From Hymenobacter siberiensis (lineage in GTDB: Bacteria; Bacteroidota; Bacteroidia; Cytophagales; Hymenobacteraceae), in NCBI RefSeq assembly GCF_018967865.2, contig NZ_JAHLZY020000001.1, positions 3,472,001 through 3,536,000 of the forward strand: 64,000 nucleotides of DNA, in the 5' to 3' direction. Each line of letters starts with the position of its first letter. Position 1 is the stretch's first letter. Positions 1 to 64,000 of this stretch are shown here, in pieces. The translations under genes and the position numbers were made by a program. Below the pieces are notes generated by a model. It was not told where the DNA came from and ran no database searches. It worked only from the letters and a program-made list of their open reading frames with translations.

Positions 1-1380
1 CTGGCCTATAACAACTACCTGTTTCTGGAATTGACGGGCCGTGCTGACCAATCGTCGACGCTGCCGGTTGCCAACAACACCTTCTTCTACCCTTCGGCTA
101 CGGCCAGCTTCGTATTCACGGACGCGCTTAAGATTCAGTCGAACATCTTCTCCTATGGTAAGATTCGTGCCAACGTTTCGAAAGTAGGCCGCGATGCGGA
201 CCCGTTCGTACTCGCTACCACGTATAGCAGCGCCAGCATGGGCAACAACGTTTCGAGCATTAACTTCCCTTTCACGGCTAACGGCACTACCTACCCAGGT
301 TTCGCCATCAGCAACACGATTGGCAGCAACACGCTCACGCCCGAGTTCACGAAGTCGTACGAAGTTGGCACGAACCTGGGCTTCTTCAAGAACCACCTGA
401 GCTTCGAGCTGACGTACTTCTACACGCGCAGCGAAAACCAGATTCTGCCCGTAACCGTGGCATCATCGAGCGGCTTTAACGCCCGCTATGCCAACGTAGG
501 CCGCCTTGACAACAAAGGCTTTGAAGGCCTGATGAACCTGAACCCGATTCGGACGTCGAATTTCCGTTGGGACATCACGGCCAACTTTACCCGCATCAAG
601 AACGAGGTTATCTCCATCACGGAAGGCGTAACCAGCTCCTCCGTAAACGGTTCTGCTTTCATTGGCTCGGTGCCTTCGTTCAAAGTAGGCCAGCCCTATG
701 GTGTAATCATCGGCAACGCTTTGCCGCGTGTGCAGCCCCTCAACGCTGCCGGCCAGCCCAACGACCCACAGTACGTAGGCAAGTACATCATCAACCCCAC
801 CAATGGCTCGTTTGACACGGGCATCCCTAACTCGGTAATTGCCAACCCTAACCCGCTGTGGCAGGGTGGCCTGACCAACACGTTCAACTACCGTGGCGTT
901 GAGCTTTCATTCCTGGTTGACGCTAAATATGGCGGACAACTCCTTTCGTTCACCAATGCATCATTGAAAGGTAGCGGCAACCTCTACGAAACCGGTATGA
1001 ACCGCGATGCTCCGCGCATCATTCCCGGCGTAATTGCCAACGGTGACGGTACTTACCGCCCCAACAACATTCAGATTGACGCCCAGACGTACTGGGGTGC
1101 TTCGGGTGGCCTGCAAAGCCAGCTCAACGTGTACGACGCTACGGTATACCGCCTGCGCGAAGTTTCCCTGGGCTACTCCGTACCCACGGGCCTGCTGTCG
1201 CACACGCCCTTCGGCCAGGTTCGCCTGTCAGTTTCGGGCCGCAACCTGTATTTCTACGCACCCAATGCCAACTTCGACCCGGACGTGAACACCCAGGGCG
1301 CAGGCAACATCCGGGGCCTCGAAGTGCAAGGCGCACCAAACACGCGCAACTACGGTGTTAACCTCCGTTTTACCCTATAA
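1..1380 (+). CDS. SusC/RagA-type TonB-linked outer-membrane protein, C-terminal part
   Basis: The reading frame is open from the first base, so the gene begins upstream of the window and about 459 residues remain. The visible part is the outer-membrane beta-barrel of a SusC-like transporter: alternating polar and aromatic strands, a segment resembling the conserved FF(K)NHLSFELTYFYTR strand, the late YRLREVSLGYSVP and VRLSVSGRNLYF strands, and a C-terminal NYGVNLRFTL ending in an aromatic-containing strand. SusC proteins import oligosaccharides or peptides across the outer membrane with TonB energy, capped by the SusD lipoprotein encoded next (20 nt downstream). The plug domain and substrate clues are outside the window, so the substrate is unknown. 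The ATG-less start near base 31 is not a real start. Confidence 0.93.
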   Translation: MAYNNYLFLELTGRADQSSTLPVANNTFFYPSATASFVFTDALKIQSNIFSYGKIRANVSKVGRDADPFVLATTYSSASMGNNVSSINFPFTANGTTYPGFAISNTIGSNTLTPEFTKSYEVGTNLGFFKNHLSFELTYFYTRSENQILPVTVASSSGFNARYANVGRLDNKGFEGLMNLNPIRTSNFRWDITANFTRIKNEVISITEGVTSSSVNGSAFIGSVPSFKVGQPYGVIIGNALPRVQPLNAAGQPNDPQYVGKYIINPTNGSFDTGIPNSVIANPNPLWQGGLTNTFNYRGVELSFLVDAKYGGQLLSFTNASLKGSGNLYETGMNRDAPRIIPGVIANGDGTYRPNNIQIDAQTYWGASGGLQSQLNVYDATVYRLREVSLGYSVPTGLLSHTPFGQVRLSVSGRNLYFYAPNANFDPDVNTQGAGNIRGLEVQGAPNTRNYGVNLRFTL

Positions 1381-1399
1381 TCTAGCGATTGTCTTTCTC

Positions 1400-2977
1400 A
1401 TGAATAACAAGAAACTAATCGGCATTACGCTGGCAGCCGCCGTGGCTCTTTCCACGATGAGCTGCAATCGGGACAAGTTCCTGGATATTAATACTACTCC
1501 TAACAGCCCAACAGCTGTGACAATGCCGGTGCTGCTTACCAGCACGATTATTAACACGGGCTTCATGGCCACCAACGACCTGGGCCGTGCCTCTGCACTG
1601 CTTGCCCAGCAGTATGCGGGCATTGGCAACCAGCCGGCTGCTTACGACGTGTACATTCTGCGTGGTTCTTTCGACAACCAGTGGAACTTTGAGCTTTACG
1701 GCGGCACCCTCATCAATTCGCAGACGCTGATTGATTTGGCCGCTACCAAGGGCAACCCTGCCTACAGCGGCATTGCCAAGCTGATGAAGGCCTATAACTT
1801 CTCGGTAGTTACCGACCTCTACGGAGACATCCCTTATTCGCAAGCCCTGCAAGGCAATGCCAACCTGCACCCGCGTTACGACAAGCAGGAGGATATTTAC
1901 AAAGGCAACAGCGGCCTAGGAATCACAGGTCTGATTGACCTGGTGAAAGACGGTCTGGCTGACCTGGATAAGGCTGGCCCCGTTAAACCAGGCGTATCTG
2001 ATGACCCGGTTTATGGCAAAACGGCCGATAACATCGCGCAGTGGAAGAAGATGGGCAACATGCTGCTGCTCAAATTCGCCAACACCATCAGCGTGAAAGA
2101 GCCGGCTCTGGCTACTTCCATCATCAATACGGCGTCGGCCAAAGCTTTCACGGCCAACACCGACGACTTCGAGGTGCCTTTTGGCTCCTCCGTGGGCAAC
2201 CAGAGCCCGTTGTACCTGTACAACTTCGTTACCCGTCCTGACGACCAGATGATGAGCCAGACCATTCTCAACAAGATGAATGCGCTGAACGACCCCCGGT
2301 TGCCTATTTACTTTACCCCGACCCCCACTCCTACGGCCACGGTTAACACAACTGGAACCGTGACCACCATTCCCGGCCCGCTGGTGAGTGGCGTGCCTAC
2401 GCCTGCGCTCCTGACTTTTACGGGCTATGTCAACGGCAACAACGTTCCCGTGCCTTCGCGCCCCCTCGGCTATCGGTCGCGCTACAACACGTACATCACC
2501 GGGGTATCCGGCGAAGCTCCGGCTCGTCTGCTGACCAACGCACAGCGTTTGTTCATTCTGGCCGAATCGGCTCTGACCCTGCCCGGTGTTACGCTACCCG
2601 CTGGCAGCACTGCTCAGTCGCTCTACCAGTCGGCCATCAGGGCTTCGATGACCAAGGCCGGCCTTACTTCCTCAGCCGTCGACGCCTACTTTTTAGCTAA
2701 CCCAGGCGTAGCTACCCTCAGCACGAACACGGAAACTGCCAAAGAACAGATTATCACCCAGAAATGGATTTCGTGGGTTGGCACCGGTATCGAGGCTTAC
2801 AACGATTACCGCCGCACTGGTTATCCCGCGCTGGCTCCGGCATTGAACGCATCGGGAGATGACGCTACTTTGCCCAAACGGTTCCCCTACCCTCTCTCCG
2901 AGCTAACTGCCAACGCAGGCGCGGAGAACCAGGATGCCGGCATCCGTACCAGCGTAAAAGTATGGTGGGGCAAGTAG
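1400..2977 (+). CDS. SusD/RagB-family nutrient-binding lipoprotein
   Basis: A 525-residue protein starting at the ATG that is directly followed by a lipoprotein signal (MNNKKLIGITLAAA, lipobox LSTMSC). An upstream TTG in the same frame would put 15 residues before the signal and overlap the susC stop, so the ATG at 1400 is preferred. The helical TPR-like body and the late segment WISWVGTGIEAYNDYRRTG are typical of the SusD-like_2 branch. SusD proteins sit on the cell surface as the lid of the SusC barrel and bind substrate. The immediate position after susC supports one operon and one functional complex. Substrate cannot be inferred because no glycosidase or peptidase accompanies the operon. 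Confidence 0.93.
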   Translation: MNNKKLIGITLAAAVALSTMSCNRDKFLDINTTPNSPTAVTMPVLLTSTIINTGFMATNDLGRASALLAQQYAGIGNQPAAYDVYILRGSFDNQWNFELYGGTLINSQTLIDLAATKGNPAYSGIAKLMKAYNFSVVTDLYGDIPYSQALQGNANLHPRYDKQEDIYKGNSGLGITGLIDLVKDGLADLDKAGPVKPGVSDDPVYGKTADNIAQWKKMGNMLLLKFANTISVKEPALATSIINTASAKAFTANTDDFEVPFGSSVGNQSPLYLYNFVTRPDDQMMSQTILNKMNALNDPRLPIYFTPTPTPTATVNTTGTVTTIPGPLVSGVPTPALLTFTGYVNGNNVPVPSRPLGYRSRYNTYITGVSGEAPARLLTNAQRLFILAESALTLPGVTLPAGSTAQSLYQSAIRASMTKAGLTSSAVDAYFLANPGVATLSTNTETAKEQIITQKWISWVGTGIEAYNDYRRTGYPALAPALNASGDDATLPKRFPYPLSELTANAGAENQDAGIRTSVKVWWGK

Positions 2978-3012
2978 GCCGCCCATTTCTCACAGCAAAA
3001 ATTACTTTTCTC

Positions 3013-3585
3013 ATGAAAAAGCAACTTTTAAATGTATGCGTACTTGCGGTGCTGGCTTTGGGCTCGTTCTCCTGCAAGAAAGTGTACGATGACAATAGCC
3101 TGGCCCCATTGGACCAAGCCTACGCTACGATTCCGGTTACGGTAACCAATGCCGACTTCTTCGAGCGTTTCTACGTCGTGACGGCTACGGCACCTTCCGG
3201 CGCTTTCTCCATCACGTTCTCGATACCTGCCGACAAAGGCAAAATCAAGGAAATAACCCGCGTTTCGACGGGGACCAGTGGATTGGCCCAGGTGCAAGAT
3301 GGCTCAGCCGCCAAGGCTAGCCTGCTGTATAGCTGGAATGGGTTGACTGGTGCCGCTGCTGGCTCAGTAGTTACCCCTGGCAACGGGAGCAACACCATTA
3401 CTTTCACATCAGACCTTAGTAAGTATACCGCTTACCGCACCCGGGTTGGCACAACACTGGCTCCTATTGCAGCCACTGCATCTACCAACCCACAGGCGCC
3501 TAATCAAATCAATTTTTACTTCTTAATCACGCTGGAAGATGGCACCACCATCATTCCGCCGCTGGTGAGAGTACGTGCGATTTAA
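3013..3585 (+). CDS. Small lipoprotein of the SusCD operon
   Basis: A 190-residue protein with a clear lipoprotein signal (MKKQLLNVCVLAVLALGSFSC). The ATG at 3013 is chosen because it starts the signal peptide; the frame is open further upstream without a sensible N-terminus. It lies 35 nt after susD on the same strand and ends in a strong terminator, so it is the last gene of the SusCD operon. The mature part (start KKVYDDNSLAPLDQ) looks all-beta, with residues 40-120 resembling an extracellular Ig-like fold; I recognise no family. Genes in this position often encode surface glycan-binding or accessory lipoproteins, which is inference here. Confidence 0.8.
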   Translation: MKKQLLNVCVLAVLALGSFSCKKVYDDNSLAPLDQAYATIPVTVTNADFFERFYVVTATAPSGAFSITFSIPADKGKIKEITRVSTGTSGLAQVQDGSAAKASLLYSWNGLTGAAAGSVVTPGNGSNTITFTSDLSKYTAYRTRVGTTLAPIAATASTNPQAPNQINFYFLITLEDGTTIIPPLVRVRAI

Positions 3586-3660
3586 TTGCCAATAGGTCTT
3601 CAAACAAAGAACCCCGCCCAATTTGGGCGGGGTTCTTTGTTTGAAGACCTATTGGCAATT
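3584..3660. terminator. Bidirectional terminator made of a perfect 36-bp inverted repeat
   Basis: Arms 3584-3619 and 3625-3660 are exact reverse complements around a 5-nt AT loop; the inner stem is GC-rich (accccgccc / gggcggggt) followed by ttcttt on either strand. It occupies exactly the gap between two convergent genes, and its ends overlap the TAA of the upstream lipoprotein gene (3583-3585) and the TAA of hslU (3659-3661). It should terminate both transcripts. Confidence 0.9.
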
Positions 3661-5065
3661 ACAAAATATACTGGCTCAAATCCCGGTTTTTCACCATGTC
3701 ATTCAGCCGCTCGTTCACGAGGGCGGCGGTGATGAGGATGCGGGCGTTGGCCCCAATCTTGTCGGGCACGTCGTAGAGGATGTCGTTGAGCAGGCGGCTC
3801 ATGACGGTGTGCAGGCGGCGGGCGCCAATGTTCTCAACCTCGGCATTGACCTCGAAGGCGATTTCGGCAATGCGCTCCAGCGCAGCATCCTCAAAGGTTA
3901 GCTCGACCTCTTCGGCTTTGAGCAGGGCCTCGTATTGCTTGGTGAGGGCATTTTTGGGGTCTTTCAGGATGCGGAAGAAGTCGTCCTTGGTCAGGCTTTG
4001 CAGCTCGACACGGATGGGGAAGCGGCCCTGCAGTTCGGGAATGAGGTCGCTGGGCTTGGAGACGTGGAAAGCTCCGGCGGCGATGAACAGGATATGGTCG
4101 GTGTTGACGATGCCGTACTTGGTGTTCACGGCCGAGCCTTCCACGATGGGCAGCAGGTCGCGCTGCACGCCCTGGCGGCTCACGTCGGGGCCACCGCCGC
4201 CGTTTTTGCCGCCGCTGCTGGCTACTTTGTCAATCTCGTCGATGAAGATGATGCCGGCATTTTCGCATTGGCGGATGGCTTCGTCCTTCACGTCGTCCAT
4301 GTCGATGAGCTTGGCGGCTTCTTCGTCGAGGAGGAGCTTGCGGGCTTCGGCCACGGTCACTTTGCGCTTGCGGGTCTTTTTGGGCATCATGTTGCCTAGC
4401 ATGTCCTGCAGGCCCGAGAGTGTACCCTCGTCCATGCCGGGAGGTGCGCCCATCACGCCAATGCTGGGACCGGCCTGCGCCACCTGAATTTCGATTTTGC
4501 GGTCTTCGAGCTCGCCATTTTTAATCTTCTGACGGAACCGCTCGCGGGTACGCTCGTTGAGCTCGGCATCGGAATGGGGCACGTCATCGCCTCCCCCACC
4601 GCCAAAGCCGAGGCCGGTTTTAGCACCAGCGGGCTGCTGGATGGCCGGAATCAGGGCATCGAGAATGAGCTCCTCCACGGCGTCGGCAGCCTGGGCTTTC
4701 ACGGCATCCTGGCGGCGGGCCTTCACGCGGTTGAAGGACTGCTCGGCCAGGTCGCGCACCATGCTTTCCACATCGCGGCCCACATAGCCCACTTCGGTGA
4801 ACTTACTGGCTTCCACTTTCACAAAGGGCGCATCGGCGAGATTGGCCAGGCGGCGGGCAATTTCGGTTTTGCCCACGCCGGTGGCCCCAATCATGAGGAT
4901 GTTGTTCGGGACAATTTCGGCCTGCATATCGGCCGGAGCGTGCAGACGGCGCCAACGGTTGCGCAGGGCAATGGCCACGTGGCGCTTGGCCTCGTGCTGG
5001 CCGATGATGTATTTATCGAGCTCGGCCACGATTTGGGCCGGGGTGAGAAAATCTTGGTTGAGCAT
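3659..5065 (-). CDS. hslU: HslU, ATPase subunit of the HslUV protease
   Basis: A 468-residue AAA+ unfoldase that feeds substrates into the HslV peptidase. Visible family marks are the N-terminal LTPAQIVAELDKYIIGQ, the Walker A GATGVGKTEIARRLA, the pore-loop region TEVGYVGRDVES, Walker B GIIFIDEIDK, and the sensor/C-terminal IGARRLHTVM segment with a terminal YIL that docks into HslV. The intermediate domain contains a glycine-rich stretch (about residues 145-160), common in Bacteroidota. hslV is not in the window, so the two subunits are unlinked here. The gene converges on the SusCD operon across a shared terminator. Confidence 0.96.
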   Translation of the reverse strand: MLNQDFLTPAQIVAELDKYIIGQHEAKRHVAIALRNRWRRLHAPADMQAEIVPNNILMIGATGVGKTEIARRLANLADAPFVKVEASKFTEVGYVGRDVESMVRDLAEQSFNRVKARRQDAVKAQAADAVEELILDALIPAIQQPAGAKTGLGFGGGGGDDVPHSDAELNERTRERFRQKIKNGELEDRKIEIQVAQAGPSIGVMGAPPGMDEGTLSGLQDMLGNMMPKKTRKRKVTVAEARKLLLDEEAAKLIDMDDVKDEAIRQCENAGIIFIDEIDKVASSGGKNGGGGPDVSRQGVQRDLLPIVEGSAVNTKYGIVNTDHILFIAAGAFHVSKPSDLIPELQGRFPIRVELQSLTKDDFFRILKDPKNALTKQYEALLKAEEVELTFEDAALERIAEIAFEVNAEVENIGARRLHTVMSRLLNDILYDVPDKIGANARILITAALVNERLNDMVKNRDLSQYIL

Positions 5066-5098
5066 GGGAAGTGTACGGGAACGGAGTAATGAAAGAAC

Positions 5099-5187
5099 GA
5101 AGCTGTTTAGAAAGTCCCCGAACGGTCATGCAGCGCGCAGCGAAGCATGACCGTTCGGGGACCTTTTGTGACTTTCTAAACAACTCC
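5099..5187. mobile_element. 89-bp miniature element (copy 1) with IS5-type ends
   Basis: The left end gaagctgtttagaaagtc is identical to the 18-bp end of the IS5-family element at 12104. The right end is a slightly diverged inverted copy, gactttctaaacaactcc. A 3-bp direct repeat AAC flanks it (5096-5098, 5188-5190). The interior folds into a hairpin (ccccgaacggtcatgc ... gcatgaccgttcgggg). A second copy of identical length lies at 30729-30817. No coding capacity, so it would need a transposase in trans. Confidence 0.88.
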
Positions 5188-5291
5188 AACGTCATGCGGA
5201 GCGCAGCGAAGCATCTTGCCCGCAATAAGTAATCTAATCGATGGGTTTACTTGCGGCGGACAAGATGCTTCGCTGCGCGCTGCATGACGTT
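5188..5291. repeat. Palindromic intergenic repeat, GTCATGC family, copy 1
   Basis: Imperfect inverted repeat of about 104 bp with arms beginning AACGTCATGC and containing GAGCGCAGCGAAGCATCTTG. The loop contains agtaatctaatcg, a sequence recognisable in other copies. It abuts the miniature element at 5099-5187, whose target duplication AAC forms its first three bases. Confidence 0.85.
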
Positions 5292-5307
5292 CTAAACAAG
5301 CGGGACT

Positions 5308-6369
5308 TTATTCCTTCTTCTTAAACAGCGAATTAAAGTTGCGCGAAATGGTGAAATATTCGCTGGAACCGGCCGCCTGCAGGGTGGCATGGGTATAATC
5401 AATCTGAAACGTGCTAATCTTCAGCATCACGCCAAAGGCCAGGCCGGCGCTGCCGCTGGTATTGTCGAGGCGCAGCTCGCGGCGCTGCAAGTGGTTGTAG
5501 CCGGCCCGGAGCTGAAAGCCCTTGCCGAGTATCAGGGCGGCGCTGACGGTGAGGTGCCGAGCCAGGTTGTCGCCAAAGCTTTTGGTGGCCTTCTTCTCGT
5601 TGCCGCTGGCGTCGAGGGTGCCGCGGGCATTGGGGTCGAGGTACTGAATGTCCCACTGCTGCAGATGATGTGCCGTGAGCGAGAAGCGCAGCGGCATGTG
5701 CTCGGGCTTCACGGTGGCCCCAATCTGCACATCGAGCGGCAGCCGGCCGCGCTCGGTGCCAGGATAGGGCGAGAACTGATAGCCGGCATTTTTCACAGCC
5801 AGGCCCGCCGTGAAATCAGCCGTGGGGTGCTTGTACACTACGCCGGCATCGGCCACACCGGCCAGCGAGCGGCTGCCCGCAATGCTGGATACGGCCAGCT
5901 TAGTGGTGGCGCCAAACGTGAATTTGCCCTTGGTGTAGGAATCACTCACGCCCACGGTGTACTCGTTCACGCCGAACGTGCCGAGGCTGTTGCCGGCAGG
6001 GTCGTAGCTCTCGAAGCTGCCGTAGTTGAGGTAGGTGATGCCCATGCCGAAGCGCCCGGCTTTCTCGGTATTGAACACGTAGGCGGCGGTGCTCTGCTTG
6101 ATATCGGCGAGGTAGGCCACGTAGCTCAGGGCCAGACGGCCATCCATGTCAGCATTGAGCAGCGCCGGGTTGCCATAGAGCATGGTGGGGTCGTCGTTGC
6201 GGTCTGAGACGCTCATGCCGCCCAGAGCCGCCAGGTGCGCGCTGGGCGGCAGGTCCAGAAACGGAAACACGGTGCGGCCGCCCAGCTGCTGCGCGGCCAC
6301 CGAACGCACGGCCAGACTAGCCCCAACAACACAAAAACCAATAATCCGGCGGGCGGAGAGGTGCTTCAT
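5308..6369 (-). CDS. porQ: Type IX secretion system protein PorQ
   Basis: A 353-residue outer-membrane beta-barrel protein with a Sec signal (cleavage near VAAQ, residue 26). The segment after the signal, GGRTVFPFLDLPPSAHLAALGG, followed by MSVSDRNDDPTMLYGNPALL and the C-terminal TISRNFNSLFKKK, is characteristic of PorQ. PorQ pairs with PorU/PorV/PorZ as part of the attachment complex that processes type IX cargo at the cell surface. Two proteins encoded in this window (27338 and 58971) carry plausible type IX sorting tails and would be clients. The gene is bounded by palindromes on both sides and appears monocistronic. Confidence 0.92.
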   Translation of the reverse strand: MKHLSARRIIGFCVVGASLAVRSVAAQQLGGRTVFPFLDLPPSAHLAALGGMSVSDRNDDPTMLYGNPALLNADMDGRLALSYVAYLADIKQSTAAYVFNTEKAGRFGMGITYLNYGSFESYDPAGNSLGTFGVNEYTVGVSDSYTKGKFTFGATTKLAVSSIAGSRSLAGVADAGVVYKHPTADFTAGLAVKNAGYQFSPYPGTERGRLPLDVQIGATVKPEHMPLRFSLTAHHLQQWDIQYLDPNARGTLDASGNEKKATKSFGDNLARHLTVSAALILGKGFQLRAGYNHLQRRELRLDNTSGSAGLAFGVMLKISTFQIDYTHATLQAAGSSEYFTISRNFNSLFKKKE

Positions 6370-6392
6370 TGTTCGAAGATAATAGGTGTGTA

Positions 6393-6498
6393 GTAAGCTT
6401 TAGCTGGCACCGCAGGGCCGTGTAGCCGAAAGAACGCAGCCTTGGAGTTGGTAGTATTCATTCGCCCCCACGGCCCTGCGGTGCCAGCTAAGGCTTAC
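6393..6498. repeat. Inverted repeat with 30-bp arms between porQ and lon
   Basis: Arms 6393-6422 and 6469-6498 are reverse complements with one mismatch (gtaagcTttagctggcac... versus gtaagcCttagctggcac...), separated by 46 bp. It fills the space upstream of porQ and just downstream of lon, so it may serve as the lon terminator and insulate porQ. Confidence 0.8.
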
Positions 6499-6507
6499 CG
6501 CACAGCC

Positions 6508-9015
6508 CTACTGCACCTCCACGCTGGGGCCGGGCGCGGGCACAGGCTCGTCGCGCACGGGCAGCTTTTGCGGGTGCGGCACCAGCTCATCGAGCAGGGC
6601 CACGCGCAGCACATCGTCCACCCGGTCGGCGTAGTGAATGGTAAGGCCTTTGAGGTAGTCTTCCTGGATTTCCTCGATGTCCTTGCGGTTTTTGGGGCAG
6701 AGGATGATGTCCTTCATACCGGCACGACGGGCGGCCAGCAGCTTCTCCTTGATGCCGCCCACGGGCAGCACCTTGCCGCGCAGCGTGATTTCGCCGGTCA
6801 TGGCCAGACGCGGGCGCACCCGGCGCTGGGTGAAGGCCGAGGCCATGCTGGTGAAAATGGCGATGCCCGCGCTGGGGCCATCCTTGGGCACCGCGCCTTC
6901 GGGGAAGTGAATGTGCAGGTCGTACTGCTCAAACAAGCGGTAGTCGATGCCGATTTCATCGGCCCGCGAGCGCAGGTAGGAAAGCGCCGTAATGGCCGAT
7001 TCCTTCATCACATCACCGAGCTGGCCGCTCAGCGTGAGCTTGCCGCGGCCCCGGCTCAGCAGGCTTTCCACGAAGAGAATATCGCCGCCCACTGAGGTCC
7101 AGGCCAGGCCCGTTACCACGCCGGCCGTGTCGTTGTCCTGGTACTGGTCGCGGTCAAAAATGGCCGAGCCGAGGATTTTGCGCACGTCGGCCGGTTCTAT
7201 CACCGCCGGCAGCAGCTCCTTACCGGCCTTGCGGCGGGCCAGGTTACGCGTTACGGCGGCCAGCTTGCGCTCCAGGCCGCGCACGCCCGATTCCCGGGTA
7301 TAGTCGTCGGCCACGCGATGCAGGGCGGCATCGGTGATTTTTACTTCGGTTTCGCCCAGGCCATGGTCTTTCAATTGCTTCGGCCATAGGTGTTTGCGCG
7401 CAATCTGAACCTTTTCCTCCTGAGTGTAGCCGGTGAGGTCGATGATTTCCATGCGGTCGCGCAGGGCGGGCTGAATGGTATCGAGCGAGTTGGCCGTGGC
7501 AATGAACAGAACCTTGCTCAGGTCATATTCTACTTCCAGGTAGTTATCGGTGAAGGTGGCATTCTGCTCCGGGTCGAGCACTTCGAGCAGGGCCGAGCTG
7601 GGGTCGCCGCGAAAGTCGCTGCTCACCTTGTCAATCTCATCGAGAATGATGACCGGATTGGAGGTACCCGCCTTCTTAATCTGGGCGATGATGCGGCCGG
7701 GCATGGCCCCCACGTACGTTTTGCGGTGGCCCCGGATTTCGGCTTCGTCGCGCACGCCACCCAGGCTCATGCGGATGTACTTACGGCCCATGGCAGCCGC
7801 AATGCTGCGACCCAGGCTGGTTTTGCCCACGCCGGGCGGGCCGTAGAGGCACAGAATCGGCGCTTTTAAATCCTGCTTCAGCTTGAGCACAGCGATGTAC
7901 TCCAGGATGCGCTCCTTAACTTTTTCGAGGCCGAAATGGTCGGCGTCGAGGATTTTCTTGGTTTGCTTGAGGTTGAACTTGTCCTTGGTGTACTCGCCCC
8001 AGGGCAGGTCGAGCAGGAACTCGACGTAGTTCATGTTCACCGAATAATCGGGGGCCATGGGGTTGGTGCGGGCCAGCTTCTCCATCTCCTTCTTGAAATG
8101 GAGCGCCACGGCCTCGGGCCATTTCTTGGTTTCGGCGCGGGCCCTGAGGCGGTGCACGTCTTCCTCGGTGCCGTCCTGGCCCAGCTCGTCCTGCAGGGTT
8201 TTGAGCTGCTGGCGCAGGAAATACTCGCGCTGCTGGGCATCAATTCCGGTGTGGGTTTTGGAGCGGATATCCTGCTTGATTTCGAGTAATTCAGCCTGGC
8301 TGAGCAGGGCTTCGAGCAGCAGGCGGGCCTGGGCTTCGGGGTCGGCCAGTTCCAGGAGGCGCTGCTTGGCGGGCAGGTCGAGCTGCACGTTGCTGGACAG
8401 GAAGTGCGTGAGAAAAGCCGGCGACTGAATGCCATCGAGCATGGCCCGGGCTTCCATCGGAATCTCGGGCGTGAGCTCCAGCACCTTGGTCGCGGCCTCG
8501 CGCAGGGCCTGCAACAGGCCAAACTCGCCGGGAATTTCGGGGTTCAGCGATACTTCGGGAAAATAGCTGACGCGGGCCACCAGCGGCGTGAAGCTCAGCT
8601 GCTCTTCGACCGTGAAGCGCACCTGGCCCTGCAGGATGATGGTAATGTGGCCATCGGGCTGCTCCAGCAGCTTCAGAATACGGGCCAGCGTGCCCACGGA
8701 TTGCAGCTCGTCGGTGGTGGGCTCGTCGGCATCGGGATTGAGCTGAGCCACCACGCCGAGGAGCTTGTCGGCGGCGTAGGCTTTGCGCACCAGCTTCACG
8801 CTTTTTTTGCGGGATACCGTTACGGGCAACACCACGCCCGGGAAGAGGACGGTGTTGCGCACTGCCAGCAAGGGCAGCGTGGGCGGGGCATCGTCGCCGC
8901 GCAGGAGGTGGTCGGGGTCGGCGGCCATAATGGCGATGGCTTCGGGTTGAGAGTTAGCGTCGCTAAATGTGCGAATCGGGGCCGCAGCGGAAGAATAAAG
9001 GGAAGCCAGATGCAT
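6508..9015 (-). CDS. lon: ATP-dependent protease Lon
   Basis: An 835-residue Lon protease. The LAN substrate-binding domain starts around residue 45 ([19 protein letters not shown]), followed by a coiled-coil middle, the AAA+ module with Walker [16 protein letters not shown] and Walker [10 protein letters not shown], and the C-terminal serine protease with the catalytic Ser in [14 protein letters not shown] and the catalytic Lys in [14 protein letters not shown]. It degrades misfolded and short-lived regulatory proteins in the cytoplasm. The first 29 residues (before MAADPDHLL) are poorly conserved in Lon; an ATG at 8928 is an alternative start. The C-terminal tail after the protease domain is rich in proline. 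Confidence 0.97.
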
Positions 9016-9038
9016 GAACGGAGATAAAGCAGAAGCAG

Positions 9039-9170
9039 CGGCCGCAGGTGCCAGATTGGCAGTTTGCGGCCTTTCGGTTGGGAAGATACAAGGTACGCTT
9101 TCCCGGCGCGTTTGGGCTTCAAGGGCCGTGCCAGCGGGCTAAAACCGCCAAAGCGGCGCACCTGCGGCCG
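9039..9170. repeat. Short inverted repeat between divergent lon and the PorE-like gene
   Basis: The 13-mer cggccgcaggtgc at 9039-9051 is repeated in inverse at 9158-9170. The intervening 106 bp carries no supported gene. It lies in the divergent promoter region of lon and the OmpA-family gene. Confidence 0.5.
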
Positions 9171-9227
9171 GAGCAGATGCCGAATATGGCTAATTCGTTA
9201 AATTGTCGGCAACTTGCGCAATATTAT

Positions 9228-11390
9228 ATGTTTAAAACTCTACCCATGTCGGCTTTATTGCGTCGAAGCTGGTTGCTGCTGAGCGCGGCCGCGTGGCTGC
9301 TGACTTCGCCCACCGCCCTGGCCCAGCGCCGGCCCACCCAACGGATTCCCGCCGCCGCCTCCCCTTCTGCCGACACCACCAGCGGCGGGGCTTCGGCCGC
9401 GCCCAAAAAGGCCGCTACCAGCCGCCCGGCCGCCGCAGTTCCCAAGCCAGCCATAATGCCCGGCGCCTACCGCGTGCGCGGCCTCAACAGCCGCGTGAGC
9501 CGCAAGCTGCACCTGCGGGCCGATGGCACGCCCGACTTCGTCAATATCAACAAATACCCGTTTTTTGAGGACAGGAAGGCGCTAAAAGCCATTGCCAAAG
9601 CGGAAAAGCGCCGCCAGTACCACCAGACCCGGCTGCTGCTCGAAGACTACGTGGCCCGGTTCGGGCCGGTTAATTTTGAGAAGAACACCAACATGCTCTG
9701 GCGGCTGGGCCAGCTGCTGGAGCGCGACAGCCAGTCGGTGAAAGCCAAGGCCTACTACCGCCTAGCCCTGAAGCACAGCCGCGCCGATACCAAGCGCGTG
9801 CAGCTTTACTACGACTCGCTGGAGCAGAAAAACACTGCCCTATACGTCCCCCTGAAAACGTACTACGACCTGGTGGAGTACCGCAAGAACCTTAACACCT
9901 TTCACCCGCCCAAGGGCGTGTATACGAGCATGGGCGACGCCATCAACAGCAAGGCGGCCGACTACGGGCCGGCACTAGCCGGCAACGACTCGCTGATAAT
10001 CTTCAGCAGCAAGCGCAAGCGGCGCGGGCTGACCGGCGTGGTAGACGAGGACCTGTACACCTCGCACCGCGAGGGCGTGAGCTGGAGCGATGCCGAGCCG
10101 CTGCCCAAGCCCATCAACTCGCCTAACAACGAGGGCTCGGCCTGCCTGAGCAAGGACGGGAAGACCATTTACTTTGCCCGCTGCGAGTGCGCCACCTGCC
10201 ACGGCAACTGCGACCTATACACCGCCACGCGCGGCAAAGACAGCAAGTGGAGCGCCCCCAAAAGCCTGGGACCCATGGTGAACTCGCTGGGTTGGGACTC
10301 GCAGCCCACCCTCTCGCAGGGCGAGGATACGCTGTATTTCGCCTCGGACCGGCTGGGTGGCTTTGGGCTGTCGGACATTTACTATACCCACAAGCTGCGC
10401 GACGGGCGCTGGAGCCCGGCCGAGAACGCGGGGCCGGTGGTGAACACCCGCGAGAGCGAGGTGAGCCCGTTTTACCACCCGCTCTACCACGTGCTGTACT
10501 TCAGCTCGCGGGGGCAATTGCTGAACTTTGGTGACTTCGACATTTACAAAACCTACCGCGTGGGCGGGCGCTGGCAGGAACCCAGGAACATTGGCCCACT
10601 GGTGAACGGCAAGGGGTCGGAGTATTATTTCACCATCGATAGGGAGAGTAAAAACCTGTACTACGCCCGCTCGGAGGCGCAGGAAATCAACAACCTCGAC
10701 CTCTACTCCTTCCCGCTGCCGATGGAGGCACAGCCGCTGGCCACCACCAAGGTGGAGGGCACGCTGATGGACTCGGTGAGCAGCAAGCCGCTGAAGGGCA
10801 TCGTGAGCATCATCGATACCGACAACGGCATTGAGGTGGCCAGCAAGTTTATCCGGCCCGATGGCACGTTTGACTTTGAGCTGATTGAGGGCTCGCACTA
10901 CGCCATGCTGATTCAGAGCAACGACTTTTTCTCGGTCGAAAAGCAGTTTGCCCTGAAGGGCGACACGGTGATGACGCTGCTCACGAACAGCATCGACTAC
11001 AAGCTGCCGCTGATTTTCAAGAACCTGGAGTTTGAGCAGGGCAAGGCGGCCGTGCTGCCCAGCATGCACAGCACGCTGGACCGCATCGCGCTGTTCCTGG
11101 TCGACCACCCCACGTTCCGGCTCAGCATCACGGGCCACACCGACACCAGCGGCGACCCCGACGTGAACGAGAAGCTCTCACAGGACCGCGCCGAGGCAAT
11201 CCGCCGCTACATCGAGCGCAAGGGCAAGATTGCCCCCAACCGCATCGAGAGTTTCGGCTACGGCTCCAGCCACCCGCTCAAGGACGAAGTGACCGAGGAA
11301 GATGCCAAGGTGAACCGCCGCGTCGAGTTCAAGCTGGTGAGACCCGAAGCCAACGACAAGCCCGCCGACGGCGGCGGGGACTGGAAGTAG
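9228..11390 (+). CDS. PorE-like OmpA-family protein (TPR, PD40 propeller, CRD, OmpA)
   Basis: About 720 residues. Order of parts: Sec signal (MSALLRRSWLLLSAAAWLL ... ALAQ), a proline/alanine linker, a TPR-like helical segment (about 120-220), WD40-like PD40 propeller blades (INSPNNEGSACLSKDGKTIY, SLGWDSQPTLSQGEDTLYFA, TRESEVSPFYHPLYHVLYFS), a carboxypeptidase-regulatory-like domain (VEGTLMDSVSSKPLKGIVS) and an OmpA peptidoglycan-binding domain (NLEFEQGKAAVLP ... ITGHTDTSGDPDVNEKLSQD). This order matches PorE, the type IX secretion protein that tethers the PorK/PorN ring to peptidoglycan, but no lipobox is seen, unlike what is expected for PorE. Start is either ATG 9228 or ATG 9246; a -7-like TATGTTTA at 9227-9234 would favour 9246. 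Confidence 0.85.
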   Translation: MFKTLPMSALLRRSWLLLSAAAWLLTSPTALAQRRPTQRIPAAASPSADTTSGGASAAPKKAATSRPAAAVPKPAIMPGAYRVRGLNSRVSRKLHLRADGTPDFVNINKYPFFEDRKALKAIAKAEKRRQYHQTRLLLEDYVARFGPVNFEKNTNMLWRLGQLLERDSQSVKAKAYYRLALKHSRADTKRVQLYYDSLEQKNTALYVPLKTYYDLVEYRKNLNTFHPPKGVYTSMGDAINSKAADYGPALAGNDSLIIFSSKRKRRGLTGVVDEDLYTSHREGVSWSDAEPLPKPINSPNNEGSACLSKDGKTIYFARCECATCHGNCDLYTATRGKDSKWSAPKSLGPMVNSLGWDSQPTLSQGEDTLYFASDRLGGFGLSDIYYTHKLRDGRWSPAENAGPVVNTRESEVSPFYHPLYHVLYFSSRGQLLNFGDFDIYKTYRVGGRWQEPRNIGPLVNGKGSEYYFTIDRESKNLYYARSEAQEINNLDLYSFPLPMEAQPLATTKVEGTLMDSVSSKPLKGIVSIIDTDNGIEVASKFIRPDGTFDFELIEGSHYAMLIQSNDFFSVEKQFALKGDTVMTLLTNSIDYKLPLIFKNLEFEQGKAAVLPSMHSTLDRIALFLVDHPTFRLSITGHTDTSGDPDVNEKLSQDRAEAIRRYIERKGKIAPNRIESFGYGSSHPLKDEVTEEDAKVNRRVEFKLVRPEANDKPADGGGDWK

Positions 11391-11401
11391 GGCACCAAGC
11401 C

Positions 11402-11842
11402 CTACTCCACTGCCAGCACCCGCACGGTTTTGCCATTGAACAGGGCCTCCTGCCCCGCCCGCAGCCCTTTCAGTGCCACCGCCACCGGCGCGGCGGGCGA
11501 CACGCCAAAAACATCCATCCCCTCCAGCTTACCGGCGCTGATGCCGAGGTAAAACGTCCCCATACTGGTACTTACCAGCGCCCCGGGGCGCACGGTATCG
11601 CACGGCGCGTCGGGGCTGATGCGGGCCAGCTCGGCTTGCAATTGCTGGGCCTGCTGCATGTGGGCGGCATTGCGGTCGCGCTCGGCGTTGGCCATTTCGC
11701 GGCCGGTTTCATACTTGTCGCCGGCGCTGCTCTTGGTTTCGGAGGAGGAGGATTCCTGGGCGGCCTGCATGGCGGTGCGGGCGGCAGCAATGCGCTGCTC
11801 GATGAAGGCGTCGCAGAGGGCGTGGAGGGCGGGTTTGGTCAT
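11402..11842 (-). CDS. GreA/GreB-like C-terminal domain protein
   Basis: A 146-residue protein with a charged, helical N-terminal half (residues 1-75, likely an antiparallel coiled coil; AGDKYETGREMANAERDRN) and a small beta C-terminal half (PGALVSTSMGTFYLGISAGKL). This layout resembles transcript-cleavage factors of the Gre family, but the acidic tip residues cannot be confirmed by eye. Homologues in Bacteroidota are often labelled 3-oxoacyl-ACP synthase, which the sequence does not support. It converges on the PorE-like gene with only 11 nt between stop codons. Confidence 0.7.
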   Translation of the reverse strand: MTKPALHALCDAFIEQRIAAARTAMQAAQESSSSETKSSAGDKYETGREMANAERDRNAAHMQQAQQLQAELARISPDAPCDTVRPGALVSTSMGTFYLGISAGKLEGMDVFGVSPAAPVAVALKGLRAGQEALFNGKTVRVLAVE

Positions 11843-11871
11843 TGAATTAAATAAAGTGCGTGCCGCGCGCT

Positions 11872-11976
11872 TTACATCCGCGCGCCTTCGGAGTCTTCAA
11901 CCAGCAATTCGATGTTGAAGCTGCGCAGGTACTTGGTACAGGGGGCACGGGCTTCACAGACATACTCCAACGGCAT
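11872..11976 (-). CDS. Possible 34-residue peptide downstream of the disrupted membrane gene
   Basis: An ATG-initiated frame of 34 codons (starts MPLEYVCEARAPCTKYLRSF) begins 13 nt after the stop of the disrupted 70-codon gene on the same strand. Its GC content is nearer the genome average than that of the upstream gene. It contains two cysteines and no recognised motif. It could be the second gene of a small operon, a decayed fragment of a longer gene, or chance. Confidence 0.35.
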   Translation of the reverse strand: MPLEYVCEARAPCTKYLRSFNIELLVEDSEGARM

Positions 11977-12103
11977 AGAAAATTCAGAATTATAATTGTT
12001 GGTTCATAAGAACCCAAAGCAAAATAGTTATTGGTAAAAGGATAGGTAAACTCATTAAGATTTTTGAACGCGCGTTTAATTTGGAAGCCCAGAGCAAGCT
12101 TAG

Positions 12104-13018
12104 GAAGCTGTTTAGAAAGTCAAAGGACTCCCAAAAAAGCGCGAAATTTGAGGTGTAACACTCCTTTTTTCGCATTTTAATGGAAGTCCTGTCCAAAGAT
12201 ATGATTCGCCAATGGATTCTGCCCGCGCTCACCTTCTCCGCCCATGGCCGCCCCTCGGTCGTGGAGCCGGCCGAGTTGGTGGAAGCCATTCTCTACAAAC
12301 TCAAAAGCGGCTGTCAATGGCGATTATTGCCTGTTAAACAGTTTTTTACGGGCGCATCGCTGACCTGGCAGGGCGTGTACGCCCGCTTTAATGCGTGGCG
12401 CAAGGACGGGTCCTGGCAAGGGGTATGGCTCCGCTTGTTGCGCGAAAACGGGGCCCATCTGGACTGTTCCAGCGTCCAACTCGACGGCAGCCACACGCCC
12501 GCCAAGAACGGCGGGGAGGCCGTCGGCTATCAGGGCCGCAAGAAAGCCCGTACCACCACAGCCCTCTTCTTGGCCGATAACCGGGGACAACCGCTGGCCT
12601 GCGCCAGCCCGCAGGCGGGCAACCACCACGACACCCACCAGCTCAACGCCTTGTTCGGGGAAATCTGCGCCTCGCTCGAAGCGGCTAATATTCCCGTCGC
12701 CGGGCTGTTTCTGAACGCCGACAAAGCCTTTGACACCCAAGGCTTTCGTCAGGAATGCGCCCGGCGCGACATCGAGGCCAACATTCCCCGCAACCGCCGC
12801 GCCGCCGACTGGCAGACCGACGACGACACCTTTTTCGATCCCGAACTCTACCGCCGCCGCGTCGTGGTCGAACACGCCAACGCCTGGCTCGACGGCTTTA
12901 AAACCTTGCTCGTGCGCTACGAAACCAGCGTCGGCAATTGGCTGGCCTGGCACTGGCTCGCCTTCGTCGTCATCTTTTTGCGAAAAATTAATCAAAAGCC
13001 GACTTTCTAAACAGCTTC
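12104..13018 (+). mobile_element. IS5-family insertion sequence (915 bp)
   Basis: Bounded by perfect 18-bp inverted repeats gaagctgtttagaaagtc (12104-12121) and its complement (13001-13018), with a 3-bp direct repeat TAG on each side (12101-12103, 13019-13021). It contains a single transposase gene whose stop codon lies inside the right repeat. It is inserted in the 70-codon membrane gene. The same ends occur on two 89-bp elements at 5099 and 30729. Confidence 0.93.
12180..13010 (+). CDS. IS5-family DDE transposase
   Basis: A 276-residue transposase in one uninterrupted frame. The N-terminal part has the helix-turn-helix-like region common in IS5 proteins (VEAILYKLKSGCQWRLLP ... VYARFNAWRKDGSW). 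The catalytic triad is visible as D in QLDGSHTPAKNGGE, D in LNADKAFDTQGF and E in VVEHANAWLDGFKTL. It appears intact and should act on its own 18-bp ends and possibly on the 89-bp elements. The ATG at 12180 follows a short 58-bp leader inside the element; the TAA is at 13008-13010 in the right inverted repeat. Confidence 0.93.
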   Translation: MEVLSKDMIRQWILPALTFSAHGRPSVVEPAELVEAILYKLKSGCQWRLLPVKQFFTGASLTWQGVYARFNAWRKDGSWQGVWLRLLRENGAHLDCSSVQLDGSHTPAKNGGEAVGYQGRKKARTTTALFLADNRGQPLACASPQAGNHHDTHQLNALFGEICASLEAANIPVAGLFLNADKAFDTQGFRQECARRDIEANIPRNRRAADWQTDDDTFFDPELYRRRVVVEHANAWLDGFKTLLVRYETSVGNWLAWHWLAFVVIFLRKINQKPTF

Positions 13019-13055
13019 TAGGCCAAGTATTATGATTGGAAGTATGATGACACTG

Positions 13056-14257
13056 TACTCTACCCTACTATTTTTAGTAATTGATTTTTAGCAAGTTGCC
13101 TCGTAATCCAGTTCAGTAGCGTTTCAACCAAGCGGGCCAATGGGTCCTCGGGCAGGGTCAGCGGGCGGGCGAGTTGGCGGAGCAGATTGAGGCCGTGGCG
13201 GCTCAGGCTGGCGGCCCGGTAGCCGTGGTTTTTGCGGGCAATGGGCTGGCGGCCGCCGTGGGCGGCCGCGCCCACGCCCAGACAAAACGCGTAGGCCAGG
13301 CTGACCAGGGCCACGAGCTTGCGCAGCTTTTGGAAACAGCGCAAGTGGGTGGCTTCCAGGTTAAAGCCCCGCCCTTTCAGATTTTGAAAGCATTGCTCAA
13401 TCGTCCAGCGCTTGGCATAGAGTTGCTCGAGGTGGTTCAGACCGGCCGTGGCAAACAGGAAGACAAACGCGTCCGCCGCCACGGCCTTGACCCAGACCTG
13501 CCCCCAGACTCCGTCGACCTGCACGTGGGCGAAGCGGCGCACCTGCCCCGGCACCAGGCCCAGGTCGGCCACGGCCTGCCGCCGGCCGTCGGCGTGGGTC
13601 AGGCAGTGGTGCTTGGGCAGGCGCATGACAAAATTAAGCCCATTGTCTTTGAGCCACTTGAACCACGCATGGCCGACAAATTCCCGGTCGCCCACGACCA
13701 GGCCGATGCGGTCTTTGCCCAGCAAGGCCAGGCACTTTTCGAGCACCGCGATGCGGTCGGCGGCGTTGGAGTTGCCGCTGCGGTTGTCGAGCAGGTGCCA
13801 ATAAAGGGGCACGTGGACCTCGCCCGTGCCGACGGTGACGAGCAGGATGTTCACTTGGCACTGGCCGAAGTCCCACTCCGTGCGGTCGAGGCATAAGCGC
13901 AGCTTGCCCTGCGCAGGCAACAAACTCAGTAAAATCCTGGCCACCAGTACGTAATTGAGGTCTACTTCGCGGAAAAAGTCCTGAATGCGCGTTTCGTTCG
14001 AGGCGGGCTTGGCCGCGTCATTGAGGTGCTGGGCCACCTCGCCGAATTGCACGTTGCGGCTCTTTATCAGGCCAAGAATAAACTGGCCCACAAACTTTTG
14101 GCGGGACAAGTGGCCCACAAACGGGGCCTGCTGCAAAAGCGTCGTAATTTTAGCGGCGAAGTGTTGCTTCACGGGGCAGAACGGGTTTTTGGTGGTGTCG
14201 TAACCCCAAAGGTCGGGCTGCCCCGTTTTTGTACCTGAAAAATAGTAGGGTAGAGTA
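13056..14257 (-). mobile_element. IS4-family insertion sequence (about 1.2 kb)
   Basis: Perfect 20-bp terminal inverted repeats tactctaccctactattttt at 13056-13075 and (inverted) 14238-14257. The flanks repeat ATGACACTG (13047-13055 and 14258-14266); because the element ends in TA the duplication could be read as up to 11 bp. The element interrupts the N-terminal third of the 70-codon membrane gene, 38 bp from the IS5-family element. Confidence 0.92.
13060..14172 (-). CDS. IS4-family transposase
   Basis: About 370 residues if started at the GTG at 14172 (then KQHFAAKITTLLQQAPFVGH). The open frame continues upstream to 14343, but those codons belong to the interrupted host gene and to the inverted repeat, so they are excluded. 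Catalytic features: D in LCLDRTEWDFG, D in VVGDREFVG, and the IS4 signature Y-2-R-3-E-6-K seen in YAKRWTIEQCFQNLKGRG. The TAG stop lies in the left inverted repeat. The frame looks intact. If translation instead starts at the host ATG (14331 or 14343), a fusion with a hydrophobic leader would be made. Confidence 0.9.
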   Translation of the reverse strand: MKQHFAAKITTLLQQAPFVGHLSRQKFVGQFILGLIKSRNVQFGEVAQHLNDAAKPASNETRIQDFFREVDLNYVLVARILLSLLPAQGKLRLCLDRTEWDFGQCQVNILLVTVGTGEVHVPLYWHLLDNRSGNSNAADRIAVLEKCLALLGKDRIGLVVGDREFVGHAWFKWLKDNGLNFVMRLPKHHCLTHADGRRQAVADLGLVPGQVRRFAHVQVDGVWGQVWVKAVAADAFVFLFATAGLNHLEQLYAKRWTIEQCFQNLKGRGFNLEATHLRCFQKLRKLVALVSLAYAFCLGVGAAAHGGRQPIARKNHGYRAASLSRHGLNLLRQLARPLTLPEDPLARLVETLLNWITRQLAKNQLLKIVG

Positions 14258-14402
14258 ATGACACTGTAAAACGGATTTATTCCCATTAAACTTCCGACTA
14301 ATATGAGAATAAATCCAATAACATGCTTCATGATGCAATGCACTAATATTCAATCTATAAGGTACTTATTCTACGAACTGGCCTAAATATTACACAAAGA
14401 TT

Positions 14403-14586
14403 TCACGAAACTATATTTAGTACTTCTTTCCTATCATTGGCCGCAGCCTTAGCCAGCTTCCCGATATTCAAGTTACGGGCCGAGGCATAGCAGACCTTGC
14501 AGTAGGTCAGAAATGCATCGTTAGGGTTTTGCCAGTGGGAAGTCGTGGCCGCAGCGGATGAGGGTGTTGTCGAAGGCGAGGCGCAT
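14403..14586 (-). pseudogene. Frameshifted remnant of a small gene
   Basis: An ATG at 14586 directly abuts the stop codon of the preceding small gene (TGAATG) and starts MRLAFDNTLIRCGHDFPLAK, but hits TAA at 14521. A neighbouring frame then continues with NDAFLTYCKVCYASARNLN and ends at 14403. The two pieces read like one protein of about 60 residues split by a small frameshift. No family is recognised. Confidence 0.45.
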
Positions 14587-14796
14587 TCAATTCGTTGGTT
14601 CACCGGTTGCCTTATGCTGGTCCTGCTCACGCCCTTGCTCACTCAACGCATGAAGCGTATCACGCCGCTGCTGCAAAACCAAGACTACTTCCCGCTTTTC
14701 AGTGAAAGACATTGCCTGCCAGCGTGCTCGGCTTTCCGCTTCCTCATTGTAGTGAAGCGGCACTTTCCGGGAAACGGTTTTATCGAGGCGAAGCAT
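14587..14796 (-). CDS. Small hypothetical protein, first of a tight pair
   Basis: A 69-residue charged helical protein (MLRLDKTVSRKVPLHYNEEA, then WQAMSFTEKREVVLVLQQRR). Its stop is immediately followed by the ATG of a broken second frame, the arrangement often seen in antitoxin-toxin or other two-component small gene pairs. It starts 19 nt after the GH3 gene on the same strand and could be cotranscribed with it. Function unknown; the pairing with a degraded partner suggests decay. Confidence 0.5.
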   Translation of the reverse strand: MLRLDKTVSRKVPLHYNEEAESRARWQAMSFTEKREVVLVLQQRRDTLHALSEQGREQDQHKATGEPTN

Positions 14797-14814
14797 ACTA
14801 CAAGTTACGGATTT

Positions 14815-16311
14815 CTACCCCGCTGCGAGGAGTCCCTCCGCCACCTTCCTATCGTTCCCCAGCCGCGGCACCTTGTTCTGCCCGCCCAGCCGGCCCAGGC
14901 TTTTCATGTAGCGCTGGAAGGCACCGGCCGGCAGGGGCGTGAGCTGCAGCGGCACGAGGATGTTGCCCCGGCGCAGGTCGTCGTAGTAGGTGTTGCGGCA
15001 GCGCAAGGCCGTGTCCAGGGCAGCGGCAAAAACTACCGCATCACGCGGGGGGCAAGCAAATTCCACCAGCCACTCGTGGCGCGAGGGCATAGCGGGGTCG
15101 TCGCTCACGAGCGGGGCCACGGTGAATTCGGTGACTTCGACCTCGGGGGTTTGGGCCATGACTTCGCGCAGGGCCTGCTCCACCTCCTCCCCTATCACGT
15201 GCTCGCCGAAGGCCGAGAGGAAGTGCTTGATGCGGCCCGTGACCACCACGCGGTGCGGGCGCAGGCTCACGAAGCGCACCGTGTCGCCGATAGAATAGCC
15301 CCACAGGCCGGCGTTGGAGGTGAGCACCACGGCGTAATTGCGGTCCAGTTCCACGTCGGCGATGGTAAGGCGGGGCGCATCGGGCTCGAAGAACCGCTCG
15401 GCGGGCACAAATTCATAGAAGATGCCGCTGTTCAGCAGCAGCAGCAGGCCGGGGTTGCCGGGCTCGTCCTGGAAGGCTAAGAAGCCTTCGGATGCCGGAA
15501 ACAGCTCGATGCTGTCCACCGGCCGGCCGATGCTTTCGAAGAGCTTGGCCCGGTAGGGCTCGAAGTTGACGCCGCCGTACACGAAGAGGTTGAAATCGGG
15601 AAAAATGTCCTTGATGGGCCGACCGGTGCGGGCGGTGAGGCGGTCGAAGTACATCTGTACCCAGGGCGGAATGCCGGAAATCAGGGTCATTTTCTCGCCC
15701 AGCGTTTCGTCCACGATGCGCTCCAGCTTGGTTTCCCAGTCCTCGATGATGTTCGTTTCGTAGCTGGGCAGCTGGTTGCGGCGCAGGTAGGCGGGCACAT
15801 GGTGGTTGGCAATGCCCGAAAGCCGGCCCGTGCGGATGCCGTGATGCATTTCCAGCGCTGGCGAGCCCGACAGGAATATTAGCTTGCCATCGAGAAACCG
15901 GCTGCGGCCGGTGCGGTAGATGTAGTAGAGCAGGGCATCGCGCGCGCCGTCAATGTGGTTCGGGATGCTGTCTTTCGTAATCGGGATGTACTTGGTGCCG
16001 CTGGTGGTGCCGCTGGTTTTGGCCAGGTACAGCGGATGGCCGGGCCAGAGCACGTCGGCCTCGCCGGCCTGGGTGCGGTCGAACCAGGGCTTTAGGGCTT
16101 CATAGTCGCGCACGGGCACCTGACGGGCCAGGTCGGCGGGCGTGCGGATGCCGCCCAGGTCGTGAGCACGGCCGAAGGCAGTACCAGCCGCCGTGGCCGT
16201 CAGCTTCGCCAACAGCTCGCGCTGGGTAGTTTCGGGGCGGTGCTGCCAGCGTTGGTAGCGCCGGGCAATGTAGCGGGCCAGGGGCTGGCTCAGGATGGCT
16301 TTCAATCCCAT
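14815..16311 (-). CDS. GH3-family acyl-acid-amido synthetase-like protein
   Basis: A 498-residue member of the GH3 auxin-responsive-promoter family of the ANL (acyl/aryl-adenylating) superfamily. The nucleotide-binding loop is visible as LAKTSGTTSGTKYIPIT, with further family blocks at DIFPDFNLFVYGGVNFEPYR and LTSNAGLWGYSIGDTVRFV. Plant GH3 enzymes conjugate amino acids to acyl acids; the bacterial substrates are not established. It is cytoplasmic and has no adjacent pathway genes. A minus-strand TACCTTCG near 16345-16352 is a possible -7 element. Divergent from the OsmC gene. Confidence 0.88.
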   Translation of the reverse strand: MGLKAILSQPLARYIARRYQRWQHRPETTQRELLAKLTATAAGTAFGRAHDLGGIRTPADLARQVPVRDYEALKPWFDRTQAGEADVLWPGHPLYLAKTSGTTSGTKYIPITKDSIPNHIDGARDALLYYIYRTGRSRFLDGKLIFLSGSPALEMHHGIRTGRLSGIANHHVPAYLRRNQLPSYETNIIEDWETKLERIVDETLGEKMTLISGIPPWVQMYFDRLTARTGRPIKDIFPDFNLFVYGGVNFEPYRAKLFESIGRPVDSIELFPASEGFLAFQDEPGNPGLLLLLNSGIFYEFVPAERFFEPDAPRLTIADVELDRNYAVVLTSNAGLWGYSIGDTVRFVSLRPHRVVVTGRIKHFLSAFGEHVIGEEVEQALREVMAQTPEVEVTEFTVAPLVSDDPAMPSRHEWLVEFACPPRDAVVFAAALDTALRCRNTYYDDLRRGNILVPLQLTPLPAGAFQRYMKSLGRLGGQNKVPRLGNDRKVAEGLLAAG

Positions 16312-16489
16312 AAATGCTAAGTAAAAGGCCGTTGGAAGGGCTGCGAAGGTACGTTGGGCCAGATGCGCGGTTTTCCGGAAGACAACCTCGCTACCTTGCG
16401 GCCGTTAGCAATTGACGGCCGCGCTGTTTTTTCGGACGGCAAGCTAAAGCTTACCTCACTCATTTACTCACTTACTCATTTACCACATC

Positions 16490-16924
16490 ATGGCAGACCA
16501 TGCAGGCAAAGCCGTCTGGAACGGCGACATCAAAGGCAGCGGCACTCTCACTACCGACAGCGGCGCGCTGAATGCGCCCTACTCCGTTGGCAGCCGCTTC
16601 GAAGGCAAACAGGGCACCAACCCCGAAGAGCTCATCGGCGCGGCCCACGCCGGCTGCTACACCATGTACCTGACCAGCGTGCTCACCAAGCACGGCCACA
16701 CGGTGCAGAACATCACCACCACCAGCACCGTGACGATGAACCCCAACAACGGCCATCCCGTCATCGAGCACATCCACGTGAGCACCGAAGGCCACGTCAC
16801 GGGCGGCAACATCACGGCCGACGATTTCCAGAAGCACGCCGAAGATGCCAAGGAAAACTGCCCGGTATCGAAAGCCCTGAGCGCCGTGCCGAAAATGACG
16901 CTGGAAGCGAAGTTTTCGGGCTAG
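16490..16924 (+). CDS. OsmC-family peroxide reductase
   Basis: A 144-residue OsmC/Ohr-fold protein. The two redox cysteines are seen in HAGCYTMYL (about residue 52) and ENCPVSKAL (about residue 126), spaced as in OsmC. It begins with WNGDIKGSGTL, matching the OsmC subgroup rather than Ohr. Members reduce organic hydroperoxides with the peroxidatic cysteine in the cytoplasm. It stands alone, followed by a palindromic repeat that may end transcription. Confidence 0.92.
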   Translation: MADHAGKAVWNGDIKGSGTLTTDSGALNAPYSVGSRFEGKQGTNPEELIGAAHAGCYTMYLTSVLTKHGHTVQNITTTSTVTMNPNNGHPVIEHIHVSTEGHVTGGNITADDFQKHAEDAKENCPVSKALSAVPKMTLEAKFSG

Positions 16925-16953
16925 GTTTCGCCAGCTGAACGACGAAGAAAAGC

Positions 16954-17060
16954 ACGTCATGCTGAGCGGAGCCGAAGCATCTCGCTCGGGGCAGTAATCC
17001 AATCGCAAGAAAAGATTTACCACCCCACGCGAGATGCTTCGGCTCCGCTCAGCATGACGT
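16954..17060. repeat. Palindromic intergenic repeat, GTCATGC family, copy 2
   Basis: Arms ACGTCATGCTGAGCGGAGCC... and the inverse ending GCATGACGT, about 35 bp each, with a loop containing cagtaatccaatcg. This copy belongs to the GAGCGGAGCCGAAGCATCTCGC subtype, shared with copy 7 at 57948. It lies downstream of the OsmC gene. Confidence 0.85.
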
Positions 17061-17136
17061 TCTTATTTTTGCAGGCTACACGTTCTTTTCAGCCCTGATA
17101 AACAACAACTCGCTCCTGACCCTTAAATTTGTCCTT

Positions 17137-17631
17137 ATGCCCACTGGTACCACCCGCATTCGCCTCCGCCCCGCCAATACTTCCCGCGTCCCGTTCTGGG
17201 GCCAGCTCGCCATTGGCCTGTTCTGGCTGGCCTACGTGCTGTTTGGCATATTGAGCGATACCGGCGCGCAGGATTACCACTTTCTGCATTGGGTGTTCCT
17301 GGTTTTCACGTTCGTGTACCTCGGCTACGTGCTGGTAAACAATGCCCCCATCTTCGGCACCCAGAGCTACCTCGAGTTCACGCCCGGCTACATTGTGCAC
17401 AAAAACGGCCTGTTCCGACCCAAGCAGGTTTTCGCCGCCGAAAATATCGCCGCCCTGGAGCTGAAGCCCATGGTGCTGCGCGTGCGCCAGAAAGACGGCG
17501 AAATCTACGCCCTCAACCTGCGCGAAGTGAAAGGCAAAATGCGCAAGATGAGCTTCCGCGAGCAGGTACGGGCATTTGCCGCCAAGTATAACCTGCCATT
17601 GCAGGAAGTAAGCCCGACGGCGGCAGCCTAG
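17137..17631 (+). CDS. Hypothetical two-TM protein with bacterial PH-like domain
   Basis: A 164-residue protein. Residues 20-65 contain two transmembrane helices (FWGQLAIGLFWLAYVLFGIL and FLHWVFLVFTFVYLGYVLV) joined by a short loop. Residues 75-150 form a probable PH-like barrel (TPGYIVHKNGLFRPKQVF, IAALELKPMVLRVRQKDGE) with a final helix. No enzymatic motif is seen. Similar small membrane proteins with PH-like domains are widespread and poorly characterised. A clean terminator follows, shared with dnaA from the other side. Confidence 0.72.
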   Translation: MPTGTTRIRLRPANTSRVPFWGQLAIGLFWLAYVLFGILSDTGAQDYHFLHWVFLVFTFVYLGYVLVNNAPIFGTQSYLEFTPGYIVHKNGLFRPKQVFAAENIAALELKPMVLRVRQKDGEIYALNLREVKGKMRKMSFREQVRAFAAKYNLPLQEVSPTAAA

Positions 17632-17652
17632 ACTCTATTCCTCAGAAACTGA

Positions 17653-17692
17653 AAGGGGCTCCAGACGCTGCGCGTGTCTGGAGCCCCTTTTT
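17653..17692. terminator. Bidirectional terminator between the PH-like gene and dnaA
   Basis: Stem ggggctccagac / gtctggagcccc with a short GC loop, followed by a T-run on the + strand; the complement gives an A-poor but usable stem for dnaA. Confidence 0.85.
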
Positions 17693-17714
17693 TGCGCTAT
17701 CAAAGCCGCGAGTC

Positions 17715-19277
17715 TTACTTCTTGGCGAATTTCTTGCGCAGCTCGTCCACCTGGTCGCGGAATTTCTTGTCCGAATCCACCAAATCCGACACGGTTTGCA
17801 CCGAGTGCATCACGGTGGTATGGTCGCGGCCGCCGAAGTGAAAACCAATGGTTTTCAGCGTGTGTGAGGTGTGGTGTTTGGCAAAATACATGGCCACCTG
17901 CCGGGCCGTCACCACTTCCTTCTTGCGGGTTTTGTCCTTCAGCAAATCGACCGAGATGCCGAAATACGCGGCCACGGTCTTTTGAATGAAGTCGAGGTTC
18001 ACCTCGGCCTCCACTTCCTCGATGATGTGGCGCAGGGCCTGCTTCACCATTTCCAGGTCGATGTCGCGGCGCGATAAGCTGCTCTGGGCCACCAGCGAGG
18101 CAATGACGCCTTCCAGCTCGCGCACGTTGGTGTGCACCGAATTGGCCAGATAATCAACCACATGGTCCGGCGGAATATCAATTCCATCCTGCTCCATCTT
18201 GTTGCGGATAATAGCTACTCGCGTCTCAAAGTCAGGGCTCTGCACATCGGCCGTCAGGCCCCACTTAAAGCGGTTCAGCAGGCGGTCTTCCAGGCCCAGC
18301 AGGTCCTTGGGGGGCCGGTCGGAGGTCATCACAATCTGCTTGCCAGACTGGTGCAAGTGGTTGAAGATGTGGAAGAACATCTCCTGGGTCTTGCCCTTGT
18401 TGGCCAGAAACTGCACGTCATCCAGAATCAGGGCATCGACCTGCAGATAGAAGTTCGCGAAGTCCTGCACCTGCGCGCGCTGCACGCTGTCGATGAACTG
18501 GTTGGTAAACTTCTCGGCCGATACGTAGAGCACGAACCGCTCGGGCGCCGTAGCCTTGATGTGGTTGCCGATGGCCTGCACGAGATGGGTTTTGCCCAGG
18601 CCCACGCCGCCGTACACCATCAGCGGGTTGAAGCTGGTGGTGCCGGGCTTGTTGGCAACAGCGAGGCCGGCCGAGCGGGCCAGCCGGTTACAGTCGCCCT
18701 CGATGTAGTTGTCGAAGGTGTACGAGCCGTTGAGCTGCGACGGTACCAGGTTACCATCCACGGGTTTAGCCTGGTCGAAGGGATTGCGGGGCGGGGACAT
18801 GGTGTCGGCCCCGCCGCCGTTGGCGAAGTTGTTGCCGCGCGGCGTAGTACGCACCGCACCCGAGTTCACGTAGCGGGCCGAGGCGGCGCGGGCGCTGCCG
18901 GCCAGCGGGTTGCCCACGGCAGTTGTGCCCGGCATGGGCTGGGGCGCGTCGCGCGGGTCGGGGGCGGCCTGCTTGCGGGTGGGCGGCAGGTGCAGGGCGC
19001 GGGGCGGCGTCTGCTCGTTGCCCTGGTCTACCACCACGCTGTATTCGAGGCGGCCTTCGGAGCCCAGCTGCTGGTAGAGGGCGCGGCGCAGCTCATCCAC
19101 GTAATGCTCTTCCAGCCAGTCGTAGAAATAGGCGCTCGGCACCTGAATGGTGAGCACGTTGCCCTTCAGCTCGACCGGCACAATGGGCTGGAACCAGGTC
19201 CTAAAGCTCTGCTCCCCGATTTCCGCCGAGATGCTGCGTAAGCAGCCAGCCCAAACCGTGCGAAAATCCTTGAGCAT
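17715..19277 (-). CDS. dnaA: Chromosomal replication initiator DnaA
   Basis: A 520-residue DnaA. Domain I occupies residues 1-85 (VWAGCLRSISAEIGEQSFRT); domain II is a long glycine/proline linker (about 90-175); domain III is the AAA+ core with Walker A GGVGLGKTHLVQAIG, Walker B ALILDDVQFLANK and sensor VMTSDRPPKDL; domain IV carries the DnaA-box signature GGRDHTTVMHSVQTV. It opens the origin and initiates replication. Only one weak DnaA-box-like site (ttgtggaaaa near 19372-19382) is visible upstream, so the origin does not appear to lie here. Confidence 0.97.
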   Translation of the reverse strand: MLKDFRTVWAGCLRSISAEIGEQSFRTWFQPIVPVELKGNVLTIQVPSAYFYDWLEEHYVDELRRALYQQLGSEGRLEYSVVVDQGNEQTPPRALHLPPTRKQAAPDPRDAPQPMPGTTAVGNPLAGSARAASARYVNSGAVRTTPRGNNFANGGGADTMSPPRNPFDQAKPVDGNLVPSQLNGSYTFDNYIEGDCNRLARSAGLAVANKPGTTSFNPLMVYGGVGLGKTHLVQAIGNHIKATAPERFVLYVSAEKFTNQFIDSVQRAQVQDFANFYLQVDALILDDVQFLANKGKTQEMFFHIFNHLHQSGKQIVMTSDRPPKDLLGLEDRLLNRFKWGLTADVQSPDFETRVAIIRNKMEQDGIDIPPDHVVDYLANSVHTNVRELEGVIASLVAQSSLSRRDIDLEMVKQALRHIIEEVEAEVNLDFIQKTVAAYFGISVDLLKDKTRKKEVVTARQVAMYFAKHHTSHTLKTIGFHFGGRDHTTVMHSVQTVSDLVDSDKKFRDQVDELRKKFAKK

Positions 19278-19429
19278 TTGAACGATTGAAAGGAAACCGG
19301 CGAAAAACCGGGAGCAAAAAAGGAGCCGAAATCAGCCGCCCGAACCGGGCGTTATTTTTTAGAGGGGAACAAAATTGTGGAAAACTTCGCACTTAAAAAA
19401 GCCGAAATGACCTTGTGTATGTCGTGCTT

Positions 19430-20368
19430 TTAGCAGGCGGCCCGAACCGGCACCACGGCGGCACTTGCCAGCCCGGCGCGCTTATTTTTTATTGAGAATT
19501 CATAATCCAGCCGGCCCAGATTGATGCCCGACCAGCCCACCTGGTTGATGAGGGTGGCGTGGCCGTCGGGACTGGCGATGGGCTCGGGCGCGGCCATAAA
19601 CGTGTGGGTGTGCCCGCCCAGTATGAGGTCGATTCCGGAAACCTGGGCGGCCAGCTTGCGGTCGTCGAGCTTATCGTTTTCGTACTTGTAGCCCAGGTGC
19701 GAGAGGCAGATAACGAGGTCGCAGCGCTCGGGGCCGCGTAGCTGGGCGGCCATTTCCCTGGCCTTGGCCACGGGGTCGAGGTAGATGGTCTGACCGAAGT
19801 TTTTATCGGCTACCAGCCCGCTCAGCTCGATGCCGATGCCAAACACGCCGATGCGGATGCCCTGTTTCTCGAACACCTTGTAGGGAGCAAAGCGGCCGGC
19901 CAGCGGCGTTTTCGAAAAGTCGTAGTTGGCGATGAGGAAGGGGAAGGTGGCGTTGGGCAGCTGGCGCTGCAGGCCCTCAATGCCGTTGTCGAAGTCGTGG
20001 TTGCCGAGGGTGCTGGCGTCGTATCCCATCTGGCTCATCAGCTTGTACTCCAGCTCGCCGCCGAAGAAGTTGAAGTACGGCGTGCCCTGGAAGATATCGC
20101 CCGAGTCGAGCAGCAGCACGTTGGGCTCCTGGGCCCGCACCTCCTTGATAAGCGCGGCGCGCCGGGCCATGCCACCCAGCCCGGCCCACTGCCCGCCATT
20201 GTCGGGAAAGGGCTCGATGCGCGAGTGCATGTCGTTGGTATGCAGAATGGTGAGCTTGAGCGGAGCCTTGGCGTTAGTGGCTGCGGCAGCCGAGTTGGCC
20301 AGGCCGCCCAGCACGGTGAGGCCGGCGGTGCCGAGGAAGGAATTGCGGAGAAAATCGCGACGTTGCAT
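19430..20368 (-). CDS. Secreted metallophosphatase (5'-nucleotidase N-terminal domain)
   Basis: About 312 residues, started at the ATG giving MQRRDFLRNSFLGTAGLTVL, a twin-arginine-like signal (RRDFLR). The calcineurin-type metal ligands are visible: LTILHTNDMHSR, LLDSGDIFQGT, STLGNHDFDNG, CLSHLGYKYE and LILGGHTHTF. This is the catalytic half of UshA-type nucleotidases. The substrate-binding C-terminal half is encoded separately at 20738-21496, two genes upstream in the same direction, with a barstar-like gene between them. Confidence 0.92.
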   Translation of the reverse strand: MQRRDFLRNSFLGTAGLTVLGGLANSAAAATNAKAPLKLTILHTNDMHSRIEPFPDNGGQWAGLGGMARRAALIKEVRAQEPNVLLLDSGDIFQGTPYFNFFGGELEYKLMSQMGYDASTLGNHDFDNGIEGLQRQLPNATFPFLIANYDFSKTPLAGRFAPYKVFEKQGIRIGVFGIGIELSGLVADKNFGQTIYLDPVAKAREMAAQLRGPERCDLVICLSHLGYKYENDKLDDRKLAAQVSGIDLILGGHTHTFMAAPEPIASPDGHATLINQVGWSGINLGRLDYEFSIKNKRAGLASAAVVPVRAAC

Positions 20369-20402
20369 AATCTTGATGACGCAAAAAGTCAATTACAACA
20401 AA

Positions 20403-20735
20403 CTATTTATGGTAGGAAAGAGCCAAAATGGCTCGGTCTCCTTTTTCAATCCTCCGCCAGTTTACAAAGGCGGAGCAATCCAGCAACTCCTGAAACAAAT
20501 GCGCTTCCCTAGCAGCAAAATCAGCAGCATGCTCTAAATGCAATACGACTGTATCACCTATCTCGCAGGTCACTTTAGATAGGCTGACTTCCGCTTCGTC
20601 ATCAAGCCCGCTCATGCAGTCTATCCAAGCATCTATATTATTGCCGTAACCTTCGAAAAATCCGAAAGCAGCAGCAAAAACCTTATGGAAGCTAGCAGAG
20701 TCAATAATTTGGCGGGTATCGATAACAATAGTCAT
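20403..20735 (-). CDS. Barstar-family (ribonuclease inhibitor-like) protein
   Basis: A 110-residue acidic protein. The segment FHKVFAAAFGFFEGYGNNID followed by AWIDCMSGLDDE corresponds to the barstar motif in which a helix after the F-YG-N-DAW-D signature contacts the RNase. Barstar proteins block barnase-type RNases or act as immunity proteins. No RNase or toxin gene is nearby. The gene's base composition is visibly less GC-rich than both neighbours, and it separates two halves of a nucleotidase, so it is probably acquired. It sits 2 nt from the stop-to-start junction with the upstream gene. Confidence 0.82.
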   Translation of the reverse strand: MTIVIDTRQIIDSASFHKVFAAAFGFFEGYGNNIDAWIDCMSGLDDEAEVSLSKVTCEIGDTVVLHLEHAADFAAREAHLFQELLDCSAFVNWRRIEKGDRAILALSYHK

Positions 20736-20737
20736 TC

Positions 20738-21496
20738 TTAATTGGCTTTCACGCGGCCTTCGACCCGGGCCGTGACCGGCTTGCCGGCTTTGGTGAGAGC
20801 ACGGACGTGGTCGGCGATGGCGGTGCGGAGCAGCACGTTGGTGTGGCGCGGCGTGAGGATTTTAAAGAACGAGAGATTGTCGCCGCCAGTGGCCAGGTAG
20901 TCGGAGATGGCAATGGGATAGGTGCGCGAATCGTTCACATCGAAGGGCTGGTCGCCGATGCGGATATCCTTGGGCATGCCATCGAAGGTGACCGAGTAGG
21001 TAGCGCCGGATATGGCCATTTTGATGTGGGCGGCGTAGTCAAACAGCTGCTGCACCACCGGCCCGGGAGCGTCGAGGACCACCAGCTCATTCTCAAACGG
21101 CATCAACTCAAACACCGAACCCAGCGTGACGGGGCCAGCCGCGAAGCCGGCGCGCAGGCCGCCGTTGGTCATCACGCCTAGCGCGATGGGCTGTTTAAGC
21201 TCGGCACTGGCACGCTCGCGCTGCAGGTCGGCCACGAAGTTGGACAACGGGTTTTCGCCGGCTGCTTTTGTGAGCGCGACCGGGGCGGTACCGAGCACCT
21301 CGGTCATTTGGGCGGTCACCTTGTCATGGTAGGGCGCAATGAGGGCGGCAATGGCGGGGTCCTCGGCCTGGGTTTTGCCCACCACCTGGCTCGTGGCGGG
21401 CACGAAGTGGGCCGTGGGTGCATAGGCAGCACGCTGGCAGGCGGGGGCCAGGGCAACGGCTATAAGTAACGGGATGAAAAAGCGGAAGAAACGCAT
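20738..21496 (-). CDS. 5'-nucleotidase C-terminal domain lipoprotein
   Basis: A 252-residue lipoprotein (lipobox LAPAC, residues 16-20) consisting of the UshA-type substrate-binding domain: GENPLSNFVADLQRERASAE, LGVMTNGGLRAGFAAGPVTL, ELMPFENELVVLD and YPIAISDYLATGGDNLSFF. The last block contains the aromatic and GGD residues that stack on the nucleoside base. It lacks the metal site, which is supplied by the gene at 19430-20368. The pair should act together at the periplasm or surface to release phosphate and nucleosides. Confidence 0.9.
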   Translation of the reverse strand: MRFFRFFIPLLIAVALAPACQRAAYAPTAHFVPATSQVVGKTQAEDPAIAALIAPYHDKVTAQMTEVLGTAPVALTKAAGENPLSNFVADLQRERASAELKQPIALGVMTNGGLRAGFAAGPVTLGSVFELMPFENELVVLDAPGPVVQQLFDYAAHIKMAISGATYSVTFDGMPKDIRIGDQPFDVNDSRTYPIAISDYLATGGDNLSFFKILTPRHTNVLLRTAIADHVRALTKAGKPVTARVEGRVKAN

Positions 21497-21531
21497 GATG
21501 CTATTCGGAATAAAAAAGGCCGTTAACTCGG

Positions 21532-22797
21532 CTAACGTGACTTTATCAGGTCGTAGCTCAGCAACAGGTAAGCCCGGTTGATGATGGTGGTAATGGCAAC
21601 GGCTTCGCTGAAGCCATTGGTTCGCTCGGCACGAAATTCGGCGGTTAAGTGACGCTTGTTTGGCAATAGCGCCGAGGCGCCCAGCCCCGCCAAAACACTC
21701 TCCTCGCTACCCCGGGGGCTTTCGAGTATTGGTCGCCAGGGCGAATAGGTTGAGGTAGGCTGTGCCCGGTAGCGGTATTCATTGGAACTATTGAGTGCAA
21801 AGGCAACACTGACACCGGCCTCTATAAATGGCTGAAAGCGACCATTGAGCGGCATGTAACGAAACAGTACAGGCACCCGCAGCTGGTCGAACTTTATCCG
21901 GACTTCCTGATAAGCCGCATAGGCATAAGCGGAGGGTGCAAAAAACTCATTGCTATACTGCTGAGTCTGGTACAAGAGCTCTATTCGAACGCCGAATCGA
22001 TTGGCCCACACCGGCAGGTACTGTTGCAATGCCAAACCAACCACCGGCCGTATTCCCCCACTGATGGGGGTATTTTTCATCGGAATTTCTCCGTCGAAAC
22101 GCAGGCTGCTGGCCTGCGCCCCGGCCACAGCCTCCAGCAAAAAATAGCTCCGCTGCTTAGCGTTTGCCACTGCTGACACTATCTGGCTGCCACCTACACA
22201 CGCATTGTACTGCTGAAAAATTCGAATGAGACTACTGGAGGCGAACGGCAACTCGCTCACTTTGCTATGCACCGCCGGACAAGCCTGGAATGCTTCGGCA
22301 AGAGCAATCCGAAACAAGGGGTTTTTGCGCGTGTACTTGCTACCGTTTATCGTCACAGTTTCAGATAGCTGCACCAGCGGCTGCACGGGACTATTGCCGG
22401 AGCGAAAGTAGTAGTGGTTGCCGCTGTTGATATCGCTCAGATAATATAAGCTGGCCGGACCTTGCACCAATACTTCTAAAAACAGTCTTTCGGAAGTGGT
22501 ATCGGCTGCCGGGTTCTGAGCCGGCACTCGCCGGGATTGGTAAAAACGGTCGTGCGGAAAACCATACCCCTGTAGTTGGTTGGGCAGAAGCTTCTCAATG
22601 GCCGCCGCATTATCAGCCCGAAACCGACACTCGTGGGCGCTGCGGTTGCCGCTCCCGTAGTCCACGCTGCCGCGTAGTGTATCGCCCTTCAGCGCAACGA
22701 TATAACCGGGGCGAAAATTGGCCTGCGCATGCACGGCAAAAGGCAGTGCCAGTACCGCGAGCAAGGCGACAAACGATTGGTAAAGAATTTTCAGCAC
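21532..22797 (-). CDS. Outer-membrane beta-barrel protein, PorT/OmpW-like
   Basis: About 421 residues if started at GTG 22797, which gives a good signal peptide (LKILYQSFVALLAVLALPF, cleavage after VHA). The frame is open 35 codons further upstream, but that part is basic and signal-less. Residues 25-60 (PGYIVALKGDTLRGSVDYGS) match a domain frequent in Hymenobacter surface proteins; residues 220-420 look like an eight-stranded barrel (QQYLPVWANRFGVRIELLYQ, YMPLNGRFQPFIEAGVSVAF). Function unknown. It is divergent from mutA. Confidence 0.75.
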   Translation of the reverse strand: MLKILYQSFVALLAVLALPFAVHAQANFRPGYIVALKGDTLRGSVDYGSGNRSAHECRFRADNAAAIEKLLPNQLQGYGFPHDRFYQSRRVPAQNPAADTTSERLFLEVLVQGPASLYYLSDINSGNHYYFRSGNSPVQPLVQLSETVTINGSKYTRKNPLFRIALAEAFQACPAVHSKVSELPFASSSLIRIFQQYNACVGGSQIVSAVANAKQRSYFLLEAVAGAQASSLRFDGEIPMKNTPISGGIRPVVGLALQQYLPVWANRFGVRIELLYQTQQYSNEFFAPSAYAYAAYQEVRIKFDQLRVPVLFRYMPLNGRFQPFIEAGVSVAFALNSSNEYRYRAQPTSTYSPWRPILESPRGSEESVLAGLGASALLPNKRHLTAEFRAERTNGFSEAVAITTIINRAYLLLSYDLIKSR

Positions 22798-22937
22798 AAA
22801 CTGTGGAATCAGAATAGCCTGCAAATGTAGGGGCTCACAAGCAGGAGTAATGATAATCACCGCCCTTATTCTGCGCTTGAGGCGGTATCTTTCGCTCCTC
22901 ATTCGGCTGAATAGCCAATTTCTAGCAGTAGAAAGAT

Positions 22938-24722
22938 ATGTCCGACATCCTCACGGCCGCGCCCGTTTCCTTTGCCGAATTCCCAGCCGTGACTACTGCC
23001 GAGTGGCAGGCCCGCCTGGTCCGTGAGCTCAAAGGCCGGGACCCGGCCACGCTGCGCTGGCCCCTGCCCGACGGCTTTGCCCTGGAGCCGTTCTACCACC
23101 GCGAAGCCCTCGCCGCGCTGGGTGGCCCACCCGCGCCCCTGCCCCGCCCCTTGCAACCCTGGCTGAACGTACCGGAACTGACAGTGCCCATCGGCACCGA
23201 CGGGCGTACCCAGATTGACCAGGCCGCCGCTGCCCTTACTAACGGGGCCGACGGCATCCATTTCATTATCCACGACATTCCGGCGCTGGCCGTGCACTAC
23301 CTGGCCGAGCAGCTGCCGCTGGCCCGCACCTTCGTGGGCTACACCGTGGTGGCCGCCCCCGACGAGCTCCTGACCCAGCTGGTGGAAGCCGCGCCCGGCA
23401 CAGCCCTGCGCGGCTTCATGCGCTTTACCCCCGGCCCCGTGCCCGAGGGGGCCGAGGGGGCCGACTACCGCGCCGCCCTGCGCCGCTGCGTGCGCCTGAC
23501 CACGGGCATGCCCGATTTCCGCGCGGTAGCTGTGAATGGGGCCTTTTTCGGCAATCGCGGGGCTACTGCCACCCAACAGATTGCCTTCAGCCTGAACACC
23601 GCCGCCGCCCTGCTGGCCGAGCTGCCCGATGCCGAAACCACGGCCGCCGAAGTGGCCGCCGCCCTGCACCTGCACATCGCCGTGATGCCCGGCTACTTCC
23701 TCGAAATTGCCAAGCTGCGCGCCTTGCGCCGGCTGTGGGCCACGCTGCTGCACGGTTTTGGCCTGCCCGCCGGGCTGCATGCCCACCTGCGCATCCACGC
23801 CACCACGGCCACCTGGACGCAGACGACCCTCGATGCCCACACCAACCTGCTGCGCCACACCACCGAGGCCATGAGCGCCGTATTGGGCGGGGCCGATTCG
23901 CTGAGCGTGGCTCCGTTCGACTGCCTGTTTGCCGATGCCAACGAGTTTTCGAGCCGGTTGGCGCGCAACCTCTCGGTGCTACTGCGCGAAGAAGCCGGCC
24001 TGGGCCGGGTACAGGACCCCGCCGCTGGCTCCTACTACCTCGAAACCCTCACCGACCAGCTGGCCCAGGAGGCCTGGGCGCTGTTTCAACGCATGGAGGC
24101 GGCGGGCGGGCTGCCGGCGGTGCGGGCCCAGGTGCTAGAAGAAATCAAGGCCGTGACCACCGAAACCTTCCGCCGCATTGCCAGCGGCCAGCAGGTGATT
24201 GTGGGCACCAACCGCTTCCAGAACAAGGGCGAGCAGTTCAGCTTCCACCCCAAGAAGCTGCTGCGCTCCGCTGATTTTGATGTGACGCGGGCCGCCTACC
24301 CCACCGAGGTACTGCGCCTGGCCACGGCCCTCCACTTTGAGCGCCGCAACCGCAAGAGCAAGCGCGCCGCCGTGGTGCTGCTGGGCGGCGATACCAACCA
24401 GGTTATTCTGGAGTCGTTTCTGCAAACGCTGCAGAAGCACGAGCGGCCCGAGCTGGCCGCCAGCCACCCGGCCGGCACGCTGTCGCTGCTCTACTCCTCG
24501 GCCGAGGAAGCAACGCTGATGTACGCCACGCCCGAGCAGTTCCAGAAGTTTGCCCGCTTCATCTATCAGATTCCGACTGAGAAGCAGCAGTTCATCCCGC
24601 CGGCCCTGCTCAGCTCCGACCTGGCCACCATGCACGACGCGGTGCGGGTGTTCGGCTTCCAGGAAATGAAGGTGCAGGGCTATACGACCGAGGAAGTACT
24701 GGCCCGATTGCAAGGGCGGTAG
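22938..24722 (+). CDS. mutA: Methylmalonyl-CoA mutase, small subunit
   Basis: A 594-residue beta subunit. It has the TIM-barrel fold of the family (VAVNGAFFGNRGATATQQIA, TTEAMSAVLGGADSLSVAPF, DPAAGSYYLETLTDQLAQEA) but the C-terminal B12-like domain lacks the DxHxxG cobalamin-binding motif, as expected for the non-catalytic subunit. With the large subunit at 24846 it converts methylmalonyl-CoA and succinyl-CoA, linking propionate and odd-chain fatty acid metabolism to the TCA cycle. A 123-bp AT-rich palindromic gap separates the two genes. Confidence 0.94.
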   Translation: MSDILTAAPVSFAEFPAVTTAEWQARLVRELKGRDPATLRWPLPDGFALEPFYHREALAALGGPPAPLPRPLQPWLNVPELTVPIGTDGRTQIDQAAAALTNGADGIHFIIHDIPALAVHYLAEQLPLARTFVGYTVVAAPDELLTQLVEAAPGTALRGFMRFTPGPVPEGAEGADYRAALRRCVRLTTGMPDFRAVAVNGAFFGNRGATATQQIAFSLNTAAALLAELPDAETTAAEVAAALHLHIAVMPGYFLEIAKLRALRRLWATLLHGFGLPAGLHAHLRIHATTATWTQTTLDAHTNLLRHTTEAMSAVLGGADSLSVAPFDCLFADANEFSSRLARNLSVLLREEAGLGRVQDPAAGSYYLETLTDQLAQEAWALFQRMEAAGGLPAVRAQVLEEIKAVTTETFRRIASGQQVIVGTNRFQNKGEQFSFHPKKLLRSADFDVTRAAYPTEVLRLATALHFERRNRKSKRAAVVLLGGDTNQVILESFLQTLQKHERPELAASHPAGTLSLLYSSAEEATLMYATPEQFQKFARFIYQIPTEKQQFIPPALLSSDLATMHDAVRVFGFQEMKVQGYTTEEVLARLQGR

Positions 24723-24742
24723 TTTATCAATTATAAATTTTG

Positions 24743-24824
24743 AATTATAAATTATAAATGAGTGGCTTGGCGGGCGGTTAATCATACTGTTCGTAGTGAC
24801 TTTACTCATTTATAATTTATAATT
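24743..24824. repeat. AT-rich inverted repeat between mutA and mutB
   Basis: Arms 24743-24763 and 24804-24824 are exact 21-bp reverse complements (aattataaattataaatgag... and inverse), around a 40-bp GC-richer centre. Degenerate ttataatt units extend both arms outward. It stands out from the GC-rich flanks and looks like an inserted element rather than a terminator. Confidence 0.82.
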
Positions 24825-24845
24825 TATAATTCAGAATTCCCCATA

Positions 24846-27056
24846 ATGAAGCCCGACTTCTCTTCGATTCCCTACAACGCCGCCCCTGCGCCCGCCGCCG
24901 CCGCTGCGCCCGAAACGGCCGCCACGCTCACGCCCGAAGGCATTACCATCAAGCCCGTATACGGCCCGGAGGATGTAGCCCACCTCGACCACTTGGGTTT
25001 TGGGGCGGGGGAGGCCCCTTTCCTGCGCGGCCCCTACGCCAGCATGTACACCCAGAATCCGTGGACCATCCGGCAGTACGCGGGCTTCTCCACGGCCGAG
25101 GAATCGAACGCCTTTTACCGCCGCAACCTGGCCGGCGGGCAGAAAGGGCTGAGCGTGGCCTTCGACCTAGCCACCCACCGGGGCTACGATTCTGACCACC
25201 CCCGCGTGCAGGGCGACGTGGGCAAAGCCGGGGTGGCCATCGATTCGGTGGAGGATATGAAAATTCTCTTCGACCAGATTCCGCTCGACCAGATGTCGGT
25301 GTCGATGACCATGAACGGGGCCGTGCTGCCCGTGCTGGCCTTCTACATTGTGGCGGCCGAGGAGCAGGGCGTGAGTCCGGAGAAGCTGGCCGGCACCATT
25401 CAGAACGATATTCTGAAGGAGTTTATGGTGCGCAACACCTACATCTACCCGCCCGCGCCGAGCATGCGCATCATCGCCGATATCTTCAGCTACACGGCGG
25501 CCCGGATGCCCAAGTTTAACAGCATTTCCATTTCGGGCTACCACATGCAGGAGGCCGGGGCTACCGCCGACCTGGAGCTGGCCTATACCCTGGCCGACGG
25601 TCTGGAATACGTGCGCGCCGGCCTCGCGGCGGGCATGGAGATTGACGAATTCGCTCCGCGCCTGAGCTTCTTCTGGGCCATCGGGATGAACCACTTCATG
25701 GAGATTGCCAAGCTGCGTGCCGGCCGCATGCTCTGGGCCAAGCTCATCAAACCCTTTAATCCCATCAACCCCAAAAGCTTGGCCCTGCGCACCCACTGCC
25801 AGACGTCGGGCTACTCCCTCACCGAGCAGGACCCGTACAACAACGTGGCCCGCACCGCCATTGAGGCCCTCGCGGCCGTGCTCGGCGGCACCCAGAGCCT
25901 GCACACCAACGCCCTCGACGAGGCCATTGCCCTGCCCACCGATTTCTCGGCCCGCATTGCCCGCAACACGCAGCTCTACCTCCAACTCGAAACCGACGTA
26001 ACCAAGGTGGTAGACCCCTGGGGCGGCAGCTATTACGTTGAAGCCTTGACCCACGAGCTGGCTGACAAGGCCTGGGCCCTCATTCAGGAAGTAGAAGAGT
26101 TGGGCGGCATGGCCAAAGCCATCGAAACCGGCCTGCCCAAGCTGCGCATCGAGGAAGCGGCGGCCCGCAAGCAGGCCCGCATTGACTCGGGCAAGGAAAC
26201 TATCGTGGGCGTGAACAAGTACCAGACCACCGAGAAAACCGAGGTCGAAGTACTTGACATCGACAACGATGCGGTGCGCGAAAGCCAGATTGCCCGCCTG
26301 AAACAAGTGCGCGCTGACCGCGACCCCGTGGCCGTAAAAGTAGCCCTAGCCGCTATTACGGAGGCGGCCGGAGTTCGCCTTGATGAGTTAGGAGTGAAGA
26401 GTGAAGAGTTAAGAGTTGAAGCGGGAGCCTCTGCCGAATCAACTCTTAACTCTTCACTCTTCACTTCTAACTTGTTGGCTTTAGCCATCACCGCCGCTCG
26501 CGCCCGCGCCACCCTCGGCGAAATCTCCGATGCCCTCGAAGCGCAGTTTGGCCGCCACCAGGCCACCACGCGCACCGTGGCCGGCGTGTACTCGCAGGAG
26601 ATGAGCCACAACGTGGCCTTCGAGCAGGCCCGCGCCGCCGCCGAAGCATTTGCTACCCACGAAGGCCGCCGCCCCCGCATGCTGGTAGCCAAAATGGGCC
26701 AGGACGGCCACGACCGGGGCGCAAAAATCATCGCCACCAGCTTCGCCGACGTGGGCTTCGATGTCGACATTGCCCCCCTCTTCCAAACCCCCGCCGAAGT
26801 AGCCCGCCAGGCCGCCGACAACGACGTGCACGTGGTGGGCGTGAGCAGCCTCGCGGCCGGCCACAAAACCCTGCTCCCGCAGCTTCTGACGGAACTCAAG
26901 GAGCTCGGCCGCGAAGACATTCTGGTGATAGCCGGCGGCGTAATTCCCGCCCAGGACTACCAGTTCCTGTTCGATGCCGGCGTGGCCGGCGTGTACGGGC
27001 CGGGCACGGTCATCGCCACGGCGGCGCTGGAGATTCTGGGGAAGCTGGGGGAGTAG
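24846..27056 (+). CDS. mutB: Methylmalonyl-CoA mutase, large (catalytic) subunit
   Basis: A 736-residue adenosylcobalamin enzyme. The catalytic barrel includes [20 protein letters not shown] (the conserved [15 protein letters not shown] block) and [19 protein letters not shown]. The B12 domain shows the base-off motif [20 protein letters not shown]. The linker between them (about residues 514-542) is encoded by a palindromic element, see the separate entry, giving a segment [20 protein letters not shown] that is not family-like. The frame stays open through it. A terminator follows. Confidence 0.96.
26387..26471. repeat. 85-bp palindromic element translated in frame within mutB
   Basis: Arms 26387-26419 and 26439-26471 are 33-bp reverse complements with one mismatch, separated by 19 nt. 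The arms are built from repeated agtgaag / agagtta words and are purine-rich on one side, pyrimidine-rich on the other, unlike mutB codon usage. It encodes roughly residues 514-542, in the inter-domain linker. Confidence 0.9.
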
Positions 27057-27097
27057 TTACCCCAGCGTGGTTGGCTAGCGTCAATCCAGTTTAGTTG

Positions 27098-27128
27098 AAA
27101 GGCCCGCTGGATTAAGCGGGCCTTTTTT
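27098..27128 (+). terminator. Rho-independent terminator of the mutAB operon
   Basis: Stem aaggcccgct / agcgggcctt (27099-27108, 27115-27124) with a 6-nt loop and a following T-run (tttttt). Confidence 0.92.
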
Positions 27129-27337
27129 GTGTACCCCGCCGCCCCCGGCACACGGTGGCGGTTATTAAAACTTACCCACATTTAATATAAATATTAATAT
27201 TTAAATGTATATATTTAAACTACTCATTTCGACTTGCCGATGCTGCGCCGCCGGCCGGGCCGAGGGCTTTGCGTCGCGCCCGGCCGCCCGCCCCGGTCCT
27301 CCTTCCTGACTCTCCCACCTTTTAATTGCTCACTGCT

Positions 27338-28927
27338 ATGAAACACCTGCTTATCCTCTGTTTGCTGCTGGCCGGCTTTGCCCTGCGCGCCCAGCCCAAT
27401 ACCTGGACCTATGCCCTGCCCGCCACCGCCGGCGTGGCCGCCGTGGCCGCCGATGCCGACGGCAATGCCTACGTCACGGGTAGCTTCATGGGCGGCTCCG
27501 CACAGCTGGGCGGCACCACCATCAGCAGCAGCCTGCCCGGCCGGTGCCTCTACATTGCCAAGCTCAATCCCCAGGGCCAGGTGCTACGCGTGACCAAGCT
27601 GGAGGGGGCCGAAGAAGGCAGCAATACCACCGACATTGCCGTTGACGAGGACGGGAACACCTACGTCAGCGGCCGGCTACACGGCACCATCACGTATCCC
27701 GGTGGCCAGACGGTGGGCGCCATCGCCGAGAATTTCGGCTACTCCGTAATGCTGGTGAAGTGCGGGGCCAATGGCCGCGTGCGCTGGGTGAAGCAAGCCC
27801 ACGGCAACCAGGGAGGGGCCTACGGGGCCAGCCACGGCATGGGTGTGGCCGTGGACCGGGCCGGCAACAGCTACATCAGCGGCGACGTCACGGGCGGATA
27901 CGTAACCGCCGATACCATTGTGCTTGGCGGACGGCGCCGCGATGGTTTTTTGGCGAGCTACGACCGCAACGGGCAGATACGGTGGGCCAAAGCCCCGGTC
28001 AGCCTGAAAGGGGCTTCGGGCTCGAGCTTTGCGCGGGGCGTGGCCGTGGACAATGCCGGGCACTGCTACCTCAGCGGCTACACGGCCGGCGGCTGGCGGC
28101 TCGATAACGTGTCGCTGCCCGTTGGCCCCAACTCCGACTACCTGGCGCTGTTCGACTCGGGCACCGGGCAGGTGCAATGGGGCAAGTATGTGCCCAGCAA
28201 CAACCGGGGCGGCGCCATTGCCATCGATAAGCAGGGCGACGCCTGCATCGGCGGCGACTTTTTGGGCACGGCCGATTTCGGCAACGGCGTCACCCTCACC
28301 AGCACCGTCCCCACCGGCTACGTGGCCCGCTACGATGCCACCGGCGACGTGGACTGGGCCACGGCCATCAACACCTCGGTGAAGGGCGTTGTCGTCGACC
28401 AGCAGTCGCGGAAGGTATTCGTGACGGGCAGCGCCGGCACGCAGGCTTATCTGGCCCGCCTCAATGCCAATGGCCGCGTGCAGCAGCAGGAGCTGGTGGG
28501 CGGCCCCGGCACCAGCGGCGGCGGCAGCATTGCCATCGATGACGATAACAACGTGTACACGGCCGGCTCCTTCACGGGCAGCTGCCACTTTGGGGCGCTG
28601 GCCCGGAGCAGTACCACAACGCAAGGGTACCTGGCCCGCTACGGCAGGCGCCTCCGAGGCCAAGGCGGGTGCGATGACGATTTCCGTACCCCCGCCCTCT
28701 TCCCCAACCCCGCCCAAAACCAGCTTACCCTGCGGCTCGATAACCAGACCCCAGCCGGCCAGGCCACGCTGTATGACCACCTGGACACCCCGGTAGCCAA
28801 CCGTGCCATTCAGCCAGCCGCGGCCGATATCCAGTTCGACACCTCGGCCCTGCCCGATGGCCTGTACGTGCTGCGGGTAGTGGCCCAGGGCAAAATCACC
28901 TCGCAAATGGTCACGGTGCAGCACTAG
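27338..28927 (+). CDS. Secreted SBBP-repeat protein with type IX sorting tail
   Basis: About 529 residues. The ATG at 27338 starts a signal peptide (MKHLLILCLLLAGFALRAQ). The body consists of repeated beta-propeller blades of the SBBP type (DADGNAYVTGSFMGG, DEDGNTYVSGRLHG, DRAGNSYISGDVTGG, DNAGHCYLSGYTAGG, DDDNNVYTAGSFTGS), each about 60-70 residues. The last 75 residues (FPNPAQNQLTLRLDN ... LPDGLYVLRVVAQGK) form the Por-type C-terminal sorting domain. The protein should be exported by the type IX system and anchored or released at the surface. Role unknown; an AT-rich region near 27170-27230 precedes it and may hold the promoter. Confidence 0.88.
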   Translation: MKHLLILCLLLAGFALRAQPNTWTYALPATAGVAAVAADADGNAYVTGSFMGGSAQLGGTTISSSLPGRCLYIAKLNPQGQVLRVTKLEGAEEGSNTTDIAVDEDGNTYVSGRLHGTITYPGGQTVGAIAENFGYSVMLVKCGANGRVRWVKQAHGNQGGAYGASHGMGVAVDRAGNSYISGDVTGGYVTADTIVLGGRRRDGFLASYDRNGQIRWAKAPVSLKGASGSSFARGVAVDNAGHCYLSGYTAGGWRLDNVSLPVGPNSDYLALFDSGTGQVQWGKYVPSNNRGGAIAIDKQGDACIGGDFLGTADFGNGVTLTSTVPTGYVARYDATGDVDWATAINTSVKGVVVDQQSRKVFVTGSAGTQAYLARLNANGRVQQQELVGGPGTSGGGSIAIDDDNNVYTAGSFTGSCHFGALARSSTTTQGYLARYGRRLRGQGGCDDDFRTPALFPNPAQNQLTLRLDNQTPAGQATLYDHLDTPVANRAIQPAAADIQFDTSALPDGLYVLRVVAQGKITSQMVTVQH

Positions 28928-29005
28928 CGCAGCGCGGGCCTTACCTTATGCGCCCTGGCCGGCTGTTGCAGCGGGCCAGGGCGTCACCTTTTTTATCGCG
29001 CTGTC

Positions 29006-29368
29006 ATGCACCTGCTCAGCTAACTGCTCATCGGCCTGGTGGCCCTCATTCACGGCTACATTCTGTAGCTGGAGATGTTTGCCTGGACCACCCGGGGTCC
29101 CAAAACCTTCCGGTCCCTGCGGCCCGAACTGTTTGCACCCACCAAAGTGCTGGCCGCCAACCAGGGTCTTTACAACGGGTTTCTGGCGGCTGCCCTCATC
29201 TGGGCACTGCTGATAGCGGACCCAATCTGGCACCGCAACGTGGGCGCATTCTTCTTGAGCTGCGTGGCCGTGGCGGGCATATATAGCGCGCTCACGGCCG
29301 ACGGGCGCATCCTGCTGGTACAAACCGTGCCCGCGCTGCTGGCTCTGGCCGCCATGTTGCTGGCCTGA
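29006..29368 (+). pseudogene. DUF1304 membrane protein with two in-frame stop codons
   Basis: From ATG 29006 the frame reads MHLLS, then TAA (29021), LLIGLVALIHGYIL, then TAG (29066), then LEMFAWTTRGPKTF and on to 29368. Apart from the stops this is a full-length DUF1304 protein of about 120 residues: the conserved LAANQGLYNGFLAA and four hydrophobic helices are present. Each stop is one substitution away from the expected codon (Lys-like and Tyr). A shortened product from ATG 29075 (97 residues) would lack the first helix. The function of DUF1304 is unknown. Confidence 0.88.
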
Positions 29369-29377
29369 TTGCGCTAC

Positions 29378-30100
29378 CTAGTCGCGCGAGCGGAAGGCAA
29401 ATGGCACCGACATGGTACGGGCCACGCGCACGGGCTTGCCGCCCACCAGGCCGGGCGTCCACCACGGCATGAGGCGGATTGTGCGCAGGGCTTCTTCGTC
29501 GAAGCCGTGGCCGCAGCCTTTAGCCACTTCCGCATCGACGATGCGGCCCTGCTGGTCCACCACAAAGCTCACGTACACCGTGCCCGACAGACCTTGCTTG
29601 AGGGCTTCTTCGGGGAAATGGGCCGTTTGGCGCACAAACGCATAGTAGGCCGACTCGCCGCCCGGGTAAGCCGGCAGCACTTCCGAAAACTTAAGCACCG
29701 TGGCCGGGCTGGCAGCCTCGGCTTCTACTTCGACGGCTACGGGCACCGGGCCGGTGGGCGGCGCCACGGCTTTGGTGAGCGACTGCATTTTCACGGTCAG
29801 CGAGTTGCCGGCGGCTACGGCCATGGTCTGGTCGCGGTAGCCCTGGCATTTGAACAGCAGGACGGATTTTACGCTGGTGAGCGTGAGCAGAAAATCGCCG
29901 GCGGCATTGGTACTCGTGGCCTGGGGAGTGCCCTGCACCGCCACAAACACACCCGGCAGCGGCATTCCGACCTCGTTAGTAACGCGGCCCGCCACGGCGG
30001 AAGCCGCCAAAACAGTAGGCAAGCCTGGGGTAGTTTTCAAAGCAGCCGATGGGCCAGCAACCAGCAATTGCGCAGCAACAAACAGTATAGAGAGCAGCAT
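29378..30100 (-). CDS. TonB C-terminal domain protein with carboxypeptidase-regulatory-like domain
   Basis: A 240-residue secreted protein: signal peptide (MLLSILFVAAQLLVAGPSAA), a CarboxypepD_reg-like beta-sandwich (VAGRVTNEVGMPLPGVFVAV, residues 36-105), a proline/valine linker, and a TonB C-terminal domain (GGESAYYAFVRQTAHFPEEA, GTVYVSFVVDQQGRIVDAEV, RTIRLMPWWTPG). No TonB transmembrane anchor is obvious beyond the signal. Such proteins in Bacteroidota often act in envelope sensing or transport. It converges on the DUF1304 pseudogene, with a 9-bp gap. Confidence 0.82.
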   Translation of the reverse strand: MLLSILFVAAQLLVAGPSAALKTTPGLPTVLAASAVAGRVTNEVGMPLPGVFVAVQGTPQATSTNAAGDFLLTLTSVKSVLLFKCQGYRDQTMAVAAGNSLTVKMQSLTKAVAPPTGPVPVAVEVEAEAASPATVLKFSEVLPAYPGGESAYYAFVRQTAHFPEEALKQGLSGTVYVSFVVDQQGRIVDAEVAKGCGHGFDEEALRTIRLMPWWTPGLVGGKPVRVARTMSVPFAFRSRD

Positions 30101-30406
30101 ATGGGCAGGATTTTGGTAGAGGAAATTAGTTATTCACAAAGTAGTTACGCGTAAAACCCAGTGGTTTGATAAGCCACAATCGTTTTCAGCAGGGAAAGCC
30201 ACTGTGCAGGCGGAACAAGTATAAACCTGAATTATTAATTTTTTCCGGGCAAATATTTAATAATTCACAGAAAGCAAATGTTTGCTCGTCTTACTTATTT
30301 TATAATGTGGAAATGTACTGGCAAAGGCCAGCCGTTTGCTAACAGCCGTTACATTTATGCAAATTAAACATAAATGATGCGCAAATCAAACCCATAGCTT
30401 TGTCGG
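30101..30406. other. AT-rich gene-free stretch
   Basis: About 300 bp upstream of the TonB-protein gene with clearly lower GC than the genome and no open frame of note. It probably carries the promoter of that gene; no clean TAnnTTTG match was confirmed on the minus strand. Confidence 0.5.
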
Positions 30407-30650
30407 CAGGGCCATTGCACCAATTGCACAGTTAGCGTTACTATAGTTGAGCTAATATTCACAACGCATTGACCAATAACACGCTTTGAACAAGGCGAGT
30501 TGTGAGGAGGCTGTTGCAACTATTTGAGCAGCCAGTAAATCATTTCACCGAATCCTGGCGCTGGAAAAGGCCTTCCGATTCAGAAATCGACACATGTTTT
30601 TTTAAGCTCAACCTGAAAACGCTAACTACGCATTTGGTGCAATGACCCTA
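30407..30650. mobile_element. 244-bp non-coding element with 32-bp inverted ends and 9-bp target repeat
   Basis: Ends 30408-30439 and 30618-30649 are inverted repeats matching at 28 of 32 positions (agggYcattgcaccaa...). The 9-bp word CTTTGTCGG occurs directly outside each end (30398-30406 and 30651-30659), as expected for a target duplication. No transposase with these ends is in the window. The interior has no open frame of note. Confidence 0.78.
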
Positions 30651-30728
30651 CTTTGTCGGGGCAGTATTGTCTTTCAATAAATATTTATAATATCAACTGA
30701 AATCAAGTCATGATTAAAATTACATTAT

Positions 30729-30817
30729 GGAGTTGTTTAGAAAGTCACGAAAGGTACTCAAACGGTGATGCTGCGCTGCGCGCTGCATCACCGTTTGGGG
30801 ACTTTCTAAACAGCTTC
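30729..30817. mobile_element. 89-bp miniature element (copy 2) with IS5-type ends
   Basis: Inverted orientation relative to copy 1 at 5099. Right end gactttctaaacagcttc is identical to the IS5-family element's end; left end is ggagttgtttagaaagtc. The direct repeat TAT flanks it (30726-30728, 30818-30820). Aligned with copy 1 it has the same length and about ten substitutions, several of them paired across the stem. Confidence 0.88.
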
Positions 30818-30873
30818 TATTCCAAGTATTATCTTAAAAGGCACTTTAGATTGACAAATTGCGCAGGGTGTTG

Positions 30874-30931
30874 CGCAAACGAAGGCCCCGCCAACACGCG
30901 GGTGAGCATGTATGCGGGGCCTTTGTTTGCG
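30874..30931. terminator. Terminator downstream of the ankyrin gene
   Basis: Arms cgcaaacgaaggccccgc (30874-30891) and gcggggcctttgtttgcg (30914-30931), one mismatch, loop of 22 nt. The layout resembles the GC stem plus T-rich flank of the 3584-3660 terminator. Confidence 0.8.
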
Positions 30932-30969
30932 GCTGGAAGCGCGCTAATTACCAGAAACTCGGTGGGAGA

Positions 30970-31473
30970 CTATTCCGCCGCCTGCTCTTCGCCGCCCAGC
31001 AGCGCCAAGGCTTGCTCGTTGCCCTGCTGGCCAGCTAAGTGCAGCGCGGTGAGGCCTCGGGCATCGGCAATGGTCCGGTCGGCGCCGGCATCGAGCAGCA
31101 GCTGCACCAGCTCGTTGCGGCCAAACATGGTGGCAAACATGAGGGCCGTGCCGCCGTTGCCGTTCTGGAGGTTGAGGTCGGCCCCGGCGGCAATGAGCCG
31201 CTGGGCAACGCCGGGGTAGCCTTTGAAGCTGACGCCCATCAGGGCGGTATTGCCGCTGGTGTCCTGGGCGTTGGGATTGGCCCCGGCATCGAGGAGAAAA
31301 GTGGTAGCGTCGGGATGGTTGTCGTAGGCCGCCAGAATGAGTGGGGTGAAGCCCTTGGGGTTGGCCGAGTCGATGGTGAGGCCAGTGGCCAGAAGGTCGC
31401 GCAGGGCGGGCACATCGCCGCAGCGGGCGGCATCAAACAGGAGTTCCTGGGAACGGGCAGTGGTAATATCCAT
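30970..31473 (-). CDS. Ankyrin-repeat protein
   Basis: A 167-residue cytoplasmic protein made of about four ankyrin repeats: LFDAARCGDVPALRDLLATG, GFTPLILAAYDNHPDATTFL, GNTALMGVSFKGYPGVAQRL, GGTALMFATMFGRNELVQLL and a last GLTALHLAGQQGNEQALALL. Ankyrin repeats mediate protein binding. Small bacterial ankyrin proteins of this kind are often next to catalase genes; none is present here. It has its own terminator and no operon partner. Confidence 0.93.
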   Translation of the reverse strand: MDITTARSQELLFDAARCGDVPALRDLLATGLTIDSANPKGFTPLILAAYDNHPDATTFLLDAGANPNAQDTSGNTALMGVSFKGYPGVAQRLIAAGADLNLQNGNGGTALMFATMFGRNELVQLLLDAGADRTIADARGLTALHLAGQQGNEQALALLGGEEQAAE

Positions 31474-31599
31474 GAACGAAGGAAATTAGTGAGGAATGGA
31501 ACACAGAACGGGGCGCGGTGTTGGGCAGCCCCCGGCTCGTGCTTACGGATTACTTCGGTATTTGATATGCAGGACTGGTTTGACGACTGGCTTTCGGCC

Positions 31600-32349
31600 T
31601 CAGAAACAGAGCAGCATAACGAGCGTCAGAATGGTGAGCAGGGCCCCGACGGCGGCGGTATTCACGTAGGTTTCGGGCGAGTGGCCGGGCCAGGTGCCCA
31701 CGGCGGCCACGGCGGCCAGCAGCAGCGGCAGCAGGAAAAAGGTGCCGTAGATGGTGCCGCCGTAGGGCCGGAAGGGAGCCGGGCCGTCGGGCGACCCGGG
31801 TGCGCGGATGCGCTGCACGATGCCTAGTAGGGGCGTTTGCCACACCGCGATGGCCTGGCCCATGCGCACCCGGTGGCCAATGGCGCTGGGCAACCGGAAG
31901 CTGGTGTGCACCGTGTGCACGCGGTAGGCCATCTCGGGGGCGGAAAGTGCGGCCGGCACCGATACCGGGAAGCGGCTCTGCACGGTTTCGTGGGGGTATT
32001 GGCGCAGCGGCAGCGCCCAGTCGAGGCCCAGCAGCAGGCAGCAGGCCAACAGCGCCACATTCAGGCTGCGGGCCAGGCGGGCGTGGTGGTACCAGCGCGC
32101 CTCGGCGGCCGCGTAGTGGGGCGGCAGCGCGAGCATATCGGGCTCCTGGGCCAGCAGCACATCGTAGGCCACGCGGCGGCGCGGGTGGCCCAGAATGCCG
32201 TAGCCGGCCTCTACCTCGGTGAGGCGGACGCGCATGGCGGGGTCGGCGGCCAGCTGCCGGAGCCGGGTGCGCTGGCGCAGGTAGCCCTGCTCAATTTCCC
32301 GGGCCGTGGCCGTGGCCCCAACCCCCAAAACGTGGTAATAATTCTGCAT
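31600..32349 (-). CDS. Membrane protein with a J-domain-like N-terminus lacking HPD
   Basis: A 249-residue protein. Residues 1-65 read like a DnaJ J-domain: NYYHVLGVGATATAREIEQG, then a helix, then ILGHPRRRVAYDVLL, matching the helix I and helix III-IV ends. The HPD loop between helices II and III, needed to stimulate DnaK, is absent (QLAADPAMR stands there). After it come a transmembrane helix (LNVALLACCLLLGLDWAL), a soluble domain of about 70 residues, and two C-terminal transmembrane helices. It is likely not a functional Hsp40. Role unknown. Confidence 0.75.
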   Translation of the reverse strand: MQNYYHVLGVGATATAREIEQGYLRQRTRLRQLAADPAMRVRLTEVEAGYGILGHPRRRVAYDVLLAQEPDMLALPPHYAAAEARWYHHARLARSLNVALLACCLLLGLDWALPLRQYPHETVQSRFPVSVPAALSAPEMAYRVHTVHTSFRLPSAIGHRVRMGQAIAVWQTPLLGIVQRIRAPGSPDGPAPFRPYGGTIYGTFFLLPLLLAAVAAVGTWPGHSPETYVNTAAVGALLTILTLVMLLCF

Positions 32350-32400
32350 AGACGAAGCGCGGCAATGCCCGAAAATACAGACGCGCAGCTATTTTCAAAC

Positions 32401-32447
32401 GCGGCCGGGGCCGGCGCTATTGCCCGGAGCCCTGGCCCCGGCCGCTT
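32401..32447. repeat. GC-rich hairpin upstream of ureD
   Basis: Stem gcggccggggcc / ggccccggccgc with about 23 nt between. It lies between the divergent J-like gene and ureD. Confidence 0.6.
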
Positions 32448-32476
32448 ACCAGCGCCAGGCCCGTAATTAGCGGCCC

Positions 32477-33382
32477 ATGATGCCTGTTCCCGAAATTTCT
32501 CCGGCCCTGCTACCGCTGCCCCCCACCCCCACCACCCCGCCCTGGAGCATGCTGGAGGCGGCCGTGGTGCGCGGCAAAACGCGGCTCATTGCCTGCAAAA
32601 ACATGCAGCCGCTGAAGCTGCTGCAACCCGCATCACCCGGCAGCTTTTGCCATGTAGTGCTGAGCAGCTACGGCGGCGGCCTGGTGGCGGGCGACGCTAT
32701 CCGGCTGCGGGTGGCGGTGCTGGCCGGGGCGCAACTGGTGCTGAGCACCCAGGCCAGCACCCGGGTTTTCCGCTCCATTGATGGGGCCGTGGCCGAGCAG
32801 CACACCGTGGGCGAATTGGGCGACGACGCCCTGGCCGTGGTATTCCCCGACCCGGTGGTGCCGCAGGCCGCCAGCCGCTACCGCCAGACGCAGGAGTGGC
32901 ACCTGGCCCCCACGGCGCTCCTGTTGCTGGTCGACTGGTTCCACTCCGGCCGCATGGACCAGGGCGAGCGGTTTGCCTTCACGTCCTTTCAGTCGGAGCT
33001 GCGGGTGCGGGTGGGCGGCCGGCTGGCGCTACTGGATAGGTTCGGCTTTCAACCCGAGGAAAACATAGCCGCCTCGCCGGCCAACTTCGCCGGGTATCAG
33101 AGCTTCTTCTCGGTTTTTTTAGTGGGTAATCCGGAGGATGCGCGCTTTCAGGTTTTAGCCGAAGTGCTGGCGCGGCAGAAGATGCCGGGCGGCACGGGGC
33201 CGCACTTCCGGCTGAGCAGCCAGGAGGTGGTGGTGTCGGTGACGCGGGCGCGTGAGAATGTGTGTCTGCTACGGGCCGCCGCGCACAGCCGCATGGCCTT
33301 GCAGCCGCTCTGCGATGCGCTGCTGGCGGCCCTGGCTAGCGAGGATTTGCTGGGATGGAACCCGTTGGGCAGGAAAATGTAG
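32477..33382 (+). CDS. ureD: Urease accessory protein UreD
   Basis: A 301-residue UreD/UreH-fold protein. Family blocks: LLQPASPGSFCHVVLSSYGG followed by GLVAGDAIRLRVAV, the QLVLSTQASTRVFRS block, and LVDWFHSGRMDQGERFAF. UreD forms the scaffold on the apo-urease through which UreF and UreG deliver nickel. It is on the + strand, apart from the other urease genes (38040-43230, - strand) by the receptor and LytS/LytTR genes. Start ATG at 32477; an internal ATG three bases later is also possible. Confidence 0.92.
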   Translation: MMPVPEISPALLPLPPTPTTPPWSMLEAAVVRGKTRLIACKNMQPLKLLQPASPGSFCHVVLSSYGGGLVAGDAIRLRVAVLAGAQLVLSTQASTRVFRSIDGAVAEQHTVGELGDDALAVVFPDPVVPQAASRYRQTQEWHLAPTALLLLVDWFHSGRMDQGERFAFTSFQSELRVRVGGRLALLDRFGFQPEENIAASPANFAGYQSFFSVFLVGNPEDARFQVLAEVLARQKMPGGTGPHFRLSSQEVVVSVTRARENVCLLRAAAHSRMALQPLCDALLAALASEDLLGWNPLGRKM

Positions 33383-33410
33383 CGCGGACGCTGTAAGTCT
33401 GGGCTGCTCC

Positions 33411-35828
33411 CTAATTCCCTACGCGGCCTTCTTCTTCGGTGCTGGCGGCGGCGTGGCGGGCCTGGGTTTTGCCGCTGCCGATTTTGCAGGTGAAGGCCAG
33501 GGTCAGGCGGCGGCTTTCCCACTGGTTGTTCCAGGTCTGGTTCACGTTGTTATATTGCAGGGTGCTGCGGAAGCGGCTGGTATTGAACACGTCAGCTACT
33601 TTAAGGCTGAGGCTGGCGCGCTCGGCCCAGAGCTGCTTTTTCAGGCCCAGGTTCACCGCGCCGCTGGCTTTGGTGTGGTAGAGGCCCATGACGGCGGGCG
33701 AGCTGTATTCGCCGCCCACCAGCAGCTTGTATTGGCGGGGCAGCACGAAGGTGTGGTTGGAGCTGGCTTCCCAGCTGTAGCTGGCCAGGCGCACCGCCTG
33801 GTTTTCGACCTGGGTAGCCACTTGCGTATAGCTGCCGCTCAGCTGGTTATCCACGCCCCACCACTTCGTGATATCGGTGTGGCCGCCCGAGCTCAGGGTG
33901 AGGGTGCTGGCCTGGGCCAGGTTCTGCGGAGTGCTGGTCGATACCTTGGTCACGTCGTTCTGGGTCACTACAGGGTTCACCGAGTTGGTTTCGTGCAGGT
34001 AGCTCAGGCTCAGGATTTGGAAGTCTTTGTGCAAGTAGTTGAACACGAACGACTGCGAGAGCGAGGGCGCCAGAAACGGGTTGCCCTGCTGCGCGGTATA
34101 GAAGTCGGAGTAGTTGAGGAAAGGATTCAGGCTTTGGTAGTTGGGGCGGGTGATGCGGCGGCTGACGGAGGCGCTCACCTGGTCCTGCTCCGTTATTTTG
34201 TAGCGGGCGAAGGCGCTGGGGAACAGCTGGAAGTAGCGGCGGTCAACCTGTTCGCCGGTAGTGGCCGAGTGGCCGCTGGTCTGGGTTAGCTCGCCGCGCA
34301 GGCCCGCTTTCAGTTCCAGCCGGCCATAGCTGGTGTTCACGCTCAGGTAGCCGGCCGAAATGTGCTCGTCGTACTGGAACTGATTGGTGCGCAGCGCATC
34401 AAGCAGCCATTCGCTGCCGGCCAGCTTATCGAACTGAATGGCGCTGCGCGACGTCACCCAGCTGGTTTTCGCGCCGGTTTCGGCCCGCCACTTGGTGCCG
34501 GCGAAGGGGTGCACGTAGTCGATTTTGGCGGCCCGGATGGTAGTTTCGGACGAGGCCGCGCTGCGCAGCTGCTCGGCCGGGCGGCCCTCTTCGCTGCCGG
34601 CCGCAAACACCAGGTTGCGGAAGCTTTGGTTGCTGGCGCTGGTGTAGCGCACGTAGTCGAGGTCGGCGCTCAGCTCGCGGCCGGTGCTGTCGAGGGCGAA
34701 GCGATAGTAGCCGTTCAGAGCCAGGTTATTATTATTGCTGGTTTCGGGGTTGGTCATTTGGCGGCGGCCGCCGGGGTTGCCGGCCGCGTCGGTGGTCACC
34801 GAGTTGCTGGTGCGCACGGCGTCGGTGGTGGTTAAGCCGCCGCGCAGCTGCAGACCGATGCTCTGGCGGGCGGTCAGGGCCACGTCGGCACCGGTGGCGT
34901 AGGTGCCAGCGTACATGAGCGGCCGCCACACGTTTTCCTGGTTGAAGAGGCTGTCGCGGATGGTGCGAATCATGGTAAGGCGGTTGAAGGAGTTGTAGCG
35001 GCCGCCGTCGAGGCGGGCGAAGAGGCGCACCTTGCCCACGTTGTAGCTCAGGTTGGTGCCGGCCCAGCTTTTCTCGTAGCGGCCCTGGCCCAGGCCCAGG
35101 CTGTAGGTGCCGCTCAGGCCCGGGCGCTGGCTGCGGCGCAGCTTGATGTTGAGCACGCCGGCCGTGCCGGCGGCGTCCAGCGAAGCGGGCGGGTTGGGCA
35201 GCAGCTCAATCTGGCTGATGGCCGAGGCGGGCAGCGACTTCAGGTAATTGCTCAGGGCCGCGCCACTCATGTAAGTCAGCTTGCCATCGATGAGCACGTT
35301 TACGCCGGTACTGCCCCGATACACGATGTTGTCGTCCTTGTCCAGCGTCACGCCGGGAGCTTTTTTCAGGATTTCGAGGGCGGTTTCGCCGGCCGTGTTC
35401 AGGCGCTCCACGTTCAGCACGGTACGGTCGGCGTGCAGCTCCAGTATGGGCGTGGTGCCGGTTACGGTCACTTCCTGCAGGGCGGTGGCGGCGGGGGCCA
35501 GGCGCAGGGCGGGTACGGTCACGGCTTCTTTGCCCACCACGAAAGCGGCGCTACGGGCGCTGGCATAGCTCATCAGCAGGGCCTTCACGCAGTAGCGGCC
35601 GGGCTTGATGCTGGTGAAAGCATAGCCGCCCTGTTCGGTAGTCGTTTGGGAATTGGCAATGGTGGAATCGGGCAATTGCAGCAGCACGGCGGTGGCGAAA
35701 GCCAGCGGCTGGCCGGCGGCATCGAGGATGGAACCGGTGGCGGTGGCCGACTGAGCAGCGGCGCGCTGGGCGAGCCCCGGCAGCACGAGCAGCAGCAGAA
35801 AAAGGCGGAGGCGGAGTAGCGTTTTCAT
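33411..35828 (-). CDS. Outer-membrane beta-barrel receptor (CarboxypepD_reg + plug + OMP barrel)
   Basis: About 805 residues from the ATG that begins the signal peptide (MKTLLRLRLFLLLLVLPGLA). After the signal there is a carboxypeptidase-regulatory-like domain (ATGSILDAAGQPLAFATAVL), a TonB-receptor-like plug (ILKKAPGVTLDKDDNIVYRG, VNVLIDGKLTYMSGAALSNY, IELLPNPPASLDAAGTAGVL) and a barrel of the OMP_b-brl_3 type. These receptors take up ligands or act as transducers in Bacteroidota. It is transcribed divergently from a LytS/LytTR pair whose operator lies between, making it the probable target of that system. Confidence 0.88.
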   Translation of the reverse strand: MKTLLRLRLFLLLLVLPGLAQRAAAQSATATGSILDAAGQPLAFATAVLLQLPDSTIANSQTTTEQGGYAFTSIKPGRYCVKALLMSYASARSAAFVVGKEAVTVPALRLAPAATALQEVTVTGTTPILELHADRTVLNVERLNTAGETALEILKKAPGVTLDKDDNIVYRGSTGVNVLIDGKLTYMSGAALSNYLKSLPASAISQIELLPNPPASLDAAGTAGVLNIKLRRSQRPGLSGTYSLGLGQGRYEKSWAGTNLSYNVGKVRLFARLDGGRYNSFNRLTMIRTIRDSLFNQENVWRPLMYAGTYATGADVALTARQSIGLQLRGGLTTTDAVRTSNSVTTDAAGNPGGRRQMTNPETSNNNNLALNGYYRFALDSTGRELSADLDYVRYTSASNQSFRNLVFAAGSEEGRPAEQLRSAASSETTIRAAKIDYVHPFAGTKWRAETGAKTSWVTSRSAIQFDKLAGSEWLLDALRTNQFQYDEHISAGYLSVNTSYGRLELKAGLRGELTQTSGHSATTGEQVDRRYFQLFPSAFARYKITEQDQVSASVSRRITRPNYQSLNPFLNYSDFYTAQQGNPFLAPSLSQSFVFNYLHKDFQILSLSYLHETNSVNPVVTQNDVTKVSTSTPQNLAQASTLTLSSGGHTDITKWWGVDNQLSGSYTQVATQVENQAVRLASYSWEASSNHTFVLPRQYKLLVGGEYSSPAVMGLYHTKASGAVNLGLKKQLWAERASLSLKVADVFNTSRFRSTLQYNNVNQTWNNQWESRRLTLAFTCKIGSGKTQARHAAASTEEEGRVGN

Positions 35829-35858
35829 CACGAAAAAGGGGTTGGCTGAATGACGAGT

Positions 35859-35866
35859 CAAAGGTG
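35859..35866 (-). promoter_or_regulatory. Candidate -7 box of the receptor gene
   Basis: CACCTTTG on the minus strand, one mismatch from TAnnTTTG. It is 30 nt from the nearest operator repeat (35897), the same distance as on the other side. Confidence 0.55.
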
Positions 35867-35896
35867 AGCGCGCCCATTTTCAGGACAAAAAATAGT

Positions 35897-35976
35897 ATGC
35901 CAACCCGCCAAAACCCGGTGCCAGCGCCCTTTTCGTGCCTTTCCCCGGTTGGCATCCCAAAACCGGGGGTTGGCAT
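35897..35976. promoter_or_regulatory. Mirror-image LytTR-type operator
   Basis: Two copies of GGTTGGCAT on the + strand (35947-35955, 35968-35976), 21 bp apart start to start with a 12-bp spacer, the spacing used by LytTR-domain regulators. A third copy on the minus strand (ATGCCAACC, 35897-35905) has a degenerate partner (GTGCCAGCG, 35918-35926) at the same 21-bp step. The two half-operators face outward toward the two divergent genes. Confidence 0.75.
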
Positions 35977-36006
35977 AAAAAAGGTGCGGGGCGCGGCCGG
36001 GAGCGG

Positions 36007-36014
36007 TAGTTTTG
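36007..36014 (+). promoter_or_regulatory. Candidate -7 box of the lytS-like gene
   Basis: TAGTTTTG, a full match to the Bacteroidota TAnnTTTG element, 27 nt before the ATG at 36041 and 30 nt after the operator. No TTG was found at the usual -33 position, consistent with activator dependence. Confidence 0.65.
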
Positions 36015-36040
36015 GTCACTCAATTATTATCCCCCTACAT

Positions 36041-37066
36041 ATGGCTTCCCTCCTGACCAAATCCGCTCTTCGCTGGCACGTTCTGGGCTGGCTGCTGTAT
36101 GGCGGCTACGAATTCCTGGGCTTATTCCTGCATCATCAGGCGGGACTGCGCATCGGGTTTTGGCTCACGGCCTCGGTCCTGTTTATTCGCTTCGCGGAGT
36201 TCTACCTGTGCTACCTGGTGGTATATCCACGGTTGCTACGCTCGGGCCGCGCCCCGCAGCTAGTGGCGGCGCTGCTGGGTGTGCTGGCGCTCTACATCGG
36301 GGCGCGGGCGCTCATTGAGGAGGTGATTTATCCCGCCGTACTGGGCTTCCACAATTACTCGCCCGACACGAAGGTGTGGTACTACATCTTCGATAATATG
36401 TTTTTTGGCAGCCCCATGATTGTCGTGAGCGCCGCCCTATGGGCCGGCAGCGCGGCCGTGCACCGCGAGCGCGAAAACCGCCAGCTGCGCACCGAAAAGC
36501 GCGCCGCCGAAGTCGCTTTCCTCAAGACCCAAATCAACCCGCACTTCCTCTACAACACCCTCAACATGCTCTTCAGCATGGCCTACCCGGTGGCCAAACC
36601 CGTGGCCAACGCCATCCTGAAACTCTCGGAGCTGATGCGCTACATGCTGCACGAAAGCCCTGACGGCCAAGTCGACCTGGAAAAGGAAATCGAGTACCTG
36701 CACAATTATTTAGCCCTCTACCGCCTGCGCTTCCCCGACAGCTTCCACGTCGATTTCGCCGTGACCGGCGAGCCCGCCGGCCGCCGCGTGGCCCCGCTCG
36801 TCCTCATCCCCTTCGTCGAAAACGCCATCAAGCACGGCGTCCTCGACGACCCCGCTCACCCCGTCCACATTCGCCTGAATATCGAAGGCGAGCAGCTGCA
36901 GTTCGAAGTCGAAAACCAGCGCAGCGACGATAACAAGGATGCTACCACCGGCATCGGCCTACCCAACCTGCGCCGGCGGCTGGCGCTGCTATATCCGGAG
37001 CGGCACACGCTGCACGTTGGGGCGGCGGAAGAGCAGTTTGTGACTTCGTTGCGGCTGGTGGGGTGA
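36041..37066 (+). CDS. LytS-family sensor histidine kinase
   Basis: A 341-residue membrane kinase. The ATG at 36041 is chosen since upstream codons of the same frame contain no family sequence. Four hydrophobic segments occupy residues 10-150. The His_kinase domain follows with the phosphoacceptor His in TQINPHFLYNTLNMLFSMAY, then the N box VLIPFVENAIKHGVLDD and a final G box (TGIGLPNLRRRLALLYPE). It should phosphorylate the LytTR regulator encoded at 37238. A GTCATGC-family palindrome separates the two. Confidence 0.92.
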   Translation: MASLLTKSALRWHVLGWLLYGGYEFLGLFLHHQAGLRIGFWLTASVLFIRFAEFYLCYLVVYPRLLRSGRAPQLVAALLGVLALYIGARALIEEVIYPAVLGFHNYSPDTKVWYYIFDNMFFGSPMIVVSAALWAGSAAVHRERENRQLRTEKRAAEVAFLKTQINPHFLYNTLNMLFSMAYPVAKPVANAILKLSELMRYMLHESPDGQVDLEKEIEYLHNYLALYRLRFPDSFHVDFAVTGEPAGRRVAPLVLIPFVENAIKHGVLDDPAHPVHIRLNIEGEQLQFEVENQRSDDNKDATTGIGLPNLRRRLALLYPERHTLHVGAAEEQFVTSLRLVG

Positions 37067-37074
37067 AGCCGTTT

Positions 37075-37187
37075 GTCATCCTGAGCGCAGCGAAAGACCT
37101 TATTACCGATGAACAGTTTGCGGTAAATAGTTGGATTAGTATCCATCGTTCGACCGTGATAAGGTCCTTCGCTGCGCTCAGGATGAC
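37075..37187. repeat. Palindromic intergenic repeat, GTCATGC family (divergent copy 3)
   Basis: Arms GTCATCCTGAGCGCAGCGAA and the inverse ending GCTCAGGATGAC, about 30 bp each, with an AT-rich loop of about 50 bp. The GAGCGCAGCGAA core is shared with the other copies, but CATCCTG replaces CATGC. It separates the sensor and regulator genes of one two-component system. Confidence 0.8.
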
Positions 37188-37237
37188 AGATGGATTGCTG
37201 CCTGCCGTTCTTTACCCTTCCTAAACTCCCCCCGCCC

Positions 37238-37981
37238 ATGATTCGCTGCCTCGCCGTCGATGACGAAGCCCCTGCCCTGCTCATTCTCGCCGATTACATC
37301 GGCCAGCTGCCCTTCCTCACGCTGGTGGGCACCACCACCAACCCCATCGAAGCCCTGACGCTGGTGCAGCAGGGCCAGGTCGATTTGGTGTTTCTCGACA
37401 TCCAGATGCCCAAGCTCACTGGCCTGCAGTTCCTTAAGCTGGCCGGCAACCGCTGCAAAGTCGTCCTCACCACCGCCTACCCCGAATACGCGCTCGAAGG
37501 CTACGAAAACGACGTGGTGGACTACCTGCTCAAGCCCATTTCCTTCGAGCGGTTTTTCAAAGCGGCGCAAAAGGCCCTGGCGCTGCTGCCCGGCCCCGCG
37601 CCGGAGCCCGCCGCGCCCGCCCAGCTGGCAGCGCCGGTTTCGGCCGTGCTGGCCCCGCCGCCCACCGGCCATATGTTTGTGAAAGGCGAGAGCAAGAACA
37701 AGTTTCTGCGCGTCAACTACGCCGACATTCTCTACATCGAGGGGCTAAGCAACTACGTGTCCATCCACCTGCCCACGCAGCGCGTGGTGACGTATCAAAC
37801 CCTGAAGGAGCTGGCCGAGACGCTGCCGCAGCCGCCGTTTCTACGGGTGCACAAGTCCTTTATCGTGTCGCTCGACAAGATTCGCATGGTCGATGGCAAC
37901 ACGATTTATATTCAGGACAAGGAGATTCCGGTGGGCGAAACGTATCGAGAAATGCTCTACCGGCAGATTCGGGAGCAGTAG
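37238..37981 (+). CDS. LytTR-family response regulator
   Basis: A 247-residue regulator. Receiver domain 1-120: acidic pocket VDDEAP, phosphoacceptor Asp in LVFLDIQMPKLTG, Lys in VDYLLKPISFERF. A proline/alanine linker is followed by a LytTR DNA-binding domain (residues 145-247: FVKGESKNKFLRVNYADILY, NYVSIHLPTQRVVTYQTLKE, LRVHKSFIVSLDKI). It is expected to bind the 21-bp-spaced repeats at 35897-35976. The ATG at 37238 fits the receiver start. The stop TAG overlaps the first bases of the following palindrome. Confidence 0.94.
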   Translation: MIRCLAVDDEAPALLILADYIGQLPFLTLVGTTTNPIEALTLVQQGQVDLVFLDIQMPKLTGLQFLKLAGNRCKVVLTTAYPEYALEGYENDVVDYLLKPISFERFFKAAQKALALLPGPAPEPAAPAQLAAPVSAVLAPPPTGHMFVKGESKNKFLRVNYADILYIEGLSNYVSIHLPTQRVVTYQTLKELAETLPQPPFLRVHKSFIVSLDKIRMVDGNTIYIQDKEIPVGETYREMLYRQIREQ

Positions 37982-38040
37982 CGCGGACTTTTAGTCCGCG
38001 AGTGAACGGGATTAACTCACGGACTAAAAGTCCGCGCTAC
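37978..38040. repeat. Hairpin element, GCGGACTTTTAGTCCGC family, copy 1
   Basis: Double palindrome: gcggacttttagtccgc on the left, its inverse on the right, with outer ends gtagcgc / gcgctac. Sits between convergent lytTR and ureG; its left end carries the TAG stop of the regulator and its right end touches the ureG stop. Confidence 0.88.
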
Positions 38041-38792
38041 TACCGCCTATCCTCGCGCACGGCGGCCAGCGCCCGCGCCTTAGCGGCTTTGATGTGGCCG
38101 ATAATCTCCTCCAACCCAAACCCATCCACGGCCCGCGCAAACAGGAACGGGCCGTCACCGCGCATCTTCTTCGAGTCCCGTTCCATCACGCCGAGGTCGG
38201 CTTTAATCAAGTCTTTAAGGTCAATTTTATTGATAATGAGCAGGTCCGACTGCGTGATACCCGGCCCGCCCTTGCGCGGGATTTTATCCCCGCCCGACAC
38301 GTCGATAACGTAGATGGAATAGTCCACCAGCTCGCGGCTGAAGTGGGCGGCCAGGTTGTCGCCGCCGCTCTCCACGAATAAAAAATCCAGCTTGAATTCG
38401 AAGCGCTGCATCAGTCCTTCGAGGGCGTCCATGTTCAGCGAAATATCCTCGCGGATGGCCGCGTGCGGGCAGCCGCCGGTTTCCACGCCCACAATCCGGT
38501 CTGCGCTCAGGGCGCTATTCCGGATGAGGAATTCAGCGTCTTCGCGGGTGAAAATGTCGTTGGTGACCACGCCCAGCTCGAATTCGTGGCGCAGGCGCTC
38601 GCACAGGGATTTCAGCAGGGCCGTTTTGCCCGTGCCCACCGGCCCGCCGATGCCCACGGTGAAGGCCCGCTTGCGAAAATTGCGGTAGGACGGCAAGCGG
38701 CGCGTTTCGCGCTCGTTGAAGTCGCCGGGCGATTCGTAGGCTTCGTGCTGGTGGCCGTGGAGAAGCAGGGCGAGTTTTTCGACAAAAGCCAT
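38040..38792 (-). CDS. ureG: Urease accessory GTPase UreG
   Basis: A 250-residue SIMIBI-class GTPase. Features: P-loop [15 protein letters not shown], metal-binding CPH in [15 protein letters not shown], and the guanine-specificity NKID. It couples GTP hydrolysis to nickel insertion into urease. The N-terminal tail has extra histidines (HGHQHEA, residues 12-18), which could store or bind nickel. No ureE, the usual nickel-delivering metallochaperone, is in the cluster. Hairpin elements border the gene on both sides. Confidence 0.96.
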
Positions 38793-38797
38793 GAGTA

Positions 38798-38865
38798 GTA
38801 GCGCGGACTTTTAGTCCGCGGATGTGTGGATTGATTTGGACTCACGGACTAAAAGTCCGCGCTAC
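38798..38865. repeat. Hairpin element, GCGGACTTTTAGTCCGC family, copy 2
   Basis: Same outer ends (gtagcgc / gcgctac) and inner palindromes as copy 1, centre about 25 bp. It fills the gap between ureF and ureG; its right end lies 1 nt from the ureF stop. Confidence 0.9.
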
Positions 38866-38866
38866 A

Positions 38867-39538
38867 TTAGTTCTGGAAAAGCTTGGAATAAATATCCTCG
38901 TGCAGCACCTGCGCCACATCGAGCATAAACGCCGAGCGCACGGCTTCTCCATATCCTTTCCCTGCCTGCGCCGCCAGAATATGCTCGAACACTGCGTAGA
39001 AATCGTGTTGCAGCTGGTGCCCCTCCAGCGGCCCCAGCAACCCGAGGCGAATGGCGGCGCTGAGCTGGTCGCGCAGCAGCATGTGCAGGTACATGGCCTG
39101 TAGCTCGTCTAGCGCGAAACCTGCCCGCTGCAAGGCCAGCGTGAAAACCAGCGTGAAATGCGGCGGAGTTTCCTGCGTGGCAAACCAGTTGGTAATGCAT
39201 TCCAATTCGGCTTCCGGGTAGAAGGTGGCCAGCAGTTTCAGCCAGTTGCGGCCCTGCACGGCGCTGGCTTTGTAGAGGCCAGGCACTAGGAGTTGCGCGT
39301 TGTATTCTTCGGCGAGGGTTAGAAATTTGGGGCTTTTTTCGGTAAGCTGGAAGGCGGAATGCATGAACGGCAGCTCGACGCTGCCGGCCTGCTGCAGGTA
39401 GGCATACAGGTACTGGCGCAAGTCGCCCGAGGAGCGGAGCAGGCCGAAGGTGTGGCTGCTTTCCAGGCCGTAGGAATAGGCGAACGAGCCGGTGGGCAGG
39501 GCCGAATCGACGAGGTGCAGGAGGCGGGCGAAGTGCAT
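38867..39538 (-). CDS. ureF: Urease accessory protein UreF
   Basis: A 223-residue all-helical protein. Family signature at the N-terminus: LLHLVDSALPTGSFAYSYGL followed by ESSHTFGL, and internal EEYNAQLLVPGLYKASAVQG. UreF joins UreD and UreG in the activation complex and acts as the GTPase checkpoint. It is in an operon with ureC (upstream) and ureG (downstream), each junction filled by a hairpin of the same family. Confidence 0.93.
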   Translation of the reverse strand: MHFARLLHLVDSALPTGSFAYSYGLESSHTFGLLRSSGDLRQYLYAYLQQAGSVELPFMHSAFQLTEKSPKFLTLAEEYNAQLLVPGLYKASAVQGRNWLKLLATFYPEAELECITNWFATQETPPHFTLVFTLALQRAGFALDELQAMYLHMLLRDQLSAAIRLGLLGPLEGHQLQHDFYAVFEHILAAQAGKGYGEAVRSAFMLDVAQVLHEDIYSKLFQN

Positions 39539-39543
39539 GGGAT

Positions 39544-39605
39544 GTAGCGCGGACTTTTAGTCCGCGGGTGGATTGGCTGACTCGCGGACTAAAAGTCCGC
39601 GCTAC
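39544..39605. repeat. Hairpin element, GCGGACTTTTAGTCCGC family, copy 3
   Basis: Third copy, between ureC and ureF, with gtagcgc / gcgctac ends. The ureC stop begins 2 nt beyond the right end. A decayed fourth copy, gcgtggccttttagtccgcg, lies near 58605-58625. Confidence 0.9.
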
Positions 39606-39606
39606 A

Positions 39607-41325
<1,719 letters not shown>

Positions 41326-41366
41326 ATAATTGAATGTTTATGGGCACGGTTTAAACCGTTTTTTAT

Positions 41367-41756
41367 TCAGTCGTTCTTCGGCAACACATTCTTTTCAAGC
41401 CTTTCAGGCATGGTTTGTAAGTATTCATTACCATTACAGCTCATCCCAAATTTGATATTGTATTTCTTCTTTTTAAGAAGAAACCATGTTTCATTTTTAT
41501 GCTTTAGAAGTGTGTCTCCTAATTCAGTAGAGTCCCTTATAAATACATAGAGCCCATGTGTATCTTGGTAGCGAATGTTTCTTTTTGTTTCTGGCTCATA
41601 ACCCTTTATATCTAACACATTCCCTACAATGCCTTTATCTTGAATAACTAAATTCGTTTCTTTCCCAAGAAAAAACTCCTTTGCTTTTTCACAAGGCCCC
41701 ACTTCTTGACACGCGGCAAGGAACAATGCCCCTATTATCCATGATGTATTTTTCAT
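41367..41756 (-). CDS. AT-rich small lipoprotein inserted in the urease operon
   Basis: About 129 residues from the ATG that starts a lipoprotein signal (MKNTSWIIGALFLAAC). The mature part is lysine-rich (LLKKKKYNIKFGMSCNGNEY) and has two further cysteines. Base composition is markedly more AT-rich than the urease genes, which suggests recent acquisition. No family recognised; no link to urease is evident other than position. Confidence 0.75.
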   Translation of the reverse strand: MKNTSWIIGALFLAACQEVGPCEKAKEFFLGKETNLVIQDKGIVGNVLDIKGYEPETKRNIRYQDTHGLYVFIRDSTELGDTLLKHKNETWFLLKKKKYNIKFGMSCNGNEYLQTMPERLEKNVLPKND

Positions 41757-41786
41757 TTGATAAAAATGCATAGTTGAAGGGTATAG

Positions 41787-42527
41787 TTATTTGTCAAGTT
41801 TCTCCAGCGCCTGCTGCTTCTTGCCCGCATCATCCAGCTTTCCATCAATGAGCCCATTGCCGCCGTACACGATGCGCTCGCCGGCCAGGGCCACCAGGCG
41901 CACGCGCTTGCGCTCGCCGGGCTCGAAACGCACCGCCGTGCCGGCCGGGATGTTGAGGCGGAAACCGTAGGCTGCCGCGCGGTCGAAGTGCAGCGCGGCG
42001 TTGGTTTCGAAGAAGGGATAGTGCGAGCCGACCTGCACGGGCCGGTCGCCCATGTTCACGACGTCCACGTCCACCGTGGCGCGGCTTTCGTTGAGGATGA
42101 GTCCGGCTGGGTGCAGTTGGTATTCGCCGGGCTGGGGGTGGCTGGCGTTGGCGGGCGCGGCGCCGGGGGCCGAGACTTTGCTGAGGCCGGAGCCGTAGAG
42201 GGCCAGGGCAGCATCGCCGGTTTCGCGGCAGATGGGGTGGTGCACGGTCACGAGCTTGGTGCCGTCGGGGAAGGTGCCTTCGATTTGGACTTCGTGAATC
42301 ATGTCGGCCACGCCGGGCAGCACGTCGGCCAGGCCCAGCAGCTGCTTGCCCTTGTCCATGAGCACGGCCACCCGCTCGCCGTCGCGGATGAACTCCAGCA
42401 GCTGCGTGGCGATGAGGGCCAGGGCTTCGGGGTAGTTCAGGAGCAGACCGCGGGCGTAGCGCTTCTGCGCCACGAAACCGGCCTGGTGGAGAACGAGCTT
42501 GTCGAGGTCTTTGGGGGAGAGGTGCAT
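41787..42527 (-). CDS. ureAB: Fused urease gamma-beta subunit
   Basis: A 246-residue fusion. Residues 1-100 are the gamma subunit ([40 protein letters not shown]). Residues 130-235 are the beta subunit ([60 protein letters not shown]). The arrangement equals the UreA of Helicobacter. It forms the scaffold of the urease trimer with UreC. The ATG at 42527 is followed upstream by a palindrome, and the nickel-transporter-like gene lies beyond it. Confidence 0.96.
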
Positions 42528-42529
42528 GA

Positions 42530-42631
42530 GTAGGGTGCGGGGCTTGCCCCCGCCCGGCGTTCGCGCCGCTTTGGGTTATGGTTTCAGCGAATGTCGTGCA
42601 ACGACGGGCGGGGGCAAGCCCCGCACCCTAC
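42530..42631. repeat. Inverted repeat with 26-bp perfect arms before ureAB
   Basis: Arms 42530-42555 and 42606-42631 (gtagggtgcggggcttgccc... and inverse) are exact. The right arm contains the TAG stop of the nickel-transporter-like gene (42628-42630); the left arm lies 2 bp upstream of the ureAB ATG. It is unlike the other urease hairpins in sequence but similar in form. Confidence 0.88.
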
Positions 42632-43230
42632 AAGTTCTCATAAATCATGTGCCAGCCGTACACGATGCACACCAAGGAAGAAAGCGTAATGGCCGAGGTT
42701 TTCAGCACCCGGCTAATCCGCATACGTTTGGTAAACGGGACGCTGCACAACCCGGCCACGATAAACATGCCCAGAATAGAGCCCACGCCGAATACCGCGA
42801 AGTAGCCCACGCTCACCCAGACGCTGCGAATTTCGCTCATCACAAGCAATACCAGCGCGCCGCTGCCAGCCAGACCGTGCAGCAGGCCCACGGCAAAGGC
42901 CGCCCGCGAAGGCGCAGCGCCCGGCCGCACTTTGGCGGGCGGCCGGCGCTGCTCCAGCAGGCGGCTGACGCCCATGCCCACAAGCAACACCCCGACCGCG
43001 ACTTCAAACCACGGCGAAGTAAGGAACGTGACGCGGCCCAACAAGATAACGGCTCCCACCAGTACCAGCGTGGTGGTGTGGCCCAGGCCCCAGTAGATGC
43101 CGTCGCGCAGGGCCGCGGCCAAGGTATCGCGGCGCGAAATCAAATTCGCCACGGCCAGCAGGTGGTCAGGTTCGAACGCATGCCCCATTCCGGCCACTGA
43201 AGCAAACAAAATGGGCAACAGGCCTTGCAT
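42628..43230 (-). CDS. UreH-like nickel transporter
   Basis: About 200 residues with five to six transmembrane segments. The first has the nickel motif (GMGHAFEPDHLLAVANLISR: H-x4-DH), seen in NiCoT and UreH proteins. A second motif, GLGHTTTLVLVGAV, follows, as does a later LLHGLAGSGALVLLV. It probably imports nickel for urease. Start is ATG 43230 (MQGLLPILFA). It heads the - strand urease operon; upstream codons of the frame appear non-coding. Confidence 0.87.
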   Translation of the reverse strand: MQGLLPILFASVAGMGHAFEPDHLLAVANLISRRDTLAAALRDGIYWGLGHTTTLVLVGAVILLGRVTFLTSPWFEVAVGVLLVGMGVSRLLEQRRPPAKVRPGAAPSRAAFAVGLLHGLAGSGALVLLVMSEIRSVWVSVGYFAVFGVGSILGMFIVAGLCSVPFTKRMRISRVLKTSAITLSSLVCIVYGWHMIYENL

Positions 43231-43659
43231 TTTAGGAGATGTGAAAGAGAAAGAGCGACTGGAAACGTTTGGGGCCCGCAAATTTTATGGCAACCGTATT
43301 TTTTTGAAAAAGTAATCTAAACTTTTCGGAATAGCTGCTGAATCTGAGAAAAGCTCCCGTAACTTACCATTACGCACCGCTTGGCAGACGGCTGGGGAAC
43401 GTTCATTCACTAGCCGCAGGGTACGCTAACGACTGGTTTTGACTTTGTACAATCGCTGCGCCCAATCCATTATCCAATAGCTATTTATTAGTTAATACTA
43501 CGCACTGGAAATAGTAAAGCCGCGGATAACGCCAATTTACCTCCCGGCTGCGGGCCGTTACTTGTGAACAAGTGTGTGCAAGCAGCTGATTTTATGTCTG
43601 CCCGTGCGGATGTTCCCGCCGAGCGGCGGCACCCTTTTTCATGAATTATTAGAATTCCG
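43231..43659. other. Divergent regulatory region, ureH-like gene and gltB
   Basis: About 430 bp without a supported gene. It must contain the promoters of the urease operon and of gltB. A small palindrome ACTTGT-GA-ACAAGT lies at 43560-43573. No exact TAnnTTTG box was confirmed on either strand. Confidence 0.55.
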
Positions 43660-46600
43660 ATGCAACCCACCGACACCGCCCAGGGCCTCTACCGCCCCGA
43701 ATTTGAGCACGATGCCTGCGGGACCGGTTTCATCACCCACCTCAATGGCCGCAAAACCCACCAGACCGTCGTCGATGCGCTGACCATGCTCGAAAACATG
43801 GAGCACCGCGGGGCCTGCGGCTGCGATACCGACTCCGGCGATGGAGCCGGCCTGCTCATTCAGATTCCGCACTGGTTCCTGCTCGAAGAATGCACCGCTC
43901 TCAGCATCCGTCTGCCCGAGCCGGGCAGCTACGGCGTGGGCACCGCCTTTTTGCCGAAGGACGAAGCCCTGCGCGCCGCCTGCCACGACGTGATAAATGG
44001 CGCGGCGGCGCGGCTGGGCTTCCCACTGCTGGGCTACCGGCCCCTGCCGGTGAACCCGGCCGGCATCGGTCCCACGGCGCTGGCCGCCGAGCCGGTGATG
44101 GAGCAGGTGTTTTTCGGCCGCCCGGCTGGCATCGTCACCGCCGAGGACTTCGAGCGCAAGCTCTACGTGCTGCGCCGCCTGATTTTCAAGACGGTACGCG
44201 AAACCGTGCCGGCCGCGATGGACGTGTTTTACTTCGCCTCGCTCTCCTGCAAAACCATCGTGTACAAGGGCCAGCTGACCACCTACCAGGTGCGCGGCTA
44301 CTTCCCCGACCTCAGCGACGAGCGGGTGGTATCGGCCTTCGGGCTGGTGCATTCGCGGTTTTCGACCAACACGTTTCCGAGCTGGAAGCTGGCCCAGCCC
44401 TTCCGTTTCCTGGCGCATAATGGCGAAATCAACACCCTGCGGGGGAATCTGAACTGGTTTTACGCGGGCTTGCGCAACTACGTGTCGCCCTACTTCTCGG
44501 CGGCGGAAATGGACATGCTGCTGCCGGTGGTCGATGCCGGGCAGTCGGACTCGGCCTGCCTCGATAACGTGGTGGAAATCCTACTGCACTCGGGCCGCCC
44601 GCTGCCGCACGTGATGATGATGCTGGTGCCCGAAGCCTGGGACGGCAACACCCAGATGGACCCGCTGAAAAAGGCCTTCTACGAGTTCCACGCCACGTTT
44701 ATGGAGCCCTGGGACGGCCCGGCCGCCCTCATCTTCACCGATGGCCACCAGATTGGGGCTATGCTCGACCGCAACGGTCTCCGCCCCCTGCGCTACCTCG
44801 AAACTACCGATGGCCGCGTACTGGTGGCCTCCGAAGCCGGCGTACTCCACATCGACCCCGCCACCGTGGTGCAGAAGGGCCGCCTGCAGCCCGGCAAAAT
44901 GCTGCTGGTGGATACCGTGGCCGGTCGCATCATCACCGACGAGGAGTTGAAGGCCCAGGCCGCCGGCCGCCAACCCTACGGCGCGTGGCTGAACGAGTAC
45001 CAAATTCGCCTCGAAGAGTTGCCCGAGCCGCGCCAGATGTTCACCAATTTGGCCGCCGACGCGGTTTTCAAGTACCACCAGGTGTTCGGCTACACCCGCG
45101 AGGACATCGACGCGCTGATAACGCCGATGGCGCTGGACGCCAAGGAACCTATCGGCTCGATGGGTGTGGACGTGCCGCTAGCTGTGCTTTCAGACCAGCC
45201 GCAGCACCTGAGCAGCTACTTCAAGCAGTTTTTCGCGCAGGTCACCAACCCGCCCATCGACCCCATCCGGGAGCGGCTGGTAATGAGTCTGGCCACGTTC
45301 CTGGGCAACAACGGCAACATCCTCGACGAGGACAAGCACCACTGCCACTGCGTGGCCCTGCGCCAGCCCATTCTGAGCAACCACGAGCTGGAAAAGCTCC
45401 GCAGCATCGACACCGGCATGTTCAATGCCAAGACCTTGCAAACGTATTTCAAGGCCGACGGCCTCCCCGGCTCCCTAGAGCGCGGCCTCGCCCGCCTCTG
45501 CCGCTACGCCGAAGATGCGGTAAATGACGGCTTCGAGGTGTTGATTTTGTCGGACCGCGCTTTGGATTCGGAGCACGCGCCCATTCCGTCGCTGCTGGCC
45601 GTGTCGGCCGTGCATCATCACCTGATTAAGCTCGGTTTCCGGGGTTCGGTGGGCTTGGTGGTGGAAGCCGGCGACGTGTGGGAAGTGCACCATTTCGCCT
45701 GTTTGCTGTCGTTCGGGGCCACGGCCATCAACCCCTACCTGGCGCTGGCCACCGTGCGCACCATGCGCGAAGCCGGCCATCTGGCTACCTCGCTGGACCA
45801 GTCGCAGCTGACCTACAACTACATCAAAGCCGTGTGCGACGGCCTGCTGAAGATTTTCTCGAAAATGGGCATTTCGACTTTGCAGAGCTACCACGGCGCG
45901 CAGGTATTTGAGATTCTGGGCATCAACCAGGCCGTGGTGGATGCTTATTTCTGCGGCGCGGTCACCCGCATCGGCGGGCTGGGACTTGATGAAATTGCCC
46001 GCGAAACACTCTATAAGCACTTCCAGGGCTTCAAAACCACCACGCCCGAGGAGCAGATTCTGCTGTCTGACGGCGGCCTCTACCACTGGCGGCGGCGCGG
46101 TGAGGCGCACATGTTCAACCCCGAAACGGTGCATCTGCTCCAACTCGCCACGCGGACGAACAACTACGCCACCTACCAGCGCTACGCTAAGCTCATCAAT
46201 GAGCAGACGCGGCAGATGTTCACGCTGCGCGGGCTGCTGGATTTTGCCCACCACCGCGACCCGATTTCGATTGACGAGGTGGAGCCGGCTGAGGGCATCC
46301 TGAAGCGCTTTGCCACCGGGGCCATGTCGTTTGGCTCGATTTCGCACGAGGCGCACAGCACCCTGGCCATTGCCATGAATCGCATCGGCGGCAAGAGCAA
46401 CACCGGCGAGGGCGGCGAGGACCCGATGCGCTACGAGGTGCTGCCCAACGGCGACTCCATGCGCTCGGCCATCAAGCAGGTGGCCTCGGCGCGCTTCGGC
46501 GTGACGGCGCATTACCTGACCAATGCCGACGAGCTGCAAATCAAGATGGCCCAGGGTGCCAAGCCCGGCGAGGGCGGCCAGCTCCCCGGCCACAAGGTGG

Positions 46601-48183
46601 ACGAGTGGATTGCCAAGGTGCGCCACGCTACGCCCGGCGTCGGCCTGATTTCGCCCCCGCCCCACCACGACATCTACTCCATCGAAGACCTCGCCCAGCT
46701 CATCTTCGACCTAAAAAACGCCAACCGCGCCGCCCGCATCAACGTGAAGCTGGTGAGCAAGGCGGGCGTGGGCACCATCGCGGCCGGAGTGGCTAAGGCC
46801 CACGCCGACGTGATTCTGATTGCCGGCTACGACGGCGGCACGGGCGCCTCACCCATCAGTTCCATCAAGCACGCCGGCCTGCCCTGGGAGCTGGGCCTGG
46901 CCGAAGCCCACCAGACCCTGGTGCAGAACCAGCTGCGCAGCCGCGTGGTGCTGCAAGCCGACGGCCAGCTGAAAACTGGCCGCGACCTGGCCGTAGCGGC
47001 GCTTTTGGGGGCCGAAGAATGGGGCGTAGCCACCGCCGCGCTGGTAGCCGGCGGCTGCGTGATGATGCGCAAATGCCACCTCAACACCTGCCCCGTGGGC
47101 GTGGCCACCCAGGACCCCGAGCTGCGCAAGCTCTTCACCGGCCAGCCCGAGCACATCGTAAACCTGTTCCGCTTCCTGGCCGAGGAGCTGCGCGAAATCA
47201 TGGCCGAGCTGGGTTTCCGCACGATAAATGAGATGGTGGGTCGCCCCGAATTCCTGAAGGTACGCGAGGGCATCACCCACTGGAAAGCCCGCCATCTCGA
47301 CCTGAGCGGCATGCTGCATCCTGCTGCCAACATCTCTGGCGGTACCCTGTATCAGAGCGAAGCGCAGGACCACGGCCTCGATAACGTCCTCGACTGGCAG
47401 CTGCTGGCGCACGCCCAGCCGGCCCTGGACCACCAGACGCCGGTCTACGGCGAGTTCGAGGTGCACAACACCGACCGCACCATCGGCACGCTGCTCTCGA
47501 ATGAGATTGCCAAGCGCTACCACGCCGCCGGCCTGCCCGACAACACGATTAACTACCGCTTCCACGGCTCGGCGGGGCAGAGTTTCGGCGCGTTCAGCGT
47601 AGCGGGCCTATCGTTTTCGCTCGAAGGCGAGGCCAACGACTACGTAGGCAAGGGCCTCAGCGGGGCCCGGCTGGCCATTTTCCCGGATGCCGCCGCCACG
47701 TTCGTGCCCGAAAACAACATCCTCATCGGCAACGTGGCGCTGTACGGGGCCACCTCCGGCGCGCTGTTCGTGCGCGGGCAGGCTGGCGAGCGGTTCGCCG
47801 TCCGCAACTCCGGTGCCACCGCCGTGGTGGAAGGCGTAGGCGACCACGGCTGCGAATACATGACGGGAGGACGCGCCCTCATCCTGGGCCAGACGGGCCG
47901 CAACTTCGCCGCCGGCATGAGCGGCGGCATCGCCTGGATTTACGACCCCAACGGCACCTTTCCCGAAAACTGCAACCCCGAAATGGTGGAACTAGACCCC
48001 CTCGACACTGAGGACGAGGACCAGATTCAGGAGCTGCTCCGGCAGCACGTGGAGCTGACTGGCAGCCAAGTGGCAGCCTTCCTGCTGGGCAGCTGGGCGG
48101 AGGAAGCCGGCAAGTTTGTGAAGGTGTTCCCGAGCGAGTATAAGAAGGTGCTGGCGAAGGCTCGGTATGCGACGGTGGGGTGA
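43660..48183 (+). CDS. gltB: Glutamate synthase large subunit GltB
   Basis: A 1507-residue amidotransferase. The catalytic cysteine of the class II glutaminase is Cys20 (EHDACGTGF), so a short propeptide is cleaved. The FMN/2-oxoglutarate domain has GAMSFGSISHEAHSTLAIAM and GGTGASPISSIKHAGLPWEL; the 3Fe-4S cysteines are in CVMMRKCHLNTCPVG. The C-terminal beta-helix (GAxxGxxG repeats) is present. It transfers the amide of glutamine to 2-oxoglutarate with gltD. Placement near the urease operon fits nitrogen assimilation, since urease supplies ammonia. Confidence 0.97.
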   Translation: MQPTDTAQGLYRPEFEHDACGTGFITHLNGRKTHQTVVDALTMLENMEHRGACGCDTDSGDGAGLLIQIPHWFLLEECTALSIRLPEPGSYGVGTAFLPKDEALRAACHDVINGAAARLGFPLLGYRPLPVNPAGIGPTALAAEPVMEQVFFGRPAGIVTAEDFERKLYVLRRLIFKTVRETVPAAMDVFYFASLSCKTIVYKGQLTTYQVRGYFPDLSDERVVSAFGLVHSRFSTNTFPSWKLAQPFRFLAHNGEINTLRGNLNWFYAGLRNYVSPYFSAAEMDMLLPVVDAGQSDSACLDNVVEILLHSGRPLPHVMMMLVPEAWDGNTQMDPLKKAFYEFHATFMEPWDGPAALIFTDGHQIGAMLDRNGLRPLRYLETTDGRVLVASEAGVLHIDPATVVQKGRLQPGKMLLVDTVAGRIITDEELKAQAAGRQPYGAWLNEYQIRLEELPEPRQMFTNLAADAVFKYHQVFGYTREDIDALITPMALDAKEPIGSMGVDVPLAVLSDQPQHLSSYFKQFFAQVTNPPIDPIRERLVMSLATFLGNNGNILDEDKHHCHCVALRQPILSNHELEKLRSIDTGMFNAKTLQTYFKADGLPGSLERGLARLCRYAEDAVNDGFEVLILSDRALDSEHAPIPSLLAVSAVHHHLIKLGFRGSVGLVVEAGDVWEVHHFACLLSFGATAINPYLALATVRTMREAGHLATSLDQSQLTYNYIKAVCDGLLKIFSKMGISTLQSYHGAQVFEILGINQAVVDAYFCGAVTRIGGLGLDEIARETLYKHFQGFKTTTPEEQILLSDGGLYHWRRRGEAHMFNPETVHLLQLATRTNNYATYQRYAKLINEQTRQMFTLRGLLDFAHHRDPISIDEVEPAEGILKRFATGAMSFGSISHEAHSTLAIAMNRIGGKSNTGEGGEDPMRYEVLPNGDSMRSAIKQVASARFGVTAHYLTNADELQIKMAQGAKPGEGGQLPGHKVDEWIAKVRHATPGVGLISPPPHHDIYSIEDLAQLIFDLKNANRAARINVKLVSKAGVGTIAAGVAKAHADVILIAGYDGGTGASPISSIKHAGLPWELGLAEAHQTLVQNQLRSRVVLQADGQLKTGRDLAVAALLGAEEWGVATAALVAGGCVMMRKCHLNTCPVGVATQDPELRKLFTGQPEHIVNLFRFLAEELREIMAELGFRTINEMVGRPEFLKVREGITHWKARHLDLSGMLHPAANISGGTLYQSEAQDHGLDNVLDWQLLAHAQPALDHQTPVYGEFEVHNTDRTIGTLLSNEIAKRYHAAGLPDNTINYRFHGSAGQSFGAFSVAGLSFSLEGEANDYVGKGLSGARLAIFPDAAATFVPENNILIGNVALYGATSGALFVRGQAGERFAVRNSGATAVVEGVGDHGCEYMTGGRALILGQTGRNFAAGMSGGIAWIYDPNGTFPENCNPEMVELDPLDTEDEDQIQELLRQHVELTGSQVAAFLLGSWAEEAGKFVKVFPSEYKKVLAKARYATVG

Positions 48184-48189
48184 TATTTG

Positions 48190-48234
48190 AACGTCATGCA
48201 GAACGTCATGCTTCGCTACGCTCTGCATGACGTT
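48190..48234. repeat. Short palindromic repeat, GTCATGC family, copy 4
   Basis: Arms aacgtcatgcaga and tctgcatgacgtt, 13 bp each, with a 19-nt centre that is itself part of the family (cgtcatgcttcgctacgc). Lies after gltB and before the GIY-YIG pseudogene. Confidence 0.82.
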
Positions 48235-48262
48235 CTAAAAACACCTTCAAATCCTACCCACC

Positions 48263-48568
48263 ATGTACGTGTACATGCTCACCAATCCCAATCGAACCGT
48301 TCTCTACACTGGTGTCACGAATGACCTAAACCGCCGCCTAGCCGAACACGGCGACACGTTAGGCAGCGGTAACAAATTCACCGGCCGCTACCAAGCCAAT
48401 TTATTCGTCTACTTCGAGCTCTGCCCTGACCCCAAGTAAGCCATTACCCACGAGAAAGAGCTGAAAGGCTGGAGCCGCGCCAAAAAGGAAAAACTCATTG
48501 CTGGCTTCAACCCCAATTGGGAAGCCATCGACCTAGAAACCTGGACCGGTCCAAATAATGAAATCTAA
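48263..48568 (+). pseudogene. GIY-YIG endonuclease gene with an in-frame stop
   Basis: From ATG 48263 the frame reads MYVYMLTNPNRTVLYTGVTN then DLNRRLAEHG, the GIY-YIG core (YVYMLTN... YTGV... R). A TAA at 48437-48439 follows FELCPDPK. Reading through it, AITHEKELKGWSRAKKEKLI and more continue to a second stop at 48566, matching full-length small GIY-YIG proteins (about 100 residues). The stop is one change from CAA (Gln). Catalytic residues appear in the first part; the downstream Glu (HEKELK) lies beyond the stop. The gene separates gltB from gltD. Confidence 0.9.
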
Positions 48569-48576
48569 GAAATCAG

Positions 48577-48672
48577 AACGTCATGCAGAACGGAGCGCAG
48601 CGACCTGCTGACGTCTGATTACTAATCTAGTATCAGCACGCGAGATGCTTCGCTGCGCTCTGCATGACGTTC
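48577..48672. repeat. Palindromic intergenic repeat, GTCATGC family, copy 5
   Basis: Arms gaacgtcatgcagaacggag... and the inverse ending ctctgcatgacgttc. The loop includes ctaatctag. With copy 4 it brackets the GIY-YIG pseudogene. Confidence 0.85.
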
Positions 48673-48691
48673 TAAATAATCCCAACGACCC

Positions 48692-50161
48692 ATGGCCAAC
48701 CCCACCGGTTTCAAAGAATTCTCCCGCGAGCTCCCTTCCAAAGCCGCGCCGCAGGAGCGCGTGGCCCACAACCGCGAGTTCGTGGGCACCTACGCCGAAG
48801 ACCAACTCACCCAGCAGGCGGGCCGCTGCATGGACTGCGGCATCCCATTCTGCCACTCGGGCTGCCCGCTGGGCAACATCATTCCCGAATTCAACGATGC
48901 CGTGCGCGAGGAAAAGTGGGAAAACGCCTACCAGATTCTCTCCGCCACCAACAACTTCCCGGAGTTCACCGGCCGCATCTGCCCCGCGCCATGCGAGGCG
49001 GCCTGCGTGCTCAGCATCCACAGCAGCCCGGTGGCCATTGAGGAAATCGAAAAGCACATCATCGAAATTGCCTTCGCCAAGGGCTACGTGCAGCCCACGG
49101 CGCCGGTCCTGAAATCGGGTAAGACGGTGGCCGTGGTGGGCTCCGGCCCGGCGGGGCTGGCGGCAGCGGCGCAGCTGGCGCGGGCCGGCCACACCGTCAC
49201 CGTGTTCGAGCGCGACGACCGGCCCGGCGGCCTGCTCCGCTACGGCATCCCCGATTTCAAGCTCGATAAGTGGGTCATCGACCGCCGCATCAAGCTGCTC
49301 GAAGACGATGGCATCAGCTTCCGCTGCGGCGTCGAAATCGGCCACGACATCTCGGGGGCTGAACTCACCGCCACCTTCGATGCCGTGGTGCTGGCCGGCG
49401 GCGCCAGCGTGCCGCGCGACCTGACCATTCCCAGCCGCGAGCTGCCGGGCATTTACTTCGCCATGGACTACCTCACGCAGCACAACCGCCGGGTGAGCGA
49501 GCTGGGCATCGAGGACGACGAAATCTGGGTGGAGGGCCAGGACGTGGTGGTCATCGGCAGCGGTGATACGGGCTCCGACTGCGTGGGCACCGCCAACCGC
49601 CAGCGGGCGCGCTCGGTCACGCAATTTGCCCTCATGCACCAGCCCGGCGCTGAGCGCCCCGCACACACGCCCTGGCCGCAGGAGCCCCACATTTTCCGCA
49701 GCAGCACCTCGCACGAGGAAGGCTGCCAGCGCTACTGGGGCATCAACACCAAAGCCTTCCTGGCCGACGAGGCCGGCCAGCTCCGCGCCCTGCGCGTGAG
49801 CGACGTGACCTGGGAAACCGATGTGCTGGGCCGCCGTATCCGCTTCGAGGAAGTGCCCGATTCGGACCGCGAAATCCCCTGCCAGCGCGTGCTGCTGGCC
49901 CTGGGCTTCACCGGCCCCCGCGTAACCGGCCTGCTCACCGAGCTGGGCCTGGCCCTCGACGAGCGCGGCAACGTGCGCGCCGACGAACAAGCCTACCGCA
50001 CCTCCCGCCCCAACGTGTTCGTGGCCGGCGACATGCGCCGGGGCCAGTCATTGGTCGTCTGGGCCATCTCGGAAGGCCGCGAGGCCGCGCGGGAAGTTGA
50101 CATATTCCTGACCGGCAAGACGGCCCTGCCGAGCAAGAATGCGGTGGGGATGTTTGCTTGA
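48692..50161 (+). CDS. gltD: Glutamate synthase small subunit GltD
   Basis: A 489-residue flavoprotein. N-terminal Fe-S cysteines in [17 protein letters not shown] and [13 protein letters not shown] site [24 protein letters not shown] site [17 protein letters not shown]-terminal FAD contact [18 protein letters not shown]. It passes electrons from NADPH to GltB. The ATG at 48692 follows a palindrome. The gltB-gltD distance of 508 bp is larger than the usual short gap because of the GIY-YIG cassette. Confidence 0.97.
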
Positions 50162-50205
50162 GAAATTTGGCACCTAAACTACTCTATCACAACCGGTTAT
50201 ACCTT

Positions 50206-50394
50206 GAACTGGCGCGAGTTTAGCGCAACGCAACTCGTGACCGACCATAACTTGGAGGCTGCGCCTCCAATGCCGCGCCAGCGGCAGTCCCGCACCGCGC
50301 CGCTAAACTATTCCTACGGCATTGTTCGGTTTCGAGGCGCAGCCTCGCCCGGATGTCCGGCACGAGTTACGCTGCGCTAAACTCGCGCCAGTTC
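50206..50394. repeat. 189-bp inverted-repeat element after gltD
   Basis: Ends 50206-50239 and 50361-50394 are reverse complements with two mismatches (gaactggcgcgagtttagcg...). Inner small palindromes (ggaggctgcgcctcc, cgaggcgcagcctcg) make a multi-stem structure. It may be a terminator region or a miniature mobile element; no target repeat is clear. Confidence 0.82.
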
Positions 50395-50403
50395 TTTGCC
50401 TAC

Positions 50404-51948
50404 TCAATACGCCCGATTCGCCCCCGCCACCAAATACAGCGGGTCATCCTCAATATTCACGTCAATAAGCGCGCCGGCCTTGCCCAGCAGCTGGCGACAG
50501 TCGGGGCTGAGGTGGCGCAGGTGCAGGGTTTTGCCGGCGCGGTGGTAGCGCTCGGTCAGCTTGTGCAGGGCGTCGAGGGCCGACATATCGGCCACCCGGC
50601 TTTCGCGGAAATCCACAATGACTTGGGCCGGGTCGGTGGCCACGTCGAACTTCTCGCCGAAGGCCTGCACTGAGCCGAAGAAGAGTGGCCCGTAGATTTC
50701 GTAGTGCTTCACCCCGGCCGCGTCTATGTGGTGGCGGGCCCGGATGCGCTTGGCATTCTCCCAGGCAAAGGCCAGCGCCGACACCACCACGCCCAGCAGC
50801 ACGGCCAGCGCCAGGTTCTGCGAAATGGCGGTTACGGCCGTCACGAGCAGCATTACCAGCACGTCGGTGCGGGGCATGCGGCGCAGAATGCGCAGGCTGG
50901 CCCATTCAAACGTACCGATGACGACCATAAACATCACGCCCACCAGCGCGGCCAGCGGTAGGCGCTCAATTACGGGGGCACCCACCACCACGAACAACGC
51001 CAGCGCCACGGCCGACACCACGCCCGACAGCCGCCCACGCCCGCCGGACTCCAGGTTCACCATGGTCTGCCCAATCATAGCGCAGCCACCCATGCCGCCC
51101 GTCAGGCCCGATGCCACGTTGGCCAGGCCCTGGGCCACGCAGTCCTGGTTGCCCCGGCCGCGCGAGTCGGTCATTTCATCCACCACCGTGAGGGTGAGCA
51201 GGCTTTCGGTGAGGCCCACCAGCGCCATAATGATGGAATAAGGCAGCACAAGGGCCAGCGTGGCCCAACTCAGCGGCACCTGCGGCAGGTGCAGCGTGGG
51301 CAGCCCGCCCGCGATGGAGGCAATGTCGCCTACGGCCTTGGTTTGCAGTCCGCCAAAAATCACCAGCGCCGACACCGTCACAATGGCCACCAGCGAAGCC
51401 GGCACCGCCTTGGTGAGCCGGGGCAGGAAGTACACGATGGCCATGGTGAGGGCCACCAGCCCGGCCATCAGCAGCAGCGGCGTACCCATGAGCCAGTACT
51501 CGGCCCCGGCCGCGTCGCGCACCTTAAACTGCTCCAGCTGGGCCATAAAAATGATAACGGCCAAGCCATTAACGAAGCCATATACCACCGGCTGCGGCAC
51601 CAGCCGGATAAACTTGCCCAGCCGCAGCAGCCCGATGGCAATCTGAATCAGGCCCATCAGCGCCACGGCCACAAACAGGTATTCGACGCCGTGCTGCGCC
51701 ACCAGACTCACAATAACGACGGCCACCGAGCCCGCCGCGCCGGAAATCATACCCGGACGGCCACCAAAAACACTCGTAATCAAGCAAATAATAAACGCTG
51801 AGCCAATGCCCACCAACGGGCTGATGTGGGCCAGCAGCGCGAAGGCTACTACCTCGGGCACCAGCGCCAGCGCGGTGGTGAGGCCGGCTAGGATTTCGTT
51901 TTTAGCGTTGCGTCGGTACTGTGATAAATAGGAAGAAACAGAAGTCAT
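50404..51948 (-). CDS. SulP-family anion transporter with STAS domain
   Basis: About 514 residues from ATG 51948 (MTSVSSYLSQYRRNAKNEIL). Ten or more transmembrane segments include the SulP hallmark GLTTALALVPEVVAFALLAH and ISGAAGSVAVVIVSL; the later TGGMGGCAMIGQTMVNLESG is also typical. The C-terminal 110 residues are a STAS domain (EIYGPLFFGSVQAFGEKFD, IVDFRESRVADMSALDAL). Family members move sulfate, bicarbonate or other anions. A minus-strand promoter box lies at 52081. Confidence 0.93.
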   Translation of the reverse strand: MTSVSSYLSQYRRNAKNEILAGLTTALALVPEVVAFALLAHISPLVGIGSAFIICLITSVFGGRPGMISGAAGSVAVVIVSLVAQHGVEYLFVAVALMGLIQIAIGLLRLGKFIRLVPQPVVYGFVNGLAVIIFMAQLEQFKVRDAAGAEYWLMGTPLLLMAGLVALTMAIVYFLPRLTKAVPASLVAIVTVSALVIFGGLQTKAVGDIASIAGGLPTLHLPQVPLSWATLALVLPYSIIMALVGLTESLLTLTVVDEMTDSRGRGNQDCVAQGLANVASGLTGGMGGCAMIGQTMVNLESGGRGRLSGVVSAVALALFVVVGAPVIERLPLAALVGVMFMVVIGTFEWASLRILRRMPRTDVLVMLLVTAVTAISQNLALAVLLGVVVSALAFAWENAKRIRARHHIDAAGVKHYEIYGPLFFGSVQAFGEKFDVATDPAQVIVDFRESRVADMSALDALHKLTERYHRAGKTLHLRHLSPDCRQLLGKAGALIDVNIEDDPLYLVAGANRAY

Positions 51949-52080
51949 AAACAACCAGGGAAGAGGCAAAAGAAAAGCCGCACGCTTCCGGCGGGAAGCG
52001 GCGGCACCAGGGTTTCGGGCCAGTCCTCAGGGTGGGGTGAGCTTGAAAATAGCGGGGATAAAGGAGGGCATATCTGCCTG

Positions 52081-52088
52081 CAAAGGTA
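52081..52088 (-). promoter_or_regulatory. Candidate -7 box for the SulP gene
   Basis: TACCTTTG on the minus strand (caaaggta on +), a full match to TAnnTTTG, about 130 nt before the ATG. A -33 TTG at normal distance is not clear. Confidence 0.5.
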
Positions 52089-52225
52089 AGGCCGCCGGAC
52101 GCAGCGGGTGGCACTGCCGCAAAATTTGCGGCGCAAAACCGGCCCCGGAACCGCAGGCTGGCAGCGTGTTGCAGCGGTTTGCCAAGCAATGAACGGGCCG
52201 GACAGTAGCGGCTCGCTTCGCCCCC

Positions 52226-53386
52226 CTACCCTATTGCCCGCTGCACCCAGGGCTTCAGCCCAGGCACGCGGGCCAGGCGCACGGCCGCGTTCACCAGCCA
52301 CGCCTTGTTGCTGAGGAAGCGCATGAGGCGGTAGCTTTTGGCCAGCTTCCGCCCGATTTGGTGGGCCACCCGCGCATCGTATTCCCGCATGAATTCGGCG
52401 CTGAAATCCTGCTTCGTAAAGCAGGCCGCTGCCTGCGTTCCGGCCAATATTCCGCTCTGAATGGCCGTGTCGATGCCGTGGCCCTGCAAGGGGTCGATGA
52501 GCGAAGCCGCATCGCCGCACAGCATAAACCGGCGGCCGCTGATGTTGCGCACCCGCCCGCCACCCAGCGGCAGGCCAAAGCCCACGATAGGCCCCAGCGC
52601 CCGCGCCTGGGCGAAGCGCCCGGCCAGCTCGGGGTGCGTGGCCAGCACCCGCGTGAGCGTTTCCTTGAGGTCGACTTTGTGCTGCGAAACGATTTCGGCC
52701 AGCATGCCCAGGCCCACGTTGTAGCGCCCCCCGCCCACAGGAAACAACCACACGTAGCCAGCCAGGTAGTCGCTGCTGAGGAAAAACTCGGTGGTGCCGC
52801 TGCTGGCCCCGGCCACGTTTTCGTAGTAGGCCCGCACGCCGGCGCAGTGGTGGGCGCGGTCGAGCGGCGCGGGCAGCAGCTTGCGGCCCACGGCCGAGTT
52901 AGCCCCATCGCAGCCGATGACTAGCTGCGCGGTAATTTCGCGGCCCTCGGTGGTCGTCAAGCGGGCATGGTCGGGCTCGATTTGCAGGGTTTTGAGGCCG
53001 GTGTTTTCGAGAATTTCGGTGGCTGAATGCTGGCGCACCAGCGCCAGCAGCGCCGCGTCGAACGTTTCGCGGGGGCTGTTGAAGCTGGGCAGCGTCCATT
53101 GCAGCGTGAGGCTGGTGCCGCTGGGAGCCACGAGGCGGGAGTCGCGCACGTCGTCGCGCGGCTGCAGCTGCCAAAGCGCCTCCACAAACGCCGGGTCGAG
53201 CTGGCGCAGGGCTTTGAAGGCCTGGCCGGGGATGGCATCGCCGCACACTTTATCGCGCGGGAACCGGGCCTTGTCCAACAGGGCCACGCGCAGGCCGCGG
53301 TGGCGCAGGGCCAGCGCGCAGGCCGCGCCGGCCGGCCCGGCACCAACGATGGCCACGTCGTAATCAAAGAGGGAAGAAACAGGCAC
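52226..53386 (-). CDS. Geranylgeranyl-reductase-like FAD oxidoreductase
   Basis: A 386-residue flavoprotein. N-terminal FAD motif DVAIVGAGPAGAACALALRH, then LLDKARFPRDKVCGDAIPGQ (the PRDKxCGD block of geranylgeranyl reductases), a second dinucleotide segment VIGCDGANSAVGRKL, and GDAASLIDPLQGHGIDTAIQ near the C-terminus. It probably saturates isoprenoid side chains, for example of menaquinone or lipids. Start is GTG 53386. A full -7 box (TACCTTTG, 53392-53399) lies only 5 nt upstream of the GTG, so the message may have almost no leader. Confidence 0.88.
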   Translation of the reverse strand: MPVSSLFDYDVAIVGAGPAGAACALALRHRGLRVALLDKARFPRDKVCGDAIPGQAFKALRQLDPAFVEALWQLQPRDDVRDSRLVAPSGTSLTLQWTLPSFNSPRETFDAALLALVRQHSATEILENTGLKTLQIEPDHARLTTTEGREITAQLVIGCDGANSAVGRKLLPAPLDRAHHCAGVRAYYENVAGASSGTTEFFLSSDYLAGYVWLFPVGGGRYNVGLGMLAEIVSQHKVDLKETLTRVLATHPELAGRFAQARALGPIVGFGLPLGGGRVRNISGRRFMLCGDAASLIDPLQGHGIDTAIQSGILAGTQAAACFTKQDFSAEFMREYDARVAHQIGRKLAKSYRLMRFLSNKAWLVNAAVRLARVPGLKPWVQRAIG

Positions 53387-53391
53387 GAGCC

Positions 53392-53399
53392 CAAAGGTA
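53392..53399 (-). promoter_or_regulatory. Candidate -7 box next to the GTG start
   Basis: TACCTTTG on the minus strand, exact TAnnTTTG match, ending 5 nt before the GTG of the flavoprotein gene. Confidence 0.5.
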
Positions 53400-53527
53400 G
53401 TAGCCGCGCCCGGGCAGTGGGCCGAAGCGCGGGTGGCCCGGCCACATTTTCGGCGGCTTTGCGTACATTCAGCTACACTTCATTTCCTGGCCTTGACTGC
53501 TTCTACCGAACATCCTGCTCCCGGCCG

Positions 53528-54193
53528 ATGACGCGGCCCACCTCCAGGCCCTGCCGCTACCAGCTGCTGGACGCGCACCGCGAACCAATTTTCGACGACG
53601 TGGTAGCCGCCACGGCCCAGCTCTTCGGCGTTCCCAACGCCATGCTCTCCATCGTGGCGAAAGACCAGGTGCTGGTGAAAGCGCCCTACAACCTGCCCGT
53701 GCCCATCGAGCGCATCCCCCGCGAGCAAAGCCTGTACTCGGCCACCATTCTGCAACACGACACGGCCGTGTTCGAAGACCTCAACCAAAAGAGTGCGCCG
53801 GGCGTCGACATTTCCCTGCTTCAGCAGCTGGGCCTGAGCTTTTATGCCGGCCACAAACTGCGCACGCCCGACGGCTACAACCTCGGCTCACTGTGCGTGT
53901 ACAATGGCCCGCCCCAGCAGTTTGCACCTATCGAGCGGGCCACCCTGGCCATCCTGGTGATGCGCCTGCTGGAGTTGCGCCGCACCCTGGACGCGCACGC
54001 CGACCGCACCGCCGTGCTCTGGGACCCCGTGTACCGCGCCATTGGCGGGCAGTTGGGCCGCCTTAGCGCCCTGGCCGAGCGCACCACGCCCCCCGGCGGC
54101 CCCGCCCAGCTCACCGAGCCCGTGGTGGCCGAAGTGCAGGGCATCGCCGATGTGGTTGACCAGTTTGTGACCGCCGCGCTCAAGCGGGTGTAG
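53528..54193 (+). CDS. GAF-domain protein
   Basis: About 221 residues from ATG 53528. Residues 10-155 form a GAF domain (IFDDVVAATAQLFGVPNAML, SIVAKDQVLVKAPYNL, LGLSFYAGHKLRTPDGYNLG, SLCVYNGPPQQF), of the class common in sensors. No kinase or output domain is attached, so it may bind a small ligand and act through a partner. The last 60 residues are helical. It lies 53 nt before dxr on the same strand, but dxr has its own -7 box, so coupling is uncertain. Confidence 0.8.
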   Translation: MTRPTSRPCRYQLLDAHREPIFDDVVAATAQLFGVPNAMLSIVAKDQVLVKAPYNLPVPIERIPREQSLYSATILQHDTAVFEDLNQKSAPGVDISLLQQLGLSFYAGHKLRTPDGYNLGSLCVYNGPPQQFAPIERATLAILVMRLLELRRTLDAHADRTAVLWDPVYRAIGGQLGRLSALAERTTPPGGPAQLTEPVVAEVQGIADVVDQFVTAALKRV

Positions 54194-54214
54194 CCCTTGA
54201 GCGCGGGGACGGTG

Positions 54215-54222
54215 TACTTTTG
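54215..54222 (+). promoter_or_regulatory. Candidate -7 box of dxr
   Basis: TACTTTTG, exact TAnnTTTG match, 24 nt before the dxr ATG; a TTG lies 15 nt upstream (54197-54199), slightly closer than usual. Confidence 0.6.
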
Positions 54223-54246
54223 CCCCGTTTCCGTGTTTGCATCATT

Positions 54247-55413
54247 ATGGTTGAAGAAATAAAGGTAAAAACGCTGGCCCTGCTCGGCGCAACGGGTTCT
54301 ATTGGCACGCAGGCGCTGGAAGTGGTGCGGCAGCAGCCGGGCCGGTTCCGGGTGGCGGTGCTGAGCGCGCAACGACAATGGGAGCTGCTGGCCCGGCAGG
54401 CCCGCGAGTTTCGGCCCGCCGCTGTGGTTATCGGTGATGAAAGCCTGTATCACAACCTGAAAGAGGCCCTGGCCGACCAGCCCGAAACCGAAGTCCTGGC
54501 CGGCACCGCCGCCCTGGCCGAAGTGGTAACGCGCCCCGAAATCGACATCGTGCTCACCGCCCTCATGGGCTACGCCGGGCTGCTGCCCACGGTGGCCGCC
54601 ATCCGGGCGGGCAAGGATATTGCCCTCGCCAACAAGGAAACGCTGGTAGTGGCCGGCGAACTGATTACCAGTCTCATCAAGCAGCACAACGTGCGCCTGT
54701 TGCCCGTCGATTCCGAGCATTCGGCCATTTTCCAGTGCCTGGTGGGCGAGGAAGCCAATCCCATCGAGAAAATCATCCTCACAGCCTCGGGCGGGCCCTT
54801 CCGGGGCCGCACCGCCCAGCAGATGGAGGCCGTGACCAAGGCCCAGGCCCTGAAACACCCCAACTGGGACATGGGGGCCAAAATCACCATCGACTCGGCC
54901 TCGCTCATGAACAAGGGCCTCGAAGTCATTGAAGCCAAGTGGCTGTTTGGCCTTAGCAATGAGCAGATTGACGTGGTGGTGCACCCCCAAAGCATCGTGC
55001 ACTCGCTGGTGCAGTTCGAGGATGGCTCGCTGAAAGCCCAGCTGGGCCTACCCGATATGAAGCTGCCCATCCAGTACGCGCTGGGCTACCCGCAGCGGTT
55101 GGCAAACACATTCCCGCGCTTCTCCTTCCTCGACTATCCCACGCTCACCTTCGAAGCGCCCGACCGGGCCGCGTTTCCCAACTTAGAGCTGGCTTTCGGG
55201 GCCATGCGGCGCGGCGGCAACGCGCCCTGCATCCTCAACGCGGCCAACGAAGTGGCCGTGGCCGCATTTTTGCGGGAGCAGGTCGGCTTCCGCCAGATGT
55301 CAGACCTCGTGGCCGAGTGCCTGGCGCGGGTATCGTACCTTGCAGAGCCAATATTAGCTGACCTGGTGGCGACTGACGCGGAAACGCGGCGGCTGGCCGA
55401 AACCCTGGTCTAA
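54247..55413 (+). CDS. dxr: 1-deoxy-D-xylulose 5-phosphate reductoisomerase
   Basis: A 388-residue NADPH enzyme that turns DXP into MEP in the non-mevalonate isoprenoid pathway. Motifs: nucleotide-binding LALLGATGSIGTQALEVV, metal/substrate residues in LPVDSEHSAIFQCL (D, E), ILTASGGPFRG, SASLMNKGLEVIEAKWLF, and the C-terminal APCILNAANEVAVAAFL. The ATG at 54247 is preferred over upstream in-frame codons, which lack similarity. The isoprenoid supply fits the neighbouring geranylgeranyl-reductase-like gene. A palindrome and rseP follow. Confidence 0.96.
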   Translation: MVEEIKVKTLALLGATGSIGTQALEVVRQQPGRFRVAVLSAQRQWELLARQAREFRPAAVVIGDESLYHNLKEALADQPETEVLAGTAALAEVVTRPEIDIVLTALMGYAGLLPTVAAIRAGKDIALANKETLVVAGELITSLIKQHNVRLLPVDSEHSAIFQCLVGEEANPIEKIILTASGGPFRGRTAQQMEAVTKAQALKHPNWDMGAKITIDSASLMNKGLEVIEAKWLFGLSNEQIDVVVHPQSIVHSLVQFEDGSLKAQLGLPDMKLPIQYALGYPQRLANTFPRFSFLDYPTLTFEAPDRAAFPNLELAFGAMRRGGNAPCILNAANEVAVAAFLREQVGFRQMSDLVAECLARVSYLAEPILADLVATDAETRRLAETLV

Positions 55414-55426
55414 CGTCACCGGCCAG

Positions 55427-55524
55427 AACGTCATGCAGAGCGAAGCGAAGCATCTTGCCCGCTTCGTTGAAACGCTTTGATTAGTTGTGGCGGGCAAGAT
55501 GCTTCGCTGCGCTCTGCATGACGT
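55427..55524. repeat. Palindromic intergenic repeat, GTCATGC family, copy 6
   Basis: Arms aacgtcatgcagagcgaagc... and the inverse ending gctctgcatgacgt, about 35 bp each, joined by a loop with gattagttg. It lies between dxr and rseP. Confidence 0.87.
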
Positions 55525-55566
55525 ACTTAATTCTTTCTCAACTTCTCCTTATCTAGTTCGTTTCCC

Positions 55567-56913
55567 TTGGCTATCCTCACCATGATTGGCCAGCTTGTGC
55601 TGGCCCTTTCTATCCTCGTTGGCTTGCACGAATTCGGCCATTTCGCCTTCGCCAAGCTCTTTAAAATCCGGGTCGATAAGTTCTACATCTTCTTCGACTT
55701 CCTGTTTCCGATGCCCAACGTGGCCAACTTCGCGCTGGTCAAAAAGAAGATTGGCGAGACGGAGTACGGCATTGGCTGGTTCCCGCTGGGCGGCTACGTG
55801 CAGATTCACGGCATGATTGACGAGACGCAGGACGCCTCGGCCCTGGCTGGCCCGCCGCAGCCCGACGAGTTCCGGGGCAAGCCCGCCTGGCAGCGCCTGC
55901 TGGTGATGCTCGGCGGCATCATCATGAACGTGATTCTGGGTATCATCATCTTCACGGCCATGACGGCGCACTACGGCGACACGTTCCTGCCGGCTTCGGA
56001 GGCCCGCTACGGCATCCTGCCCAACGGCCTGGGCCGCGAAATCGGCTTCCGCACCGGCGATAAAATCGTAAAAATCAACGGCCGGCCGTTTGATGAGTTC
56101 GACGATGTGTACAAGCCCGAGGTGATTATGGGCGACAACTCCTACTACACCGTGGAGCGCAACGGCCAGCTGGCCGACATCAAAATCCCAAAAAACTTCC
56201 TCGATAAATTCGGCAAGCAAAGTGCCGACAGCCTGCTGGTGCGCCCCCGCGAAACTTTCGCCGTGGACCGCGTGACGCCCGGCGGCAACGCCGCCAAAGC
56301 CGGCCTGCAGGTGGGCGACGTGATTACGAATGTGGCCGGCCAGCCGGTGCAGTTTTTCGACGAGCTGCAAGCCACCCTGCTGGCCAATAAGGACAAAACC
56401 GTGCCCGTGCTGGTGGAGCGCGGCGGCCAGCCCCTCACGCTCAACATTCCGGTCACTAGCTCGGGCCGCATCGGTTTCGAGCGCAAATCGACCCTGCAGC
56501 TCGGCACCCGCCAGTACACGCTGGCCGAGTCCATTCCGCAGGGCGTGAGCAAGGCCTTCGGGGTAATTGGCTTGCAGGCCCGCGCCTTCGGCAAGATTTT
56601 CAAGGGCGAGGCTTCGGCCTCGGAAAGCCTGGGCGGACCGGTGGAGATTGCGCAGCAGTTCGGCGGCATCTGGGACTGGCAGCACTTCTGGGGCCTGGCC
56701 GGCGGCCTGAGCATGGTGCTGGCTTTCATGAACCTGCTGCCCATTCCGGCCCTCGATGGCGGCCACGTCGTGTTCCTGCTCTACGAGATGATTCTGCGCC
56801 GCAAGCCGTCGGACAAGTTTCTGGAAGGTGCCCAGCGCGTGGGCACGGTGATGATTCTGGCCCTGATGGCGTATGTGATTGTGTTTAAGCAGGTGATGAA
56901 GCTGTTTCACTAG
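55567..56913 (+). CDS. rseP: Site-2 protease RseP (M50 family)
   Basis: A 448-residue membrane protease. The zinc motif HExxH is in LVGLHEFGHFAFAK; the second metal site is in LLPIPALDGGHVVFLL. One or two PDZ domains lie between (residues 140-320, VTPGGNAAKAGLQVGDVITN). The TTG at 55567 gives an N-terminus of normal length; ATG 55582 is a possible alternative. RseP cleaves anti-sigma factors within the membrane. The stop codon is TAG formed by an IS630 element inserted in the final TA, see that entry. Confidence 0.95.
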   Translation: MAILTMIGQLVLALSILVGLHEFGHFAFAKLFKIRVDKFYIFFDFLFPMPNVANFALVKKKIGETEYGIGWFPLGGYVQIHGMIDETQDASALAGPPQPDEFRGKPAWQRLLVMLGGIIMNVILGIIIFTAMTAHYGDTFLPASEARYGILPNGLGREIGFRTGDKIVKINGRPFDEFDDVYKPEVIMGDNSYYTVERNGQLADIKIPKNFLDKFGKQSADSLLVRPRETFAVDRVTPGGNAAKAGLQVGDVITNVAGQPVQFFDELQATLLANKDKTVPVLVERGGQPLTLNIPVTSSGRIGFERKSTLQLGTRQYTLAESIPQGVSKAFGVIGLQARAFGKIFKGEASASESLGGPVEIAQQFGGIWDWQHFWGLAGGLSMVLAFMNLLPIPALDGGHVVFLLYEMILRRKPSDKFLEGAQRVGTVMILALMAYVIVFKQVMKLFH

Positions 56914-57921
56914 AGCGGTTTCCAATTTAGTGTACAGAATCTGATGCACCTTGCGTTATGAAAGCATATTCGATTGATTTGCGGGAACGGGTAGCGGCGG
57001 CATGTGCCGCACCGCAGGCCCGGATTTATCAGGTGGCGGCGCAATTTAGCGTCTCCATCTCCTTCGTGGACAAGCTTTTGCGCCGGCAGCGCACGAGCGG
57101 TTCGCTGGCGGCCCTGCCCGCGAACGGCGGCCCACTGCCGCGCCTGGACCCGGCTGGCCAGGACCTATTGCGGGCCTGTCTGGTGGCGCAGCCCGACGCG
57201 ACCCTGGCCGAACTGGCCACGGCCCTGCTCGCCGCCGACGGTCCGGCCCTGAGCCGCACGAGTACGTGGCGGGCGGTGGAGCGCCTGGGATGGGGGCGCA
57301 AAAAAAAAGCGTCCACGCCGCCGAGCGTGACACCGAACGCGTCGTAGCCATGCGCCGCTTATTTTTGGAAGCCATTCAGGAAGAAGATGTGCGCCGTTTC
57401 GTGTTCGTGGACGAGACGAGCACCAACCTCACCTACTGCCGCCGTTACGGCCGGGCCCCGGCCGGCCAGCGCCTGGACCAGGCCGTGCCGTTGCACGGCG
57501 GCCCGAACGTGACGCTCATCGCCGCCCTGACCCCGGACGGGCTCGGAGCCTTGTTGAGCGTTAACGGGGCCGTTAATGGCGACGTGTTTGCCGCCTACCT
57601 CGACCAGGTGCTCGGCCCCAACCTGCGGCCGGGCGACGTAGTAGTGCTCGATAATCTGTCGGTACACAAGGTGGAAGGCTTGGACGAAATCGTGAAAAAG
57701 TACGGGGCTCGGCTGCGCTACCTGCCGCCCTATTCGCCGGATTTCAATCCCATTGAACTCGCTTTTAGCAAACTCAAGACCTGGTTGCGCACCGCGAAAG
57801 CCCGCACCCGCGACTTGCTGGAGGAAGCCATCCGGACCGCCGCCGACTGGATAACCGAACAGGATGCCAAGAACTGGTTTGACCATTGCGGATATCATGT
57901 ACAGTGATTTGGAAACCGCTG
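56913..57921 (+). mobile_element. IS630-family insertion sequence
   Basis: Ends are imperfect inverted repeats: agcggtttccaa... on the left, and an inverted copy on the right, about 20 of 23 bp matching. TA flanks each end (56911-56912, 57922-57923), the usual IS630/Tc1 target. It contains two overlapping transposase frames linked by an A9 run. The left TA is the first two bases of the rseP stop codon. Confidence 0.9.
56958..57907 (+). CDS. IS630 transposase, expressed by -1 frameshift
   Basis: ORF A (56958-57347, 129 residues) carries helix-turn-helix domains (MKAYSIDLRERVAAACAAPQ, YQVAAQFSVSISFVDKLLRR). ORF B (open from 57266 to 57907) carries the DDE core: D in FVFVDETSTNLTYCRRYG, D in GDVVVLDNLSVHKVEGLD and E in FNPIELAFSKLKTWLR. 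The frames overlap around an A9 run at 57300-57308; a -1 slip there fuses A to B. Both parts look intact. ORF A alone would give a short DNA-binding product. Confidence 0.88.
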
Positions 57922-57947
57922 TAAGCGGAACCGAACCACCACAGAAG

Positions 57948-58058
57948 AACGTCATGCTGAGCGGAGCCGAAGCATCTCGCGTGTGGTAGTAATCCCCTCG
58001 TCCAACGATTGAATTACTATGGCACGCGAGATGCTTCGGCTCCGCTCAGCATGACGTT
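57948..58058. repeat. Palindromic intergenic repeat, GTCATGC family, copy 7
   Basis: Arms aacgtcatgctgagcggagc... and the inverse ending gctcagcatgacgtt. Same subtype as copy 2. The loop holds agtaatcccctcg. It lies just right of the IS630 element. Confidence 0.87.
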
Positions 58059-58097
58059 CTTTTTTCGTTTGCATTCGCCCCAAACCAACGCTTTCCC

Positions 58098-58601
58098 ATG
58101 CGCCTGCTCCCCTTTGTTGCCGCCTTACTGCTGCTGTTTCCGCTGGCCGGGGCCGCGCCGGCGTTCCACGCCTACCACTCCACCATCACGGAGCTGCGCT
58201 ACAACGCGGCCAAAAAGCAGCTGGAAATTTCGGTTAAAGTCTTCGTCGATGACTTCGAGAAGGCGCTTTCGCAGGGCCAGCCCACGCGCGTGAACCTCAC
58301 CGATGCCGGGCCGCGCCCGCTGGTGCTGGCCACGGCCTACTTCCAGCGCACCCTGCAGGTGAGCGTGGTGACGGGCAAGCCGCTGCTGCTGCAAGTGCTG
58401 GGCATGCAGGCCGAAAACGACGGCTGCTGGTTCTATTGCAAAGTGCCGCTGCCCGGCCCGGTCACGGCCGTGAAGCTGCGCCAGGCCGTGCTGCTCGACA
58501 CCTTTGCCGACCAGATGAACATCGTGAACATCGAGGCCAACGGCAAGAAGCAAAGTGCGCTGTTCCGCGCCGGCCACGAGGAGGAGACCCTGGCGTGGTA
58601 G
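58098..58601 (+). CDS. DUF6702-type secreted protein
   Basis: A 167-residue protein with a signal peptide (MRLLPFVAALLLLFPLAGAA). The mature start, FHAYHSTITELRYNAAKKQL, followed by EISVKVFVDDFEKAL, matches the family of small secreted proteins often labelled DUF6702. The C-terminal half ends in a conserved-looking stretch NIEANGKKQSALFRAGHEEE. It probably acts in the periplasm; function unknown. No partner gene adjoins it. Confidence 0.82.
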   Translation: MRLLPFVAALLLLFPLAGAAPAFHAYHSTITELRYNAAKKQLEISVKVFVDDFEKALSQGQPTRVNLTDAGPRPLVLATAYFQRTLQVSVVTGKPLLLQVLGMQAENDGCWFYCKVPLPGPVTAVKLRQAVLLDTFADQMNIVNIEANGKKQSALFRAGHEEETLAW

Positions 58602-58970
58602 CGTAGCGTGGCCTTTTAGTCCGCGTCCCCGCACCTTTGGGCGTTTACGAAACTCATCCTTTTCGTGCATTTCGTAAACGTTGATTCGTAGACGGATTTC
58701 TTAAACTCACCCCGCGCTGTAAGGGCCATCTGACTATCAGGCGCCGGGCTAGTTCCTACCGTTCATTGAAAGGAGCGTTACAAGCGCACTCTTGAAATCA
58801 CACTGAGTTCGCTCCCCCGCGTGGGGTTGCACTTTGCCGGGTGATGTATACATACATTTACTTGTTAGCGGCCCCGACTGTGGATTTCAAGCCCCGCCCC
58901 CTACGAGACCAACCAACCTGCAACTCGCGCCGATTCTCTACCATTTACGGTTGTTCCAATTACTTTTCGC
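58602..58970. other. Gap with a perfect 11-bp hairpin and a decayed hairpin element
   Basis: At 58605-58625 is a decayed copy of the gcggacttttagtccgc element. At 58642-58652 and 58670-58680 an exact inverted repeat cgtttacgaaa / tttcgtaaacg forms a stem with a 17-nt loop, possibly the terminator of the DUF6702 gene. The rest carries no gene that I can support. Confidence 0.6.
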
Positions 58971-60260
58971 ATGAAATCCATTTCCTTTTTCTGGTGCGGG
59001 CTGTTGCTGCTGGCTCTGATTACCACTGGCCGCCAGACAGCCCGAGCCCAGATTGTGCCCACGGGCGCAGCTAGCACCGTGCCCACAGGTACCAGCCCTT
59101 ATAGCGTGGCCGTAAGCGGCCCCGTAGCCTATGTAGTGAGCGGAAGTACTAGCAGCGGTAGTGGTAGCGGCAGCCTGCAAGTCTTTAACGTGACCAATCC
59201 CAGCGCCCCGGTCCTGCTCGGCGCCGTGGCCACGGGAACCGGTCCCTTCGACGTGGCCGTGAGCGGCAGTACGGCCTACGTGGTAAACTACGTCGCCAAC
59301 ACCTTGCAAATCTTCAATGTGGCCAGTCCCAGCGCCCCGGCCTTGCTGGGTACCGCGGCCACGGGCAGCTTTCCCAGAGCCGTGGCCGTGAGCGGCTCCA
59401 CGGCCTACGTAGTGTACGGCAGTACCAGTGGTGGTAGCGGCACCTTGCAAGTCTTCAATGTGGCCAATCCCAGCGCCCCGGTCCTGCTCGGCGCCGTGGC
59501 CACGGGCAACTTTCCCCTCGACGTAGTCGTGAGTGGACCCATGGCCTACGTAGTGAATAGCGGTAGCGGCAGCCTGCAAGTCTTTAACGTGGCCAATCCC
59601 AGCGCCCCGGTCCTGCTCGGCACCGCGGCTACGGGCATCTTCCCTTATAGCGTGGCCGTGAGCGGCAGTACGGCCTACGTGGTAAACTACGTCGCCAACA
59701 CCTTGCAAATCTTCAATGTGGCCAGTCCCAGCGCCCCGGCCTTGCTGGGCACCGCGGCCACGGGTAACTTTCCCGTCGACGTGGCCGTGAGCGGCTCCAC
59801 GGCCTATGTAGTAAATTCTACCGACAACACCTTGCAAGTCTTTAACGTGGCCAATCCCAGCGCCCCGGTTCTGCTCGGCGCCGTGGCCACGGGAGCCGGT
59901 CCCGGAACCGTGATAGTAAGCGGCCCCGCGGCCTACGTGGCAAATCGAGTCAGCAACACTTTGCAAATCTTCAATGTGGCCCCTATCACAGCCACCAATT
60001 CAGTCGTCCTCTGGCAGCAAGTACAGGTATTCCCAACCCCCGCCAGCAACTCGGTTTCGGTGACTCTGCCAGCCCGCATGCGCGGCACTGCCATACCGGT
60101 TGTGCTAATGAACGCGCTCAGCCAGACGGTGCGGCGGGAAACGTTGCCCGCTGTTGGCGAAATACGCACCTTACTCTTGGCCGGGGTCGCGCCGGGCGTG
60201 TACATGCTGCAACTGCAAACCAACGAAGGCAATGTCAGCAAGCGCGTGGTCATCGAATAG
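58971..60260 (+). CDS. Secreted LVIVD-type repeat protein with type IX sorting tail
   Basis: A 429-residue protein: signal peptide (MKSISFFWCGLLLLALITTG, cleavage near RAQ), seven propeller repeats of about 43 residues (NPSAPVLLGAVATG..., DVAVSGSTAYVVNY), and a C-terminal sorting domain (VFPTPASNSVSVTLPARM, LAGVAPGVYMLQLQTNEGN). At DNA level the unit is 129 bp, once 141 bp. Two units share 99 identical bases (59252-59350 and 59651-59749). The protein should be exported by the type IX system. Function unknown; such propellers bind partners at the cell surface. Confidence 0.85.
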   Translation: MKSISFFWCGLLLLALITTGRQTARAQIVPTGAASTVPTGTSPYSVAVSGPVAYVVSGSTSSGSGSGSLQVFNVTNPSAPVLLGAVATGTGPFDVAVSGSTAYVVNYVANTLQIFNVASPSAPALLGTAATGSFPRAVAVSGSTAYVVYGSTSGGSGTLQVFNVANPSAPVLLGAVATGNFPLDVVVSGPMAYVVNSGSGSLQVFNVANPSAPVLLGTAATGIFPYSVAVSGSTAYVVNYVANTLQIFNVASPSAPALLGTAATGNFPVDVAVSGSTAYVVNSTDNTLQVFNVANPSAPVLLGAVATGAGPGTVIVSGPAAYVANRVSNTLQIFNVAPITATNSVVLWQQVQVFPTPASNSVSVTLPARMRGTAIPVVLMNALSQTVRRETLPAVGEIRTLLLAGVAPGVYMLQLQTNEGNVSKRVVIE

Positions 60261-60563
60261 ATAAGCCCACCTTGCTCTTGGCCTACAGGAACTTGCGCCC
60301 GAACACAGCAAGTTTTCTTTTACTGCTTTTGGCCCGCACACTAAAATTTAGGTGAAATGGGCGGCCTCCTTTCCGGCCGGAAGGCCCGCTGTCGGTACGT
60401 GTGCTAGGCGTTCACTTAAACGGTGATTTAAATGAGCCGAAAAGGCCCTTTCACATGTTACAAACGGTCGTATCCAGCAAGTAAAATCACTATCTCAGCA
60501 GCCACTCTCCGTGTCTTAGCACGCTGTATTTCCACTTTCTGAGAGGACGCCTACAAGCTCACG
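60261..60563. other. Gene-free gap
   Basis: About 300 bp between convergent genes. A small GC hairpin lies near 60360-60392 (ggcctcctttccggccggaa), otherwise no structure or open frame is evident. Confidence 0.5.
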
Positions 60564-61229
60564 CTACTTCGCTATCGCCCCGCGCAAAAACTGGCAGAAT
60601 GGCACCATCGCCGCAAAAACCTCCGCTACGTGGGCGCGGAAATCGGCGTGGCTCAGCACGGCCTCATCGGCCATCTGATGCGTGGCGGTGAAGCTTTTGT
60701 GCTTGAGCAGCTCGATTTCGGGATGGTCGACAGAGTAGGCGGCGGGAGATTTTTTGAGCCTGTCGCCGCTCATGGTGCCGAAGTAGCGCCGGAAATCGGG
60801 CGCGTTCAGAATGGCTTTTAGCTCCTCAGCGCTGTAGTCGATTTCCTGGCGGATGGCGGCCAGCTGGGTTTTATCGGGCTGGTAGAAGCCGCCGCCGATG
60901 AGCGTGTTGCCATTGGGGCCAATCTGCACGTAATAGCCCGGCGTTTCAATATCCTTGCCACTGGCAGTGAAGTAAGCCGAAAAGTGCGTTTTGTACGGGT
61001 CCTTGTTGTTGCTGAAACGCACGTCGCGGTAGATGCGGAAGATGCTTTTGCGGCCGGCCGGCCCGGCTATTCCCGGGTCGAGCCGGGCCAGCTCCTGAAA
61101 CCAGAATTCGGCGTCTTCCTCAAACTGCTTGCGGAGCTGGTCGTAGGTGGGCTTGCGCTCCTGAAACCAGGGCCGGTCGTTGTGTTTGGTGAGGGCGGAG
61201 AGGAAGGTGAAGAGGGGTTTGAGCTGCAT
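60564..61229 (-). CDS. DUF2461 family protein
   Basis: A 221-residue cytoplasmic protein from ATG 61229. Family blocks: FLSALTKHNDRPWFQERKPT, FRIYRDVRFSNNKDPYKTHF, GKDIETPGYYVQIGPNGNTL and IGGGFYQPDKTQLAAIRQEI, in the order expected for DUF2461. The function of the family is not established. The frame is open upstream to 61268 but without similarity. An inverted-repeat element lies upstream. Confidence 0.92.
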   Translation of the reverse strand: MQLKPLFTFLSALTKHNDRPWFQERKPTYDQLRKQFEEDAEFWFQELARLDPGIAGPAGRKSIFRIYRDVRFSNNKDPYKTHFSAYFTASGKDIETPGYYVQIGPNGNTLIGGGFYQPDKTQLAAIRQEIDYSAEELKAILNAPDFRRYFGTMSGDRLKKSPAAYSVDHPEIELLKHKSFTATHQMADEAVLSHADFRAHVAEVFAAMVPFCQFLRGAIAK

Positions 61230-61253
61230 AGGAGCGGAACGTTGGCGGTCAAC

Positions 61254-61412
61254 TCCCCTCCTTACCAAGGAGGGGATGTTTCAGCTTTAGCTGAAACGGG
61301 GGTGGTTGTTGGCGTTGAACAGCATCGTCAGGCTTTCGTTCGGGATTATCCAACGCCAACAACCACCCCAATTTTCGCTACGCAAAAATATCCCCTCCTT
61401 GATAAGGAGGGG
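61254..61412. repeat. 159-bp nested inverted-repeat element
   Basis: Both ends are small hairpins (cccctccttaccaaggagg and cccctccttgataaggagg) and the inside has a further inverted repeat (ggggtggttgttggcgttg / caacgccaacaaccacccc). The centre is about 40 bp. It sits in front of the DUF2461 gene and behind the phosphatase-like gene. Confidence 0.85.
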
Positions 61413-61425
61413 ATTTTTTGTTCAG

Positions 61426-63897
61426 TCAATCCTCTTCCTCTTTCGCCTCGTGTTTCGTTTTGGCTTCGCGCACGGCGGCGCTGCGGCGCGGGGCAGGCAT
61501 GTGGCTGTGCTCGCCCCGAATGGCCTGCCAGATATTCTCGTTGAAAGCCAGGTCGGGCGCGGCGTCTTCGCGGCTCATATCGAACTTGAGGGAGCGCCGG
61601 GCGGGGGCGTTGAAGGCGGTGTTGCGCACGTCCTGCGGGGTGGTAGCGGGGCGCAGGATGTAGGGCTTGAAATCGGGCTTCGCGGTGAAGCAGGCCCAGA
61701 GCGGCGGGGCGGCGGCATCGTACTGGCTCATGGGCGGCAGGCCGAGAATGAGTTCCAGCGTGCGCAGCATGCCAGACGTGGTGTAGGCGGTGTGCACCAC
61801 GGCGTGGCGGCGGACGTACGGCCCCACGAGGTAGGCCGTGGAGCGGTGCGCATCGACGTGGTCGGGGCCGTTCTGGGCGTCGTCTTCCACCACCATCACC
61901 ACCGATTCTTTCCAGACGGCGCTTTGCGAGAGGTGCTCAATCAGGCGGCCTAGGGCCAGGTCGTTGTCGGCGGCGTAGCTCAGCGGGCTGAGCTCGCCTT
62001 TGCGGGCGCCGTAGGTGTGGTCGTTGGGCAGGCGGATGATGCTGAGGTCGGGCAGCTGGTTGGCGGCCACGAGGCGGTCGAAATCCTGCTCCCAGATGCG
62101 CTCCCGGTCCACGTCCCGCACGTGCAGGTCGAAGCCGGCGTAGGGTTCGCAAAAGTGGCCTTCGATGGCCGGCACGCTGGCTTTGCCCTTGTACACGAAC
62201 TCGCCATAGCTGCGGTAGCTGCGGCCGGCGCGGCGGCAGTAGTCCCACAGGAAACCGTCCTTGGGCTCGGCTACTTCGCCGCGCTTGCCCTCGAAATCAT
62301 ACTCGCCGCCCCGGCCGCTGTAGTTGCCGGGCCAGCTTTTTTCCACGAAATCGGTGGCGTAGGCGGCTGTGCTCCAGTTGTGGCCGTCGGCGCTCACTTC
62401 GGCATCCACATAGAAATTATCGAGCAGCACAAACTCCCGGGTGAGGGCGTGGTGGTTGGGCGTCACCTTGTCGGGGAAGAGGCAGAGGCTGGCATCGCCG
62501 TTACCAGCCGGCAAATCGCCCAGTACTTGGTCATAGGTGCGGTTTTCCTTGATAATGTAGAAGACGTGTTTGATGGGCGAGGCCTCGCCCACGCGGCGGG
62601 GCACGGGGCTGCCGGCGGGCACTTCGGGCGCAGCCTCGCGGGCTTTGGTGAAGGGCGTGTTGGCATACACCTGGGCCGAGAACGCGGCCAGGGCTTTTTC
62701 GTCGGGCACGGGCAGGCGCGAGAGCGAGCCCAGCAGTAGCCCGCCGATGTAGCCTTTGCCTTTTTCGCCGTCGTCGCGCACCGGGTTGGGGCCGTTGGGG
62801 TTGGGTTTGGAAGTGCTGCCTTTGCCGTTGGCAATCAGCAGTTGATTGCCGGCCACGGCCACCGCCGTGGGGTACCAGCCGGTGGGGATGAAGCCGAGCG
62901 GCCGACTGGCGCGGGCCTCGCGCACGTCGAACACGGCCAGGCAATTGTTGTCGGCGTTGGCGATAAACAGCTGGCTGTCATCGGCGTTCAGAGCCAGTCC
63001 ATCGGGGGTGCTGCCGGCGGGCGAGGCGGGAAACAGGGCCGTATTCAGCGTTTCGGTGACCTGGCCGAGGCGGGTATCAATGACCGAAACCGAGTTGCTG
63101 TTGGCATTGGCCACGAACAGGCGGCGGCCATCGCGGGTCAGCACCAGGTCGTTGGGGTGGCTTTCGACGGGAATCGAAGCCAGCAGCTGCTGCTTTTCCA
63201 CATCATAAACTGCCACCGCGTGGCCGCCCCAGAGCGTGATGTAAAGCCGGGCGCCATCGGGGCTGAGCAGGGTGCCGTAAGCCTCGGCGGGCAGCCGGAG
63301 GGTGCGCAGGATGCGGCGCGTTTTCAGGTCAAAAGTGTAGAGCGAGTTGTCCTCCCGCGTCACGGCGTAGAGCACGTTGCGGCGGCCATCGACGGCGAGG
63401 CCGGCCACACCGATTTTCTGCTTGGGCCACTTTGCACCCAGCACAAAAGCACTGTCGGGCAGCAGCTTCCGGCCTTCAATCCGGAAGCAGTGAATGCGAT
63501 TGTACTGCCCGCCGGAAGCGTAGAGCGTGCGGCCATCGGGCGCGAAAGCCAGGCCGGCCCAGGCGGCCGGCACCACGCGGGTATCGAGCACCTGGCCGGT
63601 GGCGGCATCGAGGAGCTGCACCGAGTTTTCGCCCCAGCCGGCATTGGTCACGGCGGCCAGGCGGCCGTCGGGGCTGGTTTGCAGGCTCAGGGGGAGGTCG
63701 CCGAGGGGTGTGGTGGTGCCGGCGGGGCTGAGTTTCCAACCGTTGGAAAGTAGCGTTTGGATGGTGCCGGCGATGGGGCCGGGCAGCACGCCGGGCGCTT
63801 CGGGCGCGGCCTGGGTGCTGGGGTTGCCGGAGCAGCCAAGCAGCGCCAGAAGCGGCAATAAAGAAGCGAAAGGGCGGTATTTTTTGAGAGAGGACAT
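61426..63897 (-). CDS. YncE-like propeller / alkaline-phosphatase-like lipoprotein
   Basis: An 823-residue lipoprotein (lipobox LLALLGC, residues 16-22). Residues 60-400 form a seven-bladed YncE-like beta-propeller (LQTSPDGRLAAVTNAGWGEN, FAPDGRTLYASGGQYNRIHC, VLTRDGRRLFVANANSNSVS). Residues 440-760 are an alkaline-phosphatase-superfamily / phosphoesterase domain (IKHVFYIIKENRTYDQVLGD, LLDNFYVDAEVSADGHNWS, SVVMVVEDDAQNGPDHVDAH). The fused layout is known from Bacteroidota and Acidobacteria; the substrate is not established. The last 60 residues are charged. A -7 box lies at 63938. Confidence 0.9.
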   Translation of the reverse strand: MSSLKKYRPFASLLPLLALLGCSGNPSTQAAPEAPGVLPGPIAGTIQTLLSNGWKLSPAGTTTPLGDLPLSLQTSPDGRLAAVTNAGWGENSVQLLDAATGQVLDTRVVPAAWAGLAFAPDGRTLYASGGQYNRIHCFRIEGRKLLPDSAFVLGAKWPKQKIGVAGLAVDGRRNVLYAVTREDNSLYTFDLKTRRILRTLRLPAEAYGTLLSPDGARLYITLWGGHAVAVYDVEKQQLLASIPVESHPNDLVLTRDGRRLFVANANSNSVSVIDTRLGQVTETLNTALFPASPAGSTPDGLALNADDSQLFIANADNNCLAVFDVREARASRPLGFIPTGWYPTAVAVAGNQLLIANGKGSTSKPNPNGPNPVRDDGEKGKGYIGGLLLGSLSRLPVPDEKALAAFSAQVYANTPFTKAREAAPEVPAGSPVPRRVGEASPIKHVFYIIKENRTYDQVLGDLPAGNGDASLCLFPDKVTPNHHALTREFVLLDNFYVDAEVSADGHNWSTAAYATDFVEKSWPGNYSGRGGEYDFEGKRGEVAEPKDGFLWDYCRRAGRSYRSYGEFVYKGKASVPAIEGHFCEPYAGFDLHVRDVDRERIWEQDFDRLVAANQLPDLSIIRLPNDHTYGARKGELSPLSYAADNDLALGRLIEHLSQSAVWKESVVMVVEDDAQNGPDHVDAHRSTAYLVGPYVRRHAVVHTAYTTSGMLRTLELILGLPPMSQYDAAAPPLWACFTAKPDFKPYILRPATTPQDVRNTAFNAPARRSLKFDMSREDAAPDLAFNENIWQAIRGEHSHMPAPRRSAAVREAKTKHEAKEEED

Positions 63898-63937
63898 GGC
63901 TCGACCGGGACGGGCATTTTGGCCAGTGCCCGAGCCA

Positions 63938-63945
63938 CAAAGGTA
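63938..63945 (-). promoter_or_regulatory. Candidate -7 box of the phosphatase-like gene
   Basis: TACCTTTG on the minus strand (caaaggta on +), exact TAnnTTTG match, 40 nt before the ATG at 63897. Confidence 0.55.
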
Positions 63946-64000
63946 ACGGGTGGGACCAGCAGTAGCGGTTACGGCAGCATTACGACGGCCATTGGCACCG

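Follow-up and report, generated by a model that had tools for sequence, protein, structure and literature searches.

The intergenic region between positions 35859 and 36014 of the window, by which we mean the whole 64,000-nucleotide stretch of Hymenobacter siberiensis DNA that was analysed, is very probably a divergent LytTR operator, through which one response regulator activates two transcription units: the gene of an outer-membrane protein on the left, and the regulator's own kinase operon on the right.

A pair of repeats on each strand

Three genes make up the locus. On the minus strand, 33411..35828 encodes an outer-membrane beta-barrel protein of 805 amino acids (PF14905, with plug and carboxypeptidase-regulatory-like domains), the divergent target that we call the receptor. 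On the plus strand, a sensor histidine kinase (36041..37066, PF06580, 341 amino acids) is followed in the list of open reading frames by a response regulator with a LytTR DNA-binding domain (37238..37981, PF00072 and PF04397, 247 amino acids). The starts adopted are the ATG at 35828 for the receptor and the ATG at 36041 for the kinase; the list gives longer frames with other start codons. The product of 37238 is an ordinary receiver-LytTR protein: its receiver domain scores 58.0 bits against a cut-off of 30.2, and its LytTR domain 68.7 bits against a cut-off of 22.6. When the latter is aligned with the AgrA structures, FLRVHKS stands opposite FFRCHNS. The conserved motif FhRhHRS, to which PMC4227749 ascribes DNA contacts, is present in the regulator, with K for R at one place, where AgrA has N. 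The best NCBIfam match is BtsR (NF008677), at 110.2 bits, below the equivalog cut-off of 246.

The trio sits within a urease cluster (32477-41325), with ureD on one side and ureG, ureF and ureC on the other; these names come from reading, and ureC is confirmed by PF00449. The receptor has matches at E<=1e-150 in 30 of the 120 genus genomes, and a functional link to urease or nickel was rejected: positions compared by hand put ureC at most about 11 kb from the kinase in just 11 of these 30 receptor-bearing genomes, and a urease hit is absent in 6, figures in which contig breaks may hide some linkage.

The initial annotation had described repeats with 21-bp steps and 30-nt gaps on both strands, and a direct reading of the sequence finds this description exact. 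The right arm, on the plus strand, holds the word GGTTGGCAT twice, as a distal half-site at 35947..35955 and a proximal one at 35968..35976, with a step of 21 bp and a spacer of 12. It continues with an A/T tract, AAAAAA at 35977..35982 (AATAAA and similar in other loci; 54 right arms together give the tract a mean of 1.34 bits per column), and ends with the -7-like box TAGTTTTG of the kinase-regulator promoter, read directly at 36007..36014 on the plus strand. The left arm, on the minus strand, has its LytTR-type proximal half-site GGTTGGCAT at 35897..35905 and, with the same 21-bp step, the distal half-site CGCTGGCAC at 35918..35926, which has three mismatches with respect to GGTTGGCAT; the -7-like box of the receptor promoter, CACCTTTG, is read directly at 35859..35866 on the same strand, and the same letters are found in 34 of 54 left arms. 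Each box is exactly 30 nt from the nearest repeat. The three copies of GGTTGGCAT are recovered both by direct reading and by the arm model, a position-specific description of half-site, spacer, second half-site, 30-nt gap and box. Four loci per strand served as seed for this model, and each strand was searched independently of the other. The two distal half-sites are separated by a centre of 20 bp (35927..35946), which becomes an "inner" spacing of 16 in the 11-mer frame of the arm model, and whose length is helically phased across relatives. The arms are imperfect mirror images, because the spacers at 35908-35915 and 35957-35964 both read CCAAAACC on the plus strand; many receptor-type loci have the like, and these spacers may serve as a further contact or site.

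The word alone says little. It has four exact copies in the window, both strands counted, three of them within 80 bp here, and with at most one mismatch it is found 32 times, against 19.7 expected, a count that none of 100 shuffles reaches: it is only mildly over-represented, and it is the geometry that is telling. A step-21 pair of 8+8 letters with zero mismatches occurs once in the 4.83-Mb genome; at two mismatches or fewer there are 16 hits, and at the other 14 hit loci the arm-model score is at most -2.3, versus 77.1 at this locus. A pattern fitted afterwards to both pairs has four genome hits at two mismatches or fewer, and its zero-mismatch hits are these two pairs only. Neither genome search turned up these letters at a second place within an arm, and a genome-wide regulon bearing these letters was rejected, as the other pattern hits have no arm.

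Arms, regulators and exchangeable neighbours

From the kinase search of the genus we took the 59 strongest matches, down to E 3.9e-87: 30 automatic loci and 29 fetched ones, 28 of the latter re-fetched at greater length. The 60 upstream regions compared are those of the 30 receptor-type kinases, of 28 of the other 29, and of two loci outside the genus (L070 and L071); 12 regions were scanned over 1,400 bases and the others over 420. Locus L150, on a short contig, stays outside the scored set, and its arms were seen by eye.

At a lag of 21, these regions contain 105 nine-letter windows with at least 8/9 matches, against 0-31 at the other lags from 10 to 44. On the plus strand the best gap between pair and box is 30 nt, seen in 24/60 loci at an identity of at least 7/9, when the control lags, 18-20 and 22-24, reach at most 3/60 loci at any gap. 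Lag 21 stands out again on the minus strand, with a broader gap optimum of 28-35 nt and at most 11/60 loci at one gap. Both arms score above zero in 55 of the 60 regions (27/30 receptor-type, 28/28 others), with scores from 2.5 to 84.2 and a median of 64.6, for a model that is trained on the same loci it scores and for loci that share ancestry, so that these counts are not independent. The maxima over 53 downstream segments, 198,501 bases in all, are -6.2 and -14.5, and hits outside the training set reach 47.1 (L195), 46.9 (L196) and 49.4 (left arm of L185).

Five regions lack both arms in the model scan. A longer scan recovers both in L047, reading by eye recovers both in L070, and L048 and L071 have the right arm only. 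In the fifth (L055/L200, genome G010) the right arm is degraded; the receptor gene there consists of two adjacent frames, and the locus is perhaps a decaying module.

Comparing the intergenic region of relatives that have the same trio, as the initial annotation had proposed, finds the geometry kept though the letters drift; the outcome that it had named as refuting, repeats lost where the trio persists, did not arise. With both arms present in 55/60 upstream regions, its idea that one regulator may activate the receptor gene and its own kinase operon is well supported. The half-site letters vary between species, while step, gap, A/T tract and boxes are kept. GGTTGGCAT occupies both plus-strand sites in the window's species and in one close relative (L029, genome G009); other receptor-type species have TTTCGCAT, TTTCACAT, GTGGCAT and similar, and the more distant group that has no receptor, with kinases about 47-55% identical, has mostly GTTGGGAT, then AATAAA and similar.

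The kinase-regulator pair is the constant partner of the arms, and the divergent gene the part that varies. In the receptor group this gene encodes the outer-membrane protein. At 27 of the 28 loci of the non-receptor group, a gene of some 290-370 codons opens with an ATG 25-90 nt past the left box, which is what a genuine promoter would lead one to expect; none was found at the remaining locus, L180. The 27 products are DUF5694 proteins (PF18950) in 24 cases and DUF5700 proteins (PF18958) in three, all over the cut-offs. Genome G035 has a kinase 62% identical and a DUF5694 gene in the place of the receptor, and keeps both arms.

In some genomes receptor and pair are apart. In G106 and G107 the receptor, 55% identical, is away from the pair: neither kinase nor regulator is matched in G106 over the 8.2 kb before and the 5.4 kb after it, or in G107 on its 7.7-kb contig. 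A single arm remains at the receptor promoter (L195 and L196). The two arms agree at 60/71 bases, so that they may stem from one event. Conversely, in G042 (L197) neither receptor nor left arm was found, and a right arm scoring 64.7 stays before the kinase operon. Each side, in these cases, has only its own arm. When an extra gene stands at the head of the kinase operon, the right arm precedes that gene (TlpA-like in L185 and L197; others in L036, L041, L052 and L053). These operon-head genes, including that of L180, encode a TlpA-like thioredoxin protein, by eye a DUF2807-type protein, and also a membrane protein that has no Pfam match.

These exchanges bear directly on the suggestion, made in the initial annotation, of a signalling loop in which the receptor itself signals to the kinase and the operator closes the circle. 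By a comparison of positions made by hand, a few kilobases at most separate receptor and kinase in 28 of the 30 genomes that have a receptor match, as such a loop would have it. However, the same operator and related pairs are found beside DUF5694 or DUF5700 genes, or with no receptor at all; the receptor is unlinked in the G106 and G107 sequence examined; and a Pfam scan of both proteins finds no domain that would suggest contact between them. The loop is unsupported, and we regard it as unlikely.

The arms could also be bound by a transcription factor other than the adjacent LytTR regulator. Such a reading draws on the variation of half-site letters between species, and on the fact that we deduce binding by the regulator from sequence; but the arms adjoin this kinase-regulator pair whatever the divergent gene, and direct-repeat spacers of 10-13 bp are LytTR geometry according to PMC6193735 and PMC11347149. 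The genome has ten LytTR matches in all, and the arm model finds no match at the nine other loci, where its best score is -21.5, a further point against another factor, to which we give very little credence.

One of the nine loci (L210, minus strand near 3241) has a 21-step pair of other letters, CTGGGCGAT / CTGGCCGAT, followed after 29 nt by TAGCTTTG and further on by a 394-codon frame; 15 rounds of shuffling the nine stretches yielded no such hit. The pair is perhaps the autoregulatory site of that LytTR system, and its different letters at the same step fit each LytTR regulator having letters of its own. Arms of the letters described here thus go with the regulator at 37238, one arm per transcription unit, and the geometry of step and gap may be general for LytTR operons in this genome.

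A search for the regulator in 241 genomes of the order gave a match at E<=1e-60 in 42, and 20 loci from outside the genus were fetched. Both arms were found in seven of them (L211-L216 and L219) and not found in the other 13; both strands were detected automatically in L215 and L219, and the other five needed reading by eye. Here the half-sites read GTTGGTCGA and similar, or GTTCGTCAT in L219, at an unchanged step and gap. The receptor is present in L211, at 50% identity, and the divergent proteins of L212-L216 are DUF5694, four over the cut-off and L212 just under it (27.3 versus 27.5 bits). Hits on one strand only, in L217, L223, L227, L228 and L229, were not counted as operators, nor was a plus-strand hit at another place in L214. 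The remaining kinase relatives from other Bacteroidota (L072-L136) were submitted, together with L070 and L071, to a search for lag 21 plus gap: a plus-strand hit occurs in 11/67 regions, where plain shuffles (a rate of 3.4% among 1,340) would lead one to expect about 2.3, and a minus-strand hit in 4/67. Several of these hits resemble AT-rich or shared coding sequence, and L070 and L071 alone were judged convincing.

The distance between the arms

The two arms were located independently, with their separation free to vary. The spacing set has 63 loci, 55 of the genus and 8 read by eye, and leaves out L047, L048, L055 and L071 (the spacing of L047, found after the counts were made, is 16). It does include L219, which has pairs on both strands beside a divergent gene of uncertain identity, and whose spacing of 61 is the least well phased. 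The spacings fall into the classes 16-18, 26-28, 36-39, 49, 58, 61 and 69 bp: at a period of 10.5 bp the Rayleigh length comes to 0.91 when every locus is counted, and to 0.81 when each of the 14 distinct values is counted once. As a control, the distance from the -7 box to the kinase gives 0.23 at the same period.

On a kinase-regulator tree of 62 loci, from which the window's own species (L028) is excluded, as it is from the counts out of 54, there are 25 inferred spacing changes: 13 of 1-2 bp, and 12 larger ones, of 10, 10, 11, 11, 11, 11, 20, 21, 22, 42, 43 and 53 bp. All 12 are within 1 bp of a multiple of 10.5, for which the chance is 6e-9 at 0.207 each, a value that assumes independent changes and a correct tree, and that was obtained with one tree and one parsimony scheme. 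We read this pattern as a pressure to keep both arms in register, and it suggests a register-locked binding across both promoters.

There is another explanation, to which we lean less than to its opposite, though it is a serious one: two independent LytTR promoters share an intergenic region, and the periodicity comes from the gain and loss of 21-bp half-sites and from ancestry. Single arms do exist, at the unlinked receptors of L195 and L196, and before the kinase operon, right arm only, in L197 and L071. Moreover, a third half-site (GGTCGTCC, GGTTATCC and similar, among L166-L194) precedes the right distal site by 21 bp; in its GTYRTC form it is present in 14/28 non-receptor loci with an inner spacing of at least 26, always at the same offset. 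Given this third site, spacing changes near 21 and 42 may be the gain or loss of a unit, which could cover the five changes of 20-22 and 42-43 bp among the 12, and the right distal half-site of L179, L186 and L189, which itself has the form GTCGTCC, fits the loss of one unit. However, six of the 12 are changes of 10 or 11 bp and one is of 53 bp, lengths that half-site units cannot yield and in which phase is nevertheless kept, so that gain and loss may not account for them. The control distance, from box to kinase, shows no such period either, with its 0.23 against 0.81 for the distinct inter-arm values.

The preferred reading, that of arms held in register, has a wider form: a portable two-promoter switch of the Cytophagales, in which four or five half-sites in helical register would be occupied by one cooperative regulator complex. 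Feedback and output would fire together, and the outputs, whether outer-membrane receptor, DUF5694 or DUF5700, would be swapped as the letters drift. We put this wider form at close to, and slightly under, an even chance.

A proposed two-promoter switch and its precedents

The mechanism that we propose builds on steps for which the sequence itself speaks: the exact geometry, its conservation, its tracking with the kinase-regulator pair, the separation of arms along with their genes, and the register. The phosphorylated 37238 regulator would bind each direct-repeat pair as two protomers, on one face of the helix. The bound pairs would lie immediately before two promoters with a -7 box but scant sign of a -33 element, and would activate the outer-membrane protein gene to the left and the regulator's own kinase-regulator operon to the right, the latter amounting to positive feedback. 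Because the distances between the arms differ by whole helical turns, the protomers of one arm probably touch those of the other, or a partner common to both, and the two promoters would then switch together. From the same sequences we infer the binding to DNA, activation rather than repression, the dependence on phosphorylation, cooperation across the centre, and a signal.

A pair that stands 30 nt upstream of the -7 box would have its centre near -56. TTG occurs in the -33 region of 3/54 right arms and 12/54 left arms, which means that transcription from the left promoter may in part be independent of the activator. For a large part of the non-receptor group (L167-L184) the -7 box is only about a dozen nucleotides before the kinase frame, which suggests a leaderless transcript or one with a very short leader.

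Position and weak -33 region together make the arms look like activator sites, as in the promoters of AgrA and of the LytTR Regulatory Systems (LRS). The opposite role, that of repressor sites shutting both promoters until a signal arrives, has a model in CoxC, a LytTR repressor with direct repeats. Yet according to PMC11347149 the CoxC repeats overlap the -35 box, whereas here 30 nt lie between the last repeat and the -7 box, a position near that of activating LytTR sites, namely the proximal AgrA repeats centred near -60 (PMC4227749) and the LRS repeats, mostly 10 bp before the -35 element (PMC6193735); the scarcity of -33 elements also argues against repression, which we consider quite improbable.

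The closest precedent for this layout is the agr locus of Staphylococcus. There, according to PMC4227749, the divergent promoters P2 and P3 each have upstream LytTR direct repeats bound by AgrA, with the proximal repeats centred near -60 and SarA binding between repeats; one promoter drives the operon of the regulator, and the other the effector. A divergent layout that drives a target and the regulator's own operon therefore has a precedent, with divergent repeats of which one set stands before the regulator's operon, a likeness of sequence layout. The differences are that the effector is the gene of an outer-membrane or other protein, not RNAIII; that the promoters look to be of the Bacteroidota -7 type; that the kinase is a PF06580 protein; and that the spacing between arms is helically phased over many species. 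On this comparison the locus appears to work like agr P2/P3, yet is not an agr locus.

Other systems share fewer traits. The likeness to BtsSR and YpdAB, pairs of LytS-type kinase and LytTR regulator in E. coli, lies in the LytTR domain and in BtsR as best NCBIfam match. Those systems use direct repeats and control a transporter gene elsewhere; we know of no divergent mirror operator in them. In LRS, as presented in PMC6193735, a LytTR regulator is paired with a membrane inhibitor protein, autoregulatory direct repeats lie about 10-11 bp upstream of a -35/-33 element, and LRS-like operons of Bacteroides have TATCTTTG -7 boxes; the word "divergent" does not occur in the main text of that paper. 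Here, by contrast, a PF06580 histidine kinase precedes a receiver-LytTR regulator, which places the locus outside the LRS. To our knowledge, LRS have no histidine kinase. Finally, the three direct repeats of CoxC and RcoM, at intervals of two helical turns, recall the third half-site of many non-receptor loci. According to PMC11347149, these regulators have a sensor domain fused to LytTR, and the CoxC site overlaps the -35 box and represses; the present regulator differs by its receiver domain, and its repeats by their place 30 nt upstream of a -7 box.

Our searches of the open-licence literature showed neither a LytTR binding site described for this order nor an account of this operator, and nothing on DUF5694. 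What is new here is that the operator is widely conserved while its outputs are exchanged, that its arms have separated naturally in some genomes, that their spacing follows a rule of register, and that many loci have a third half-site.

A recognisable operator, with its 21-bp step, its gap near 30 bp and its spacing rule, makes targets predictable in many genomes. It also connects one kind of sensor with an outer-membrane receptor family and with DUF5694 and DUF5700, two uncharacterised families. Whether one regulator couples agr P2 and P3 into one switch is, as far as we know, still an open question, and the loci described here offer a direct test case of whether one regulator ties two divergent promoters together in this way. 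Most likely, to judge from the arrangement of sites and genes, the paired sites let one regulator switch on its own sensor-regulator genes along with a neighbouring gene for an outer-membrane or secreted-type protein.
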